Positions 1 through 64,000 of a stretch of DNA of 64,000 bases are shown here, piece after piece. The stretch spans positions 2,604,001-2,668,000 of the forward strand of contig NZ_CP083582.1 in NCBI RefSeq assembly GCF_020091585.1, in the 5' to 3' direction. A model generated the notes under the pieces. It did not search any database. It was given only the letters and a program-made list of their open reading frames with translations, and had not been told where the DNA came from. Each line of letters opens with the position of its first letter. The first letter of the stretch is position 1. The position numbers were made by a program, and so were the translations under genes. This stretch comes from Kovacikia minuta CCNUW1. GTDB taxonomy: Bacteria > Cyanobacteriota > Cyanobacteriia > Leptolyngbyales > Leptolyngbyaceae.

Positions 1-7
1 AGCATGT

Positions 8-1381
8 ATGTATGGTACGGAAAATGATTTACCGATGAGCGAGGAATTCTGGGATCTAACGTTACCTGCTACCCCTTCTCGCAGCCGCCTCTATAGTCTT
101 GAACCTATAGGGCTTGGTACAGATGGAGTTGAAAGTTTGACTGGGTATGTAGCTAGGCTAGCTAACGCCCACTATGTGTCTGTTGGAAGTCTGATAGCCA
201 ACGAATTGCACTCATTAGTTACTCAAGCCCAGAAACATAGTTACTTGCATTAGATTAAGAGCTGCACTGGAGTCTTAAATAGCACAGGACAAATGGCATG
301 GGATTTTGTCCATGCATTGGAAAATTTAACTTTGCGTCACGATTTACGTTATCTTACATTGGTGCAATGGGCTAACATTTTACCAGCAAAAGGACTTCTA
401 CGCCACAGCCGTGTTTGGTGCTCCGCCTGCTACAAAGAATGGCAAAGGAATCAAAGGATAGTGTACGAGCCACTTTTGTGGTCATTTAGCGTAGTTTCAA
501 TTTGCCAGCAGCATCAACGCAAGTTATCCTCAATATGCCCATTCTGTCAACATGAACTTTCTCCTTTGAGTTGGCACTCTCAACCAGGATATTGTTCTAA
601 GTGTCATTGTTGGCTGGGAGACGAAGACACTATATCTGTTCAAGAGATAGATTCTGGAGAATTGAAATGGCAAGCCTGGGTTATTAAGAATGTTGGAGAA
701 CTACTAGCCTACACATCTCACCTATCAGATGTACCTGTCAGGGGACAAGTAGCGAGAGCGTTAGCAGCCTGTATCTCGCAAACAACTCAGGGAAACATTA
801 CTGAGTTTGCTCGTAAACTAGGATTACTGAAAAGTGCTGTATGGCAATGGCAGTCAAGTAAAGCATTACCACAGTTGTTAGTAATCCTAAAAATTTGTTA
901 CGCTTTAGAAATATCTCTATTGGAATTTTTGTTTGATCCAGAAATACTCGGTACTGGTAAACCTACGATTAAGGCAGTTCAAAATTCAAGTCCAAAATTC
1001 CAGCATCATCCAGTTCAATTTGATACACCCAAAGTTCAAAAGTCTTTAGAAGATGTTCTTCTAGAGGAACCTCCGCCTTCAATGGAGTCGGTTGCCAAAA
1101 GATTTAAGATTAGTGCTCGATCTATGCGGAGGCGATTTCCGCAACTATGTACAGCCATTTCAAACCGTTATCTGAAGCATCGAGAGAAACTTCGGGAAGC
1201 GAAGATTGAGCAATCCTGTGCAGAAGTGCGTCAAATCGCTATCAAACTTTACAACAAGGGCATTGATCCAACCCGTAACTACATCTCAGGACATCTGAGC
1301 AAGCCAGCCTACTTCAGGGAACCTTCAGTAAGTGCAGCCTTGACATCATTAAGAAAAGAGTTAGGGCTAGAAGAATCCTAA
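8..1381 (+). pseudogene. TniQ/TnsD-like transposition target-selection protein, interrupted by an in-frame TAG
   Basis: TniQ/TnsD proteins choose the insertion site for Tn7-like and CRISPR-associated transposons. The first 81 codons carry the TniQ N-terminus (RSRLYSLEPIG, LTGYVARLANAH). A TAG at 251-253 stops the frame, but the same frame stays open and regains family sequence after it (MAWDFVHALENLTLR, WCSACYKEW, YEPLLWSF). Zinc-ligand pairs CSAC, CPFC and CSKC follow. A helix-turn-helix-like segment (ITEFARKLGLLKSAVWQW) lies in the middle and a second DNA-binding region at the C-terminus, a TnsD-like length of about 457 codons. The frame is open to the window edge, so the true start may lie upstream; ATG 8 and ATG 35 are options. 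The gene ends 125 bp before the 3' end of a tRNA-Leu, where TnsD-type elements often insert. The amber codon most simply means inactivation; a separate downstream product from ATG 293 is possible. Confidence 0.82.
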
Positions 1382-1414
1382 GCCTCCACAACATTGCTTT
1401 TTTGAAGAATAAAA

Positions 1415-1455
1415 TGGACATTTGACTTTTGAAGCATAAGCTGAACATTTGTCCA
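1415..1455. repeat. candidate transposon-end repeats between tniQ and tRNA-Leu
   Basis: Read on the minus strand, two similar 12-mers, GACAAATGTTCA (1453-1442) and GTCAAATGTCCA (1426-1415), lie 27 bp apart in the same orientation. They match at ten of twelve positions. Tn7-like ends carry short spaced transposase-binding repeats, and this spot between a tnsD-like gene and a tRNA is where a right end is expected. With only two copies and no partner end in the window, this is suggestive only. Confidence 0.3.
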
Positions 1456-1506
1456 ACTTATGGGTAAAGTTGTAATACGCCCTTCACTTGTCGTATTTTT
1501 ACTCAA

Positions 1507-1588
1507 TGCGGATGAAAGGACTTGAACCTTCACACCTCTCGGTACTAGAACCTAAATCTAGCGCGTCTGCCAATTCCGCCACATCCGC
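1507..1588 (-). tRNA. tRNA-Leu (anticodon UAG)
   Basis: On the minus strand the molecule starts GCGGATG and ends CATCCGC plus discriminator A, giving a perfect 7-bp acceptor stem. The anticodon loop reads GATTTAGGTTC with anticodon TAG. There is a long variable arm (TACCGAGAGGTGT region), as expected for class II leucine tRNA, and a T-arm with GGTTCAAGTCC. CCA is not encoded. The length of about 82 nt is normal. Its 3' end faces the Tn7-like element, so the tRNA is probably the attachment site. Confidence 0.95.
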
Positions 1589-1742
1589 CTGGGCTTGAAC
1601 TTTAGACTACTGACACTGAACGATAGACCCAAGGAATTTAAAGTTAAAGCATTGTGCTTTACAGGGTTGAAGTCTAGGGATAGAGTCCGTAGTCTAAATG
1701 CAAGTTATCTAGCGTAACTATGATAGCAAAGCTGGTTGCTGT

Positions 1743-3506
1743 TTAGGAGGCGATCGCCTGTACCCTTTCTCGCTTAGTACTTCTAATCGAAGGTTCCTCA
1801 GCCATTTGCATCAGAAAAACCAGGAGCGGATTACTCTGAAGTTCACGTCGTAGCATGCGTACCAGTTCGCGTTCAATTTGGGTTTGCAGCCCAACCCGAT
1901 CGAGTTCTAGCTGGCTGTCACCAAAGGTACGGGCAAACTCCTTCCAGCGATCGCGGAGCACCAATTCGATCGTTTCTTGAACTTTTTTCAACAGATCCGC
2001 ACGGCTCAGAGAAGTTACGACACCACGCAGGTGAATCTCTGGTTTAGCAATCAACTGTCCTTCCCAGTCAATTACCGCGGCTACGGTGACCATTCCATCC
2101 CCGGCTAGCTGCTGCCGTTCCTTCAGCACCTTGCTGTCTACCACTCCGCTGCGGGAGGTATCCATTAGTTCAATACCAGATGGCACCTTGCCCCCGATCC
2201 GGATCGCAGACCCAGTTAATTCCACCACATCCCCGTTGTCAATAATCACCATATTCTCAGCCGGAATGCCCATGCTTTGAGCCGTTTGACCGTGCTTCAC
2301 CAGCATTCGGTGTTCCCCATGAACGGGCAAGAAAAACTTTGGTCGGGTCAAGCCAATCATCAACTTCTGGTCTTCCTGGCTGCCATGACCGGAAACATGA
2401 ATTCCCTGCTCCCGCCCGTAGATGACCTTTGCACCTTTCATCATGAGTTTGTCAATGGTGTTGACAACCGCGATCGTATTTCCAGGAATCGGGTTGGCAG
2501 AGAAAACAACCGTATCCCCCTGCCGAATTTTGATTTTATGATGATCCCCGTTGGCAATCCGGGTCATTGCCGACATCGGCTCACCCTGGGAACCCGTCGT
2601 AAGAATCAGCACATTCTCGTCAGGCACCTTCTGTACGACATGCAGGGGTTGTAGCAGGTCATCAGCACACTTGATGTACCCTAACGTGCGGGCATGGGCA
2701 ATCACATTCAGCATCGATCGCCCCACCACAGACACTACACGATGGTGTTTCTTTGCCAGTTCCAGAATCATGTTGATTCGGTGTACCGAGGAAGCAAAGG
2801 TTGTGACCAAAATCCGTCCGGTTGCCTGACTGAAGATTCGATCCAGATTGGGATAAACCGATCGCTCAGAGGGCGTGTAACCTGGCACTTCCGAGTTGGT
2901 CGAGTCACTAATTAAGCAGTGAACCCCTTTTTCTCCGTATTCCGCCAATCGTTGGAAATCAAAAAACTCCCCATCCACTGGAGTATGGTCAATTTTGAAG
3001 TCTCCAGTATGGATCACCACGCCAACCGGGGTACGAATCGCAACAGTAAAGCTATCGGCGATCGAATGGGTGTTACGAATATACTCCACAAAAAATGAAT
3101 TCCCAATCCGGACGATTTCGCGGGGACGGACGGTTCTCAGCTCAGTCCGGTTGGCGACCCCTGCCTCCTCCAGCTTGTCTTCCAACAATGCCATTGCCAG
3201 TCGGGGACCGTAAATGACTGGAATCTCAAATTGCTTGAGATGGAAGGGAATGCCCCCAATGTGGTCTTCGTGACCGTGGGTGACAATCATCCCCTTAATT
3301 TTGTGGCGGTTTTCTCGCAGGTAGGTCATATCAGGGAGGACAATATTCACTCCGTGCATGCCATCGGTCGGAAATGCCAATCCGGCATCTAACAGAATAA
3401 TTTCGTCATTAATTTCAAACACACAGGTGTTTTTGCCAATTTCATGCAACCCACCAAGGGGAATGATTTTGAGCATCGGTGAAGCATTGGTTTGGGTCAT
3501 TTGCAT
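1743..3506 (-). CDS. rnj: ribonuclease J
   Basis: Metallo-beta-lactamase/beta-CASP ribonuclease of 587 aa that acts in RNA processing and 5'-to-3' decay. The metal-binding motif THGHEDHIGG lies near residue 77, a further His/Asp ligand is in HTGDFKIDHTPVD, and the late PVHGEHRML motif is typical of RNase J. The length matches the family. The start is ATG 3506, with an alternative ATG two codons later (MQMTQT). The gene follows asd and dapA on the same strand after a 262-bp gap, the order seen in many cyanobacteria. A HIP1 octamer overlaps the 3' end. The identification is secure; the precise start is not. Confidence 0.95.
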   Translation of the reverse strand: MQMTQTNASPMLKIIPLGGLHEIGKNTCVFEINDEIILLDAGLAFPTDGMHGVNIVLPDMTYLRENRHKIKGMIVTHGHEDHIGGIPFHLKQFEIPVIYGPRLAMALLEDKLEEAGVANRTELRTVRPREIVRIGNSFFVEYIRNTHSIADSFTVAIRTPVGVVIHTGDFKIDHTPVDGEFFDFQRLAEYGEKGVHCLISDSTNSEVPGYTPSERSVYPNLDRIFSQATGRILVTTFASSVHRINMILELAKKHHRVVSVVGRSMLNVIAHARTLGYIKCADDLLQPLHVVQKVPDENVLILTTGSQGEPMSAMTRIANGDHHKIKIRQGDTVVFSANPIPGNTIAVVNTIDKLMMKGAKVIYGREQGIHVSGHGSQEDQKLMIGLTRPKFFLPVHGEHRMLVKHGQTAQSMGIPAENMVIIDNGDVVELTGSAIRIGGKVPSGIELMDTSRSGVVDSKVLKERQQLAGDGMVTVAAVIDWEGQLIAKPEIHLRGVVTSLSRADLLKKVQETIELVLRDRWKEFARTFGDSQLELDRVGLQTQIERELVRMLRRELQSNPLLVFLMQMAEEPSIRSTKRERVQAIAS

Positions 3507-3768
3507 CCTTATCGAATCGAACGTGTAGAGAAGGTCAAAGTTGAATTACTCGAAATGAATATCAAGTTTTTAGCCAGGAGACTGGATTAGAGCGAATTGA
3601 AGTAATCATGTATCAAACATTAAGACGATTCATAGACAAGCAAGTTTAAAGTCAGCCAGACTTGAATACCTTCAGGTGTTCCCAGTCTCAGCCAATGGAT
3701 CGGCGTCAGAAATTATTCAGTTGTCAGGAAATCTAAGGAATTTGGCGATGAACCGACAGAGTATGGGT

Positions 3769-4710
3769 CTATAGAAGGGATAACTCTGCCATCACGGATT
3801 TCAATTTTTGGCGCAGGTCAGGTTCCAGATCAACCAGGGGAAGACGGGGAGTACCAACTTGCCAACCCTGAAAACTGAGTGCTGCCTTAACTGGAATTGG
3901 ATTGGTGGTTAGAAAGAGTGCCTTAAATAGCGGCAAGAGGTGGAGATGGATTTGGGTTGCTCGCTCAACTTTACCTGATTCAAATGCTTGCACCATTTGC
4001 TGAAGTTGGGGACCGACCAAATGACTGGCAACGCTGACAACCCCAGCAGCCCCAACTGCCAATAGAGGCAAGGTTAACGAGTCATCTCCGGAGTAGATTG
4101 CAAATTCAGACGGAGTACAACGACGAATTTCGCTGGCATGATCTAAGCTACCACTTGCTTCCTTAATTGCCACAATATTTGGAATTTCAGAAAGACGGCT
4201 CACGGTTTCAACCTGAAGATTCTGTCCAGTACGTCCTGGAATGTTATACAGCATTAGCGGAAGATCAGGGGCTGCCTCCGCGATCGCCTTAAAGTGTTGA
4301 TAGAGACCCTCTTGAGGAGGTTTGTTGTAATAGGGAACAACCTGTAATGAGCCACTTAATCTCAGTTTAGCGGCTTTTTGGGTCGCTGACATCGCCTCGC
4401 GGGTTGAGTTTGATCCCGTTCCAGCAATAACCTTAGTCTTCCCTGCTACTGCCTGTTGTACAACACGAAACAATTCATATTCCTCTTCCCAGGTTAGAGA
4501 AGGCGATTCACCCGTTGTGCCACAAACAATTAGCCCATCCGAACCCTGCTCCGAGAGATGAACTGCCAACTTCTCGGCTACTGGATAATCCACACTACCA
4601 TCCTCACGGAATGGCGTGATCATTGCGGTTAAGACTCGTCCAAAATTTGTCACACGGCTTAGGGAATTGATTGATGATTCGATAGGGCTAATGGTTTTGT
4701 CATTCGTCAT
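3769..4710 (-). CDS. dapA: 4-hydroxy-tetrahydrodipicolinate synthase
   Basis: Condenses pyruvate with aspartate semialdehyde in the first committed step of lysine and diaminopimelate synthesis. The 313-aa (beta/alpha)8 protein has the GTTGESPSL motif, the conserved Tyr region LYNIPGRTG and the Schiff-base lysine in AIKEASG. About 20 residues precede the usual N-terminus ([12 protein letters not shown]), so an internal start is possible, but ATG 4710 gives normal spacing to the upstream gene. It lies 40 bp downstream of asd, whose product makes its substrate, so the two are almost certainly co-transcribed. Confidence 0.96.
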
Positions 4711-4750
4711 TGGTCTCGCGTCTTTATCCTAATGACCAATGAGCAAGAAT

Positions 4751-5791
4751 TTACTTGGCTGCTGCCACAACAGGTTTTACCAAATGCTTCTGAACCAGCA
4801 ATTCAGCAATTTGAACTGCATTGAGGGCGGCTCCTTTACGGATTTGATCACCACAAAGCCAGAGATCTAAGCCATTGGAATGGGAGATATCTTGCCGGAT
4901 GCGACCGACTAAAACCTCATCCTTTCCTGTTGCGTCAATGGGCATTGGAAAATAGTTTGCTTGCCAGTCTTCCACCAGCTTTACCCCCGGTGCATGGCTC
5001 AGTACCTCTTTTGCCTGCTCCACGCTAAACGGATAACCAAATTCCAGGTTAACCGCTTCCGAATGCGCCCGCAATACGGGAACCCGTACACAAGTTGCTG
5101 TTACCCTCAGGTCGGGAACTCCAAAAATCTTGCGAGTTTCATTGACCATCTTCATCTCTTCTTCGCAATACCCCTGGTCATTGAGCCTGGAATTATGTGG
5201 AAACAGGTTAAATGCTAAGGGGTAGGGGAAAGCTTCTGTCATCGGTTCCTGACCATTTAAAATTGCCTGTGCCTGGACTTTGACTTCTTCCATTGCCCGT
5301 GCCCCTGCCCCACTCGCAGATTGGTAGGTCGCTGCCACAATCCGCTGGATGGGCTGAACCTGATGCAAGGGATAGATTGCTACAGCCATCAAAATTGTCG
5401 TGCAGTTGGGGTTGGCAATAATCCCCTGATGGGAGTTAGCTGCCTGCGGGTTGACTTCGGGCACAATCAAAGGAACGGTAGGGTCCATACGAAAAGCACT
5501 GGAGTTGTCAATCATGACGGCTCCGGCATCAACCGCTTTTTTTGCCCAGGTCTTGGAGATGGAGGCTCCCGCCGATGCCAGCACAATATCTACTCCGTCA
5601 AAGGCACGATCTCCCACTGCCTCCACGGGCAAATCCTCACCCTGAAACGGGAGTGTGCGCCCTGCCGATCGTTCCGAAGCCAGCAGTTTGAGATCTGACA
5701 GCGGAAACTTTCGCTGGGCTAACAACTCCAGCAACTCCGTCCCAACAGCGCCTGTCGCTCCCAGAATGGCGACCCGATAGGATTCAGCCAA
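4751..5791 (-). CDS. asd: aspartate-semialdehyde dehydrogenase
   Basis: Reduces aspartyl phosphate to aspartate semialdehyde, the branch point to lysine, threonine and methionine. The 346-aa protein has the NADP-binding motif GATGAVGTELLELL at the N-terminus, the catalytic cysteine in NPNCTT (near residue 130) and the GAGARAMEEV segment. It is the first gene of an asd-dapA pair on the minus strand and is transcribed divergently from tig across a 490-bp spacer full of low-complexity repeats. Confidence 0.96.
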   Translation of the reverse strand: MAESYRVAILGATGAVGTELLELLAQRKFPLSDLKLLASERSAGRTLPFQGEDLPVEAVGDRAFDGVDIVLASAGASISKTWAKKAVDAGAVMIDNSSAFRMDPTVPLIVPEVNPQAANSHQGIIANPNCTTILMAVAIYPLHQVQPIQRIVAATYQSASGAGARAMEEVKVQAQAILNGQEPMTEAFPYPLAFNLFPHNSRLNDQGYCEEEMKMVNETRKIFGVPDLRVTATCVRVPVLRAHSEAVNLEFGYPFSVEQAKEVLSHAPGVKLVEDWQANYFPMPIDATGKDEVLVGRIRQDISHSNGLDLWLCGDQIRKGAALNAVQIAELLVQKHLVKPVVAAAK

Positions 5792-5889
5792 GCCCGTGTC
5801 CTCTTGTTTGAGATGATCGATTTCAAAATCTTAGCGGATTTTGGGGAGATGAGAAGGGGAATGGGAGTGGAGAGTGGAGAGGAAGAGAG

Positions 5890-5964
5890 TTTTAAGTTTT
5901 AAGTTTTAAGTTTTGAAATGGGGTGTGGGGTGTGGGGTGTGGGGTGTGGGGTGTGGGGTGTGGG
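5890..5964. repeat. tandem heptamers TTTTAAG and GGGTGTG in the asd-tig spacer
   Basis: Roughly three TTTTAAG units are followed at 5921 by six perfect copies of GGGTGTG. A pyrimidine-rich stretch (CCCTT, CCCC) follows to about 6040. The same GGGTGTG heptamer recurs at 35591-35628. These are short tandemly repeated sequences of the kind common in filamentous cyanobacteria. The rest of the 5792-6280 spacer holds no gene; only a possible operator is noted separately. Confidence 0.85.
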
Positions 5965-6171
5965 TTTGAAGTCTCCGTGTCCTCGTCTCTCCCTTCCCCT
6001 TTCCCCTTGCCCCTTTTCCCCTTCCCCCTTTCCCTCTGTCTTCTGCGCTCAATCTTAAGATTCCCCTAACCAACCCCATCCCGTCTGATCAGAATCAGTT
6101 ACCATTACATATTGCGGCGGTGCGATCGATTGCGAGCGCACCTGTTTCGCGTTTATATAGGTGAACCAGGC

Positions 6172-6190
6172 TTCAATCAGTAGGATTGAA
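6172..6190. promoter_or_regulatory. inverted repeat TTCAATC-N5-GATTGAA upstream of tig
   Basis: Perfect 7-bp arms separated by 5 bp, about 90 bp before the tig start and downstream of an A/T-rich TATATAG that could be a -10 box. The dyad has operator-like size. No regulator is implied by the sequence, so this is only a candidate. Confidence 0.25.
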
Positions 6191-6280
6191 TCTTTCTGAT
6201 GAATTGTTCAGACGGTTCATGTTGTATTAATTTCTATTACGCTCCTATCCATTACGCAATTGTCTGTAGCAAATCCACCG

Positions 6281-7912
6281 ATGAAAGTTACCCAGGAAAA
6301 ACTTCCCGCCAGCCAGGTTGGCTTGCAAATTGAAATTACGCCGGAAATGTCCAAGAAGGCTTACGAGCAGGTAATTCAGGAATATACCCGCTCGGCAAAC
6401 ATTCCTGGGTTTCGTAAGGGCAAAGTGCCCCGCCAGGTGTTAGTTCAGCGCATCGGCTCGTTGCGGTTAAAAGCGGCTGCCCTAGAAGAACTGATTGATG
6501 ACAGCTTGAAACAGGCAATTAAGCAGGAAAACATTGAGGCGTTGGGTAACTTTCAGCTAATTTCCTCCTTTGAGGAGCTGATTACCCAGTACGAACCCGG
6601 ATCTGCTTTAACTTTCTCGGCGTCGGTTGATGTCCAGCCGGAAGTGACACTCGATCAATATGTGGATTTACACATCCAGGCAGAGGAAATAAAACTCGAC
6701 CCGGAACGGGTAGAAAAGACATTAGAGAAGTATCAGGAACAGGTGGCGACCCTGGTTCCAGTTGAAGACCGTCCCGCTCAGTTGAAAGACATCACCGTTG
6801 TGGACTACAAGGGTGTGCTGGTCAGTGAAGAACCGGACGGTGAGCCAGAGGAATTTCCTGGCGGAGAGGCAGAGGATTTTCAGGTGGAGCTGGCGGAAGG
6901 CAAATTCATTGAAGGTTTCATTGATGGGATCGTGGGAATGGCTGTCGGGGAAACGAAGGAAATTCCGATTCAATTCCCTGAGGACTATGCTCCCAACCTG
7001 GCTGGGCGATCGGTGATCTTTACCGTCACTCTGAAGGAGATTAAGGAAAAAGAATTGCCAGAACTGGACGATGAGTTTGCCCAGGAGGTAAGCGAGTTTG
7101 AAACGCTGGCAGATCTACGGGAGTCGCTGGAAAAGCGCTACCAGGAGGAAGCGGACGATAGAACTGCCCAAAACAAGGAACAGGCAATCCTAAACGAATT
7201 GATTCAGCACATTCAGGTTGAGTTGCCCGAAAGTTTGATTGACCGTGAGCTGAATTACATGCTGAATCAAACGGCGGTGCAGTTGCAAAACCAGGGGTTG
7301 GATATCCGGCAATTCTTCAATGAGGAAACAATCCCCATGCTGAAGCAGCGATCGCGTCCGGAGGCAATTACCCGGATCAAGCGCACGCTGGCACTGGGGG
7401 AAGTTGCTAAGAAAGAATCGGTCCAGGTGGAGCCGGAAGAAGTCAACACAAAAGTAAACGAAATCCTGGCGGATCTGGATGACCGGGAGATCGATCGGGA
7501 ACGGCTGCAAAGCCTTGTTTCTGAAGATTTGTTAAAAGACAAAATTGTTGCCTGGCTGCTGGAACGTTCCACGGTGGAAATGGTTCCCGAAGGCACGCTG
7601 AAGAAAGAACCAGAGGTCGAAGCAGCAGATGCGGTAGAAGCGGCAGGCATACAGGATGGACTGGATGCGGAGACCGACGAGCCGATCGACGTGGAAGCGA
7701 CTGAGGTCATTGCTCCTGAAATAGCGACACCAGAAGATGCCGCCCCTGAGGAGAGCGCCCCCTCCTCTGAAGCCACGGAAGAGACTGCCGCAACTGTTGG
7801 TTTAGAAACCGCAACGGATGCGGATTCAACAGAAACGACCAAAAAAGCGGATGGCACGGCTGCCCGCAAGAAATCTTCAAAGGCAAAGTCCAAATCGTCT
7901 GAAAGTGACTAG
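6281..7912 (+). CDS. tig: trigger factor (ribosome-associated chaperone and peptidyl-prolyl isomerase)
   Basis: Binds the ribosome tunnel exit and helps nascent chains fold. The N-terminal ribosome-binding signature GFRKGKVPRQVL is clear. An FKBP-type isomerase domain follows (ITVVDYKGVL to LAGRSVIFTV, about residues 165-245), then the helical C-terminal chaperone domain. The start at ATG 6281 (MKVTQEKLPAS) matches the usual cyanobacterial N-terminus; a TTG at 6260 would add seven residues but is less likely. After about residue 445 there is a low-complexity acidic Ala/Glu/Thr tail ending in Lys/Ser-rich sequence, longer than in E. coli but common in cyanobacteria. It heads the tig-clpP-clpX cluster. 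Confidence 0.95.
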   Translation: MKVTQEKLPASQVGLQIEITPEMSKKAYEQVIQEYTRSANIPGFRKGKVPRQVLVQRIGSLRLKAAALEELIDDSLKQAIKQENIEALGNFQLISSFEELITQYEPGSALTFSASVDVQPEVTLDQYVDLHIQAEEIKLDPERVEKTLEKYQEQVATLVPVEDRPAQLKDITVVDYKGVLVSEEPDGEPEEFPGGEAEDFQVELAEGKFIEGFIDGIVGMAVGETKEIPIQFPEDYAPNLAGRSVIFTVTLKEIKEKELPELDDEFAQEVSEFETLADLRESLEKRYQEEADDRTAQNKEQAILNELIQHIQVELPESLIDRELNYMLNQTAVQLQNQGLDIRQFFNEETIPMLKQRSRPEAITRIKRTLALGEVAKKESVQVEPEEVNTKVNEILADLDDREIDRERLQSLVSEDLLKDKIVAWLLERSTVEMVPEGTLKKEPEVEAADAVEAAGIQDGLDAETDEPIDVEATEVIAPEIATPEDAAPEESAPSSEATEETAATVGLETATDADSTETTKKADGTAARKKSSKAKSKSSESD

Positions 7913-7939
7913 TTGGTCATGTTTCATCTGATGCAAGTA

Positions 7940-7974
7940 TCCGTAGAGACTGTGTAGCGGAGCGTCTCTACGGA
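7940..7974. repeat. 11-bp-stem hairpin after tig
   Basis: TCCGTAGAGAC (7940-7950) pairs perfectly with GTCTCTACGGA (7964-7974) around a 13-nt loop. No T-run follows immediately, so it may be a dispersed cyanobacterial palindromic repeat rather than a classical terminator. It could still end or stabilise the tig transcript. The remainder of the 7913-8215 spacer is A/T-rich and may hold the clpP promoter. Confidence 0.6.
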
Positions 7975-8215
7975 TTCTTACAATTTTCTAGAGGAATCTG
8001 TTGCACCCTGAAACACCCAAGTTAGAATAGCGAAGATTTGAACTGCTCCCCACGTCCTGAAATAATTAAGGCATAATTTGGGATAGAGACTTAATTGGCA
8101 CAGCTTCCTGATCCCTTTCTCAAAATAGTTTCAAAATAAATATAGAGATATGTGGAGAAGCGCTGTCACCAATCAGCCAATTTGATCTAGAGTGATTCAA
8201 ACAACAAATTCAATT

Positions 8216-8908
8216 ATGGTTGTATCCCGATCCGCTAACTACTCAATCTCTAACCTTAGTTCCTCGGATATCTACGCTGTTGGTTCCACTAATATGATTC
8301 CAATGGTGGTTGAACAATCTGGTCGGGGAGAGCGTGCCTTTGATATTTATTCCCGGTTACTGCGGGAGCGGATTGTCTTTTTGGGTACGCCTGTTGATGA
8401 TGCGGTTGCCGATTCTATCGTCGCCCAACTCCTCTTCCTCGAAGCAGAAGATCCCGAAAAAGACATTCAGTTATACATCAATTCCCCTGGTGGTTCCGTC
8501 ACCGCTGGCATGGCGATCTATGACACCATGCAGCAGGTTCGCTCTGATGTGGTGACCATTTGTTTTGGCTTGGCTGCTAGTATGGGGGCGTTTCTGCTGG
8601 CCGCAGGGGCTGCGGGCAAGCGGATGTCTCTCCCCAGTTCTCGAATCATGATCCACCAGCCGTTGGGTGGTGCCCAGGGGCAAGCGGTGGACATTGAAAT
8701 TCAAGCGAAGGAAATTCTTTACCATAAGCGTAAGCTAAATGAGTTGTTGTCTCATCACACTGGGCAACCTCTCGAAAAGGTAGAGACTGACACCGATCGT
8801 GACTTTTTCATGTCAGCTACCGAAGCCAAAGACTATGGTCTTATTGATCAGGTCATTTCCCGGCAAAATCTTCCCAAAGCGGGAGAGACTGTTGCTGCAG
8901 TTAAGTAA
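8216..8908 (+). CDS. clpP: ATP-dependent Clp protease proteolytic subunit
   Basis: Serine peptidase that forms the tetradecameric chamber and works with ClpX. The catalytic triad is visible: Ser in [11 protein letters not shown], His in [11 protein letters not shown], and Asp in TDTDRDFFM. The conserved core starts at [17 protein letters not shown] (ATG 8294). ATG 8216 gives the 26-residue N-terminal extension often seen in the cyanobacterial ClpX-linked paralogue. A GTG at 8192 would add eight more residues. The gene lies 9 bp before clpX, indicating an operon. Confidence 0.95.
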
Positions 8909-8917
8909 GAGGCAGAT

Positions 8918-10261
8918 ATGTCTAAGTATGACTCCCATCTCAAATGTTCCTTCTGTGGCAAGTCTCAGGAGCAAGTTCGCAAGCTAATTGCGGGTCCGGG
9001 AGTCTATATCTGCGATGAATGCGTAGATCTGTGTAACGAAATCCTGGATGAGGAATTGTTTGACTCCAGTGCGGCAGTTCCTCAGCCGGTTCCCCGCCGA
9101 GAACAATCTCCTGAAAAACGCAAGACTCGTGCTTCTAACCTGTCCCTTAATCAGATTCCTAAGCCCAGGGAAATTAAGAAATACCTGGATGAGCATGTGA
9201 TTGGGCAGGATGAAGCGAAGAAAATTCTCTCTGTCGCAGTTTATAACCACTACAAGCGGTTGAGTTTTACCCAGTCCAAGGGGAACGGTAAGGCGGCGGC
9301 TGATGACACGGTTGAACTTCAAAAGTCCAATATCCTCCTGATTGGGCCTACAGGCTGTGGTAAGACGCTTTTAGCCCAAACTCTGGCAGAGATCCTGGAT
9401 GTGCCGTTTGCGGTTGCTGACGCCACAACCCTGACCGAAGCGGGCTACGTTGGTGAAGATGTGGAAAATATTCTCCTGCGGCTGCTTCAAGTTGCTGACC
9501 TGGATGTGGAGGAGGCTCAACGAGGCATCATTTATATCGATGAAATTGACAAGATTGCCCGTAAGAGTGAGAATCCTTCGATCACACGGGATGTCTCTGG
9601 GGAAGGGGTGCAGCAAGCTCTGCTGAAAATGCTGGAGGGCACGATCGCGAATGTTCCTCCCCAGGGTGGGCGCAAGCATCCCTATCAGGACTGCATTCAA
9701 ATTGATACCAGTAATATTTTGTTTGTCTGTGGTGGAGCATTTGTCGGGCTGGATAAAGCGATCGAGCAGCGGATTGGCAAGAAATCGATCGGCTTCATCC
9801 AACCGGGAGATAATCAGCCCAAGGAAAAGCGGGCGGCAGATATCCTCAAGTATCTTGAACCCGATGACCTGGTTAAATTTGGCATGATCCCGGAGTTTAT
9901 TGGGCGGGTACCTGTGATGGCAGTGGTTGATCCCCTGGATGAGGATGCGCTGACTGAAATTCTGACGGAACCGCGCAATGCCCTGGTGAAGCAGTACCAG
10001 AAGCTGCTGAAAATGGACAATGTGCTGTTGGAGTTTAAGCACGACGCGGTGCGGGCGATCGCCCAGGAAGCGTATCGGCGTAAGACGGGTGCCCGTGCTC
10101 TCCGCAGTATTGTGGAAGAACTAATGCTGGATGTGATGTACGAACTCCCTTCTCGCAAGGACGTTACCCGGTGCGTAATTACCCGCGAAATGGTTGAGAA
10201 GCGTTCTACTGCTGAACTACTTTTGCATCCATCCTCTATTCCCAAGCCCGAATCAGCTTAA
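8918..10261 (+). CDS. clpX: Clp protease ATP-binding subunit ClpX
   Basis: AAA+ unfoldase that feeds substrates to ClpP. It has an N-terminal C4 zinc finger (CSFCGK, then CDECVDLC), Walker [13 protein letters not shown], Walker B IIYIDEID, pore loop GYVGED and the GGRKHP loop. The length of 447 aa is typical. Start ATG 8918 follows an AGAGGCAG ribosome-binding-like stretch. It lies directly downstream of clpP. Confidence 0.97.
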
Positions 10262-10343
10262 TTTAGTTAAGAGTTTTGAGTTTAAGTTCTGAGTTGTTCC
10301 TCATGACTCTAAACTCAGCATTTATCATTCAAATTTTTCCAAG

Positions 10344-11258
10344 ATGCCTTACGTTTGGGCTTGTGGTTTCAACCACTACTACGAATGGGTCACCGAATCG
10401 GGGAGTCCAGAACCTTCTGATAAACCTGTGATGGTGTTTGTGCATGGCTGGGGCGGTTCTTCCCGCTATTGGGAGAATACTGCCCATGCCCTTGCCGATG
10501 ACTTTGATTGCCTGCTGTATGACATGCGCGGTTTTGGTCGTTCCCAAAAACATCTAAATCCTGAATCGATTTCTGCCAAAACAGAGAAACTGGTAGAGGA
10601 TTTCAGCTATGAACTGGAGAGCTACGCAGAAGACCTGGCAGGGCTGCTGGATGCGTTGGGGTTGGAACGGATATTTCTGAATGCCCATTCAATGGGCGCA
10701 TCGGTGGCGACTTTTTTCCTCAACCTTTATCCGGAACGGGTCGATCGTGCCATTCTGACCTGTAGTGGCATTTTTGAATATGACGAAAAAGCCTTTGCTG
10801 CCTTTTACAAATTTGGTGGCTATGTGGTCAAGTTTCGTCCCCGCTGGTTGTACGGGCTGCCATTTGTTGATCGCCTGTTTATGAAGCGATTTTTGCACCG
10901 ACCCCTACCCACCAGTATCAGTCGTCCCTTCCTGAATGATTTCTTGATGGCAGACTACGAAGCGGCACTGGGGACAATTTTTACTTCTGTAAGTAAAAAA
11001 GCAGCGGAGGTCATGCCCCAGGAATTTGCCCGCCTGAAGGTACCGACGTTGTTAGTTTCGGGCGATCGTGATATCATCATTCCTGCTGATATGGGGCGTC
11101 AGGCTGCCGCTCTTAATAACGTGATTGAATACGTCGTCATCCCCGATACTGCCCACTTCCCTATGCTGGAGGATGCACCCACCTATCTCTCCCATGTGCG
11201 AAAATTTTTGGGGGTTGAGAAGGTTCACCCTTCAGATTCAGCCCTAACTTTGGGATAG
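10344..11258 (+). CDS. alpha/beta-fold hydrolase
   Basis: A 304-aa alpha/beta hydrolase. The oxyanion-hole region is FVHGWGGSSRYW, the nucleophile elbow is NAHSMGAS (Ser about residue 118), the acid is in SGDRDIII and the histidine in DTAHFPML. The lid region is rich in aromatics. The substrate cannot be told from sequence. It follows clpX by 82 bp on the same strand but need not be functionally linked. Confidence 0.88.
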   Translation: MPYVWACGFNHYYEWVTESGSPEPSDKPVMVFVHGWGGSSRYWENTAHALADDFDCLLYDMRGFGRSQKHLNPESISAKTEKLVEDFSYELESYAEDLAGLLDALGLERIFLNAHSMGASVATFFLNLYPERVDRAILTCSGIFEYDEKAFAAFYKFGGYVVKFRPRWLYGLPFVDRLFMKRFLHRPLPTSISRPFLNDFLMADYEAALGTIFTSVSKKAAEVMPQEFARLKVPTLLVSGDRDIIIPADMGRQAAALNNVIEYVVIPDTAHFPMLEDAPTYLSHVRKFLGVEKVHPSDSALTLG

Positions 11259-11318
11259 GGGATTGAGAATTAAGAATTGAGAATTAAGAATTAAGAGTTA
11301 GGAAAATACTCGTAGCTT

Positions 11319-11411
11319 CTAGAACGTTGGTACAGAAACCGGGTTTCTTCTCCGAGATATCCAAGTTTCATTGAATATCCTTACCAGAAACCCAGTTTCT
11401 CGAAATACTGG
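11319..11411 (+). repeat. dispersed palindrome-ended repeat, copy 1
   Basis: The unit runs from AGAACG through ACAGAAACCGGGTTTCTTC to AGAAACCCAGTTTCTCGAAA. GAAACCGGGTTTC and GAAACCCAGTTTC sit at the two ends, so each end is itself a palindrome. The copy at 22801-22893 matches closely in reverse orientation along its whole length, including the core TATCCTTACCAGAAACCC. There is no coding potential. The unit lies between convergent genes. The flanking bases 11262-11300 and 11535-11570 are AATTAAG-type low-complexity sequence. Confidence 0.85.
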
Positions 11412-11571
11412 ATCGATGCTCTAGTGCTAAGTCCAACTCTTAAAATTAAGGTTGATAGTTTCTGAAAGTATGATTTGGCATCCTTTCCAAAAGATAGCAA
11501 TCCTAAAACTAGCTTGTGAAAAAGTGCTAGATTTATCATTCATAATTCTTAATTCTTAACTCTTAACTCCC

Positions 11572-13135
11572 CTACAACTCAGAATCAAATGCCTTCTGCA
11601 TCATTGGGGTGAGGGAATTTTTGAGCAAGCCGGATTGGACGAATTTAGTGTAGATGTCTGTTTCGATCGCTAACACCTGTTCCTGATGCTGCTGCATGCT
11701 AAAGGCTTGTAGGCAGGGATGTTGTTCCTGGAAGCATTGAATATCCTGGTGCAGTTGCTGGAGGTGGTGGTGGACGAAATCGATTTGTGACTGATGTACT
11801 ACCGGACTGATGGTTAGCTGACCTTGAGTATTGATGAGGTGGACAGACACTCGTTGTAGGGCATCTCGTCGTGCGATCAACTCTAGGTACTTTTGGCGCA
11901 GGGATTGATCCTCCAGGAGATTAAGTTTTTGCAGGAGTAATTTTGTTGTTAGTCCCTGAACTAGCAGGGTAAACCAGACGACGCCAAAGGAGTTGGCGAT
12001 AATTTCTTCCCGCCCTGCTACCATAACGGGAATGCCTGAGTGCCAGGGAAATTGAGACGGAGCCGCGCAGTCCAGTCCACCATAAAACGGTTTGTTCTCG
12101 CCAGGGAATTCCGGTTTTTGCCAGCCAGTTGGTTAAGCTACTGAAACCATAAACAGCCACGGCTCTTGAACCCACGATCGCGGCGATCGCAATTGAAGTG
12201 GTGTCAATATTCTGAACCAGCTTATTTAAGTGAATTTGATCACCCAGGAGCAGGAACAGGATGGAATTGACAAAGAAGATGGCAAATTCCCAGAATTCGG
12301 TCATGGTCGAGCGCTTGGTCGGTTCTACGCCCATTTGCACGCTAAAGTTTCCAATCACCAACCCTGCGGTCACCACGCCAATGACGCCAGAGCCGCCCAG
12401 TTCTTCTACCAGCAGATAGGTTCCATAGGCAGTTACCAGGGTGAGGGATTGCTCTACCCAGTCCAGGTCGTACCGTTGGGTTAGGAGGGCGACACAAATG
12501 CCAATTAAGCCCCCAATCCCGATGCCAATTCCTGTCACGACAAAAAAGCGCAGAATCGTGGTTGAAAGTTGAAAGGGCTGCGGGTCCATTGCTAGTTCGA
12601 CCAGCACGCCAAATGCCACAATCGAAGCTCCGTCATTCAACAAACTTTCGCCTTCCAGGAGGGTGGTGAGCCGCTGCCCGGCTCCGACTTCCCTAAACAA
12701 GCCCAGAACCGCAGCAGAATCGGTTGCCGACAGGCAGGCTCCCACCAGGAGCGCGGTCATCCAGGGAACCCCGGCGAATCTATGTAGTGCCCATCCAACA
12801 GCGGCGATCGACAGAATTACCCCACCCACCGCATATAGCCCGCTGGGCAGCATCTCTCGACGAAACTCTGACCAGCGGGTGTTCCATGCTGCTTCAAACA
12901 GTAGCGGGGGCAAGAAGACCATCAAGATCAATCCTGGCGACAGGTTCAGCAACCTCACATCGACCAGTGCCAGCCCCAAGCCCACAATTACCAGGAGCAA
13001 GGTATAGGGAACCTGTCGCAGAACCGTAAAAATTTTGGGAAGAATGGCTGCACTCAAAGCAACCAGTAGGATGATCAGAAATTGCTTGAGGTCTTCCTCG
13101 ATCGCAACATCTGTGGCGTTGGTCAAGAAGCTCAT
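11572..13135 (-). pseudogene. Na+/H+ antiporter (NhaP/CPA1-like) with a one-base frameshift
   Basis: Codes for a CPA1 cation/proton antiporter with about twelve membrane helices, expected in the plasma or thylakoid membrane. Family motifs include FLPPLLFEAAWNT, LSATDSAAVLGL, EGESLLNDGAS and WWTGLRGSVSISLAL. The frame is then lost, but the neighbouring frame resumes exactly with IPVMVAGREEIIANSFG and runs to the stop at 11572, with a cytoplasmic His/Gln-rich tail. Deleting one C of the pair at 12035-12036 (G on the coding strand) restores LSIPVMVAGRE and a single frame of 520 aa. This is either a recent mutation or a consensus error. Confidence 0.85.
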
Positions 13136-13287
13136 AAAGAAAGGCGAATCAGGTCAGGATTTCCTATCCTGCTGGATGATCCAAGCCAGAAACCGTGCTG
13201 GGGAATACCAATTGGGAAATGGGGAGTAGGGAATAGAGAGAAGTTCTAAGTTGTAAGTTTTGAGTTTTAAGTTGAGAAGGAGTGAAA

Positions 13288-13343
13288 CAGTGAACAGCCA
13301 TCAGTGAACAGCCATCAGTAAACAGTCGTCAATGAAGAGTCAT
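13288..13343. repeat. four tandem 14-bp units (CAGTGAACAGCCAT)
   Basis: The first two units are identical; the third and fourth diverge (CAGTAAACAGTCGT, CAATGAAGAGTCAT). They lie in the 13136-13426 spacer upstream of the antiporter start. That spacer also has TTTTAAG and CTACTACC low-complexity runs and no gene. Confidence 0.85.
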
Positions 13344-13426
13344 CAGGACAGTCAACAGCAGTCAAATTAATCACTGGAGGCTAACTCTTACCCCCTCACC
13401 CCTACTACCTACTACCTACTCCATTC

Positions 13427-14425
13427 TCATTCCACCACTAACACCAGCTTTCCCGTGACCCCGCCTGCTTCCAAAACACGATGGGCTGCTGCTGCATCCC
13501 TCAGGGGAAATGTTTGACCGACATGAATTTTGAGTTGCCCCTGATCAATCAGGCGGGCACATTGCTCTAGAATTTTTGCCTGTGCCTTTTGTTCTTCTAC
13601 CAGTTCTTGCAGCATGGGGGTGAGCATCAACTCAAAGCTAATTCGTTGGTTGCGAGTTCGGGCAACCTTCCAGTTTGTGGTTGGGTCTGGTTCCAGAATG
13701 GTTACGATATCCCCATAAATCTGGGTTGCGGCAAAGGATTTGCCAAACAGGTCGCGCCCAACCGTGTCGAAGGTTACGTCTACTCCCAGTCCGCCAGTCC
13801 ATTCAAGCGTTTCCTGGACAAAATCCGCAGTTTTATAGAAGATGACGTGATCCGCTCCCAATTGACGCACGAAATCAGCCTTTTCTGGGGTGCTGACCGT
13901 GGTGCAGACGGTGGCTCCCTGGAGCTTAGCAAGCTGTATAGCCACATGCCCCACCCCACCCGCACCTGCATGGATGAGGGCAGTCTGCCCTGCCTGCAAG
14001 TTTGCCCGATCGTACAGGGCTTCCCAGGCTGTAATTAGCACCAGGGGGGCAGCAGCAGCTTCGACAAAGCTGATCGAGGTAGGCTTACGGGCAGCAAAAG
14101 CTTCGTTGACGATCGCCCATTCCGCATAGTTGCCGGGATGCCCCCCAATCCCACCGTTGCAGAAATATACCGCATCACCGGGCTGAAATTTCTGCACGGC
14201 TGCACCGACCGCTTCCACAATGCCCGCACCATCACATCCCAAAATGGCAGGCATGCGATCGGGGTAGAAGGTACCCCGCTGCCGCAGTTTGGTGTCGATC
14301 GGATTTACCCCTGCGGCTTGTAGCCGCACCAGCAGGTCCGTTGCTTGCAAAACGGTTGGGGTTGGCACCTCTCCAATTTGTAAAACCTCCGGATTACCAG
14401 CGGCAGTCATTAAAACAGCTTTCAC
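13427..14425 (-). CDS. zinc-independent MDR-family quinone oxidoreductase / NADPH-dependent alcohol dehydrogenase-like protein
   Basis: Medium-chain dehydrogenase/reductase of 332 aa. The GroES-like N-terminal half (VNPIDTKLRQRG, GCDGAGIVEAVG) is followed by the nucleotide-binding motif HAGAGGVGHVAIQLAK. The cysteine/histidine set of the structural-zinc alcohol dehydrogenases is absent, which points to the quinone-reductase branch. It probably reduces quinones or enones with NADPH; the substrate is unknown. It stands alone on the minus strand, convergent with the antiporter region and divergent from the next gene. Confidence 0.9.
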   Translation of the reverse strand: MKAVLMTAAGNPEVLQIGEVPTPTVLQATDLLVRLQAAGVNPIDTKLRQRGTFYPDRMPAILGCDGAGIVEAVGAAVQKFQPGDAVYFCNGGIGGHPGNYAEWAIVNEAFAARKPTSISFVEAAAAPLVLITAWEALYDRANLQAGQTALIHAGAGGVGHVAIQLAKLQGATVCTTVSTPEKADFVRQLGADHVIFYKTADFVQETLEWTGGLGVDVTFDTVGRDLFGKSFAATQIYGDIVTILEPDPTTNWKVARTRNQRISFELMLTPMLQELVEEQKAQAKILEQCARLIDQGQLKIHVGQTFPLRDAAAAHRVLEAGGVTGKLVLVVE

Positions 14426-14546
14426 AGATTCACTCCCAGTACAGTGTTAGACCAAGGACTTCACATTAAAAAATTAGCTATAGCCGATTTAATCCGGAGC
14501 ACCTAAGTTTAGATAGTAGAGGACAAGAAAAATTGAGGAAGGAACG

Positions 14547-14906
14547 ATGTCTGACATGAACGTGGTGATTAAAGCCTCCGAGTTGACTGACGAAGGACTG
14601 GTTGAAATTTGTAGAGCCGCAGAAGTAATTGCCTGTGAATGTCCGGGTTATATTGCTCGCATTTTACGCCAGGTTCGCACGTTTCAGCACTACACCACCA
14701 ATTGCATCGAGCAGTTCCCAGAGGATGCCGAAACCCATCGCTGGCTTGCAGAGCGAGCAGGGCAGGTCGAGAAATTACTATTTCAAACCATGATTGAGCT
14801 GATGCAAAAAGAAAATCTGATTGACGAATCTGAGCACATTTTACTGGATAAGCTCTCTGAAAGAGCACGGGAAACAGCGCTGAAACAGGTAGGGCTTGCG
14901 CCTTGA
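14547..14906 (+). CDS. conserved hypothetical protein, 119 aa
   Basis: Soluble, largely helical protein with no membrane segment. Two cysteines sit close together in IACECPGYIARILRQVR, and helices rich in Glu, Gln and Leu follow. I do not recognise a named domain. ATG 14547 is preceded by GAGGAAGGAACG, a strong ribosome-binding sequence, so expression is likely. It lies 100 bp upstream of the formamidase-like gene on the same strand and could be the first gene of that cluster. Confidence 0.75.
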   Translation: MSDMNVVIKASELTDEGLVEICRAAEVIACECPGYIARILRQVRTFQHYTTNCIEQFPEDAETHRWLAERAGQVEKLLFQTMIELMQKENLIDESEHILLDKLSERARETALKQVGLAP

Positions 14907-15006
14907 CTTCAGAGATCGCCCAGGAGACCCAATCAATCTCTGCCCTTCAAATTTAGCCTCTGCCTTGAGGCAAGAAACGATTCTTCCCGTCATTCTCAGC
15001 ACTTTT

Positions 15007-15972
15007 ATGATTGAACATACCCTAAAAGCAAGTTGTGAAACGGTGCATTTTGGAGGTTTTTCCTCGGCATTAAAGCCTGCGTTGGTGGTTGATTCGGGCG
15101 ATCGCATTCATGTCGAAACGTTTTCTGGTTTTAATGTGTATGAGAAAGCGCCGTCGGAGTTTGTTCCACCTGCGTTTCAGAAAATTTGTGAGAATTTAGG
15201 GGGCGATCGCAAAGTGGGGTCAGGTCCCCACCTGTTGACAGGACCAATTTATATCAATGGTGCAGAACCAGGAGATGTTTTGGAGGTGCGTCTGGAAGAG
15301 ATTACTCCTAGTTTGCCCATTGGGTTTAACGCCATTCGTCCGGGGTGGGGCGCGTTGCCCAATGTGTTCGCTCAACCTGCACTCCGCTTCATTTCCTTAG
15401 ATTTAGAGCAAGGTATCACCGAGTTCCCCCCTGGAAGTGGGATTACCATTCCGCTCCAACCGTTCTTTGGGATTTTGGGCGTAGCAACAGCAGAAACCTC
15501 GCGCTCATCGATTCCTCCGGGTGATTATGGGGGCAATATTGACAATCGCCAGTTACAGGCAGGATCGCGGGTGTTTCTGCCTATCTTTTTACCCGGAGCG
15601 CTGTTCTCGATCGGAGACGGACATGCCGTTCAGGGTGATGGGGAGGTGGATGTAACGGCGATCGAAACCTCCATGAATGGCACCATTCAACTCATCCTGC
15701 GTAAGGATTTGAACTTGACTACTCCGCTGGCAGAAACCCCCACCGATTTCATTGCAATGGGCTTTGGGCAGACCCTGGATGCAGCATTTGAAGCTGCTCT
15801 GCAACGCATGATTGAGTTTCTGGAACAGTTCGTCAAAATTCCCTCTGAAGAGGCTTACGTTTTATGTAGCCTGGCGGTTAACTTTCACATTACCCAGGTC
15901 GTCAACAGTCCCCAAAAAGGTGTCCACGGCTTGCTACCCAAAGCAATTTTGCCGAAAAAGATTAGCGTATAG
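15007..15972 (+). CDS. acetamidase/formamidase family protein
   Basis: 321-aa member of the FmdA/AmdA family, enzymes that hydrolyse short amides such as formamide to ammonia and acid. Typical segments are GSGPHLLTGPIYI and GAEPGDVLEVRL near residue 80, GGNIDNRQL in the middle and GDGEVDVTAIE toward the end. The start is ATG 15007 (MIEHTLKAS); the open frame extends upstream to a TTG at 14896 but that part overlaps the previous gene and looks non-coding. An amidohydrolase gene follows 38 bp later. Context suggests nitrogen recovery from amides; the real substrate is unknown. Confidence 0.88.
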   Translation: MIEHTLKASCETVHFGGFSSALKPALVVDSGDRIHVETFSGFNVYEKAPSEFVPPAFQKICENLGGDRKVGSGPHLLTGPIYINGAEPGDVLEVRLEEITPSLPIGFNAIRPGWGALPNVFAQPALRFISLDLEQGITEFPPGSGITIPLQPFFGILGVATAETSRSSIPPGDYGGNIDNRQLQAGSRVFLPIFLPGALFSIGDGHAVQGDGEVDVTAIETSMNGTIQLILRKDLNLTTPLAETPTDFIAMGFGQTLDAAFEAALQRMIEFLEQFVKIPSEEAYVLCSLAVNFHITQVVNSPQKGVHGLLPKAILPKKISV

Positions 15973-16010
15973 ATCCTAGGGGGTTGCATCTTTGTCTCTC
16001 TGCCCAAAAC

Positions 16011-17372
16011 ATGATCCCAACGTCGAACCACTACTGGTTAACCAATGCCCACGTACCCGCTGCCCTCCTGGTACGCAGCAAACAGGGCAAAAGCCGCAAC
16101 TGGTTACCTGCTTTCTCCACCCCCGATGATCTATATCAGGTTGATATTGAAATTATTGATGGTTTCGTTGCCAGCATTGCCACAACGGGCACCCTGCCTG
16201 TGTATCAGGCTCCCTCGATCGACTTGCGGGGCGGCATGGTGTTTCCCTGTTTTGTCGATCTCCACACCCACCTGGACAAGGGGCACACCTGGGAGCGATC
16301 GCCCAATCCCGATGGCACGTTTGCAGGAGCGCTCACATCTGCCCATGCCGATAAATCTACCCTGAAGAATGCTGACCGCTGTTGGGATGCCGAAGATGTT
16401 TACCGCCGCATGGAGTTTGGGTTGAAATGTAGCTATGCCCACGGCACTCAGGCGATTCGTACCCATATCGATGCCTCTGGTGAACAGGCAGCGATCAGCC
16501 TGGAGGTATTCAAGGCGTTGCAGGCAAAGTGGGCAGATCGGTTAATACTGCAAGTTGCTGCCCTGGTTTCTCTGGATTATTACCTGACACCGGAGGGAGA
16601 AAAGCTGGCGGATAGGGTGGCAGAAGCCGGGGGCATTTTGGGCGGAGTTGCTTTCATGCAGCCAGGTGTGGAGTCCCATATCGATCGCGCCTTCGTGCTG
16701 GCAAAGGAGCGCAAACTCAACCTGGATTTTCACGTTGATGAAACCGACAATCCGGATTCAATCACCCTGCGTTATATCGCGGAAGCAACAATCCGCCATC
16801 ACTACCAGGGCAAAGTGGTTTGTGGGCATGCCTGTAGTTTGGCGGTTCAAGAGGCGGAAGCGGTCGCTGCAACGATCGCCCGCATTAAGCAAGCCAAAAT
16901 TGGCATTGTTAGCCTGCCCCTGTGTAATTTGTATTTACAGGGTCGGCAGCCGGGATGTACCCCACGCTGGCGAGGAGTCACCCTGCTGCACGAGTTGCGC
17001 CAACAGGGAATTTCTGTGGCGATCGCCAGTGATAATTGCCGCGATCCGTTTCATGGTTTTGGCGATCACGATGCCCTGGAAGTATTCTCCCTGTCCGTTA
17101 AAATCGCCCACCTCGATCGTCCCTACGACGACTGGTGCCGATCGATTACCACCACCCCTGCCGATCTCATGGGTCTACCAACCGTGGGACGGATTGGTGT
17201 CGGGCTACCCGCTGATCTGGTTCTGTTTCGGGGACGCCGCTACAGCGAACTGCTTTCCCGCTCCCAACGCGATCGGATCGTTCTGCGGGGCGGCAAAAAA
17301 ATCGACACCACCCTTCCCGATTACGCTGAACTGGATGATTTGCAACATCGGAGGGTGAGGACTGAGGAGTGA
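16011..17372 (+). CDS. cytosine deaminase-like amidohydrolase
   Basis: 453-aa metal-dependent amidohydrolase resembling CodA-type cytosine/isoguanine deaminases. The metal ligands appear in order: DLHTHLDKGHTW, TRTHIDASG-like (IRTHIDASG), NLDFHVDETD, VVCGHACSL and AIASDNCRDPF. The start is ATG 16011 (MIPTSNHYWL); an upstream TTG at 15984 is less likely. It is probably co-transcribed with the formamidase-like gene before it. Together they could deaminate or open a cyclic amide and release ammonia; the specificity is inference. Confidence 0.87.
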   Translation: MIPTSNHYWLTNAHVPAALLVRSKQGKSRNWLPAFSTPDDLYQVDIEIIDGFVASIATTGTLPVYQAPSIDLRGGMVFPCFVDLHTHLDKGHTWERSPNPDGTFAGALTSAHADKSTLKNADRCWDAEDVYRRMEFGLKCSYAHGTQAIRTHIDASGEQAAISLEVFKALQAKWADRLILQVAALVSLDYYLTPEGEKLADRVAEAGGILGGVAFMQPGVESHIDRAFVLAKERKLNLDFHVDETDNPDSITLRYIAEATIRHHYQGKVVCGHACSLAVQEAEAVAATIARIKQAKIGIVSLPLCNLYLQGRQPGCTPRWRGVTLLHELRQQGISVAIASDNCRDPFHGFGDHDALEVFSLSVKIAHLDRPYDDWCRSITTTPADLMGLPTVGRIGVGLPADLVLFRGRRYSELLSRSQRDRIVLRGGKKIDTTLPDYAELDDLQHRRVRTEE

Positions 17373-17396
17373 AGAAATAATTTTCATGCTTTATCC

Positions 17397-17449
17397 TTTA
17401 TCCTTCACCCTTTATCCTTCACCCTTTATCCTTCACCCTTCACCCTTTC
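17397..17449. repeat. tandem 14-mers TTTATCCTTCACCC
   Basis: Three perfect units at 17397-17438 are followed by a shortened TTCACCC. The run lies between the amidohydrolase and the DUF29 gene. The same pyrimidine oligomers recur in many spacers of this window. Confidence 0.85.
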
Positions 17450-17506
17450 CCTGTCACCTACTATGATTCAAGTAGTCCTGTGTCCCTTCACAGCAGGTTG
17501 GTAGCT

Positions 17507-17959
17507 ATGACTACAGAACTCCAAGCCAATCAGAAGCGCTTATATGAAACTGATTATCTGAAGTGGATTGAAACCACAGTCGAGTATTTGCGGACTCATA
17601 ACTACTCGGAGGTTGACTGGGAAAATCTGATTGAGGAAATCGAGGATATGGGGCGAAGTGAACGCAGGAGCTTAAAAAGCAATCTGATTGTGCTCCTGGT
17701 TCACCTGTTGAAATGGCAATATCAACCTGAATCTAGAAGTGGAAGCTGGAAAAGTAGCATTGTAGAACATCGTCGCCGGATTCGCGAAGCCCTGGAAGAA
17801 TCCCCCAGTCTCAAACCCTACTTTGAAACAGTTTTCTCTGATTGCTACTTAAACGCAGTGGAACAGACGATCGCTGAAACCGGATTACCCATAGAAACCT
17901 TTCCTGCTGAATGCCCGTATGTTATCGCAGAGGTTTTGAATACGAATTTCCTGGTGTAG
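17507..17959 (+). CDS. DUF29 family protein
   Basis: 150-aa protein with the DUF29 pattern: an N-terminal YLKWIETTVEYLR, then VDWENLIEEIEDMGRSERR, LVHLLKWQYQPESRSGSW and a C-terminal CPYVIAEVLN segment. DUF29 is abundant in cyanobacteria, often near toxin-antitoxin genes, and its function is unknown. Start ATG 17507 (MTTELQ) is preferred; a GTG at 17480 is possible. The next 110 bp encode no complete gene. Confidence 0.88.
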   Translation: MTTELQANQKRLYETDYLKWIETTVEYLRTHNYSEVDWENLIEEIEDMGRSERRSLKSNLIVLLVHLLKWQYQPESRSGSWKSSIVEHRRRIREALEESPSLKPYFETVFSDCYLNAVEQTIAETGLPIETFPAECPYVIAEVLNTNFLV

Positions 17960-18069
17960 AAAATATTCTGCTTTGATTAGGAACAGAAGCGCTCGCAGCC
18001 ATTATTGATTGGCACGAAAAGAAGATTTATCTGGTTTTGATTTTTCCACCCTTCTGTGAAACTGATTAA

Positions 18070-19428
18070 ATGACCTCTAAAACTGATCAACCTATTGACC
18101 TGAAACCGTTGATTGCTGACCTGTCCGGTCTAGAAATCATTACCGATCTGACCCTGGTTACGAGGTTGTCCCACGATTACTATACCTACAGCCCGATTCT
18201 GCAACCTCTGTTAGAGGATAAGCGTGGTGATCTGGTTGTGCGTCCGACCACTGAAGCAGAAGTCCTCAAGGTCGCCCAAGTCTGTGTTAAGCACAAAGTT
18301 CCATTGACAGTGCGGGGGGCAGGAACGGGAAATTATGGGCAATGTGTGCCTCTGCATGGGGGCGTGATCCTGGATCTATCTAACATGCAGCAAATTAAGT
18401 GGGTCAAGCCGGGAATTGCCTGTGTGGAACCGGGGGTAAAACTGGCAGCGATCGATAAACAGGCACGGGAAACCGGCTGGGAAATTCGCATGGCTCCCTC
18501 CACCTACCGCAAAGCCACCATTGGTGGCTTCATTGGCGGTGGTAGTGGTGGGGTGGGTTCAGTAACCTATGGCTTGTTGAGCGATCGCGGCAACCTCCTG
18601 GCGCTAAAAGTCGTGACGATGGAGGACGAACCCCGCGTGATTGAATTGCGCGGCGATGATGTCTATCAAGTTGCCCACGCCTGGGGTACCAATGGCATCA
18701 TCACTGAGCTGGAAATTCCCCTGGGTCCAGCCTATGCCTGGGCGGAGGCGATCGTCACCTTCTCCGACTTTATGACCGCTGCCCATTTTGGGCAGGCACT
18801 CAGCGATAGTGACGGCATCATTAAAAAGCTGGTCTGCATCTGTGCCGACCCCATTCCCAACTATTTTGCCGCCCTGCGCAGCTACATTCCCCAGGGAACC
18901 CACTGTGCCCTCCTCCTGGTTGCTGAGTGCTGCTTGGAACCCTTTGCTGAACTGGTAAAAGCCTATGGTGGTACGGTTACTTATCAAAAAACTGCTCAAG
19001 AAGCCAGCCGGGGAATTACCTTAGTCGAATATTCCTGGAATCACACCACCCTGCATGCCCGCAGTGTCGATCCCACCCTGACCTACCTGCAAACGATCTT
19101 TCCGGCAGACCAAAGCCTGAAGCTCCTGGAGCACATGTACCATCACTTTGGGGATGAGGCGATGATGCACCTGGAATTTCTGCGGGTAGGCGGGCAGGCA
19201 GTTCCAGCCGCACTGCAAATCATCCGCTATACAACTCCAGAACGCTTGAACGATATCATCAAATATCACGAAGATCAGGGAGCATTTATCGCTAATCCGC
19301 ACACCTGCATTCTGGAAGATGGCGGCAGAAAAACGGTAGATATGGCACAGCTTCAATTTAAACAAAAGATGGACCCTTATGGACTGCTCAATCCTGGCAA
19401 GATGCGGGCGTGGGAGGAGAAAATGTGA
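18070..19428 (+). CDS. FAD-binding oxidoreductase (GlcD/PCMH type)
   Basis: 452-aa FAD/FMN-containing dehydrogenase. The PCMH FAD-binding domain is seen in VVRPTTEAEVLKVAQ, VRGAGTGNYGQ and ATIGGFIGGGSGGVGS (residues about 55-175). The C-terminus ends in DPYGLLNPGKMR, a hallmark of glycolate/lactate-oxidase relatives. It oxidises an unknown hydroxy acid or similar substrate. It is on the same strand as the formamidase and amidohydrolase genes and may complete the same catabolic route. Confidence 0.88.
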   Translation: MTSKTDQPIDLKPLIADLSGLEIITDLTLVTRLSHDYYTYSPILQPLLEDKRGDLVVRPTTEAEVLKVAQVCVKHKVPLTVRGAGTGNYGQCVPLHGGVILDLSNMQQIKWVKPGIACVEPGVKLAAIDKQARETGWEIRMAPSTYRKATIGGFIGGGSGGVGSVTYGLLSDRGNLLALKVVTMEDEPRVIELRGDDVYQVAHAWGTNGIITELEIPLGPAYAWAEAIVTFSDFMTAAHFGQALSDSDGIIKKLVCICADPIPNYFAALRSYIPQGTHCALLLVAECCLEPFAELVKAYGGTVTYQKTAQEASRGITLVEYSWNHTTLHARSVDPTLTYLQTIFPADQSLKLLEHMYHHFGDEAMMHLEFLRVGGQAVPAALQIIRYTTPERLNDIIKYHEDQGAFIANPHTCILEDGGRKTVDMAQLQFKQKMDPYGLLNPGKMRAWEEKM

Positions 19429-19566
19429 ATTATGAATTACGAGTTATGAATTATAAATTTGGGTAATGGTTGTTGGTTGTTGGGCATTGTGTTGTTGGGC
19501 ATTGGTTGTTGGGCATTAGGCATTGGTCTTGATTGTTATACCTCTATTCTTTGGTGAGGTAGGAGA

Positions 19567-20241
19567 GTGAAAAAGTTTGGCATGAGAGATTTCTGGAATT
19601 GGGTGCGGGAAGCGGATTGCCAATATACAGTTTTTGCTGTCAATTCGCCAATTGATAAAGTATCTCAAGCAATCGCCAATATATATAAACGGAAGCAGAT
19701 TTTAGAGGATGTCCTCTCGGCTCAGTACACTGATTCTCCCAAAATTATGTGTCAGTCGATCCCTGTAATCAGTGTTAGAAATACACCTTGGACTATTGTG
19801 TACTTAATTCCAGCCAGAACACCACAGGCAGATTATGCGCTAAGAGTATCAAAAAAGTTAAAGACTCGCATGATTACTTTTTCTGGTGAGCCTGATTCTG
19901 AGTACATGAGTTACACAGTTGTTAATAATGGAGAAATTAGAGAGTATATTCAATTTGTTGGTTTTGGAGAACATGCCCCAGTTATATTTCATTCCGAGAT
20001 CCGTTCAATGCCAGAATTTGGTTGGGGTGATGTAAATAACTTTGATTATAACCAGCAAATATTTCAGGAATTTGTCAATGCTTTTTGCCAAGAAGAAGAA
20101 TTGTACGTTCCTGTGTGCTACAAATACTTGCTGCCACGTACTGATTTAAAGCGATCGCCACCAGTTATATTACGTGTTGCTAAGTGTTCTAAGGGGAAGA
20201 TAGAGAAGGCTAATCTTGTTGGTGACGAATTTTTCGTCTAA
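19567..20241 (+). CDS. hypothetical protein, 224 aa
   Basis: Start GTG 19567 has GGTAGGAGA just upstream, a good ribosome-binding site. The protein is soluble and rich in aromatic residues and lacks a signal or membrane segment. I recognise no domain. The segment NTPWTIVYLIPARTP and the acidic C-terminal half (FVNAFCQEEELYVPVCYKYL) suggest a compact alpha/beta protein. Its DNA is more A/T-rich than the neighbours, which hints at acquisition by transfer. Spacers on both sides are low-complexity (TTGTTGGGCATT at 19470-19530). Confidence 0.7.
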   Translation: MKKFGMRDFWNWVREADCQYTVFAVNSPIDKVSQAIANIYKRKQILEDVLSAQYTDSPKIMCQSIPVISVRNTPWTIVYLIPARTPQADYALRVSKKLKTRMITFSGEPDSEYMSYTVVNNGEIREYIQFVGFGEHAPVIFHSEIRSMPEFGWGDVNNFDYNQQIFQEFVNAFCQEEELYVPVCYKYLLPRTDLKRSPPVILRVAKCSKGKIEKANLVGDEFFV

Positions 20242-20495
20242 TAGATAAAATTTCTGCAAGTAACCTACTATAACAACCCAGTTGGAGCAGATTGACGAGA
20301 AATTTTTTGGCCAGTGCAAGGTCACAGCTTAATTTTGGGGTCGTCACCTTTTGAAAGCCCTATAAAATAAGGTCTTTAGAGATCGCCAACCCTAATTTTT
20401 AGTTTTGACGCAGCACTAGGTTGCAAAAGTTGCTGACAACCACTCAACCAGAATGTTAGTTGTTGGTTACGGGGTTGTTAGTAATTAAGACCTGA

Positions 20496-20530
20496 CACCT
20501 ACCACCTACCACCTACCACCTACCACCTAC
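20496..20530. repeat. five tandem CACCTAC heptamers
   Basis: Perfect array that ends at the stop codon of hflX, so the terminal hflX codons overlap it. The same unit recurs near 35845-35867. The rest of the 20242-20526 spacer has no gene. Confidence 0.9.
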
Positions 20531-22071
20531 GAACTCATCGCATAGTGAACCAACTGCCCTAGCTTGCCGCGCAGGGTTTCCAGACCAAGACGATCGCTGG
20601 CAGAAATGAAGATTGCCTGGGGGTATTCCTCCTGGGCAAGGCTCAAGCGATCGCCATCGACCTGATCGATTTTGTTGAAACACAGCAGAATTGGTCCAGG
20701 AGCGATCGGCATTTGCGCCAGAATGGTCATCACCGATTGAATCTGGCTCTGCCATGCCGGATGGGATAAATCCACCACATGCAACAGCGCCTCTGCCTCG
20801 GTCACTTCCTCCAGCGTGGCACGGAATGCGTCCATTAGCGATGGTGGCAACTCATGGATAAACCCAACGGTATCTGTGAGCAGAATCGGCATGGGTTCCT
20901 GGGTTTCGGCATGGGGAACGACCAGGCGACGGGTCGTCGGGTCTAGGGTTGCAAATAATTGGTCGGCGGTGTAAACCTCAGCGTTGGTTAGCACATTCAG
21001 CAGGGTAGACTTGCCCGCGTTGGTATAGCCTACCACCGCCACCGATGGCACTTCCCGATGCTGGCGTCGCTGGCGCAAGCGGGTTCGATGCGCCTGGAGT
21101 TGATTCACTTCCTGTTGCAAGCGCGAAATCCGGCGTTGAATCGATCGGCGTTCGGTTTCCAGCTTCGTTTCACCCGGTCCTCTTGTACCGATGCCGCCGC
21201 CCAGTCGAGACATTGCCTGCCCCCTTCCCGTCAGACGAGGCAGCATATACTCCAGTTGCGCCAGTTCCACCTGAAGTTTCCCGGCTCCCGATCGAGCCCG
21301 TTGGGCAAAGATGTCCAGGATTAATTCGGTGCGATCCACAACCCGCACCCCAATTTGGGTTTCCAAATTCCGCACCTGGGCGGGTGATAGATCCCGGTCG
21401 AATACCACCAGGCTTGCCCCAATATTTTGGGCAGTCAACGCAATTTCCTGCACCTTCCCCTCCCCCACAACCGTCTGAGGATGGGGCCGAGAACGCTTCT
21501 GTTTCAACGTTTGCAGCACCTCTCCCCCCGCCGTTTGCACCAGTCGTGCCAGTTCGGCTAAGCCATCCTGGAACTGTTGGGCAGGTTCCCGATCGGTCAT
21601 CAAGCCGACAATCAAAACCTGGTCGTGATCCCGATCGACTTGACGGGCGATGTATTCCCGCCGGAACTCTTCCTCCAATCCTTCCACCAACCGCAAAAAG
21701 TCCTGGTTCGTCAAAACATCCAGGCTCAATGGTGGAGAAACCGTCCAGGCAGTCTCAGGATGGGGAATCAGATGGGCCAGGTAGGTTTCTTTGACATATC
21801 CAGTTGCCCCCCCACCCCGGCGCTCAAACCCACCCCCTGTGAGCGTCAGGGCTATGAGGGCATCCAATCGCTGGATCGCCATCGCAGTCAAAATCGAGTC
21901 GCTGGGCGGCTCTAGCTTGAGTTGGGTAGAAATACAGCGGATACCACAGAGCCGTTCTGCCCCATAGCGGGGTAGCTCCAAAGGTGGAATCTGGGTCTGA
22001 CGCGGTGTACCCACCCCAACCCGGATCACCTGCCCCCGCCGATTAACATAGGCAGAAACGGGTTGGTTCAA
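20527..22071 (-). CDS. hflX: GTPase HflX
   Basis: Ribosome-associated GTPase, 514 aa from the first standard start. The HflX N-terminal domain includes HPQTVVGEGKVQEIA and VFDRDLSPAQ. The conserved glycine-rich linker GGGIGTRGPGETKLE follows, then a G domain with VVGYTNAGKSTLL (G1), DTVGFIHELP (G3) and FNKID (G4). The start shown is TTG 22071. Coding homology continues in frame for another 47 codons upstream (VYGNLQGLK near 22200, DRLTTPEFAQR), where cyanobacterial HflX normally begins, but no ATG, GTG or TTG is found there. The family start codon position reads ATC at 22212-22210. The true start is thus unresolved. Confidence 0.93.
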   Translation of the reverse strand: MNQPVSAYVNRRGQVIRVGVGTPRQTQIPPLELPRYGAERLCGIRCISTQLKLEPPSDSILTAMAIQRLDALIALTLTGGGFERRGGGATGYVKETYLAHLIPHPETAWTVSPPLSLDVLTNQDFLRLVEGLEEEFRREYIARQVDRDHDQVLIVGLMTDREPAQQFQDGLAELARLVQTAGGEVLQTLKQKRSRPHPQTVVGEGKVQEIALTAQNIGASLVVFDRDLSPAQVRNLETQIGVRVVDRTELILDIFAQRARSGAGKLQVELAQLEYMLPRLTGRGQAMSRLGGGIGTRGPGETKLETERRSIQRRISRLQQEVNQLQAHRTRLRQRRQHREVPSVAVVGYTNAGKSTLLNVLTNAEVYTADQLFATLDPTTRRLVVPHAETQEPMPILLTDTVGFIHELPPSLMDAFRATLEEVTEAEALLHVVDLSHPAWQSQIQSVMTILAQMPIAPGPILLCFNKIDQVDGDRLSLAQEEYPQAIFISASDRLGLETLRGKLGQLVHYAMSS

Positions 22072-22444
22072 GTCAGTGCTAATGGCAGCGATCCGTTGGG
22101 CAAATTCTGGCGTGGTGAGGCGATCGCCGGGTAGCCGTTGATGGTAGAGCCGCTGTAATTGCTTAATCTGATTAGTCTTGAGACCCTGAAGATTGCCGTA
22201 AACAGTATCGATAGGTAGAGTTCCCTCAGCGCAACATACGCCTATTTTAAGGGGAGGAACGGGAGGAAGGAGCGGGGAGAAATTATGAATTATGAATGAT
22301 GAATTTTAAGTTTTGAGTTTTGAGTTTTGAGTTATTGGTCATTAGGCGTTGGGCGTTGGGCATTAGCACTGATGAGTGGTAACTGGTGACTGACCCCTGC
22401 CCCCTAGCCCCTTCTGCCCTCTGCCCTCTGCCCTCTGCCTTCTC

Positions 22445-22648
22445 CTAATCCACCAACTTAAGCCGTCCCGTCTGGATGTAGTCGAAAACGCGATTGATTT
22501 GGATGCGGTCTTCATCGGACATTCGATGTTCGGCAAGAAGGGTAGAGGTCAAATTCAGATGCTCCTGACGGGTCATTTGACCGGACTGAATAATCCCATC
22601 AACGAGTTGCTTGATGACTGGATTCGATTTACCCTGAACGCTCCGCAT
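22445..22648 (-). CDS. small conserved cyanobacterial protein, 67 aa
   Basis: Starts at ATG 22648 and ends in FDYIQTGRLKLVD. It is helical and hydrophilic, with NPVIKQLVDGIIQSGQMTR followed by a DEDRIQINRVFDYI helix. Similar short proteins are widespread in cyanobacteria, but I know no function for them. It stands alone downstream of low-complexity sequence (CCCTCTG runs at 22400-22440). Confidence 0.8.
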   Translation of the reverse strand: MRSVQGKSNPVIKQLVDGIIQSGQMTRQEHLNLTSTLLAEHRMSDEDRIQINRVFDYIQTGRLKLVD

Positions 22649-22800
22649 AATGATTACTACCTGTTATTGAATAATTTTAATGTTTTCTTTATTTCAATAT
22701 TGCCCACCTTTTCTGGAAAACCCGCACGGGTTACGTGATGAGTTGACAAAGGGCATCGAATTACCCATAAAGAATCAATAAAATTGAATTGAACAGCCTG

Positions 22801-22893
22801 ATTGGTATTTCGAGAAACCGGGTTTCTGGTAAGGATATTTAACGAAGCTTAGGCATCTCAGAGAAGAAACCCGGTTTCTGTATCGGCGTTCTA
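22801..22893 (-). repeat. dispersed palindrome-ended repeat, copy 2
   Basis: Reverse complement of the 11319 copy over about 90 bp, with GAGAAACCGGGTTTCTGG at one end, GAAGAAACCCGGTTTCTG at the other and the same core AAGGATATT. It ends 22 bp before the start of the glyoxalase II gene, so it may sit in that gene's leader and could fold in its mRNA. Confidence 0.85.
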
Positions 22894-22914
22894 AAAGGGG
22901 AAGCAGGAGAGAAA

Positions 22915-23640
22915 ATGGAGATTTATCGGTTACCAGCACGTTCGACAAATTACATCTTCCTGTTGCATGATCCGCAGCAAAAGGTGGCGGCAGTGGTTGA
23001 CCCGGCTGATGCAGAACCTGTATTGAACTGTTTAGAAAAGCTGGGGGCAAGGCTGGTTGCTATCTTCAACACGCATCACCACAACGATCATGTGGGGGCA
23101 AACCTCCACTTGCTTCAGCAGTTTCCAGAGGTGGTGGTTTATGGAGGAGCCGAGGATCGGGGCAGAATTCCAGGACAACAGGTGTTTTTGCGGGAGGGCG
23201 ATCGGGTTTCCTTTGCTGGGCGATCGGGCGATGTGTTGTTTGTTCCTGGGCATACACGCGGGCATATTGCCTATTACTTTCCTCCCATCCATGCTGATGA
23301 AATGGGCGAGTTGTTTTGTGGCGATACCCTGTTTGCTGGAGGATGTGGCAGGTTGTTTGAGGGGACACCGACCCAGATGGTAAATTCGCTCAGCAAACTA
23401 CGGGAACTGCCTGATGATACGCATGTCTGGTGTGCCCACGAGTACACATTGAATAATTTGGAGTTTGCCCTGACCGTAGACAGGAGCAATTTAGCCTTGC
23501 AGGAACGTCTGACGGAGGTAAAGGCAACCCGTCAGCGATCGGAGGCAACCATCCCTTCGACGATCGCGATCGAGAAGCAAACAAACCCATTCCTACGGTG
23601 GGATATTCCCGCTCGTGCAAACCGCTGTAAAAACAAATAA
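22915..23640 (+). CDS. gloB: hydroxyacylglutathione hydrolase (glyoxalase II)
   Basis: Hydrolyses S-lactoylglutathione to lactate and glutathione, the second step of methylglyoxal detoxification. The metallo-beta-lactamase motif is [10 protein letters not shown], with the second histidine site in [11 protein letters not shown], the bridging aspartate in [17 protein letters not shown], and the C-terminal histidine in [10 protein letters not shown]. It ends with NPFLRWD as usual. The length of 241 aa is slightly short of the family norm but complete. Start ATG 22915 follows AGGAGAG. Confidence 0.92.
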
Positions 23641-23922
23641 CCCAATCCAGACCTTTACTCGCTTACGCGGAATGAAGGATCATTTTTAGGATCTCAATAT
23701 GTGGCATCAAAGAGCTTTCCCACTTTTTCTAAGCTTGCTTCCGCTTCTCTAAGCTGTATGGTTTCCATTGCAATATTCCTGGAATAACCTTTCAGACATT
23801 ATAGGAGAAGGACTATGATTTTCGGTGTTTCTTAGGAGATCTTAGAAGCGAAACCAGAATGAAGAGTAATCCCTGGACTAGAACAATGAAAATCAAATTC
23901 TCCCCTGGCGAGGTATTAGCAA

Positions 23923-24621
23923 ATGGTTTTAACTGCCCAACAACTTGAAGCCTTGATGCCCGATGCGAGTCAGCTTTTGAGTGATGAGCCGGAAATGGAA
24001 AGTTCTCTCCACTATGCCCAGCTTGCGCTTTTGGTTGGTTGTTTAGAATGGTTGTGGCGCGATCGCTTAGATTTTTTTATTGGAGCGAACCTCACCATTT
24101 ACTTCAGTCGGCAACAGCTACGGAATAAAGACTTCCGGGGCCCCGATTTCTTTCTCGTCAAGCAAACGGAAAAACGCCCCCGTAATGCCTGGGTTGTTTG
24201 GGAGGAAGATGGCAGATATCCCGATTTGATTATCGAATTACTTTCTACTTCAACGGCCAGTACCGATCGGACGCTCAAAAAAACGCTCTATCAGAACCGC
24301 TTTCGCACTCCAGAATATTTTTGGTTTTCGCCAGACAGTTTGGAGTTTGAGGGTTTTCGGCTCGTCGGGCATGAGTACGAAGCGATCGCTCCAAATAACG
24401 AGGGATGGCGTTGGAGCCAGGAATTGAACTTGTACTTGGGAGTTGAAAACAGACAACTGCGTTACTTGACGGCTGAAGGGGCAATGATACCGACGCCAGA
24501 AGAAGCAGCAAAACAGGCGCAACTTCAGTTAGCGCAGGAACGGCAAGAGAAAATGGACGCCCAACAACGGGCTGAAGCCTTGGCTGAACGGCTGAGATCC
24601 CTGGGCGTTGATCCAAACTAA
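23923..24621 (+). CDS. Uma2 family endonuclease-like protein
   Basis: 232-aa member of the Uma2 (DUF820) family, which has a PD-(D/E)XK nuclease-like fold and is hugely expanded in cyanobacteria. The core is GPDFFLV, YPDLIIELLS and FRTPEYFWFSPDSLEFEGFRL. The C-terminal 40 residues form a charged coiled coil (QERQEKMDAQQRAEALAERL), typical of one subgroup. Substrate and role are unknown. It is monocistronic; the 280-bp spacer before it shows nothing recognisable. Confidence 0.9.
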   Translation: MVLTAQQLEALMPDASQLLSDEPEMESSLHYAQLALLVGCLEWLWRDRLDFFIGANLTIYFSRQQLRNKDFRGPDFFLVKQTEKRPRNAWVVWEEDGRYPDLIIELLSTSTASTDRTLKKTLYQNRFRTPEYFWFSPDSLEFEGFRLVGHEYEAIAPNNEGWRWSQELNLYLGVENRQLRYLTAEGAMIPTPEEAAKQAQLQLAQERQEKMDAQQRAEALAERLRSLGVDPN

Positions 24622-24669
24622 GAAATTGTTGAATTGAGGGACGGGGAGCAGACCCCAGGCACAAGCTTT

Positions 24670-25248
24670 CTACTCTATTGAGGATTCAGAAGCAGTCGCA
24701 TCTTTTAACGAAGCGGGTAGAGTTGGGGTTGAAGCTGGGTTCAGATTGTTGCCGTAAAGATCGGGTTTACCCCCTTTAACCTGGTGCATCAAACTTGCCA
24801 TTTCCAGCGCACTCATGGCATAGTTCCAGCCCAGATTGTTTTTAATTCCTGCCCGTTCCAGGGCTTGCTGCATGGTGTCCGTTGTCACAATCCCAAATAT
24901 GACCGGGACGCCCGTCTGAAAGCCAGCCGCTGCAATACCTTTAGATACCTCAGCCGCAACGTAGTCAAAGTGGGGGGTTTGCCCCCGAATTACTGCCCCC
25001 AGGCAGATAATGGCATCATAGCGACCCGTCAGGGCAAGCTGACGGGCAACCAGGGGAACCTCAAAACTGCCAGGCACCCAGGCATAATCGACCTGGGTGC
25101 CTTCAGGGTTAACATCCACACCATGTCGCTTTAAGCAATCCTGACAGCCTTCCAGAAGCTTGCCCGTAACCAGATCATTAAACCGACCAATGACGATCGC
25201 AAACCGAAACTGCTGCGATTGTGTAAATGTTCCTTCAAAAACTGTCAT
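24670..25248 (-). CDS. ribH: 6,7-dimethyl-8-ribityllumazine synthase
   Basis: Penultimate enzyme of riboflavin synthesis, forming icosahedral or pentameric assemblies. Diagnostic motifs are [31 protein letters not shown] (catalytic histidine in TPHFDY) and [17 protein letters not shown]. The final 30 residues ([12 protein letters not shown] onward) are a variable tail. It lies downstream of psbZ on the same strand, a pairing often seen in cyanobacteria, though here a repeat-filled 460-bp spacer separates them. Confidence 0.96.
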
Positions 25249-25328
25249 TACTGCTACTGATAAATTCTTCTTTGTAGGTTGGCTTGAGGTACGAAACCCA
25301 ACACCCGCCTGGATTAATCCATCCTATG

Positions 25329-25520
25329 TTTGATTCTAAGTCAGCGATCGATGATCGGCATGGGTTACGCTGTCGCTAACCCATCCTACGTTTGATTGTG
25401 AGTCAGCGATCGATGATCGGCATGGGTTACGCTGTCGCTAACCCATCCTACGTTTGATTGTGAGTCAGCGATCGATGATCGGCATGGGTTACGCTGTCGC
25501 TAACCCATCCTACGTTTGAT
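25329..25520. repeat. three tandem 62-bp units between ribH and psbZ
   Basis: Units at 25329-25390, 25391-25452 and 25453-25514 are nearly identical; the first differs by two bases, and a fourth truncates after TTTGAT. Each contains AGCGATCGATGATCGG and a hairpin-capable TGGGTTACG...CTAACCCA. A diverged relative (AACCCAACACC, ATCCATCCTATG) precedes the array at 25290-25328. There is no coding potential. The 25249-25710 spacer holds nothing else. Confidence 0.92.
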
Positions 25521-25710
25521 TATGGGTAGCAATTAGCAATCAGCGACTAGCTTTTTGGTGATGTCTAATCGCTGACTGCTGACTGCTACAAAATAGGACG
25601 GTATTTTTAACCACTGGCAGTTGTAGGCTGAAGCCTGGATAACCTTTTATCTTCTGCACTCCGTACTCCGAACTGCTGAGCGACGGTTACCAGACCTGCT
25701 CCCCCACCTA

Positions 25711-25899
25711 CTAAGCAACCAGATAGTTCAAAACACCCAACACAAGCACGAGCCCAGTCCAAACTCCAGAACCTAAGAGAATGATTCTTTTGGACTGATC
25801 CCAATTTTGAGGAGATGCCATCGCAACAGGGACGCCCACAATCATCAAAAACGATAGTGTTACGAATGCAGCCAGGACCAATTGGAATAGGATTGTCAT
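25711..25899 (-). CDS. psbZ: photosystem II reaction center protein PsbZ
   Basis: 62-aa thylakoid membrane subunit of photosystem II (Ycf9) that stabilises the PSII-antenna interface. Two membrane helices are evident: [20 protein letters not shown] and the C-terminal [18 protein letters not shown]. The conserved lumenal loop [10 protein letters not shown] lies between them. The start is ATG 25899 ([10 protein letters not shown]); an ORF running upstream to 25935 adds twelve non-family residues. Confidence 0.95.
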
Positions 25900-27470
25900 A
25901 ATTCTGCTTCTCCAATACGGCAATAGACTAGACAAGTAGGGTTATTTATTCAGGTGAGGTTATAGCAGGTGGTCGGTGATAGGCGTCAGATGTTCAGAAA
26001 CTAAATTTTTTACTGTTAACTGGTTCCTTGTTGACTGTTGCCTTAGCCATGATGGCTATCGCTATAATCAACCCCTGAGTAGTACGTTATCAGGAAATGA
26101 CCCTTCTTAAGGGAGATTTTGAATTTTAGATTTAGGATTTTAATGGATCTCATTCTTTGTCACACCACCGCAGATTTCGATACGTTGGGCGCAGCAGTGG
26201 GGTTGACGCGATTGCACCCAGGGGCGCGGATTGTATTGTCAGGTGGGGCGCACCCAGCCGTGCGGGATTTTTTGGCGTTGCATCGGGATGAGTATGCGTT
26301 AATTGAGCGACGATCGGTGAACCCGGAGCAAATCCGATCGCTCCTGGTGGTCGATACGCAACGCCGCGATCGCCTGGGGAAGGTGGCGGAATGGCTGGAT
26401 TTACCGGATGTGGAGATTGCTGTCTACGACCACCATGTGGGGGTTGAATCAGACATCCCGGCAGCCCAGACTCAAATTGAGGCAGTTGGCTCTACGACCA
26501 CACTGGTTGTGGAGCAGCTCCAGGCCAATCAACTGACGCTAACGCCTGTAGAGGCCACAGCGATGGCTTTGGGCATTCATGTCGATACTGGATCGCTGAC
26601 CTTTGACCAGGCAACCGCACGGGATGCCAGGGCGATCGCCTGGTTAATGGAGCAGGGCGCAAGTTTGCGGGCGATCGCAGATTATGTTGACCCCGGACTT
26701 TCTCCGCGCCTGCAACAGCTACTCACAACGGCATTGGAAAATTTGCAAACGGAAGTGGCGCAGGGTCACACTATCGCCTGGGTGCTGCTGAAATTGGATG
26801 ACTTTGTTCCGGGCTTGTCCAGCCTGGCATCTCACCTGCTCGACCTGACGGAAATCGATGCCCTGCTGCTGGCGGCCCAGTATTGTCGGGGGGGATCTTG
26901 CTCGTCTGCCTCCGAAGCAGGGGAGGAGAATACACTGACAGTAATTGGGCGATCGCAGATTGAAGGCACCGACCTGAATCAATTATTCAAACCTTTGGGG
27001 GGGGGTGGGCATCCCCGTGCCGCTTCGGTGAATCTGCACCAGGTCAACCCTGAGGAAATCCTGGCTCAACTGGTTAACCAGTTTGAGGCACAAATTCCTC
27101 GCCCCCCCAGTGCCCGCGATTTGATGTCTTCCCCGGTGCGCACGATTCGCCCTGAGACCACGATCGATGAAGCCCAACGAATCCTGTTGCGCTACGGTCA
27201 CTCTGGCTTGTCAGTGGTAGACGCGGAGGGACAACTGGTAGGTGTGATCTCACGACGGGATCTGGATATCGCCCTGCACCACGGCTTCAGCCATGCGCCT
27301 GTAAAAGGCTACATGACCCCAAATCTGAAAACCATTTGCCCAGAAACGTCCCTTCCAGAAATCGAATCGCTGATGGTGACCTATGATGTCGGTCGCCTGC
27401 CTGTCCTCGACCAAGGGCAACTGGTGGGCATTGTGACCCGCACGGACGTGCTGCGACAGATTCATCAGAA

Positions 27471-27558
27471 GGGAGTGGGGAGTGGGGAGTGGGGAGTGGG
27501 GAGTGGGGAGTCAGGCAGCAGGATTCAACCTTCAACCTTCAACCTTCAACCTTCAACA
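27471..27558. repeat. intragenic heptamer tracts (GTGGGGA and TTCAACC)
   Basis: About five GTGGGGA units are followed by almost five TTCAACC units, both heptamers, inside the nucleotidyltransferase gene. They encode a Gly/Ser/Glu and Gln/Pro/Ser/Thr linker exactly at the border between the second CBS domain and the transferase domain, and the frame is kept. Confidence 0.9.
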
Positions 27559-28586
27559 TTTCCCCACGCCTCACTCCTGGAAAGGTTGCGGCAAGCGCTG
27601 AAACCTGAACTTTGGCAACTCCTGACCGTTGCTGCCGAGCAGGCGGAAGAACGGGGCTGGCACCTCTATCTGGTGGGGGGCGCGGTGCGGGATCTGTTGC
27701 TGGCAATGGCGGGGGCGGAGACTGGGAAGGGTGGGGGATTATTAATTGACGATATCGATCTGGTCGTGGATGGGTTTCACCGGGCAGCGGATGCGGGGGC
27801 AGGGGTGGAGTTGGCTCGATCGCTCCAGACCCTTTACCCCCAAGCCCGTCTGGAGGTGCATGGAAAATTCCAGACGGCTGCCCTGCTGTGGCACAACGAT
27901 CCGGTGCTGGACTCGCTTTGGATCGATATTGCCACTGCCCGCACGGAATTTTACCCCTATCCCGCTGCTAACCCGGAGGTGGAAGCCAGTTCCATCCGTC
28001 AGGATCTTTATCGGCGGGACTTTACGATTAACGCCCTGGCAATTCGCCTGACCCAGCCCCGTGCTGGAGAAACCCTGGATTTTTTTGGGGGATTGCTCGA
28101 TCTCCAGGCAAAACAAATTCGGGTTCTGCATGCCAATAGCTTTATCGAAGACCCTACCCGGATTTATCGCGCCGTGCGATTTGCGGTGCGGTTGGGGTTT
28201 CAGATTGATGCCCAGACCGAAGGGTACATTCGGCATGCGATCGCCAGTGGCATCTACACCCAGATTCAATCCCGCCAGGATGCCAAATCCCGAATGGCTG
28301 CACCTGCCCTCCAAACCCGCCTCAAATTCGAACTGAAGTACATCCTCCAGACTCCCTACTGGAAAGCGGCACTGCACCAATTGGCAGACCTGGAAGCGCT
28401 TCAGTGTATTCATCCAACCCTGGAAATGAACGCGGATCTGTGGCGACAGTTGCGATTAGCGGAACGGTGGTTGAAGGGGGTGGAAAGAAGGCAGAAGGCA
28501 GAGGGCAGAGGGCAGAAGGCAGGAGGTGGGGGAGAGAGGGGAGGGGTGGAACAATTCAAAATTCAAAATTCAAAATTCCCCCTCAC

Positions 28587-28665
28587 CCCCTCATCCCCTC
28601 ATCCCCTCATCCCCTCATCCCCTCATCCCCTCATCCCTCATCCCCTCATCCCCTCATCCCCTCAC
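28587..28665. repeat. intragenic octamer tract (CCCCTCAT), ten units, one short
   Basis: Nine octamers and one heptamer (28635-28641, CCCTCAT). Eight is not a multiple of three, so unit number or a lost base changes the reading frame of the host gene. The tract is translated as SPHPLIPS-type repeats. It is preceded by AAGGCAGAGGGCAG and TTCAAAA repeats from 28484, so about 190 bp of foreign-looking sequence sits between the transferase core and its C-terminal RNA-binding part. Confidence 0.92.
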
Positions 28666-29163
28666 CCCTTCCTCCCTGGCTCCTTTTGTTGGAAGTGCTG
28701 CTCGCCCAGCTTGCGCCGGAGTATCGGGGGGTAGTGGCGGACAATCTTCAGCTTGCGCATGACAGTATTGCACGCATGCAGCAGTTGGAAGCGGCTGAAA
28801 CGGAGGTGACGCAGACATTGCCGGGATGTCAGCGGCCGGGGGAGGTGGTGCGGTTGTTGAAGCCGTTTGATTCTGTTCTGCTGGTGTTGATTGCGATCCG
28901 CAGCGATCGTCCCCTACGGAAAACCATCTGGCAGTATCTCACCCGCTGGTCTCTGGTCAAACCACTGCTGGATGGTAATGATCTAAAAGCATTGGGCTAC
29001 AAGCCAGGGGCCCATTTCAAACCAATCCTGGAAGCGCTTTCTGCTGCCACCCTGGATGGCACGATTCAAACCCGCACGGAGGCAGAGATATTTCTGGCAG
29101 AACACTTCCCCCAATGAGATGATGGGTCAAAATTATTTCACAGCAATCCCCAACGATTTGGCT

Positions 29164-30294
29164 ATGGCAACTCAAGCCGACATTGACCGCTATTTGGAAA
29201 ATTGGCAGGACGAAATTGATAGTGCTTTTCTGTATCGGGCACTGGCAAAGGTTGAGCGCCAACCTGCTCTGGCGGAGGTCTATCGGAAGCTGGCAGCAAC
29301 GGAGGAAACCCACGCGCAGTTCTGGCAGGAAAAGGTGTTGAGTGCGGGGCGATCGCTTCCCAAACAGCGGATTGGTTGGCGGACTCGCATGTTGGCGCAG
29401 TTTGCCATCTGGTTTGGACCCCAGTTTGTGTTGCCCACCATCAACGCGATGGAACAGGTGGATAGCCACAGCTACGACATGCAGCCCGATACCCACGACA
29501 CGCCAATGCCGATGCAGGAACGATCGCATGCGCGGCTGCTGGAAGCGATTGCCAGTCCATCGGGAAGGGGAATGGAGGGTGGCACGATCGCCCAAATTGA
29601 GGGACGCCATCGGACGGCGGGCGGCAACACGTTGCGGGCAGCCGTTCTGGGTGCAAATGATGGGCTACTCTCGAACTTGAGTTTAGTCATGGGGGTTGCG
29701 GGTGCAAATTTAACCAGCCAGTCAATTTTGGTGACTGGCATAGCAGGGCTGTTGGCAGGTGCCTGCTCAATGGCACTGGGAGAGTGGATTTCGGTGCAGA
29801 GTTCTCGCGAACTCTACGATCGCCAGATTCGGATTGAACGCCGGGAGGTGGAGGAAGTGCCCGATGAGGAGGAGGAGGAATTGGCGCTGATCTATGAGGC
29901 AAAGGGACTACCCGAAGCACAAGCCCGCACCCTGGCAGCCCGGATCATGACCAACAAAACCAGTGCCCTGGATACGCTGACACGAGAGGAGTTGGGCATC
30001 GACCCGGATGAACTGGGTGGGTCAGCCTGGGCAGCGGCGTTGACTTCGTTCTTTCTGTTTGCGATCGGTGCCATCATCCCCGTGATTCCGTTTATCTTTT
30101 TGACGGGTGCTTTGGCTGTCTATGGCAGTTTGCTGCTGAGCGGACTGGGACTGTTTGCGATTGGGGCAGGCATTACGCTGCTCACCGGACGGAGTTTGCT
30201 TTATTCTGGCTTGCGTCAGGTCATTTTTGGGTTCGCCGCCGCTGCCATTACCTTTGGGCTGGGAAAATTGATCGGGGGCGCGATCGTCGGGTAA
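29164..30294 (+). CDS. ferritin-like/rubrerythrin domain fused to a VIT1/CCC1-type membrane transporter (MbfA-like)
   Basis: The N-terminal part has a di-iron four-helix pattern (DEIDSAFLYRALAKVE, ATEETHAQFW, with E..H pairs). The C-terminal part has VIT1/CCC1 membrane helices (RAAVLGANDGLLSNLSLVMG, ACSMALGEWISVQSS) and several hydrophobic helices to the end. Such fusions export or store iron or manganese; this function is inferred from the family. ATG 29164 (MATQADIDRY) is the likely start, with ATG 29119 and 29122 as alternatives. The gene begins right after the nucleotidyltransferase and may be co-transcribed. Confidence 0.9.
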   Translation: MATQADIDRYLENWQDEIDSAFLYRALAKVERQPALAEVYRKLAATEETHAQFWQEKVLSAGRSLPKQRIGWRTRMLAQFAIWFGPQFVLPTINAMEQVDSHSYDMQPDTHDTPMPMQERSHARLLEAIASPSGRGMEGGTIAQIEGRHRTAGGNTLRAAVLGANDGLLSNLSLVMGVAGANLTSQSILVTGIAGLLAGACSMALGEWISVQSSRELYDRQIRIERREVEEVPDEEEEELALIYEAKGLPEAQARTLAARIMTNKTSALDTLTREELGIDPDELGGSAWAAALTSFFLFAIGAIIPVIPFIFLTGALAVYGSLLLSGLGLFAIGAGITLLTGRSLLYSGLRQVIFGFAAAAITFGLGKLIGGAIVG

Positions 30295-30349
30295 TGATTA
30301 ATCTGCCCTAAATATTGCTTAAATTGGGATTAGTATCAATATCCTGCAC

Positions 30350-30532
30350 TGTTTGCGATATGGCAGCCAGTTGGGCTGGCTGATTGATCCGGCTGAGCGA
30401 TCGGTCTTGGTTTATCAGCCCGATCGCCTCCCAGATTGACTTTCGGGTATAGATCCATTATCTGTGTTAGAAGGAATGACCCTGACGCCATCCGTTGATG
30501 AAATCTTTAGCTGGCTACGGCGATCAGGTTGA
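30350..30532 (+). pseudogene. relic of a Uma2 family gene (C-terminal part)
   Basis: Translating this strand gives GSQLGWLIDPAERSVLVYQP, then DRLPD, a TGA stop, and in the same frame DPLSVLEGMTLTPSVDEIF ending SWLRRSG. That is the C-terminal Uma2 pattern. The N-terminal half is missing and the frame is interrupted, so this is a decayed copy. It lies between the VIT1-like gene and the convergent SUKH gene. Confidence 0.7.
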
Positions 30533-30541
30533 TCGCAAGGT

Positions 30542-31294
30542 TCAATCGTCCCAACTTGCCTCGCAGTAGAAGTTGTCGGTGGAAATAAACTGCATAAACC
30601 CCTCAAAGGCTGCCTCTGCTCTTGCAGAAACAAAGATCCGGACATCCCTTGTTGACTCTCTTACCACCTCAATCACAATGTCGCGAAAACCATAGAAGGT
30701 TCCTCTTCCCCAATACCACCATTCGGCAAGTCCCAACTTTGGAAAATTCTCCTCAACGCAAGCGAGTAACGCTGGCTCTGCTACGCCATGTATCCACTGC
30801 AATGGGTTACTCCACTTGATACCACTGGCAAATACCTGAAGTACAAACTCAGATGTCGTCTGGCTGTTGACTATCCACTTTCCTGGATTAATCACGACAG
30901 GTGGATCATCCATTGCGAGTGCCTCAAGTTTAATTGCCCATAATTGACACGCTTGATTTTCGACATAAAAGATCAGGGCATCTTGGTAGCTTTGCCTTTC
31001 TTGGGTGTTCAAAAGAGAATTCCGATAGTGAACCAGTTCACCTGGAACAATCAATTCGTCTTGTCTAGACCAAACATCAGCTCTCCGACCCGCCAAGCCG
31101 TACCACTCTTTGAGTGCCAAAGGAAGACACAATCCTAATTTTTGTTCTGCCTGGGCGATCGTTGCATGATCAAAACCATCTGCATCAGACAAAGGTGGAT
31201 ACCAATCAGCAACGATCTCCTTGAGCAATTGCCATCTTGCCCTGCGTTGCGTTGGAATATTTTGCAGTAGCGATGGACTATACATAAGTGGCAC
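30542..31294 (-). CDS. SMI1/KNR4 (SUKH) family protein
   Basis: 250 aa. The SUKH signature is visible in AEQKLGLCLPLALKEWYG and in the WSRQDELIVPGEL region. The C-terminal half contains FGLAEWWYWG-like aromatic motifs (LGLAEWWYWGRGTFYG). SUKH proteins often act as immunity proteins to secreted or CDI-type toxins, but many are stand-alone. No toxin partner is visible beside it; the next genes on the strand are toxin-antitoxin relics. The role is unresolved. Confidence 0.82.
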   Translation of the reverse strand: MPLMYSPSLLQNIPTQRRARWQLLKEIVADWYPPLSDADGFDHATIAQAEQKLGLCLPLALKEWYGLAGRRADVWSRQDELIVPGELVHYRNSLLNTQERQSYQDALIFYVENQACQLWAIKLEALAMDDPPVVINPGKWIVNSQTTSEFVLQVFASGIKWSNPLQWIHGVAEPALLACVEENFPKLGLAEWWYWGRGTFYGFRDIVIEVVRESTRDVRIFVSARAEAAFEGFMQFISTDNFYCEASWDD

Positions 31295-31304
31295 TGAAAT
31301 AAAC

Positions 31305-31652
31305 CTATTTGCTCAAATCCTTAAAAGTCCTGGTCATCATGACTTTTAAGAAGGGAACATCCTCTTGTACTGCTTTCCAGATTATTTCTACATCTGTATT
31401 GAAATAATCATGAATTAGTTTATCTCGCATTCCAGCAATATCGCGCCAGGAAATATCAGGATATTGGCTTTTCACTGAATCTGGAATTCGCTTCACGGCT
31501 TCCCCGACAATTTAGATCGCCCTTGAAACTGCAAATATCTTCTCTAGATTTTGAGAAAAATCTTCAAAATTGATGCCTGTCATGAACTGCTCGATCGCAG
31601 CAATGGCATCCAGGATATCTTATAAGTAGTCTTCAACTTCCCGCTTGCTCAC
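31305..31652 (-). pseudogene. hepT (DUF86 ribonuclease-type toxin) with two nonsense codons
   Basis: HepT is the HEPN-domain partner of MntA in type VII toxin-antitoxin systems. The catalytic R-X4-H-X-Y motif is intact as RDKLIHDYF near the C-terminus. Reading from GTG 31652 gives SKREVEDYL, a TAA at 31622-31620, DILDAIAAIEQFMTGINFED, FSQNLEKIFAVSRAI, a second TAA at 31514-31512, then IVGEAVKRIPDSVKSQYP. Both stops sit where glutamine (CAA) is usual, so each needs one C-to-T change. A short ORF from 31496 could still yield the C-terminal half only. Confidence 0.85.
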
Positions 31653-31760
31653 AGATAGACGACCTCTGCCAAAATCCGCTCTCCAATGCGGGGCTTTAAA
31701 CCAGCCTTATAATGACTTGTTTTGGATAAGCCAATGCTTGATTTCCTCTAGCGTTTTCAT
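31649..31760 (-). pseudogene. mntA antitoxin nucleotidyltransferase relic (internal deletion)
   Basis: The beginning, MKTLEEIKHWLIQNKSL from ATG 31760, and the end, GLKPRIGERILAEVVYL with TGA at 31651-31649, match the two termini of MntA-type minimal nucleotidyltransferases. The middle, including the GSFARG/DxD catalytic part, is deleted. The stop overlaps the hepT start (GTGA), the normal arrangement of this pair, so the relic is a dead mntA-hepT operon. Confidence 0.72.
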
Positions 31761-31786
31761 TGGTTCTGTCTCCCTCAAGGCATGTA

Positions 31787-34700
31787 TCAATTCTGACGGT
31801 TTTCCAGGGCATTGACTTTTTCGGTCAGGGCGACGATCGCCGCTTGCTGATCCTTGACCAGTTTGTTGAGGGAAACGATCGCGGCTCGATGATCCTTCAC
31901 GGCTCTGGTCAGGGCTGCCACGATGTCCACCGGGCTGATGGTTTGGCGATCGGGGGAGGCGACCACAGTTGGTACTTCTTCGGCAATGAACCCCAGATGC
32001 AAGGTTTGGTTAGGATCGTTGGAGTAGGAAAATCTAACTGGATTCAGTCCGCGTAGAACCTCATCCACCTCGTGACTGGAGAGTTCAACGATATTTTGCT
32101 TCAAGGTTCGGGAGGAAAACACCCGGAACTGGTTCGCAACCACATCGTTACCAAAAACCTTACCTTGAACGTACAGCCTGACCTCGGCATCGTTCTTAAC
32201 AGAGTCAGGGAGTGAATTTAAGGGATTGATCAGAAGTCGTTGACCAACAATAACGTCGCCATCGTTTTCAACCAGAAGTCGGCTGATCTGCCCTGTTTTC
32301 ACATTCAATGCCACAGGTTCGAATGCTGGGGCACTTTCAATCTCCACCTTCGCAAATGGATTAGGGGTGCCAATCCCCAATCGCCCCTCTACGATTAAGC
32401 CATTGGTAGGGGCTGCCGGGGCGTTAACGGAAAATTTTTGTCCGATCGCTGCCTGCCCAGAAACACTCAACGTGCTGGTTGGGGGCTTTTGAGGATCGGC
32501 TGTGTTGATGCCAACTCTGCCATCCGTTAACACCGTCAACCTTTCCTGGTTACCTGTTTTCAGCACCAGGCGTTGAGTGGGGCTACTGATTGCACCTGTT
32601 CCCAGTGCCAGTTCGGTTTCATTAATCAGCACCTGAGCCGTGCCACTTCCCAACGTGAAGCTACCAGAACTGACAGTGAGACCACCCGCGATCGTTGTTG
32701 GACCTTCCTTAACGTCCAACTTTCCTTTCGTTACCGTGAGATCACCCGAACTGATGGTAGCTCCACCCGCGATCGTTGCCGAACCTGTGTTGACCTCCAG
32801 ATTTCCCTTCAGTAAGGTGATGCCCTGATCGAAGGTGTAACTGCTATCAGCGGTGCGGGTGGCAAAGCTGACTTTTTTGTTGGTTGGAGTGGGTGGGGTA
32901 AGGGTGACAAAATTCGTCGTATCCCCAATCTGGACAGTGCCATTCACATGCAGTCTGGTTGTGGGGGCGATCGCTGCGGGCACGATATTAATTCCCAGAT
33001 TGGTCTGGGCATGGATGCTGCCACTCACAACCAGGCTGTTGTCTGCTGTGGAGGCAATATCAGCCCCCTGCCCGATCGCCGCCTTACCCAACACCTGAAG
33101 CACTGTGCTTGCCTGGAGGGTGCCATTGACCAGCAAGCCATTTTCCGGTGCTTTAGTGATATCGGCAGTTTTGCCGATCGCCGCCTTACCCAATACCTGA
33201 AGCGTACTGTTAGCCAGAACATTCCCGTCTACCAACAAACCATTTTCTGGGGTTGGGTCTGGGGTGGCGTTGATGACCGTTGCTTTGCCAATAGCGGCTT
33301 TCCCCAATACTTTTAACGTTGTTCCCTGGGATGGGGCATTCATGCTAACGTTACCCTCCTTAGACACCGCCATTCGCTCGATGTCCGAAGTTCTAAGGGA
33401 AAGCGGTTGGGCATCGGGGGCAAAACCAGCACTAATCACACCCGTTTTTACCCGGATCGTTTTGTCGAATTGGTACTGCGATCGGGTGGTTTCAAACGTA
33501 ATCTGATCGGCGACCTGCTGAACCTGGAGATAATCCTGGGCTGTCCCCAGTTTGAACACCCCATTAACATGCAGTTTGGCACCGGGGTCGCTGGTGCCAA
33601 TGCCCACATTTCCCTGACTGTCCAGGAGAAACTGAGGCAGATATTTCAGCTTTCCGTTTTCATCCGTCAGCACGTCCCCCCGAAGGATGGCGGGTTGCTG
33701 GTAGGTAAGGGTCGCTTTTTCAAAGTCGCTCTTAAAGGCTTGTTTGACTTGAAGCGAGTGGTCGCCACCAACCGTTTCCACGGTCTGAGTTTCGGTCTTT
33801 GCCCCCTCCGTCAGGGTAATTTTGCCACCCGGATGCACCTCCTGTTGAAACTTGGTTTGGCTATCTCCAAGTACCTGCAAACTGCCCGACTTCACCGCAA
33901 CGGTGCCTTTTTTGGGTTCCGGGGTTCCCACAACGTGCAACTTTGCCAGAGGCGGATTAACTCCAATCCCCAGTGATCCTTGAAAGAAGTCGCCATTTTT
34001 GTCAAAGCAATTGATCAGGGGTGGGAAAACCAGACGTTTATCCGTAAGGTCTGGTGTTTTATTCGCTAGCGTGACGAGTGCCAGAATTCCGTATTGGTGG
34101 TTGATGCCCAACGGCGGTTGGGGTAAAGGACGCTTACCATCCCCATCGCGGGGCCAGTCAATCCCGTTTTCGGTATTCATGCGAACGGGAATCAGCCAGT
34201 AGTCGCCCGTTTTGGCAGTCGAGGTTCCCTCCAGTCCAAAAATGACAGAAATGCCATTTTCCAATTCGATGCCATCGGGACTGGTTGAACGGATGGGCAC
34301 TTCTGCTACGGTTTGATCCCAACGACGAACTTTGGGATTGTTTGAAGGCGGAAATTTTTCTGCGTTGAGTGGGTCACCCACCACTTTGGTCGGATCAAAA
34401 AACAGCTTTTCGCCTGCCTTGACGACCACATTCTTAAGTTGAACGAGCGTTCCAGGACGATTGTTGAGTTCCCGCACCTCATCGGTTACTTCAACCCACT
34501 GTCCTGCTTTGAAGGAAAGGAGCGCGTCGCGGCTGGGTCTGGGCAGGGCGATCGTGCTGTCTTCCGCATTGATTGCTTGAATCGCACTCACCACGACGCC
34601 ATTGTCCCTCGACCACTTAAAGGTCGCCTGATTGAGGTTTCCCCCTGTGTGGATTTCAACCCGGTATAACTGATTTTCTAAACCTGAACTGCTGATTCTA

Positions 34701-34804
34701 GCCTGGGTAGGGTTTACCCTGGCAGTCAGAGATACGCCCCCCGTCTGGGTTAACTCCAGCCACTCCGGACTCTTCTCCAGGCTAAAAGACGCATCCGACG
34801 CCAA
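31787..34804 (-). CDS. CIS tail-fibre protein with C-terminal S74 chaperone domain (downstream part of a split gene)
   Basis: Surface fibre of the injection-system cluster. The first 250 residues continue a DUF6519-type baseplate protein (LENQLYRVEIHTGG, FKWSRDNGVVVSA). A long beta-rich shaft follows, with three near-repeats built on LQVLGKAAIG and with TIAGG/SSGSFTLGSG repeats. The C-terminus is a peptidase S74 intramolecular chaperone (FSSRTLKQNIVELS, HLGFIAEEVP) and a coiled coil (IVSLNKLVKDQQAAIVALTE). The S74 Ser/Lys site in SSRTLK predicts self-cleavage after trimerisation. The frame starts only at TTG 34804; upstream coding is in another frame (34782-35576). One extra base near 34826 would explain the split. 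The intact gene would be 1262 aa. Confidence 0.85.
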   Translation of the reverse strand: MASDASFSLEKSPEWLELTQTGGVSLTARVNPTQARISSSGLENQLYRVEIHTGGNLNQATFKWSRDNGVVVSAIQAINAEDSTIALPRPSRDALLSFKAGQWVEVTDEVRELNNRPGTLVQLKNVVVKAGEKLFFDPTKVVGDPLNAEKFPPSNNPKVRRWDQTVAEVPIRSTSPDGIELENGISVIFGLEGTSTAKTGDYWLIPVRMNTENGIDWPRDGDGKRPLPQPPLGINHQYGILALVTLANKTPDLTDKRLVFPPLINCFDKNGDFFQGSLGIGVNPPLAKLHVVGTPEPKKGTVAVKSGSLQVLGDSQTKFQQEVHPGGKITLTEGAKTETQTVETVGGDHSLQVKQAFKSDFEKATLTYQQPAILRGDVLTDENGKLKYLPQFLLDSQGNVGIGTSDPGAKLHVNGVFKLGTAQDYLQVQQVADQITFETTRSQYQFDKTIRVKTGVISAGFAPDAQPLSLRTSDIERMAVSKEGNVSMNAPSQGTTLKVLGKAAIGKATVINATPDPTPENGLLVDGNVLANSTLQVLGKAAIGKTADITKAPENGLLVNGTLQASTVLQVLGKAAIGQGADIASTADNSLVVSGSIHAQTNLGINIVPAAIAPTTRLHVNGTVQIGDTTNFVTLTPPTPTNKKVSFATRTADSSYTFDQGITLLKGNLEVNTGSATIAGGATISSGDLTVTKGKLDVKEGPTTIAGGLTVSSGSFTLGSGTAQVLINETELALGTGAISSPTQRLVLKTGNQERLTVLTDGRVGINTADPQKPPTSTLSVSGQAAIGQKFSVNAPAAPTNGLIVEGRLGIGTPNPFAKVEIESAPAFEPVALNVKTGQISRLLVENDGDVIVGQRLLINPLNSLPDSVKNDAEVRLYVQGKVFGNDVVANQFRVFSSRTLKQNIVELSSHEVDEVLRGLNPVRFSYSNDPNQTLHLGFIAEEVPTVVASPDRQTISPVDIVAALTRAVKDHRAAIVSLNKLVKDQQAAIVALTEKVNALENRQN

Positions 34805-35576
34805 CTTTTGGGTCGTCTGCTGGACTGAGCGCCAGACATTTAACCTGCCACACCGTTTTGGTGCGGGTGGTCGTGTCTGGAATATCCGTTAGGGCAACCT
34901 CTCGGATTTCCGGGTCTTCGATCGCGGTCACATGCCGTTCCCACACATCGAGATAAAGCAGATAGGCGGTATCTGTGGGCAACAGTGGCGGATTGGGAAA
35001 ATCTGGTTGGGTTTTGTAGGTAACGACCCGCCGCAGACTGAGCGTTTGCCCTCCAGGAGGAATATCCTTGAGGGGAGGCTTTTCTGGCTTTGGATGCAAT
35101 TTCAACGTGGGCGGTTGGGTGGGGAGGCTCACCTCCCGAATCTGCATCAACTGCCCACTTTCCTGATCCTTCAGCCATTGATCCTTGGCAAAGGGTTGAC
35201 CATCGATCGCCAGAAACGGCACATTCACCGTGACCGTATCAGCATCAGAGTCTACCGGCGCAGGGGAATAGGTGGCAGAAAAATCGCTTCCCTGCTTCAG
35301 TTCACACAGAACACCACCGACATAAAAGCTGCCAGGATTGATGATCCAATCCGTTTGGTCAGGTGTGGCGACAATCTTAAATCCTTCCTTCGTTTCGCCA
35401 CCCGGTGTTCCCGCTGCGCCCCCGATCGTATCTCTCAGCCGCACCTGATTCAGATAGGTTTGAATACTGACCTGCTCATTCCAGTCAGAATCCAGTTGCA
35501 GCCGTCCCTGCTGCATTAAAACGCCGGTGTAGTGCTTCTCTGGACGAAAGGTGAAGCGAGTGAAGTCGCCTTTCAT
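34782..35576 (-). CDS. DUF6519-type CIS baseplate/fibre N-terminal part (upstream part of a split gene)
   Basis: Starts MKGDFTRFTFRPEKHYTGVL, the well-known beginning of DUF6519 proteins in contractile injection clusters, with QQGRLQLDSDWNEQ close by. It ends after TVWQVKCLALS in a short unrelated tail (TAG at 34784-34782). The family sequence continues one frame over in the next ORF (ASDASFSLEKSPEW). Start ATG 35576 is chosen; the frame upstream is only translated GGGTGTG repeat. This part probably attaches the fibre to the baseplate. Confidence 0.85.
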   Translation of the reverse strand: MKGDFTRFTFRPEKHYTGVLMQQGRLQLDSDWNEQVSIQTYLNQVRLRDTIGGAAGTPGGETKEGFKIVATPDQTDWIINPGSFYVGGVLCELKQGSDFSATYSPAPVDSDADTVTVNVPFLAIDGQPFAKDQWLKDQESGQLMQIREVSLPTQPPTLKLHPKPEKPPLKDIPPGGQTLSLRRVVTYKTQPDFPNPPLLPTDTAYLLYLDVWERHVTAIEDPEIREVALTDIPDTTTRTKTVWQVKCLALSPADDPKVGVGCVF

Positions 35577-35590
35577 GGGGGATGTCCTTG

Positions 35591-35867
35591 GGGTGTGGGG
35601 TGTGGGGTGTGGGGTGTGGGGTGTGGGGTTAAGCAAAGGATAAAGGATAAAGGATGAAGGATAAGGATTAAACAATCTCATTCCTCATCTCCCATCTCCG
35701 ATCTCCCTCACTTAAATTCAGCACCCTCCGAATCCTTTGCTATTTAGCTTCAACTCAAAACTCAAAACTTAAAACTCATCATTCAAAACTCAAAACTCAT
35801 CATTCATAATTCATAACCCTTTCAGCCTTCAGCCTTTCCCTACCACCTACCACCTACCACCTACCAC
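35591..35867. repeat. low-complexity spacer: GGGTGTG heptamers and oligomer runs
   Basis: Five GGGTGTG units at 35591-35628 are followed by AAGGATAA repeats, TCAAAACT/TTAAAACT runs and a CACCTAC array ending at the gpI-like stop codon. The 190 bp between the two CIS genes contain no gene. The same oligomers recur at 47698-47765 and 54720-54790. Confidence 0.85.
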
Positions 35868-38800
35868 CTAAGTTATGTACTCAATCCCAACTTGAATCCC
35901 AAATCGCAGGTATTCATCTAGACTGGCGCGCAGGTTTGCTTCCCGTTGGGGTTGCTTCAGGTAGTTAAAAGCACCCATTTCGGAACCATCTTCGGCACCG
36001 GCTCGAATCTCGATCGGAGTGGTGGGTTTGAGTTGGGCATAACCAGGTTGACCATAGTCTTTGGAGGTAAAAGCGGGTTGCATTTGACTCAGCAGAATCA
36101 GGGTTTCATCGACCTGCCCTAAGCCAGAGTTGAGCGATCGCCAGCGTTGGCTGAGCCAGAGTGAATTTGGGGTTGGGTTAGGGGAAGTGGCAGAAGCGTT
36201 AGGGGGTTGGACTCCAGGCAAGATAGCAGTGTAGAACAAATTGCCAATCTGGGTGCCAACCAGAATGCTGGGAATGGCAAAGGTGGTGCCAATTGGAAAG
36301 TCCTGGCTGAAGGGAGCATCGATCGTTAGGCTGGTGTCGGAGGCGATGGCAGTGATTTGGCGGGTTTGATCGGCAACCTGAAGGGTACTGCCAACGGTGA
36401 GGTCGGTTGTGAAAGCGGTGCCCACCCCCATTACGCTGGTGCTGGTGGTGGAAAGGGTGCCGATGCCTGGTTTGATCCAGGTTGCCAGAGCCGTGATGGT
36501 GGTGTCTCCCAGGCTGGTATTGCTACGTTGCCAGGTTTTGCCGCCATTTTTAGAGCGAAACAGGGTGCCGTTGCGGGTGCCCACCATCAGGGTGGTGATG
36601 CCAAAGTGGGTGAGTTGGGGAAATTCTGGCTCAAAGGTGCGGTGAACGGTGAGTTGGGTATCGGAAGCGATCGCAGTCACTGTGCGGGGTTGTCCGTTAA
36701 CTACGATCGCGTCCCCGATAGACAATTCCTGGGTAAACCTCGTACCGTTGCCCGTCACCTCGATATCGTCAGTGGTAATCATGCCTCTGCCGCTTTGGGC
36801 ATAATCAGTCAGGGCAGTCACATGCAGGTCGTTCAATCCCTGATTCATGTCGCGCCAGGTGTTACCATCATCCGCCGACCGGAAAATACCGCCTCCTGCG
36901 GTGCCAGCAAACAGGCGATGGGTGTGAGGATCGATGGTTAAAGCTGTGATCTGGGGATGGCTTAAGCCGGACTGGGCGATCGCCTGGGGAGTCAGATGTT
37001 GAGCCGTCCAGGTTTGCCCCCCATCAATGGAATGGAATACACCCCCACTGGTGCCCAGGAATAGCTGCCCTGTGACGGGGTGGATGGCGAGTGCCTGAGC
37101 ATCTAATGTAACCGTACCAGTGGACAGCTTAAGGCTGGGGGTGAGGGTTGGTGTCCATTGTTGTCTACGAATGCGGAAAGGTGCTCCCGAAATATCCTCC
37201 GTTGGGGCTGGGCTGACCCGCAGGGACGTGTCTGTGGTGCAATCAATGACGGTGAAGGACTGCCCCGCCACTGACAGAATATCGCTAACCCTCACCTCCT
37301 GCATGAACTGAGTCCCACATCCAGTTAGAGTGGCGCGATCGCGGCAACTGCTGACAGTGCCATCCCCCGCTTGAAAAATATTGGAGTCTACTGTCTGGAT
37401 CAGGTATTCGGCGGTGCTGAAATCCGGGTTAAATCCCGATTCAACCTCCAATAGCCCGTCCGACAAAACGGCTGTGATCTGCCGTACCTGATCCCCCACC
37501 TGGATCTTGCCGTTCAGAAGGAATGGGTCAAAGCGGGTGCCACAGCCGACTACACGGGCGCGATCGCCCCCCTCCCCCGTACCGCTGAGGATACCCAAGC
37601 CTGGCTTGTCGAATGGCTTCAGTTGGAACAGGGTGCCGCCCAAGGTTCCCGCCAGCAGGGTTTCATTGTCTGGGTTGGGGGCAGCCAGCAGGGCTGTGAC
37701 ATTCAAATCAGTTAAGCCTGCACCAAAGGGAATCCAGCGTTCCTCCCGGTGGATCAACTGGAAGGTGCCCTGCCCAGCGGTGCCAACCCATACCTGCTGA
37801 GTCACCGGATTGATGCTGAGGGCAGTGATGGGAGCGGGCGAGTGGTCAATTCGTTCCGCCAAAGTCAGGTCGGGCTGGCAATGATATCGTCGAGCAACAC
37901 GGGAACCCGCGGGAACATAGCAGAAGCGAAGACAGCCCGCTTGCAGCCTTAAAGCGGTAACTTTCTCCGTTAGTAAACTATTGCTGGCTTCCAGGCTGCG
38001 GACAACGGTCGTGCCCAAAACCGTGGTGGTTTCCAGTTCAACCGCTGTCCCGATCGCAGCGATCGCCTCCACCCCCGGTTGCTCTACCCCATTGTCCACA
38101 ACGCTATCGACCACCTTTAAGCTGGGAACGGTATCTGCCAGCGCGATCGCCCCCACAATACTGCGCCGAATCGTGACTTGCAGCCGCTCATTATTCTCAA
38201 CGCCATTCCCCGTTCCCCATGCCCCCACCTCATCTTCCCCCTTTTCCCCCGCCTCATCTTCCCCCTCTTCCTCTGGCACTTGACATTGCTGAAGTGCCAA
38301 CAACATCAAATCAAATAGCCCCTGGAACTCACGCGATCCCAGCCGCATCAACCGGGAGAAGCGCTTTTGGGGGGGTAAACTGCTGTCGCCAAATCCCAGT
38401 TTGAGGAACTGCTGAATCAGGGTGATGAGGTACAGGATCAGCGTCACCAGGGTGAGGGTCTGGATGTCCTCTTCCGGCAGGGGTGCTTTTTCGACGACCA
38501 AACCGCCCGCTAGGGGAACCAGGGTACAGTGGAAAATCTGGAGTCGCTGGAGGCTTCCGGGTAAAACGGTTAATTTCCCTTCCAGGAGTACACCTTCCAT
38601 TGAAAATTCGCCCGGATCATCATCCGTGGTGGCAATTCCCCGGACTGCCAGGTTGCCCCGCAGGTGGGGTCGATCGCCATTTCCGGCAACCAGTTGAAAC
38701 CCCCTGCCAGAGGGCACCTGAATCGTAAAATTTCCCCGGCAGGTCTGGTTCCCATGCAGGGAAATACATCCCATTTCCGCATCCTGCACCACTCCCAGTT

Positions 38801-40745
38801 TTCCGGTCTCCGGCTCAGAGGTGGGGGTGAGGTAAACCAGCACCCGCTGACCGCAATTTTTTGTCAGGGAAACGGAGGTGCTACCCAGACTGATGCGTTG
38901 TCCCTCACCATTGACCGCAACGCCTTTGGATACGCTGAATTGCCCAGTGGCGGGATCTTTTTCGACCATTAACCCCTGAACAATCCCCGGTTCAAAGGCG
39001 GGATCATCGGCATCGATTTCGGCAATCTGTCCAGTTGCATCAATGTGCAGGCGTATCAGGGGCAAACTGGCGAAGGTTTCGGTTGAGAGTTGGCTGGAAA
39101 TAGGGGTGGTCAGGGCATCCTGGTCGCTGGAGGGATCGGGGACAACCCGAATTCTACCCAGGGGGTCACAGGACGTTGGCAGCACGGTGGATTTTGGCGC
39201 AAAGGGGACGATCGCTAACGTCACCCATTGTTTGCGATACCGTCTCAGGTTGAGGCGATAGCGCCAGCGCAGGACGATCGGTTGTCCCTCTGTGTCTACC
39301 GCCAGTCCCGGCATGACGACGACTTCGCGATCGCCCACCTGAGCCAGAACGGTCAGCCCTGCCACCACCCCTGGTTTAAACCGGGGAGACAGTTCCATCG
39401 GATCGTTGGGATCGGTCGCCTTGGCTGGCTCGCCTTCTCCCTGGGAACTGACGACCAGACGCGCCAGAGGGATGTAGAGGCTGTCGGAGCAGTGCTGCAA
39501 ACTCTGCGCCATCTGGTTCCAGGTTCGGATGGCGGTATGGAGGTTGGCAGCCGCCTGTCTCTGATCCTGAGCATCCAGGGAAACGGTGCGAAGCCAGCGG
39601 GCTACAGGTGGAATATCGGAGAGGCGTTTGCCGCCCTCAATTTCTTCCGGGGTGGCTGGGGGGCGATCGTAGGAGCCGCCGCCGATATCCCCACTGAAGC
39701 CATAGCTATAACTGACTTCAACCCGATCGGGAAGGGGGGCGGTCAGAAATGCCAACCGTCCGGTTTCCGGGTCCACCACCACTCTGACTGTGTTGGGATT
39801 GATGGGAGGCAGCTTCCAGTTGGGGTTGCCTTCCCACCTCAGATCCCCAATCAGAATATTTTCAGACAGAATGCAGGAGTGCTTTCCCTTACACCATTCC
39901 CAAATTTGCAGCACAGGTTGATTGCCAAAATAACCCTGGTTGGGGAGTACTTCCCCTTCCCAGCGCTGGGTCAGTTCATTAGCCAGCAGGCGACGGGTCA
40001 AGACAGCGGGAAGATTGATCTCCGCTGCCAGCGTGGTGATTTCGGTTTCCGTTTGGGGTTGGTTGAACAGGGGGGCGTCGTAACCGAGGCAATTGAAGGT
40101 GAAGTAGCGTCCTTTGGGGTTGGGTTTCGGTCCTGGAATTGCCCGTGCCGTGCCCCGGTGCAAGGGGTAGCTTTGCAGCCGCCAGAGAAATAGGGATAGG
40201 CTGGCAGGGTTGTAGCGACCACGATCGCCCGTCAGTCGTGGCAACTCTGTTGTGTAGGCAGCCCGTTGTTCAAACGGAGTTCCCAGCCGTTCGGGTTGGC
40301 GGCTGCTACGCAGATCCGCTGTGATGCTTTGATAGCGTGGGTGGTTAAGGTTTTGGGTCGTTGCCAGCAGTGGCAATGCTTCCACAATTCGTGCCCCCCA
40401 ACCCGTTATATCCCGTGCCAATTGTTCTAGAACAGGGGTGGTGCCTTTACGCTGACGATAGGCAAGGGTATTGGCAACGTAGGCACGACGTTCCTGCCCA
40501 TAGGTGCGGGGGCTGGCAGCATTCAGGTCTTTCACTGCCATCAAATCCCCAATGTAGGGTACGACCCATTCATCACAGGTTTCAATAAACCAGTTGTCGT
40601 AAAGCTGGTCGATATCCGCTTCAATCAGATTCAGTTCGCTTTCGATGATGGACAAAAACGCCCGTAACTGACCGCCCTGCTCCCCATCCCGCACCCGGTA
40701 AATGGCAGGCAGCAAATTGTAAAGTCGTTCGGGGGTCTGACTCAT
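35868..40745 (-). CDS. gpI-like CIS tail protein fused to Asp-box beta-propeller repeats
   Basis: 1625 aa from ATG 40745 (MSQTPERLYNLL). The N-terminus is a phage tail protein I-type domain (LLPAIYRVRDGEQGGQLRAF, DNWFIETCDEWVVPYIGDL). After a middle of about 600 residues come Asp-box (BNR) repeats: SIDGGQTW, SADDGNTW and SKNGGKTW, each followed by a VTAL- or ITAL-type strand. Between them are modules marked TGCGTQF, TGNGTRF and GVGTAF. The C-terminus returns to a baseplate-like helical segment (LRASLDEYLRFGIQVGIEY). The start codon overlaps the upstream stop (ATGA), so it is translationally coupled. This is far larger than ordinary gpI proteins of about 200 aa. Confidence 0.85.
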   Translation of the reverse strand: MSQTPERLYNLLPAIYRVRDGEQGGQLRAFLSIIESELNLIEADIDQLYDNWFIETCDEWVVPYIGDLMAVKDLNAASPRTYGQERRAYVANTLAYRQRKGTTPVLEQLARDITGWGARIVEALPLLATTQNLNHPRYQSITADLRSSRQPERLGTPFEQRAAYTTELPRLTGDRGRYNPASLSLFLWRLQSYPLHRGTARAIPGPKPNPKGRYFTFNCLGYDAPLFNQPQTETEITTLAAEINLPAVLTRRLLANELTQRWEGEVLPNQGYFGNQPVLQIWEWCKGKHSCILSENILIGDLRWEGNPNWKLPPINPNTVRVVVDPETGRLAFLTAPLPDRVEVSYSYGFSGDIGGGSYDRPPATPEEIEGGKRLSDIPPVARWLRTVSLDAQDQRQAAANLHTAIRTWNQMAQSLQHCSDSLYIPLARLVVSSQGEGEPAKATDPNDPMELSPRFKPGVVAGLTVLAQVGDREVVVMPGLAVDTEGQPIVLRWRYRLNLRRYRKQWVTLAIVPFAPKSTVLPTSCDPLGRIRVVPDPSSDQDALTTPISSQLSTETFASLPLIRLHIDATGQIAEIDADDPAFEPGIVQGLMVEKDPATGQFSVSKGVAVNGEGQRISLGSTSVSLTKNCGQRVLVYLTPTSEPETGKLGVVQDAEMGCISLHGNQTCRGNFTIQVPSGRGFQLVAGNGDRPHLRGNLAVRGIATTDDDPGEFSMEGVLLEGKLTVLPGSLQRLQIFHCTLVPLAGGLVVEKAPLPEEDIQTLTLVTLILYLITLIQQFLKLGFGDSSLPPQKRFSRLMRLGSREFQGLFDLMLLALQQCQVPEEEGEDEAGEKGEDEVGAWGTGNGVENNERLQVTIRRSIVGAIALADTVPSLKVVDSVVDNGVEQPGVEAIAAIGTAVELETTTVLGTTVVRSLEASNSLLTEKVTALRLQAGCLRFCYVPAGSRVARRYHCQPDLTLAERIDHSPAPITALSINPVTQQVWVGTAGQGTFQLIHREERWIPFGAGLTDLNVTALLAAPNPDNETLLAGTLGGTLFQLKPFDKPGLGILSGTGEGGDRARVVGCGTRFDPFLLNGKIQVGDQVRQITAVLSDGLLEVESGFNPDFSTAEYLIQTVDSNIFQAGDGTVSSCRDRATLTGCGTQFMQEVRVSDILSVAGQSFTVIDCTTDTSLRVSPAPTEDISGAPFRIRRQQWTPTLTPSLKLSTGTVTLDAQALAIHPVTGQLFLGTSGGVFHSIDGGQTWTAQHLTPQAIAQSGLSHPQITALTIDPHTHRLFAGTAGGGIFRSADDGNTWRDMNQGLNDLHVTALTDYAQSGRGMITTDDIEVTGNGTRFTQELSIGDAIVVNGQPRTVTAIASDTQLTVHRTFEPEFPQLTHFGITTLMVGTRNGTLFRSKNGGKTWQRSNTSLGDTTITALATWIKPGIGTLSTTSTSVMGVGTAFTTDLTVGSTLQVADQTRQITAIASDTSLTIDAPFSQDFPIGTTFAIPSILVGTQIGNLFYTAILPGVQPPNASATSPNPTPNSLWLSQRWRSLNSGLGQVDETLILLSQMQPAFTSKDYGQPGYAQLKPTTPIEIRAGAEDGSEMGAFNYLKQPQREANLRASLDEYLRFGIQVGIEYIT

Positions 40746-41929
40746 AGGGTTGCCTCCACGCTTAGACGAATTCCAGCGGGACTGAGGGATAACAATTGGG
40801 CTGGAAGAATCTGGCTCGTTTCCCGATCCCAACGGGCAGCCAGTGCTTCCAGGGTGGGTTCCAGGCTGCGGGGGCGATCGCGCCGATAAAGTGCATCCAG
40901 ATCCACGGCCAGCACTCCCTTGACTGCCTGAATCGTCGCGATCACCTGGGATTTCGTTACCGACTGACCAAAATCCCGTTGCTCAAAGGTGAACTGTTGC
41001 AACAATGCTGCTTTTACCTGAGCCAGCACTTTGGCTTCTAAGTAAGCGGGATCAATCAACAGTTTTGCTTCCACGTTAAACAATAGGGGTTCGTAGGAAT
41101 CGACCTGCACCTGCTGCACAGGGTCACGGGCAGCGTCGATCGCCCGCACCAGGTTATCGTAAAGTGCGGTTTCTGGCAGCACCGCTGCCCCTCCCACGGC
41201 AGCAACGGTGATCTGCACCTGTTGAATTCCCCCTGCCCAGAGTACCGCTGCCTGTGCTTTCCCAATTCCGGCAAAGGCGCGGGCAAAGTCTTCGTAGTCC
41301 TGGAAAGAAACAATCCGATCCAGAGTCCGAACCGCACGGGGGGCACTTTCGCGGGCTTCTGCCATTGTTTCTGGATTGGCTGCTCCCGTTGCTGGAACCG
41401 GATTGGTGACATCGGTAATACCCAGGGGACGGTTGGGCAACAGGGATAGCTTGCCCGCTGCCAGATTGCCGCCCAGACCAATGCCGCTGCGGTAGGTGGC
41501 AATCACATTTTCTTCTCCACTCGGCAGACGGGCACCACTCTCGCCATCACCAAAGGTCAGCGTTACGGTGCCATCGTCGGCAATTCGAGTGATATAAACC
41601 TGTGCCTCTGGTGGCTGTTGATAGAGGGAGGACACGTTTTGCCAGAGGACATCGTTCACCCGCACCTGAAGCGTACTGGCGGCACCGCTGGGGGTAATCG
41701 CTGGCACAAACGTGAGGGGTGGTTTTTGCAGGACAAAGCTCTGGTGGGTGGCGTTTCCGGCTCCACTGCCCAGCACCTCATCACGGACGGTTTCGCCGTG
41801 GGTTGCCTGCACCACATTGGCATGAATGTTGACTGTGGCAGGGTCGTAGCTGTTTTGCAGTGGATCGATCAGCTTCAGCAGGGGGTGTTGCTGATCATCT
41901 GGGTGGTGCCTGGATGACGCCCTGTTCAC
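40742..41929 (-). CDS. CIS baseplate wedge protein, C-terminal part (split from the upstream gene)
   Basis: 395 aa resembling the C-terminal half of the gpJ/Afp12-like putative baseplate assembly protein: LQNSYDPATVNIHANVVQ, THGETVRDEVLGSG, LTFGDGESGARLPSGEEN, GRI-type wedge repeats and VVDLDALY-like end (VLAVDLDALYRRD). It overlaps the preceding ORF by 35 bp in another frame. Removing one base of the GGG at 41901-41903 joins the two into one protein of 2284 aa (IQAPPDDQQHPLLKL). As it stands, translation could begin at GTG 41929. Confidence 0.82.
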   Translation of the reverse strand: MNRASSRHHPDDQQHPLLKLIDPLQNSYDPATVNIHANVVQATHGETVRDEVLGSGAGNATHQSFVLQKPPLTFVPAITPSGAASTLQVRVNDVLWQNVSSLYQQPPEAQVYITRIADDGTVTLTFGDGESGARLPSGEENVIATYRSGIGLGGNLAAGKLSLLPNRPLGITDVTNPVPATGAANPETMAEARESAPRAVRTLDRIVSFQDYEDFARAFAGIGKAQAAVLWAGGIQQVQITVAAVGGAAVLPETALYDNLVRAIDAARDPVQQVQVDSYEPLLFNVEAKLLIDPAYLEAKVLAQVKAALLQQFTFEQRDFGQSVTKSQVIATIQAVKGVLAVDLDALYRRDRPRSLEPTLEALAARWDRETSQILPAQLLSLSPAGIRLSVEATL

Positions 41930-44900
41930 TCACCGCTTTGTCTGCTGCTGCCGCTGGTTCCAGGCTGATGTCAGTGGCAGCAGTGGTGAATACGACACCG
42001 ATAAACCCGTTGCGATCCTGCAATAGCCATTTTTGCTCCAGGGGTTGGGAGGGGTGGGGTTCCGCCTGTTCCAACTCTGGCTGAGAGGGGGGTAGGGGAG
42101 TGGGGGGTGCCATTACCTGTACCCGATCGCCCGATCGAATGGGCGTTGTGAACAACGTATCGGGTGAAATTAAGCTCCCCATGCCCGCAGCAAAAAGCTG
42201 ATTGTCCAGAATTAGCAGCGATCGCACGTCCGTATTCACCTTTTGCGCCGGATTCAATTTCTTGTCCAGGCTGGTTAACCCTGGGTTGGTTGATTCCCAG
42301 CTATCCCCATCATTCGTGGAAAAGAAAACCCCACCGCTGGCAGTTCCGGCAAACACCTGTCGATCGACCGGATTGAAGGTCAAACACCGGATGTTTAGAT
42401 CGGTCAGATGGGTGTTAGTCGCTTCCCAGGTCAGGACTCGTTGATCCGTTGAAACTGCCAGCGGTTGTAGGCGAAAAACCCCACTTCCGGCTGTTCCTGC
42501 CAACACCAGGGTGATTTGAAACGACGTTGGGGCTGTGACTTCTGGTTCAAAGGGAGGCTGCCGCTCAATTTTAAGTCTGTTGTCGGAGAGAACTTGCACC
42601 ACCCGGTAGGTTTGATTCGCAATGGTAATTGTGTTGTCGCCGCTGGAAAATTCGGTTTTGAACTGGGTTTTGTCGCCAATGACAGTGGTGCCGTTGGTTG
42701 TCACTACACCTGTTCCAGATCTGGAGTAGGACACTAACGCAGTGATGTTGGGATTGGGCAACCCGGACTCGATCGCCTGCCAGGTATTCCCCTGATCCTC
42801 GGAACGAAACACATAATCACCAACGGTTGCGGCAAAAATGATGCCATTGGGGGCGATCGTTAATGCTTGCACATCAACGTTACTGAGGGCCGTTTGAGTC
42901 CAGGTTTTGCCATTCCCAGATTGGAAAAGCCCCCCATTGATGGTTCCCGCTAGCAGGGTTGCCTGAGGGGTGTGGTAAACCAGGGTCCGCACATCCAAGG
43001 GCATGCCGTTGAGCAGAATGGCTTCCCAGTGTTCCCCATCCTTTGTGTGAAAGATGCCACTGTTCGTTCCGGCAAACAGTTCCCCTCCCCAGAGAGATTG
43101 ATCCGGTTTGATTGCCAGGGTTTGCACATTCAGATTCGTCAAGCCCTGGTTCAGCGGTTCCCAGGTTTTGCCCTGATCCGTGGAGCGAAACACCCCACCC
43201 CCATCGGTGGCAGCGACCAGGATACTGCTGCCAAAGGTGACCAGATCTTCATCTTTGAGATCAAAGGGGGCATTGAGTGAAACTGAGTTGGTTGAGTTAA
43301 TTCGGGTGATGATACGAATTTCGTCGTTCACTCGAAGGGGTGTCCCGACTTTGAACTCCTGCTCAAAGTCGATGTCGATGCCCTGGAAGGCTGCCCGATC
43401 GCTCTCCAGAGTCCCCGTCCCTGCAACGGTGTAGGTAAAGGGCGTGTCGGTTGGCAACGTTCCCTCCAGGGCGGGTGTGACCACCAGCGAGGTGTTGGAA
43501 TTAATTTGGGCAATCTGTCTGGGAGCCTGCCCCGCAATAGTGATCCCATCCTCTGAACGCAATGTTTCGCTAAAGTTCGTATTGGTTCCAGCGATTACAG
43601 CGCGATCGGTGGCGATCGTCCCAGTGCCGCGGCGGATGTAGGTGAATGACTGATTGGCTGCCAACTCCAACGGTTGATCAACAAACAAAGCCGTGTCCAA
43701 GAGGATACTGCGAATGGTTCTGGCTTGTTCTCCAACGGTAAGGGTGTTTCCCGCTTGTAATTCCTGGAAAAAGAGCGTCCCTGTTCCCTGAATCGCAGTG
43801 CGATCGCTGGAGATGGTGCCGGTACCAGAATTCGTGTAGGTAAATGGAACAGTTCTGGAAATGCCGAAAGTGAATAAGGTATCGACTACCAATTCCTCGT
43901 CTGAGTTGATATTTATTACCCTGGCAGTTATGCCATCAGCCTCAATGATGCTGTCGTTGCGTAATTCCTGGCTAAACCGGGTGCCAACTCCAGCAATCAA
44001 TACCCGTATCCGACCATCCCTAAAGAAATCGTCAAAGTCAAGAAAGTTGCGGGTGGTGATTCTACCTGTACCAGGATTGGTATAGGTGAAACTCTGATTG
44101 GTCGGCAGATCCAACTCGGCATTAACCAAAGTGGAGGTCTGGGAAATGATTCGAACCACAGTTCTGGTTTGATTGCCAACGGTGATTCGACTGCCGATGC
44201 GCAGTTCGTCCTGGAAGCGGGTTGCATCGCCTCTAATGGCAGTTGGATTATGGGCGATCGTGCCCGTACCCTTAGCCCAATAGGTGAAGGAAGTTCCGGG
44301 GGGAATCTCCAGATCGGAGTTAAGCGTCAAGGTTTCTGTCCCGTTGCTGCCGATCGCCTTCACGATTCTGGTTTGATCGCCGATCATAATTGGCATTTCT
44401 GGATCGAGTTCTCGATCAAATTGCGTGTTTGTTCCCTTGACCGCTGTAAGGTCGGTGGCGATTGTGCCTGCCCCTTCCGCCTCAAAGGTGAAGGGGGTTT
44501 GGGGTGGAACGACCTGGGCAAAATCGGCGGCAAGCAACAGGTAATCGTCAGCAGGAATAGCCTGAACGGTTGTAGAGATATCCGCGATCGCGATGCTGCT
44601 GCCGACTTTCAGTTGTTGGCTAAAGCGGGTGCCCGTCCCCTGAATTGCGGTGCGATCACGACGAATCGATCCCCAGGCGGGTTTAATTCCATTCACCAGA
44701 GCCGTTACATCGGTATTGGCTAAACCATTGCTGATCCGCTGCCAGAGATCGCCCTCCGTTGCTGCCCAAAAAATGCCGCCAATGTGGTTCAGTTTGGCAC
44801 GCATGCGTTTACCGCTTACAATCACCATTTGTCCTGGCAGTAACCCGCTCAGGTACTGGCTCAGAAAGATTTTGTTGGTTTGGATCGGATCAAGAAAGAT

Positions 44901-47597
44901 ATTGGCTTGCTGAGTTTGCACGGTAAGGGGTTCTCCGGCAAGTTTTAATGGCTCACTTTGAACCAGAACGATCGTGCTACGGCGGTTGAACTGATCCGGA
45001 TCAACCGCACGATCAGGTGAGATGCGGGTGACGCTTCCGGTTAGCCCAAAGTCAGCCAGTTGGGCAGTCGAAATCTGCTGAACGTTTCGGGCAGCGGTGC
45101 GATCGCCATCCACTAAAACCATCCAACTGTTCGCCAAAATTTTGGGGTAAAGCGTATCCAGATCAAGTTGATCGGGTTGAATTTGAAAATTAAACCACTC
45201 GGTCTGAACCGCTGGTTTTGCTGAGGTGGCAGAAGTTTCGTGATTCTCTGTTGGATTGGGAGCGGGAACCGGAACAACCCCGACAAATTGAGTTCCGATC
45301 GCCAGTGCTTTCAGTTGCGCTTGCAAGGCAAACGAGGTGGCTCCCCAGGTTGTGAGTTGCTGAGCCGTTTGGGGATTCCCCAATTCGTAAAAGAAAACAC
45401 CCTCATCGGTTGCCGCAAAGACGTAATTTTTGTTGCCTCGATGGTAAGCAATGAGAGAACGAACAGTTTTGGTTGGTAAGACTAATCTCCAGGTGTTATT
45501 GGTGCTGTCAAACTGAAAAACTCCCTGGCTAGTTCCTGCCAAAATATTTCCGTTGACTACTTTGACAATATAAACATCCAGTGCATTATTTTCAGCAAGC
45601 CCCTGAGTGATGGCAGTCCATTGATTACCGTCGTCTTCTGAACGGAAAACACCATTGTCCGTTCCAGCAAAGATGATATCGCTTGACCCATTTCTGATTG
45701 CCAGCGATCGAATCGCAACTCCCTGTAGACTTCTGGGGTACCAATTCTGACCCCGATCAACCGAAAGAAACAGCCCATCATCCGTTCCAGCAAAGAGATA
45801 GATTCCATCTGTAAACAAAGAAACTCCAGAGGAGAGATTCGCCGTGAACGCAGCATTCACTGTCAGAGTGGCAGTAAACCGGTAGGAGTTAACTGCTGTG
45901 ATAGTTCGAGATATCCCTGCAATTGTGACATTCTGGTTAACCCGTAGCTCAGGCAAGATAGATGTTCCAGAAATCTCAACGGTATTGCGATCTTTCTGTG
46001 CAGAAATTGAGATTTGAGCTGTGGAAATCGATACGTTGTCACTAAAACTTGGCTCAACTGTGTAGGTGGCATCGAAACGATAAGACTTGATTTCAGTAAT
46101 CGTTCTGGTTTGATTTGCTGCACTGATTAATGCACCCACTTTTAGCCACACAGGGATATCGGTTCTGGCATCTGATCGGCGGATCGTCAGATCAACTCCA
46201 CTTCCTGAGATGGTTCCACTTGCTGGGGGAGGCGAAAGCGGAGGTTGAATGTTAATTTCTGTCGGTAAAGTCCGTGCATCCGCAGCATAGGAAAGCAAAG
46301 AGCGAACAACGGTGTTGGGTAAACCTGTGTTAACCGTTCGGACATTGGCAGTATTTTGCCCTTCTAAGCGAATGGAACCCAGGTGAATCGGCGTCCAACT
46401 TTCACCCTCATCCTTGGAGCGAAACACCCCACCCTCAGCGCTTCCAGCATACAAGGTGCCCTGTTGATCGACAAACAACGTTTGCAGATTCAAATTGGTT
46501 AAACCGGTGTTGACCGCTGCCCAGGTTGCGCCGTTGTCCTTGGTGCGAAAAATGCCGCTAGGGGTTGCGGCAAATAGATTTCCGGTTTTACCCGCAGCCA
46601 GACAGCGCATATCCTGATTGGGTAACCCTTTGCTAATAGGTTGGAGTGTTTTACCTTCGTCTGCGGTCAGAAACACACCACCCTGAGTCAACGTGCCGCT
46701 TTGAAGCGCAGACTTGCGCTTGATTTCATCCGGTTGTTCTTCCCATTTAGGGGCATTGTGACCAAACAGGGATGCTTTTTGGCGAAAGGCGATGAGGGTG
46801 GGATTGGGAATCGGTTTGGTAATTTGGGGCGGAATTTGTTGCGTCCAGGTAATTACGGTATAGCCCTCTGCGGATTTCGCTTCCACTGTTTTTAGGGTCA
46901 ACACGTAAGGGGTTTCATCCTGCCGATCGCGATCCAGCAACAGCACCCGATCGCCCGCCTGAAGTTGGGTCGCAATGCCATCGAGGTAAAGGGTTTGGGC
47001 AGACGGTGTGATCACCGCCAATTCGGTAGCATCAGCCAGGGGGAGGGTTGCTGCGATCGCCTGCGGTTTCACAGAACGTGGCTTCAAGGCATTCCATTCC
47101 AACCGAGCCACAAACTCCTCGATCGTCTCAAACATTTGCGGCTGTTCATCTTGCCCAGGGCTGCTTTGAACCTGAGTCCCCTTTGCCACCGTCACCACTT
47201 CAGGAGAACCCGGCGCATCATCCACTTTGAATGCCAGCACCGTACTGGCAGCCACCCCCGGATTCAGCTCATAGCCAATCATGCGCGCCAGTTCCAGCAC
47301 CGATCGGCGCTCCGTCGCTGTCAGCATATAGCCTTCGTTGATAATCCGTTCCTGATAGAACGTCAACACATCCGCCACAATCGCACAGGCATCTAACAGG
47401 GCGATCGCTGGATCATCGCTGACGCGGGTTGTCAGCGCCGCCAGCGACACCCCCTCAGGCTGCTCAGGTGTGAATAACGGACAGGTGAGGCGGCTCAACA
47501 ACCGCTCCCGAAAAGAGTTGTAGTCGCCAATCCGGTAAGCTAAGGCAGGTAATCCCGGACGATTGTTTGGCTTTGGAGGGTCTGTTGGGCAACTCAT
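41895..47597 (-). CDS. CIS baseplate wedge protein with beta-propeller and tandem 70-residue modules
   Basis: 1900 aa from ATG 47597 (MSCPTDPPKPNN). The N-terminal 150 residues are a baseplate domain: ALAYRIGDYNSFRERLL, DPAIALLDACAIVADVLTFY and TATERRSVLELARMIGYELN. Asp-box repeats follow (TKDNGATW, SKDEGESW, SVDRGQNW, SEDDGNQW, STDQGKTW, SEDQGNTW, STNDGDSW) with GVFRS/AGT strands typical of sialidase-type or YCF48-like propellers. Seven tandem modules of about 70 aa (TGTISSDRTAIQGTGTLFFQ pattern) lie between propeller segments, with two or three more elsewhere. The C-terminal end continues the wedge (LLQDRNGFIGVVF) until the frame break. The repeats are absent from standard gpJ relatives. 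Confidence 0.86.
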   Translation of the reverse strand: MSCPTDPPKPNNRPGLPALAYRIGDYNSFRERLLSRLTCPLFTPEQPEGVSLAALTTRVSDDPAIALLDACAIVADVLTFYQERIINEGYMLTATERRSVLELARMIGYELNPGVAASTVLAFKVDDAPGSPEVVTVAKGTQVQSSPGQDEQPQMFETIEEFVARLEWNALKPRSVKPQAIAATLPLADATELAVITPSAQTLYLDGIATQLQAGDRVLLLDRDRQDETPYVLTLKTVEAKSAEGYTVITWTQQIPPQITKPIPNPTLIAFRQKASLFGHNAPKWEEQPDEIKRKSALQSGTLTQGGVFLTADEGKTLQPISKGLPNQDMRCLAAGKTGNLFAATPSGIFRTKDNGATWAAVNTGLTNLNLQTLFVDQQGTLYAGSAEGGVFRSKDEGESWTPIHLGSIRLEGQNTANVRTVNTGLPNTVVRSLLSYAADARTLPTEINIQPPLSPPPASGTISGSGVDLTIRRSDARTDIPVWLKVGALISAANQTRTITEIKSYRFDATYTVEPSFSDNVSISTAQISISAQKDRNTVEISGTSILPELRVNQNVTIAGISRTITAVNSYRFTATLTVNAAFTANLSSGVSLFTDGIYLFAGTDDGLFLSVDRGQNWYPRSLQGVAIRSLAIRNGSSDIIFAGTDNGVFRSEDDGNQWTAITQGLAENNALDVYIVKVVNGNILAGTSQGVFQFDSTNNTWRLVLPTKTVRSLIAYHRGNKNYVFAATDEGVFFYELGNPQTAQQLTTWGATSFALQAQLKALAIGTQFVGVVPVPAPNPTENHETSATSAKPAVQTEWFNFQIQPDQLDLDTLYPKILANSWMVLVDGDRTAARNVQQISTAQLADFGLTGSVTRISPDRAVDPDQFNRRSTIVLVQSEPLKLAGEPLTVQTQQANIFLDPIQTNKIFLSQYLSGLLPGQMVIVSGKRMRAKLNHIGGIFWAATEGDLWQRISNGLANTDVTALVNGIKPAWGSIRRDRTAIQGTGTRFSQQLKVGSSIAIADISTTVQAIPADDYLLLAADFAQVVPPQTPFTFEAEGAGTIATDLTAVKGTNTQFDRELDPEMPIMIGDQTRIVKAIGSNGTETLTLNSDLEIPPGTSFTYWAKGTGTIAHNPTAIRGDATRFQDELRIGSRITVGNQTRTVVRIISQTSTLVNAELDLPTNQSFTYTNPGTGRITTRNFLDFDDFFRDGRIRVLIAGVGTRFSQELRNDSIIEADGITARVININSDEELVVDTLFTFGISRTVPFTYTNSGTGTISSDRTAIQGTGTLFFQELQAGNTLTVGEQARTIRSILLDTALFVDQPLELAANQSFTYIRRGTGTIATDRAVIAGTNTNFSETLRSEDGITIAGQAPRQIAQINSNTSLVVTPALEGTLPTDTPFTYTVAGTGTLESDRAAFQGIDIDFEQEFKVGTPLRVNDEIRIITRINSTNSVSLNAPFDLKDEDLVTFGSSILVAATDGGGVFRSTDQGKTWEPLNQGLTNLNVQTLAIKPDQSLWGGELFAGTNSGIFHTKDGEHWEAILLNGMPLDVRTLVYHTPQATLLAGTINGGLFQSGNGKTWTQTALSNVDVQALTIAPNGIIFAATVGDYVFRSEDQGNTWQAIESGLPNPNITALVSYSRSGTGVVTTNGTTVIGDKTQFKTEFSSGDNTITIANQTYRVVQVLSDNRLKIERQPPFEPEVTAPTSFQITLVLAGTAGSGVFRLQPLAVSTDQRVLTWEATNTHLTDLNIRCLTFNPVDRQVFAGTASGGVFFSTNDGDSWESTNPGLTSLDKKLNPAQKVNTDVRSLLILDNQLFAAGMGSLISPDTLFTTPIRSGDRVQVMAPPTPLPPSQPELEQAEPHPSQPLEQKWLLQDRNGFIGVVFTTAATDISLEPAAAADKAVSEQGVIQAPPR

Positions 47598-47756
47598 TGG
47601 GGGATCAGGGGGCAGGGGGTTAGGGAGTAGGGAGTGGGAGTGGGGGGGAGGGAGCAATTACCAATGATTACTATTCGGTTACCAAACGCATCACTTAACG
47701 CTTAAAACTCGTAAACTGCTGACCAAACGCTTCACTTAAAACTCAAAACTCAAAAT

Positions 47757-50270
47757 TCAAAATTCAAACAAAATTCTTCCTTGTTCTGGTGAATTAGGCT
47801 CGTTATCGAGGCGGGCGATTTCTAGCGGGGCAAAGGCAATTTGTCCGCGCTCTAGTTCTTTGAGGGAGAGCAATCCAAGGCGTTGAAAGCGTGTGGGAAG
47901 GACGGATTGCACCCCTTTTACCTGCATCGCTTGTTCGATGACCTGGCTCAGATATACGGGTTGCCCGAAACTAAAGTTGTCAGGGTGAAAGAATCCCAAT
48001 CGTCCATCAGGCTGTACTGTGTTACTGAAGGTTTCCAGGAGGGTTTTTTTTATTTGGTCTGGGAAGTAACCCGGTAACACCTTCACGCTTAGGGAAATGT
48101 CGAGCGGAATGAAGCGGGGAGCTTCTATCTGGAAGTCTTGGGCGGTTAGGCGAAATTGCTCTAGAAAGGTGGAGAGTTCTTGCTTAAAGGCGTCGTCTAC
48201 GGGCAAACCGTTTTCCCGATCGACGGTAATAAACAGGGTGTACCAGCTTCCAGTCCAGCGGCGGGTTGCCAGGGCTTTACGAACCGTTGGAAATCGCTGG
48301 GTAATATCGGCATAGTCCTTTTCGGTGACGGCTCGCTGTTGGGTGCGGAACGCCTGGGGGGCATAGAGGCGTACCTGTTCGATCGGTTCCGGCTCAATGC
48401 CGCCCTTCGTGGGAAGGGGGTTGCGGATCGGCGATCTCACTGAGATATTGTTTAGATCGGCATTTGCTTGTTGTTTCAGTTCGTCTTCCGTTACCAGCCA
48501 ATTTTTGGTTTGGGGTTTGGGATCGGGCAGGAAAATATGGGCGATCGCCTCTGCTCCCACATTGCCTGCCTGTCCGTTACCAATCCGGTAGTGGGCTTGT
48601 AGCACTGTTCCCGGTTCCGGGTGCCTGCCCAACACATTGTCGCCAAACCGGAGGTAGGCGCGCCCATCATCCTCCGTTTCGACCACAAAATCGCGGGCGA
48701 AGCGATCGCTATTTAGCAAATCCCGTTGGGGTTGCCAGCGAGTCTGACCCTCTTGCTCTTGCAGATAAATGGCAGGCTGCACATCCTGCAAGTCCCGTTG
48801 CAGTAAAACAGCCGTCCCTAGCGATGGTTCGGGGTCGGGGTCAAAGGGCACCAATGCCCCGTTGCGGTTGCTAACTAGACGTTGCTGAGTCAAGGGACCT
48901 TTTTGCAGGCGGGGACGGAACCGCCCTTGGGCTGGAACCGGGTCAAAAGTTTCTGACACCGAACAGCCCTGATCTACCATCACCACATTTCCCCAGATCA
49001 CACTGATATTTTGAATGGGGCGATCGTCCACCACGGCAGAAATCACCATTGGAAAGGGAAGCGCATCCTCCATTGCCCACTCAATCTCAAGCAGCCTGAT
49101 CCCCTCATACAACGGGTCAACCTGGGCTTCCCGATGGGTCAAGCGAACCACATGCCGATGGGTCGGATCAGCATCAACGGGTAACCCTGTTTTGGCTCCT
49201 TTCACCTCCTCAAAAATCAACATCTTGCCCGGCATGAGCAGATCTTTAAGGGTGCCATCCGGATCAATTAAGGTGGCGCGAGTTTCCCCCCTGGGCAATT
49301 GGCAGGACGTGTCACCCCAGGTGTAAAAGAGAAGCAGGTTACAAGCAGCGTGCAATAGGAAATTGCCCAACGGTTCAAACACCTGAGCACCTGCATTCAG
49401 AGCTGTATCAAACTCCTTAGCCGTCAGGATGGCGGGCAAACCCGGCGATCGGGTCAAAAATTTGATTCCGGCACTGCGGTGGGTCGTTGATAAATTGAAC
49501 AACTGCATCCCCTCTTTTTGACCAGAGCTAACCTGGAGGGCAACCCAGCCACGGGCATTGCACCCGTCATGCATGGGGTAGTTAAGCAATCGAGCATGCC
49601 GACGCACAGAAACACGCTTGCGGGCAGTTCCCAGGTACGCTTCGGTTGCAGCCGCATCCTGGTAATAGCTGAGGTAATCCCCAGCGTAAGCCACCAATTC
49701 CACCAGCATCACTCCCAAATCAGCGGGGTTTCGCTCCTTCCATTGGGGCAGCGTGATGGTGAGGCGATCGAGCATGAGCTGGCGAAAACTGGCATAATCC
49801 TTCGCCAGATAGTCGATCGCCGGGGGTGGCGGCGGTTTGTCCGCTGGTGCAGGGAGCAACTGACAGTCAAACTCGCTCAAATCTGCAACCTGAAACCGGA
49901 ATTCTACCTGGGAGAGTTGGGGGTCAAACCCAGCGATCGACCGGGGATTGTCCAGGGATTGCACCAATCGTAGAGTGTAGGGCGACAGATCTCCCGATGC
50001 ATTCACCCGCACCGTTAACAGGGTTCCGAACGCACTGGTTGATTCTGCTCGCACGTCCCGCCTGCGGATGCCACCCTGAATCAGCACGTTTCCTTCACTT
50101 AATCCCTCTCCTGCAAACGGATGAATCAAATGCACCAACAACGTTTTTTGATCGGCAGACACCTCTAAATAGTCAATTCCATTCACGATCGGTGAGCCAT
50201 CCGCGTTCAGCTTTGTCAGGACTTCAACACGCCGTTGTTCGTTTTTGCAGTGATAGAGAGTGGGGGGCAT
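47757..50270 (-). CDS. putative CIS baseplate assembly protein (gpJ-like, Afp11-type)
   Basis: 837 aa. The middle and C-terminal parts carry the wedge-protein signature: YLAKDYASFRQLMLDRL, ERNPADLGVMLVELVAYAGD, YLGTARKRVSVRRHARLLNY, and later LRFGDNVLGRHPEPG and VTEKDYADITQRFP. The N-terminal 130 residues form a separate beta-rich domain (FAGEGLSEGNVLIQGG). It forms the baseplate wedge with the neighbouring gene products. No propeller repeats occur here, which makes their presence in the next gene notable. Start ATG 50270. Confidence 0.9.
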   Translation of the reverse strand: MPPTLYHCKNEQRRVEVLTKLNADGSPIVNGIDYLEVSADQKTLLVHLIHPFAGEGLSEGNVLIQGGIRRRDVRAESTSAFGTLLTVRVNASGDLSPYTLRLVQSLDNPRSIAGFDPQLSQVEFRFQVADLSEFDCQLLPAPADKPPPPPAIDYLAKDYASFRQLMLDRLTITLPQWKERNPADLGVMLVELVAYAGDYLSYYQDAAATEAYLGTARKRVSVRRHARLLNYPMHDGCNARGWVALQVSSGQKEGMQLFNLSTTHRSAGIKFLTRSPGLPAILTAKEFDTALNAGAQVFEPLGNFLLHAACNLLLFYTWGDTSCQLPRGETRATLIDPDGTLKDLLMPGKMLIFEEVKGAKTGLPVDADPTHRHVVRLTHREAQVDPLYEGIRLLEIEWAMEDALPFPMVISAVVDDRPIQNISVIWGNVVMVDQGCSVSETFDPVPAQGRFRPRLQKGPLTQQRLVSNRNGALVPFDPDPEPSLGTAVLLQRDLQDVQPAIYLQEQEGQTRWQPQRDLLNSDRFARDFVVETEDDGRAYLRFGDNVLGRHPEPGTVLQAHYRIGNGQAGNVGAEAIAHIFLPDPKPQTKNWLVTEDELKQQANADLNNISVRSPIRNPLPTKGGIEPEPIEQVRLYAPQAFRTQQRAVTEKDYADITQRFPTVRKALATRRWTGSWYTLFITVDRENGLPVDDAFKQELSTFLEQFRLTAQDFQIEAPRFIPLDISLSVKVLPGYFPDQIKKTLLETFSNTVQPDGRLGFFHPDNFSFGQPVYLSQVIEQAMQVKGVQSVLPTRFQRLGLLSLKELERGQIAFAPLEIARLDNEPNSPEQGRILFEF

Positions 50271-50424
50271 GGAGTTGGGAGTTAGAAATGATGAGTTAGA
50301 AATGATGAATTAATGAGTTTTGAAGCATGCGTGGGGCATCGGTTATGTATGGGTCATCGGCTATGGATAACTATTGGCTCGTTGTTAGTTATTGATAACG
50401 ACAACTTGACACCTCCCCACCTCC

Positions 50425-50811
50425 CTATCCCACCTCAGAATTCGGGATAGGCGATAACTCGGCGACTTTTTGTTCCTGGGTACGGCGGATGGTGTACAAA
50501 ATCGTAATTTGCAACGTGGCATCTTCACTGACAACCCCAACTTCATCCACTTCAATCAGATCTCCCAACCATTGTTCCAACGCTGCTTTGATCAAAAATT
50601 CTGTTGCGGCTGCTAGTTCCTCGCTGTTGGGAGCAAAAATGAGCTGCTGCACCCCTGTACCAAAATCAGCCCGATTCACCCGCTCTCCTGGTAAAACAAA
50701 CAAGACCTGCTCGATCATCTGATGGATATGTTCTTCTTCGCTGGCGGTGGCTAACCGACCTCGCCCATCAATCCGAAAGGGGTAACCAAAAAGAGAATTT
50801 GTTTGAAGCAT
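50425..50811 (-). CDS. GPW/gp25 family baseplate protein
   Basis: 128-aa homologue of phage T4 gp25, the wedge component that primes sheath assembly. Typical features are GYPFRIDGRGRLATAS near the start, LFVLPGERVNRADFGTGV with the family E-R-x-x-x-x-x-F-G motif, and a following helix (LAAATEFLIKAALEQWL). The length is normal. It lies between the PAAR gene and the large wedge genes on the same strand. Confidence 0.93.
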   Translation of the reverse strand: MLQTNSLFGYPFRIDGRGRLATASEEEHIHQMIEQVLFVLPGERVNRADFGTGVQQLIFAPNSEELAAATEFLIKAALEQWLGDLIEVDEVGVVSEDATLQITILYTIRRTQEQKVAELSPIPNSEVG

Positions 50812-50942
50812 GGGGTGGGAAATTAAGAGTGATGAGTTATGAATGATAAGTTTTAAGTTTTGAGTTAATTCTGGCTTTTGCTCCCTACACCTAACCCCCT
50901 ACTTTCATCCTTTATCCTTCATCCCTTATCCTTTCCCTACAC

Positions 50943-51266
50943 TTACATTCCCTTCACGCGCATTTGAGTCAAAACAATGGTTAGTGGGGTTCCGGTGGGG
51001 GCACAAATCGCCTGGCTGTCCTGCAACAATACAGGCATTCCCATGACTTTGACCCGCAGGGCTGCCAGTACCCAAACTCCCGTGAGGCAGGGGCCAACGT
51101 TGGCGGGTGGGGGAGGGTTGGCGCAGCCCGCAACGACGTAGGGTGGGGGTTGGGTGACAACAGGCATGCCCATCACCCGAACACGGGGATTTGGCAGGGT
51201 AGGTTTTGCCTGCCCACCGTGGGCACAAATGACGGTAGAACCAGCGTTAAGCAGAAAACCGGGCAT
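50943..51266 (-). CDS. PAAR-like spike-tip protein
   Basis: 107 aa that cap the central spike. Two related halves each contain a GMPV turn (RVMGMPVVTQ, KVMGMPVLLQ) and potential metal ligands (CAHGGQ, CANPP, CLTG, CAPTGTP). The start ATG shares its A with the upstream stop (TAATG), so it is coupled to the spike gene. Toxin-like extensions are absent; it is a bare tip. Confidence 0.88.
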   Translation of the reverse strand: MPGFLLNAGSTVICAHGGQAKPTLPNPRVRVMGMPVVTQPPPYVVAGCANPPPPANVGPCLTGVWVLAALRVKVMGMPVLLQDSQAICAPTGTPLTIVLTQMRVKGM

Positions 51267-52069
51267 TAAATCACCTCCAATGCACCATTGTTGACATTGA
51301 CACTCACAGGTGAAAGTTTGATAGTTGCAGCAGTATTGGTTAATTCAATTTGTGCTGGCGTTAGCTTGATTGTTGTTGGAGTGCTAGTTAACTCAATGCC
51401 TGAGGTACTGAGTTTGGCAGTGGCAGAACTGTTTGCTAACTCAATTCCTGAACTGGTTGAGAGTTTTAGGGTTGCCGGATTGCAATTCAGATCGATTTCG
51501 CCGGATGTGAACTTCATCTCGACATTACTTTCTTTGTGCTGAATAGTATCAGCAGAAATTGTGATCGTGGAGTTTTCCTTATTTTTTAGTTCAATAATAT
51601 CGGCTTTAATTTTGATTGTTGTTTCGTCTTTATTATTAATTTCAATCCCGTCAGCATTGAACACCAGTTTGAGTTTGCGTTCTACGATCGGGGTTTCTAC
51701 CTCGATCGTTAATCCCTTGTTTTCTCCCACATTGCTCACAATAGCGGTAAATCCATCGGCTTTAAACATCTGAATTTTCTCAGGCTCTTCAACCTTTGCG
51801 GCTTCAGGAAGTTGATCTTCTCCCCAGAAACAGCCAACCCAGATTGGGTAATTGGGATCGCCTGCTTCAAACTCAACCCAGATATTACTGCCAATGGGAG
51901 GAATAGCAAAAAAGCCAATATTTTTTCCTGCATAAGGGCTACAGGGCATCGCCCAATTTGCCTGCCCTGATCCATAAATCGCCGGAACCTCCACCTGGAT
52001 GCGTCCCAAATTCAGGGGGTCTTTATTCGTTGCAACTTTACCGCGATACTTGCCGAGGAATTGAGGCAT
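51266..52069 (-). CDS. gpV-like baseplate spike protein (OB-fold plus beta-helix)
   Basis: 267 aa. The N-terminal gp5/VgrG OB-fold domain is seen in KYRGKVATNKDPLNLGRIQV, PCSPYAGKNIGFFAIPPIG and WVEFEAGDPNYPIWVG. The second half is a regular strand repeat (GIELANSSATAKLS, GIELTSTPTTIKLT, QIELTNTAATIKLS), a triple-stranded beta-helix needle. It corresponds to the C-terminal part of VgrG/Afp8; the gpD part is encoded separately just upstream. Confidence 0.92.
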   Translation of the reverse strand: MPQFLGKYRGKVATNKDPLNLGRIQVEVPAIYGSGQANWAMPCSPYAGKNIGFFAIPPIGSNIWVEFEAGDPNYPIWVGCFWGEDQLPEAAKVEEPEKIQMFKADGFTAIVSNVGENKGLTIEVETPIVERKLKLVFNADGIEINNKDETTIKIKADIIELKNKENSTITISADTIQHKESNVEMKFTSGEIDLNCNPATLKLSTSSGIELANSSATAKLSTSGIELTSTPTTIKLTPAQIELTNTAATIKLSPVSVNVNNGALEVI

Positions 52070-52074
52070 TCAAC

Positions 52075-53193
52075 TTATCCCTCACGAATGAGCGTAAAAC
52101 GCTGTTTATATGAGTTTTCTCCGTTGCTTGCCTGCACCACATGGGAGACCTGGCTAACGTAAAATTTTCCGTCATAGGTTTGCCCCACCCCCTTCAACTC
52201 AACGACCCTGCCTGCTTGCAACACGTCACCGTAGATGAGCGTGTTCAGTTGTCCTGTCACTGTAACGACGCTGTCGGTTGAACGATCGAGCATTGCCTGA
52301 GCATAAGCATTGGCAACGGTCGATAAATGATCGCTTTGCCGAAATTGGGTCGTTCGTAAATGGGATTGATGTCTAATCGCAGGTTTCCTTGCCAGGGGCG
52401 ATCGGCTACTATTTTTCTTTGAAATGGGCTGGGTCAGATTGGTTTTGCGATCCTGAACCATTCCTTCAACAAAGGTGGCTGCCAGTGCATCATACTGGAC
52501 GTTAATCGACTCCACATTGCTCTCTCCTCCCATGTTGAACCGGAGGGGCTTGTGGGGTTGCCCCTTTGCCTGGGGTGGCCCCCAGTAAGCCGTATTCTGC
52601 CCGGTAATGGGACCGGGCGTAATGTAAAACAGGAATCCGTAACGGTCTGCCAATTCTTGAATATGTCCCAGATCAGTTCCTAACTGAACCGGAGTTCGTT
52701 CTGTGGGGAGGGGGCGATCGATGACTGAAGGCTTCATTACCTTCGGAACCAAGCCATATTTGGCGTATTTCAGCAGGATGGTTTCCACAATGGTGCTATC
52801 GTCTAGCTCCCTGTGTTCAACTGATTTCTCCTCTAAATCCATCATCACGCTGACATCCTCCCCCGTAATTGTCAGGCGCGACTCGCCTGGTTCCTCACTG
52901 GGAGCAAATTCCTGACGGGTGATGATGCCATCCAGCAACACATGGGGAGCGGCATTCAGGGTAGTCACAAGAATGACTCGACTGAATGGAGTCAACGCAT
53001 CACTCCTTAAAACCACGTCGTCCCCCAACCCCTGTTCTAAATTTCTGCCAGTTTGAAATACCAACTGAAACCCCGATCGTCCCCGCACCTGATGGGTTAT
53101 TTCCAGGCTCTCTAATGCCTCAGTTAGAACACTTGGCATAGGTCTGGGAACCGTTGAACCAATTAATAGGGTTAGATTAAGCACGGCAAGCAC
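52075..53193 (-). CDS. gpD-like CIS hub protein (phage late control D type)
   Basis: 372 aa. It matches the first half of VgrG/Afp8-type hubs: an N-terminal jelly-roll strand set (HQVRGRSGFQLVFQTGR), LLDGIITRQEFAPSEEPG, VMMDLEEKSVEHRELDDSTI, and LADRYGFLFYITPGP. Together with the downstream gpV gene it forms a split VgrG that connects tube and spike. Start GTG 53193 lies 3 bp after the upstream stop; the next gene begins 6 bp after its own stop, so this is a tight operon. Confidence 0.9.
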   Translation of the reverse strand: MLAVLNLTLLIGSTVPRPMPSVLTEALESLEITHQVRGRSGFQLVFQTGRNLEQGLGDDVVLRSDALTPFSRVILVTTLNAAPHVLLDGIITRQEFAPSEEPGESRLTITGEDVSVMMDLEEKSVEHRELDDSTIVETILLKYAKYGLVPKVMKPSVIDRPLPTERTPVQLGTDLGHIQELADRYGFLFYITPGPITGQNTAYWGPPQAKGQPHKPLRFNMGGESNVESINVQYDALAATFVEGMVQDRKTNLTQPISKKNSSRSPLARKPAIRHQSHLRTTQFRQSDHLSTVANAYAQAMLDRSTDSVVTVTGQLNTLIYGDVLQAGRVVELKGVGQTYDGKFYVSQVSHVVQASNGENSYKQRFTLIREG

Positions 53194-53195
53194 AC

Positions 53196-53486
53196 CTAAA
53201 CGAAAGGCATTGGGATCTTGAGGGTCTGCGTTGGTTCAGAAATTAGATCAGTGGGATTCATCGTGTCGTTGGCATCGCAGATTTGCCAGAATTGCAGGGC
53301 ATCTCCCAGGGTTTGAGCCGTCACCCGATCGAGGCGATCGTCCCTGGTTAGGGTAACTTCTCCTAGCAACGGTAGCTTGGTACCCTGGGGCAACATTCGA
53401 CGCCGCACATAGGTCATCTGTCGTCCATCAACGGATGTGAATTGTGCCGTTTCTAAGCTGTAGTAGCGACTGGTGGGATCAAACAT
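53196..53486 (-). CDS. LysM/tail-X-like CIS protein
   Basis: 96 aa. The C-terminal part resembles phage tail X or LysM-type modules (DDRLDRVTAQTLGDALQFW, ending LKIPMPF), the usual partner of tube-baseplate adaptors. The N-terminus (SRYYSLETAQFTSVDGRQMT) is typical of the family. It lies between the adaptor gene and the hub gene. The domain call is moderately certain. Confidence 0.78.
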   Translation of the reverse strand: MFDPTSRYYSLETAQFTSVDGRQMTYVRRRMLPQGTKLPLLGEVTLTRDDRLDRVTAQTLGDALQFWQICDANDTMNPTDLISEPTQTLKIPMPFV

Positions 53487-53577
53487 GGGAGGAAGGTAGT
53501 AGGTATCAGGTGTCAGGTGTCAGGTGTCAGGGAGGGGGAAAGTAAATTTTCATCCACTCCCCACTTTCCACTCCCCA

Positions 53578-54222
53578 TCACCCAAAAAGGTTGATGCCTG
53601 AAACAGCAGCGCCAATTTTCCTGCCTATCTGCTCTTTCTTGACCTGGTGAGCAAAGAAAAGTCTTGAACCCAGGCTATTCCAGGGTAAATCGTTGTAGGT
53701 GAGAACCTGGAAACTCAGGGCAACTTTGGCCCGAATTGGGTTGAGTGCCACATCATATGCTTCTTCGGTAATGGTGAAACTGGTGACGCGCACGGGTAAA
53801 ACTCGCTGGACGCCCCACACCAGTAGCGTGATTGGAGCTTCCAGGGGAACGATCTCTTTGATCCCCGACTTTGCTTTTGCCATATTAAACGCAACTTTGC
53901 TGCTTTTGGGATAAATCAACAGCTCCAGGGCAGAGAGTTGCGGGTATACACCCAGCGCTAAGGCGGTTGGTTCAGCCTTTTCTAGCCGATCAGTGGCATC
54001 CAGAACGATGTTGAGGGTGATGCTTTCGGTTGGTGCGCCTCCAAGCCGTAAAGCTTCCGTCCGGGAGCTATTCTCCTGAGGGGCTTGGCGAATTCCGAGT
54101 GTACGGGTCAGGGTTTCTGGATTGTATTGAAAGGCGATCGTACTCAACGGTCGTTTTGTCGTTGGGTCTAAGGACACGATCGCCCCCTTAAATAACCGTG
54201 GGGAACCGGGAAAGGTACTCAT
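53578..54222 (-). CDS. CIS tube-baseplate adaptor (CIS_tube domain, Afp7-like)
   Basis: 214 aa. The motif IAFQYNPETLTRTL at the N-terminus, the following ESITLNIVLDATD strand and VRVTSFTITEEAYDVALNPI identify the CIS tube-type adaptor that links the inner tube to the hub. It is the first gene of the cluster; upstream lie 600 bp without a gene. Start ATG 54222. Confidence 0.85.
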   Translation of the reverse strand: MSTFPGSPRLFKGAIVSLDPTTKRPLSTIAFQYNPETLTRTLGIRQAPQENSSRTEALRLGGAPTESITLNIVLDATDRLEKAEPTALALGVYPQLSALELLIYPKSSKVAFNMAKAKSGIKEIVPLEAPITLLVWGVQRVLPVRVTSFTITEEAYDVALNPIRAKVALSFQVLTYNDLPWNSLGSRLFFAHQVKKEQIGRKIGAAVSGINLFG

Positions 54223-54824
54223 AGAAACAATCTATTAGCTCTTAATGGGGCAGGAGCAAGGATGAATCGAGTAGCTGAAGGGGATCAATGGAATAGGTGA
54301 ATAACGTAACCGAGCGAAACGACCACAGGCATCTAAAAATGAACACAAGCATCAAGGAACACCAGGTGGAATACCTTTAGGATTAACCCAAGGCGCTTAC
54401 GGATTACTGGGTAAGGGGTTCGATTGTTACTACCGATTACCTGCGTAAGTCCTACCTTGTAATTCAGGGATATCCCCTTCGAGAGAATATCGCCTCAATC
54501 CTTTTTTTGGTGACTCTGTAACTATTTCGACCCAATACGTAACGATAATTCACTCTGGTTGAAGCAAAGCTTATCATCTGAGTCAATTCTGGAGATTTCA
54601 AGTAATCTCAAGTGATGGAGGCGGAGAGGTGTCAGGTGGGTGGTGGGAGGTGTCAGGTATCAGGTGGTAGTAGGTGTCAGGTGGTAGGGAAAGGATGAAG
54701 GATAAAAAGCATTTCTTTATCACCCCAGCCCCAATTCTTAGCCTTAACTTAAAACTTAAAACGCAAAGCTTAAAACTTAAAACTCTTAATTCTCAATTCT
54801 GAATTCTCCGGAGATGCTTAACCA
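54223..54824. other. gene-free spacer upstream of the CIS cluster
   Basis: Nothing coding is recognisable on either strand. It separates the divergent CIS operon from a small membrane-protein gene and must hold both promoters. The right half (54620-54795) is short-repeat sequence (GGTGTCAGGT, GGTGGTAGG, AAAACTTAAAAC). The left half has more complex sequence with no obvious palindrome. Confidence 0.6.
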
Positions 54825-55277
54825 ATGAAAACAAGTCCCATTCTTGAACAAATTCGGGCGATTTGGGCGATGTTACGCCATCCAGAAACGGGGGATACCT
54901 TCTGGCAGGCGATCGCAACGCTCTGGACTTTGTTAACCCGGATTCTGCTATTGCTATTTCTATCCGCCCTGCTAGTAGTTGCAGCAGCGGTTTGGTGGTG
55001 GGGCAGTGCCTTCCAAAAGGGGCGGGAATACCGGGAATGGTTAACTCAGGTTCCCCAGCCCAGCCAGGAGGATTTTCTGGCGCGGATTGGGCAGGATTTG
55101 CAAGCGTTCTTTAAGGGGTTTGCCGATTTTGCTGGGACGATCGCCATGAAGTTATTGGGCGTGCAGGAAACAGAAACAACTTCGGGAGATGGCGCAACCA
55201 AAGCCCTCAAGCCAGGCGAAGCATCGGCTACTAACCTGGCTAAAATCATTACCTCTGTGGCTGAAAAGGTAGATTAG
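54825..55277 (+). CDS. hypothetical single-pass membrane protein, 150 aa
   Basis: One strong membrane helix (RILLLLFLSALLVVAAAVWW, about residues 39-58) follows an amphipathic N-terminus. A cytosol- or lumen-facing C-terminal domain (LARIGQDLQAFFKGFADFAG) and a low-complexity Gly/Ala/Thr tail come after. No family is recognised. It is divergent from the CIS cluster and convergent, 5 bp apart, with another small membrane gene. Confidence 0.7.
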   Translation: MKTSPILEQIRAIWAMLRHPETGDTFWQAIATLWTLLTRILLLLFLSALLVVAAAVWWWGSAFQKGREYREWLTQVPQPSQEDFLARIGQDLQAFFKGFADFAGTIAMKLLGVQETETTSGDGATKALKPGEASATNLAKIITSVAEKVD

Positions 55278-55282
55278 GAGAT

Positions 55283-55456
55283 TTATGTCTGGGGTTGCAC
55301 GCCTTCCGCTGCGCCGCCCTCTTTTTTGGGATCGCTGTCATCTTTGGGGATGTTGTTATCCTTGCTCTTAATTGGCAGAACAACTCCCAAGACCCAGGCG
55401 AGAACGGGAATAAAAATAAATAACCAGATAAACCAGAAGAAGAGAGATGAAAACAT
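55283..55456 (-). CDS. small single-pass membrane protein, 57 aa
   Basis: ATG 55456 to TAA 55283. MFSSLFFWFIWLFIFIPVLA opens a very hydrophobic helix of about 30 residues, ending near VVLPIK. The rest is a charged tail rich in Lys, Asp, Pro, Gly (KDDSDPKKEGGAAEG). It is preceded by AGGAGC-like sequence upstream of the ATG only weakly (CTCCT on the plus strand gives AGGAG on the other side). The amino-acid make-up strongly suggests a real small gene; the function is unknown. Confidence 0.62.
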   Translation of the reverse strand: MFSSLFFWFIWLFIFIPVLAWVLGVVLPIKSKDNNIPKDDSDPKKEGGAAEGVQPQT

Positions 55457-55509
55457 AGGAGCAAAACCTGCTCAACGGCAATTTAACAAGCTCGTAGTTT
55501 ATTATCTGC

Positions 55510-55884
55510 CTAAAACCCAATTTGCACAAATGATTCCCACCTACTAAATCTTCTGGTGATGGGTGATTTGCGATCGCCTTCACCTTCTGCCCTCTGCCCT
55601 CTGCCTTTCGCCAAACCTGTCATTGACTGGTTTCTAACACTGTCAACATCAATTCCATCCCAAAGTTGTTCAATCGGGTAGGTTTGTCCGGTCATTGCCT
55701 CATTCCAACCCTGGCGAATTCCTTCCAGGATGACTTCGGTGGGGGTATCGTCAGGATCAAGTTCGTCTTCTTCTGGAATCAGGACGATGACTCGAACACG
55801 GCGGGGTTGGGTTGAGATAAGGGGATCGTCGAGCAGGAGTTGTCCCTGGTCGTTGATAGTGGCAATCGTTTCAATCGCTTTCAT
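55510..55884 (-). CDS. antitoxin-like protein with a repeat-derived C-terminus
   Basis: The first 85 residues (MKAIETIATINDQGQLLLDD, RRVRVIVLIPEED, LWDGIDVDSVRN) match a small family of antitoxin-type proteins common in cyanobacteria. The last 35 residues are read from CCCTCTGCC repeats and HIP1 sequence, so the original stop has probably been lost. No toxin gene lies downstream, so it appears to be an orphan. Confidence 0.65.
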   Translation of the reverse strand: MKAIETIATINDQGQLLLDDPLISTQPRRVRVIVLIPEEDELDPDDTPTEVILEGIRQGWNEAMTGQTYPIEQLWDGIDVDSVRNQSMTGLAKGRGQRAEGEGDRKSPITRRFSRWESFVQIGF

Positions 55885-55938
55885 AGGGTTCTGCTAAATT
55901 CGAGTTGTCGCCAGTTCGGTTGCCGTGAATCGTTTTAT

Positions 55939-56223
55939 TCAGTACACTTCGTCATGACTGCCAATATCGATCAAGAGAATTTCTTCCTCTTCCGACTCTG
56001 AATTTTCAACAAAGTCAAATACAATCCGACAGTCATATTCCACGCTACAAGCCCATGATCCGGCTAATTGACCTTTAAGTTTGTGTGTTTGTAGCGATGG
56101 CTCGAAACAATTTTCTGCCAAAAGTTTCAAGACAGTTTCGACTTTGGGCTGTAATTCTGGGTGTTTGCGAATGAGAGTTTTATAGGCACGTTTGAACGAT
56201 GAAGCAAAAGTGATAACTTTCAA
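55939..56223 (-). CDS. RelE/YafQ-type mRNA-interferase toxin
   Basis: 94 aa with the RelE-superfamily layout: N-terminal helix (FKRAYKTLIRKHPELQPKVE), then HKLKGQLAGSWACSVEYDCRI and the C-terminal strand ILLIDIGSHDEVY, in which the histidine is typical of the active site. Its ATG overlaps the antitoxin stop. Part of a complete toxin-antitoxin operon. Confidence 0.88.
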   Translation of the reverse strand: MKVITFASSFKRAYKTLIRKHPELQPKVETVLKLLAENCFEPSLQTHKLKGQLAGSWACSVEYDCRIVFDFVENSESEEEEILLIDIGSHDEVY

Positions 56224-56432
56224 CGATTCAGCTCCGCGATCGCTTCATCAACTGTGCCCCGAAAGACGTTACCTGACTGATAGTCTTGTTTGGCTTTGGC
56301 GATGTTGGTCGCAATTTCGGTGCGGCGGCGATCGCTCAACCTTCGTTGCACAATGTTAAACAGGGCAATCTGGTCATTTGGAGACAGGGTTTCGATCGCG
56401 TCTAGAATGTTGTCAAATGTTGAAAGCGTCAT
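56220..56432 (-). CDS. antitoxin of the RelE/YafQ-type pair
   Basis: 70 aa, helical and charged (DNILDAIETLSPNDQIALFN, RRRTEIATNIAKAKQDYQSG), ending FRGTVDEAIAELNR. It overlaps the toxin start by 4 bp (ATGA-type), so translation is coupled, and antitoxin precedes toxin as usual. It probably autoregulates the operon, as related antitoxins do. Confidence 0.82.
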   Translation of the reverse strand: MTLSTFDNILDAIETLSPNDQIALFNIVQRRLSDRRRTEIATNIAKAKQDYQSGNVFRGTVDEAIAELNR

Positions 56433-57372
56433 GGTGACTGGATTTGGACAGGATTATTGGCATTTCCATCTTAACTAATGCCTGGATGTTTGGAAAAGCG
56501 ATCGCCCTTTGCTAAACAAAACGCGATCGCTCAATGGAAAAAGGCGATCGCCTTTAACCTTCTGCCCTCTGCCTTCTGCCTTTCGCCTTTCGCTATCCCT
56601 GTCATTGATTGCTGCTGCGAACGATACCAGAGAAACCTGCAACCCAAAGTGTGGTCAGCACCCAGCCTGAGATGATATGAAGCAAGAAGTACTATCGTAA
56701 CCATCCGCCTGATTTGACGTGAAATAACTTATCTTCGATTTTTCCATTGTTGGCATTAGGTAGCCAGGAATTTTCTAAGCGCAAGTCAATAATTGGCAAA
56801 AAAACATCTAGAGAATAAATGAATGGATGAAATTTGGGGTAGTTAGGATAGTTAATACACTCTTGCAAAGCCTTAGAAGGCGTGCAGTCCTTTTCAGTGG
56901 GCATTATCAGTCCATTCTGATATCCCCACTCAAACGCAAAGGAACCAATCACAACAACCCCCAGGGCAAAGGCAAATGCTCTCCCTGGGCGGTAACCGTA
57001 GGCGATCGTAAAACCCAAAATGCACTTCCAAACTTTATTCCACCAGTTCAGTTTGCCATACTGTAACTCGTCATTCTCCTTGCCAATCAGCACCTTGACT
57101 GCATCATCTTCGTTGCCAGCCGATCGCAGCACTTTTGCCAGTTGTTTGTAAGGTTGAGACGGAAGAGGTTTTTCTGGCTGGAGGCGTAACCAATTGAGAT
57201 ACTCTTGATCCGTTTGAGGTGAGTTTTCCCCCAGTGCCTCATATACAAGACCGTTCAGTTCAAGATTTCCTGGCGCAGGCAAACTGTCCTGGGCATGTTC
57301 AAGAATCTGAATTTTAGCAAACTGAAGATCGAGAACCATTTCTTCAGGTGCTTTTACCCCAGCTATCTCACA

Positions 57373-57480
57373 TCTTGCACCATTCTCAATAAGGGTAGAG
57401 AAACCGGGTTTCTAAACCAAATATCAAGGGTTTCACGCATTGATTCTCGCAAGAAACCCGGTTTCTGAGACTGGTGCAAG
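57373..57480. repeat. dispersed palindrome-ended repeat, copy 3
   Basis: GAGAAACCGGGTTTCT (57398-57413) and AGAAACCCGGTTTCTGAG (57452-57469) frame a 38-bp core. Outside them, CTTGCACCATTCTC and GAGACTGGTGCAAG form a longer inverted repeat (13 of 14 matching). It shares ends with copies 1 and 2 but not the core, so it is a related subfamily. The 60-codon ORF over it (57363-57545) is only a translation of the repeat. Confidence 0.8.
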
Positions 57481-57554
57481 ATCTCAGCCATTAAGGAACG
57501 GAAGCGTTCGTTAAGAAAAAAAGAAACACTAAAGTTGAGAGACATAGCAGTGTT

Positions 57555-57749
57555 TTACAGTGAAGGCAATGCCCTGATAGCAAAGACCGATTTATCACTG
57601 GTGCGTCAGTGCCCGTATCTCAGCCTGGTTCTGGAAGGTGGCGATTAAGCTGTTGGTGAAGTGAGATCCACTATCCCGTTTAGGAGACTGTATGAGCAGC
57701 GCCATCCAGGTCAGGGCAGCTTTTCAACCATGCTAGGGAGGGTGAATCC
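57555..57749 (+). ncRNA. candidate bridge-RNA leader of the IS110 element
   Basis: Noncoding, G/C-rich sequence between the presumed left end and the transposase start, of the size and place at which IS110-group elements encode their bridge RNA (established for IS621 and relatives). Several short complementary segments occur, for example around GGTGGCGATTAAGCTG. I cannot fold it here, so both the RNA and its ends are inference. Confidence 0.35.
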
Positions 57750-59108
57750 ATGCCGTCATCACAGCCTGAACTCTCGATGGTCAATCCGAATGCCGCAGGC
57801 ATTGATCTGGGCGCGGACTACCATTGGGTGAGCGTTCCAGAGGGACGAGACAGTGAATGCGTTCGCCGCTTTGGGTGTTTTACCGCTGACCTATATGCGA
57901 TGGCAGCGTGGCTCAAACAGTGTGGCATTGAGACCGTGGTAATGGAAGCAACCGGAGTGGATTGGATTGCGGTATTTCAGATTCTCGAAACGCAAGGATT
58001 TGAAGTCAAGTTAGTCAATGCTCGACAGGGAAAAACCGTACCGGGACGCAAAAGAGATGTGCTCGACTGTCAATGGTTGCGACAACTCCATAGCGATGGG
58101 TTACTAGCAGGCTCCTTCCGTCCTGATGACCAAATCTGTGTGCTGCGTAGCTACATTCGCCAGCGCGATACCTTGATCAAGAGTGCCAGCACTCACATTC
58201 AGCGGATGCAAAAAGCCTTGACTCAGATGAATGTACAACTGCACCGGGTGATTAGCGATATCAGCGGCACGACTGGACTTACAATCATTCGGGCGATTGT
58301 GTCTGGCGAACGAGACTTGCACAAACTCGCAGCACTCAAAGATCGCCGCATTCATGCCAGTACGGATGAGATTGCGGCGGCATTGAATGGCGACTACCGC
58401 CCGGAACTGGTGTTTGTGCTGCATCAGGAATTACAACTCTACGATGTCTTTGAGACCCAGATTGCCGCCTGTGATGCTGAAATTGAAGCGTGCCTCAATC
58501 AGTTTGCAGACCGCATTGAAGTTGCCACAAACCCCTTACCTGCTGCCAAACGACGTGGAAAAAAACAACCCGGAAATGCCCCAAGCTTTGATTTGCGAAC
58601 GCATTTGTACCGCATCAGTGGCGTGGACTTCACTCAAGTTGATGGCTTTGGAGTCCTCACCGTCCTGACGCTGTTGTCTGAGTTGGGCTTAGACCCGTCA
58701 AAATTTCCCTCAGCTAAGCATTTTGCCTCTTGCTTAGGGCTGTGTCCAGGCAGCCGAATCACAGGCGGCAAGCGCAAGAGTTCGCAGACTCGCCAAGTGG
58801 CTAATCGCGTTGCAACGGCGCTACGAATGGCAGCACAGACCTTGGTGCGATCCCATTCTGCCTTGGGTGCATTTCATCGTCGGATGCAAGCGCGACTTGG
58901 CGCACCCAAAGCAATTACGGCAACGGCTCACAAACTCGCTCGCATCTTCTATCACCTGTGGACTTCCGGCGAGGCGTTTGTCGATCCAGGCATGGAAACT
59001 TATGAGCAGCAGTATCAAGAACGAGTGGTCAAGAACCTTAAGAAAAAGGCGCGGGCGCTCGGATTTGACCTTGTTGCCAAACCTGCTGCCCCGGAGTGTG
59101 TTTCTTAG
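57750..59108 (+). CDS. IS110-family transposase (DEDD recombinase)
   Basis: 452 aa. The N-terminal RuvC-like DEDD domain shows the first Asp in GIDLGADYHWVSV, Glu in VVMEATGVDW, and the final Asp pair in GRKRDVLDCQWLRQ. The C-terminal transposase_20 domain (FTQVDGFGVLTVLTLLSELG, KHFASCLGLCPG, ITGGKRKSS) carries the catalytic serine region RMAAQTLVRSHSALG. The protein is full length with no frame defect, so the copy may be active. The start is ATG 57750; GGGAGGGTGAATCC precedes it. Confidence 0.95.
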   Translation: MPSSQPELSMVNPNAAGIDLGADYHWVSVPEGRDSECVRRFGCFTADLYAMAAWLKQCGIETVVMEATGVDWIAVFQILETQGFEVKLVNARQGKTVPGRKRDVLDCQWLRQLHSDGLLAGSFRPDDQICVLRSYIRQRDTLIKSASTHIQRMQKALTQMNVQLHRVISDISGTTGLTIIRAIVSGERDLHKLAALKDRRIHASTDEIAAALNGDYRPELVFVLHQELQLYDVFETQIAACDAEIEACLNQFADRIEVATNPLPAAKRRGKKQPGNAPSFDLRTHLYRISGVDFTQVDGFGVLTVLTLLSELGLDPSKFPSAKHFASCLGLCPGSRITGGKRKSSQTRQVANRVATALRMAAQTLVRSHSALGAFHRRMQARLGAPKAITATAHKLARIFYHLWTSGEAFVDPGMETYEQQYQERVVKNLKKKARALGFDLVAKPAAPECVS

Positions 59109-59966
59109 GAGCTATCCTTAATTCCTTACCAACCCTTGCACCGCCTAAGCTAACCCTTCCTACTGCGTGAAAGCAGTCGTTTAGAAAAACATTACCAGTA
59201 ATGTTTGCTCTTTCTACAACCAGTGCATTTCCTTGAGGATTAACAAATCTTCCATCTTGACAACCGAAATCGCTTCCAACGGTTGCACCGCCTAAACTGA
59301 CCCGCCCCTCTGCTTTAAAGCCGTCGCTTAGCATGACATATTTCTGACGCAAGCAATGCATCCCCTGTTTTATTAGAAAATGTTCCCTTGCCGCAGTTAA
59401 AATCACACCCAATCGTTGCACCAATCAAGCTGACTCTACCTACTGCCTTAAAGCCTTGATTCAGAAAGACAGAACCTATGACGTTGATCTCTCTGGCATC
59501 AATACAAGTGGGAGTAGCTTCCTCACCGGGAACACTCGATATCTCGCTGGCGAAAATATGCGTCCCACTCAGATCCAGTCTTCTCAACTTCGTTTGTTGC
59601 AGCCGAAGCGCTTGTGTAAAGTAGCACTGGGAGAAGCGGAGGGGGATATTTACTTCGGAAAAACTGAGATTCAGGCTACCTTCAATCTTTGCGCCTGTAA
59701 TGTTCAATCCTTCAGGCAGGCAGAGTCCCGATTTCAGAATCCAGACACAGCCATCGAATCAGATTGGCTCTCAGGGTTCGATCCACTCCCCAATCGGGAT
59801 CAGGAGCGTTCTTGAGAGTGTCGTCTTCGTTCTTCTCGCATTCTGCGCGGTAGTCGATCGCACAACCCCTTGCAATCTCACAAAGCAACTTCTTCTCAGC
59901 GGGATTCAACTCACTGAATGTTTCCTGCGATCGCACTAATAAACTCGACTCTGGTTTTTCATTCAT

Positions 59967-60590
59967 AGCATATTAAGCATATACTCAGAACGGCTTGTAA
60001 CTTAAAGCGGGAAAATTCACACCCCAAAATGGCTACAACCCTTGTGGGCTGGAGTTGCTTCCCTGTCAGGCTTCCCGCCTTAAAATATCCGCCTGGCTTG
60101 AACCGAATTAAATCTAACCTGCATCCAAATACTTCGTCAGTCGGTAAAGGTCAGGAAAAAGTCGGATATAAGTCAGATGCACTCTATAAATAATCTTGAA
60201 GCTGCTTTCCCATGAAGAACATGCGACGGTTTAGCAACCGCGCTTCACCATCAACTTTCCGTTATGCCTACCAGCAATTCAAGAGCTTCAATCAGAGAGC
60301 TTAAGCAGGCGGACTCAGTATAACTATGTCTTTCAAGCTGAGTAGCCAAACATGTAGGTTCTTCTCAAAATCGAAAGGAAGTTTCATCTCTAGCTGATCA
60401 ATGAAGCCAAAGCGATCGCCCCCCCCAACTCCCAAGCGTGATCGCCCACCGAAACCTGTCATTCAGTTAATCACTAACTTCAAAACAGCGATCGCCTCGT
60501 TGGAGCTTTGATACTAATGGAAAGGCGTGATCGCCCTTTGAATCTCAGTTTCTCGAACTTTCCCGTGATCGTAGCAAGGAGCGATTATGT
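59967..60590. other. gene-free spacer
   Basis: No convincing coding sequence on either strand. It contains several HIP1-like GCGATCGC sites, a C8 run near 60420 and CCTGTCATTCAG, a motif also seen at 55613 and 56594. It is probably decayed DNA between two relics. Confidence 0.5.
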
Positions 60591-60800
60591 CTAGATGAAT
60601 TCAATGTGATTACGCATTGAATCTGAAGATTGGGATTGATAAATTCGCAACAGCGATCGCAGGATTTCACCGATGGATCGTTTACCTTGCTGGGCGTACA
60701 CAATGCCTGGATGCTCCACATCCCGCTGATGCAATCTAAAAAATCAGCATCGTGAGTGAAAATAACTCGATTTTGACTCAATTCAGCTTTACCCCACTGC
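60591..60800 (-). pseudogene. DUF5615 (PIN-like toxin) relic
   Basis: The N-terminal half is lost. SQNRVIFTHDADFL, with the PIN-like Asp pair, is followed by a one-base deletion (GATTTTTTAGATTG). In the next frame comes LHQRDVEHPGIVYAQQGKRS then IGEILRSLLRIYQ and RNHIEFI before TAG 60593-60591. These are the family's C-terminal motifs. The usual DUF433 partner gene is missing. Confidence 0.78.
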
Positions 60801-60836
60801 TGACCGCTGATAGCTATTAGTGCCTTTATCTCCCAG

Positions 60837-62753
60837 CTAACCCACCGAAATTCCCCGTTGCGCCTGACGTTCCCGAATTCGATCGAGACTGCCGACTGGA
60901 ATGGCGGAAATCAGCTGGCGGGTGTAGGGCTTTTGAGGTTCCCGGTAGATGCGCTCGGAGGGGCCAATTTCTTCAATTTCGCCCTGGTTCATAACCATGA
61001 TCCGATCGCTCATAAACTTAACGACGCTTAAATCGTGGGAGATGAAGATGTAGGTGAGATTGAATTCCGCTTGCAACTCCTTTAGCAAATTGAGTACCTG
61101 CGCCTGCACCGATACATCCAGCGCTGAAACTGACTCGTCGCAAATAATGAACTTGGGATTCAACGCCAACGCACGGGCAATACAGATGCGCTGCCGTTGC
61201 CCACCAGAAAACTCATGGGGATAACGGTGTAGCGCTTTGGCATCCAATCCGACCCGCTCTAACAGGTACGCTGCCCGTTCTCGTTGTTGCGATCGCGCCT
61301 TAGGTTTGGCGTGAATGTACATCGGTTCCATCACCGCGTCGCCCACCTTCATACGGGAATCCAACGAACCAAAGGGATTCTGGAAAATAATTTGCATTTC
61401 CCGCCGCAGTTGCCGCAGTTGATTGGGTGGGAGGACGGTAATATCGCGGTTTTCAAAGATTACCTGCCCATCCATCGGCTTAATCAATTGCAAAATGGTT
61501 CTTGCCAGGGTCGATTTACCACAGCCCGACTCTCCCACCAATCCCAGGGTCTCTCCGGGATAAACATCAAATGTGACATTGTTCACCGCCATCAGGTAGC
61601 GGCGAGTTTGCCCAAAAATGCCTCGAACCGGAAAGGCAACGCGCAGATTTTGCACCGAGAGTAAAGGGTTTTCGGTTTGCAAACTTGCCAGACGTTGCTC
61701 CATTTCGGCATTGCTGACTTCTTGCGCCAACCGCAATGCGTGATCTATAGTTGTTTCCCGCTCTTGGATCACTAACTTACCGCTAGGGCTGGTGCTGACC
61801 TGCATGAAGTCTGAAACCGTGGGTAGGTGGCGCAGGCGACGATCGGGACGGGGGCGACAGGTGAGCAACCCTTTGGTGTAAGGATGTTTGGGATCTGAAA
61901 AGATTTGCCAGACAGGACCAGATTCAACAATTTTGCCCTGGTACATGACCGCAACATAGTCGGCAATTTCGGCAATGATGCCCAGGTCATGGGTGATAAA
62001 CATCATGGACATGCCCCGCCGATCGCGCAAATCCCTGAGCAAATCCAGAATGGCTGCCTGTACAGTCACATCCAGGGCGGTTGTGGGTTCATCCGCAATC
62101 AGCAACGCGGGGTCGCAGGCAATCGCCATCGCAATCATCACGCGCTGCATCTGCCCCCCGGATAGTTCGTGAGGGTAGCGGTTGAGGAACGCTATCTTCT
62201 GGCGGGTGATCTGGCGGTCAATCTCGCGATCGCCAGGAAGAACTGCCTGGGGATTGGTATGGCGAAAATCATCCACAAAGCGCTGGCGCATTTCTCCATC
62301 GCTGGGAAGTAGCCGCACTTCCTGAAGGCGGGCGATCGCCTCCCGCTCCGCTTCTTCCTTCGAAAACCGCTTGTGCAAAGAAATTGCTTCGACAAGCTGA
62401 AAGCCGATCGTAAACACCGGATTCAGAGAAGTCATGGGTTCCTGGAAAATCATCGAGATCTCCCCGCCCCGATAATCCTCCATCTGACGGCTGGGCAACT
62501 TCAGCAGTTCAACGGGTTGACCTCCCTCTGCTCCCCAAAACAACACATCACCCCTAGTCACTTTGCCAGGAGGTGGCACCAAACCCATCACTGCCAGGGC
62601 AGTCACCGATTTTCCTGATCCCGATTCCCCCACAATTCCGATCGTTTCTCCCCGCCTGACTTCAAAGGAGATATCATCCACAGCTTGAACCGGGGTTTCT
62701 CCGGCTTGAAATTGAACTTCCAAATTTTTGACTTGCAGAACTGTATCGCTCAT
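60837..62753 (-). CDS. fused two-domain ABC transporter ATP-binding protein (oligopeptide/dipeptide type, DppD-DppF-like)
   Basis: 638 aa with two complete nucleotide-binding domains in one chain. The first has Walker A GESGSGKSVTALAV, signature LSGGQMQRVMIAM and Walker B LLIADEPTTALD. The second has GESGCGKSTLARTI, FSGGQRQRICIARAL and IICDESVSALDVS. An oligopeptide-type C-terminal extension (HPYTKGLLTCRP, QKPYTRQLISAIP) follows each. It energises import of peptides or related solutes. No permease or binding-protein gene is adjacent, so the partners lie elsewhere, which is usual in cyanobacteria. Confidence 0.94.
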   Translation of the reverse strand: MSDTVLQVKNLEVQFQAGETPVQAVDDISFEVRRGETIGIVGESGSGKSVTALAVMGLVPPPGKVTRGDVLFWGAEGGQPVELLKLPSRQMEDYRGGEISMIFQEPMTSLNPVFTIGFQLVEAISLHKRFSKEEAEREAIARLQEVRLLPSDGEMRQRFVDDFRHTNPQAVLPGDREIDRQITRQKIAFLNRYPHELSGGQMQRVMIAMAIACDPALLIADEPTTALDVTVQAAILDLLRDLRDRRGMSMMFITHDLGIIAEIADYVAVMYQGKIVESGPVWQIFSDPKHPYTKGLLTCRPRPDRRLRHLPTVSDFMQVSTSPSGKLVIQERETTIDHALRLAQEVSNAEMEQRLASLQTENPLLSVQNLRVAFPVRGIFGQTRRYLMAVNNVTFDVYPGETLGLVGESGCGKSTLARTILQLIKPMDGQVIFENRDITVLPPNQLRQLRREMQIIFQNPFGSLDSRMKVGDAVMEPMYIHAKPKARSQQRERAAYLLERVGLDAKALHRYPHEFSGGQRQRICIARALALNPKFIICDESVSALDVSVQAQVLNLLKELQAEFNLTYIFISHDLSVVKFMSDRIMVMNQGEIEEIGPSERIYREPQKPYTRQLISAIPVGSLDRIRERQAQRGISVG

Positions 62754-63174
62754 TGGAATCGAGGAGTCAGGGGTTAGGGGTTAAGGGCTAGGGGCTAGGG
62801 ATTGGCAGAGGTCAAGGGTGAGTCTTTTCCCTTTTCCCCCCGTCCTAATCCTTGTGGCTACTACTATAACAGCGTTGTCCTTGACCTATACAGCAAGCTG
62901 ATAGCTATTAGCTTTCAGCCTCCCATGCTCTCCCCTCACCCTAAGCATAAAAAGTAAAGAGTCAGAAGCCAGGAGTTAGGAGGGGACAGCCATCCTGGAT
63001 TCTGACTTGTGGATTCTGGAATCTATTTTCTCTTCCTAACCCCTAGCCCCTAGCTCCTAGCCCCTCTTTTCTAGTCAGGGAGGCGTGAGCAGATAAAAAG
63101 AATGGGGAGCGATCGCAAACCAGGATAGGCTAATCTGGATGCTGTAACAATTGATGGAATTCTAGGAGTCAACC
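62754..63174. other. spacer with mirrored low-complexity repeats
   Basis: A GGGGTTAGGG/GGGCTAGG run at 62770-62805 and a complementary CCTAACCCCTAGCCCC run at 63035-63065 face each other and could pair. No gene is seen. TAGGAG just before ndk is its likely ribosome-binding site. Confidence 0.65.
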
Positions 63175-63624
63175 TTGGAACGGACATTTTTGGCTGTCAA
63201 GCCAGACGGTGTACAGCGGAAATTAATTGGCGAAATCATCCGTCGCTTTGAAACAAAAGGCTTTACCCTGGTTGGCTTAAAGCTGTTGAATGTGAGTCGT
63301 GAACTGGCGGAAACCCATTACGGGGTTCACCGAGAAAGGCCCTTTTTTGCCGGATTGGTCGAGTTTATTACCTCTGGTCCCGTTGTTGCTATGGTCTGGG
63401 AAGGCGACGGAGTGATTGCCTCTGCGCGCAAAATCATCGGCGCTACTAACCCTCTAACCGCAGAACCTGGAACGATTCGGGGAGATTACGGAGTCAACGT
63501 GGGACGTAACTTGATTCACGGCTCCGATGCTCCCGAAACGGCTCAACAGGAAATTAGCCTCTGGTTCAAAGAAGAAGAACTGGTGAACTGGCAACCTACC
63601 CTCATGACCTGGATTCACGAGTAG
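63175..63624 (+). CDS. ndk: nucleoside diphosphate kinase
   Basis: 149 aa enzyme that balances nucleoside triphosphate pools. It begins at TTG 63175, seven bases after TAGGAG, giving (M)[18 protein letters not shown], the standard family N-terminus; no ATG lies nearby. The active-site histidine is in [14 protein letters not shown]. The length is typical. Confidence 0.96.
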
Positions 63625-63677
63625 TGAAGAAAAGGCAAAGGAAGTAAGGATAAAGGATAAAAATGAATCCCTTATCC

Positions 63678-63998
63678 TTATTTCTTTGTTTCTACAGGCT
63701 CCTCTTGTTTGAAGTCTTCTCGAATGCCTTCCGTTTTGGAAGCAATCCGTTCTTCCTGGGAAACTTCATCCCTCGCAGGAGCACTTTCATTGTTTTCGAC
63801 CTCATCCTTTTCCATTCGTTTGGAAAATCCCCAGGCAAAGATGATAGAAATTATCGCAACCATCAGCCATTCGGGAGGGACGAGGCTAGGATAGACAACT
63901 CTTGCCAGAAGTCGTAAGCCCACGATCGCTACCGTTAAATAACCGGCATCTTCTAAATGGGTAAAAATCTGTAGCCACTGGATAAATAGCCCTGCCAT
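63678..63998 (-). CDS. hypothetical membrane protein, 106 aa
   Basis: Two hydrophobic helices (GYLTVAIVGLRLLARVV and WLMVAIISIIFAWGFS) are followed by an acidic tail (KDEVENNESAPARDEV). ATG 63998 is the first possible start, but the window ends two bases beyond, so the gene may extend further. No family recognised. It is convergent with ndk. Confidence 0.65.
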   Translation of the reverse strand: MAGLFIQWLQIFTHLEDAGYLTVAIVGLRLLARVVYPSLVPPEWLMVAIISIIFAWGFSKRMEKDEVENNESAPARDEVSQEERIASKTEGIREDFKQEEPVETKK

Positions 63999-64000
63999 AA

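Follow-up and report, generated by a model that had tools for sequence, protein, structure and literature searches.

The left edge of the window, which is the whole stretch of 64,000 nucleotides of Kovacikia minuta CCNUW1 analysed here, carries a long gene of the TniQ/TnsD family that is interrupted by one in-frame TAG and ends close to a tRNA-Leu(UAG) gene. This raises the question of whether the edge of a CRISPR-associated transposon (CAST) lies here and, if so, what the interruption means for the way in which the element selects its targets.

Transposition Genes and Nearest Relative

The original prediction placed the body of a Tn7-like element just left of the window, and that region indeed holds tnsAB, tnsC and a second tniQ, together with cas genes of type I-D and a CRISPR array. 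Transposase genes are thus present upstream, and of the subtypes that had been proposed (I-B, I-D, and V-K) the element belongs to I-D and not to the other two. A first scan of the genome contigs with TnsD alone gave no match. The transposition genes are located on L003, a 20-kb stretch reaching left of the window, in which window position p corresponds to position p + 18000:

L003 13215-15989, plus strand: tnsAB
L003 15983-17110, plus strand: tnsC
L003 17097-18002, plus strand: second, small tniQ, followed by the interrupted tnsD

The genes tnsAB, tnsC, tniQ, and tnsD are arranged in tandem. TnsAB is a fusion protein with the TnsA N and C, rve and Mu C-terminal domains, and the catalytic D/D/E of TnsB, the TPDF...EECK motif of TnsA and the Walker motifs of TnsC are all present; TnsC, an AAA+ regulator, matches the TnsC of 8fcu/9bw1 (E 3e-108). 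The element encodes both a small TniQ and a large TnsD, and among the visible transposition and Cascade genes all are intact but tnsD.

The nearest relative found is an element of Myxacorys californica WJT36-NPBG1 (JAHHHO010000011.1), which is the sister in the TnsAB tree (support 100/99). This strain is the source of McCAST (Tn7575), a type I-D CAST with proven function (PMC11406308). Identities to McCAST are 70% for TnsAB, 72% for TnsC, 54% for TniQ, 57% for TnsD, 82% for Csc1, 85% for Csc2, and 61% for Cas6.

Type I-D Cascade and CRISPR Array

The CRISPR-associated genes are located further left:

L003 3177-3527: CRISPR array with five 37-nt repeats
L003 3771-9130, minus strand: cas6, csc1, csc2, and csc3, left to right

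The genes csc3, csc2, csc1, and cas6 scored above curated cut-offs, with cas6 near the cut-off in NCBIfam, and the type I-D Cascade (Cas10d, Csc2, Csc1, and Cas6) is complete within the element. The HD motif of Cas10d is lost, reading FQGYGHPC compared to LHDYDKHC in the Synechocystis-type protein (7sba), while a second Cas10d encoded on another contig of the same genome (C2) has kept it (LHDYNKWC). This second Cas10d is part of a canonical-type I-D locus at about 1094781-1098869 of C2 (L192:9781-13869), in which the protein is truncated to 651 aa with its HD motif intact and an array is absent nearby; this locus looks decayed. No adaptation module was detected in the element, and the only Cas1 genes of the genome are at C2:564609 and C1:4652627.

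Four of the five repeats of the array are intact. The last spacer (L003:3214-3271) is 58 nt long, whereas the remaining ones measure 35-37 nt, and one change is present in the next repeat. Regarding spacer targets, none were found in plasmids or within the window, searches against phages gave chance-level matches only (E 0.4), and no exact 21-mers were shared with viral contigs.

The Interrupted tnsD Gene

The following features belong to tnsD and are given in window coordinates:

35-1381, plus strand: tnsD (large TniQ, homing target selector), with the frame broken once and the open reading frame readable from 2 or 8
251-253, plus strand: in-frame TAG in the N-terminal helical part of TnsD, where McCAST TnsD has a sense codon
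293-1381, plus strand: longest unbroken piece (362 aa), with zinc finger, second helical part and C-terminal DNA-binding region

Translation most likely would start at the ATG at about 35 rather than at 8, judging from the alignment with McCAST TnsD. A single TAG in an otherwise intact frame, as originally described, was borne out: the frame from 2 to 1381 is open except at 251-253, which is the only lesion in 447 codons. It splits the Pfam TniQ domain (PF06527), with profile positions 1-41 before and 66-142 after the TAG. The 362 aa encoded 3' of the TAG align end to end with TnsD from a transpososome structure of the I-B2 type (8v32/9bw1, E 1.1e-83); this full-length TnsD match supports the two DNA-binding parts that had been proposed, for which the helix-turn-helix matches in Pfam and NCBIfam were themselves weak.

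Downstream of the TAG, the substitution pattern by codon position resembles that of the intact tniQ, so that the lesion is either recent or a sequencing error; all zinc-finger cysteines are kept as well. The second of these options, an assembly or base-calling error at the TAG in a fully equipped two-pathway I-D CAST like McCAST, would agree with a sole lesion in a frame that is otherwise conserved in this manner, but in a three-contig assembly a single-base substitution is a rarer error than an indel, and we consider this explanation unlikely.

A real TAG might also leave homing in place, if the split gene yielded two products or were recoded, by readthrough or by a re-start at the ATG at 293. 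This ATG is situated 39 nt 3' of the TAG with AGGA a few bases ahead of it, and the downstream product would retain the zinc finger and the entire C-terminal half. Against this, no stable RNA structure for recoding was detected around the TAG (z 0.40), a comparable split was seen in none of the 11 TnsD/TniQ relatives compared, and the first helical part, which would be cut, belongs to the conserved core of TniQ/TnsD proteins (PMC10293859), making retained homing by a split TnsD very improbable. Suppression of the amber codon by the adjoining tRNA-Leu(UAG) was considered as well and is ruled out, since its anticodon UAG reads the leucine codon CUA. We infer that TnsD is non-functional and that the homing pathway has probably been lost through its interruption.

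Right End and Attachment Site

Beyond tnsD, the following features lead to the tRNA gene:

1403-1419, plus strand: degenerate TnsB-like site of the right end, TGAAGAATAAAATGGAC
1430-1446, plus strand: TnsB-like site of the right end, TGAAGCATAAGCTGAAC, kept in McCAST
1450-1474, minus strand: terminal TnsB-like site forming the right end of the element, outside-in terminus TACAACTTTACCCATAAGTTGGACA (TACGACTTTAACCATAAGTTGGACA in McCAST)
1475-1506, no strand: stretch of 32 nt separating the right end of the element from the 3' end of the tRNA (31 nt in McCAST)
1507-1588, minus strand: tRNA-Leu(UAG), the attachment site (ARAGORN, with anticodon tag), intact, full-length and single-copy in the genome

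The ARAGORN call reproduces the 125 bases given earlier between the stop of the open reading frame (1381) and the 3' end of the tRNA (1507). In CyCAST, homing places the insertion 30-33 nt past tRNA-Leu (PMC10293859), and the spacing of 32 nt observed here is thus a footprint of TnsD homing. No spacer of the array resembles the tRNA region, which speaks against a CRISPR spacer substituting for TnsD in homing.

A relative with an empty attachment site was not found among the other examined genomes of the order, in which the tRNA does not have rnj and moeA as neighbours, so that no empty site could be joined. Just past the tRNA-Leu(UAG) gene, one genome of the same order (G420) has fragments resembling TnsD, and another (G060) has fragments resembling the FGE/NACHT cargo gene described below; both are perhaps scars of earlier insertions.

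Left End, Extent and Cargo

The partner end that was expected upstream is located 64.8 kb away, and the element extends over about 2540646-2605474 of contig NZ_CP083582.1, the window starting inside its right-hand end. Repeated CATAAG-type TnsB-like sites are present at both ends, with four sites at the left end (contig about 2540646). The left terminus TGTGACTG is unlike the right terminus TACAACTT, and no 5-bp target duplication was matched between the two ends of the element. A 5-bp target-site duplication is a feature of an undisturbed insertion and does not define the family. The missing duplication and the unlike termini together make a boundary rearrangement possible, and the outer boundary of the element may have been rearranged.

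The same observations would fit a reading in which the whole element is an immobile remnant, its left end coming from a different or rearranged copy and the decay of TnsD being the first visible sign of a general decay; in addition, the gene that directly adjoins the left end in McCAST is here separated from it by about 37 kb of additional cargo and by a fragment of an IS1-like transposase. However, every cas gene is intact, as are tnsAB, tnsC, tniQ and four of the five repeats, the left end shares 77% identity with that of McCAST over 66 bp, and both elements have a TniQ-like remnant just inside it, which makes an immobile remnant rather unlikely. These remnants, broken zinc-ribbon sequences at contig about 2541779-2542473 (L035:15779-16473) in this element and at G185:C116:49679-49942 in McCAST, may be what is left of a target selector that was once encoded at the other end.

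Regarding cargo, one gene is situated between the Cascade operon and tnsAB:

L003:9424-12822: gene encoding a protein with NACHT, HEAT, and FGE-sulfatase domains

No equivalent of this gene aligned at that place in McCAST. The cargo at contig 2546001-2586000 (L004 and L005) is rich in NACHT/STAND ATPases, two of which have EAD10 effector-associated domains, as conflict and defence systems typically do. A cargo protein of 1494 aa with NACHT N-terminal helical and WD40 domains is common to this element and McCAST (1492/1494 aa).

Probable Loss of the Homing Protein in a CAST

With gene content, motifs, the end position, the attachment site and the interrupted frame read directly from the DNA, the locus is best explained, at a probability of roughly 0.8, as a type I-D CAST of the McCAST (Tn7575) lineage that homed by means of TnsD and in which a nonsense codon subsequently interrupted tnsD, leaving the RNA-guided route. 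By the known biology of the family, TnsAB would cut and join the element ends and TnsC would connect the transposase with the target. For RNA-guided insertion, the small TniQ would couple TnsC to the nuclease-dead I-D Cascade, and homing beside tRNA-Leu would be steered by the large TnsD. The element would have arrived via TnsD homing, and the interruption of tnsD, within the first helical part, would have come later. With tnsD split, only the RNA-guided route should remain, and RNA-guided transposition by the element would presumably still work. Placing the lesion after homing is the simplest order of events, the alternative being a TnsD supplied in trans. It is a tentative proposal, held at somewhat below even odds, that this is a natural I-D CAST turned from two pathways to an RNA-guided one by losing its homing protein after homing. 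If the TAG is real, the element would show, as an experiment of nature, whether RNA-guided insertion continues once homing is gone.

Comparison with McCAST, CyCAST and PmcCAST

According to a review, type I-D CASTs are very few (PMC11406308). The system described here is of an established kind, sister to McCAST, and the lesion in a single gene is its sole unusual point. Both elements have the order TnsAB-TnsC-TniQ-TnsD, a I-D Cascade of Cas10d, Csc2, Csc1, and Cas6 in which the HD motif of Cas10d is lost, tRNA-Leu(UAG) as attachment site with a spacing of 31-32 nt, and a right terminus that is TAC instead of TGT; the present element is an independent instance of this attachment site and of the loss of the HD motif. 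They differ in size (64.8 kb here, 43.4 kb in McCAST) and for the most part in cargo, and tnsD is interrupted here whereas McCAST TnsD has a sense codon at the position of the TAG. The duplication is clear in McCAST (CAAGC), whose termini read TACGACTT, while the left terminus here is TGT and a duplication was not found. As a homologue of McCAST with 54-85% protein identity across the machinery, the element offers an additional set of components from which a programmable insertion tool could be built.

According to its published description, CyCAST (Tn7745) of Cyanothece sp. PCC 7425 has the same gene types, a dual TniQ/TnsD and homing to tRNA-Leu, and it uses TniQ for RNA-guided insertion and TnsD for homing (PMC10293859). 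It retains the HD nuclease of Cas10d and a cas1/2/4 module (PMC10293859), in contrast to the element described here, which has lost the HD motif and has no Cas1 within it. Deletion of TnsD in CyCAST increased RNA-guided transposition about 2.5-fold (PMC10293859), and the switch to an RNA-guided route only would, if true, be the natural counterpart of that experiment. PmcCAST (Tn7744, I-B2) likewise has a fused TnsAB and a tRNA-targeting TnsD, and solved TnsD, TnsAB, and TnsC chains of this kind match the proteins of the element, but PmcCAST has a type I-B Cascade and was paired with tRNA-Val in the assay plasmid (PMC10293859), whereas the Cascade of the present element is of type I-D.
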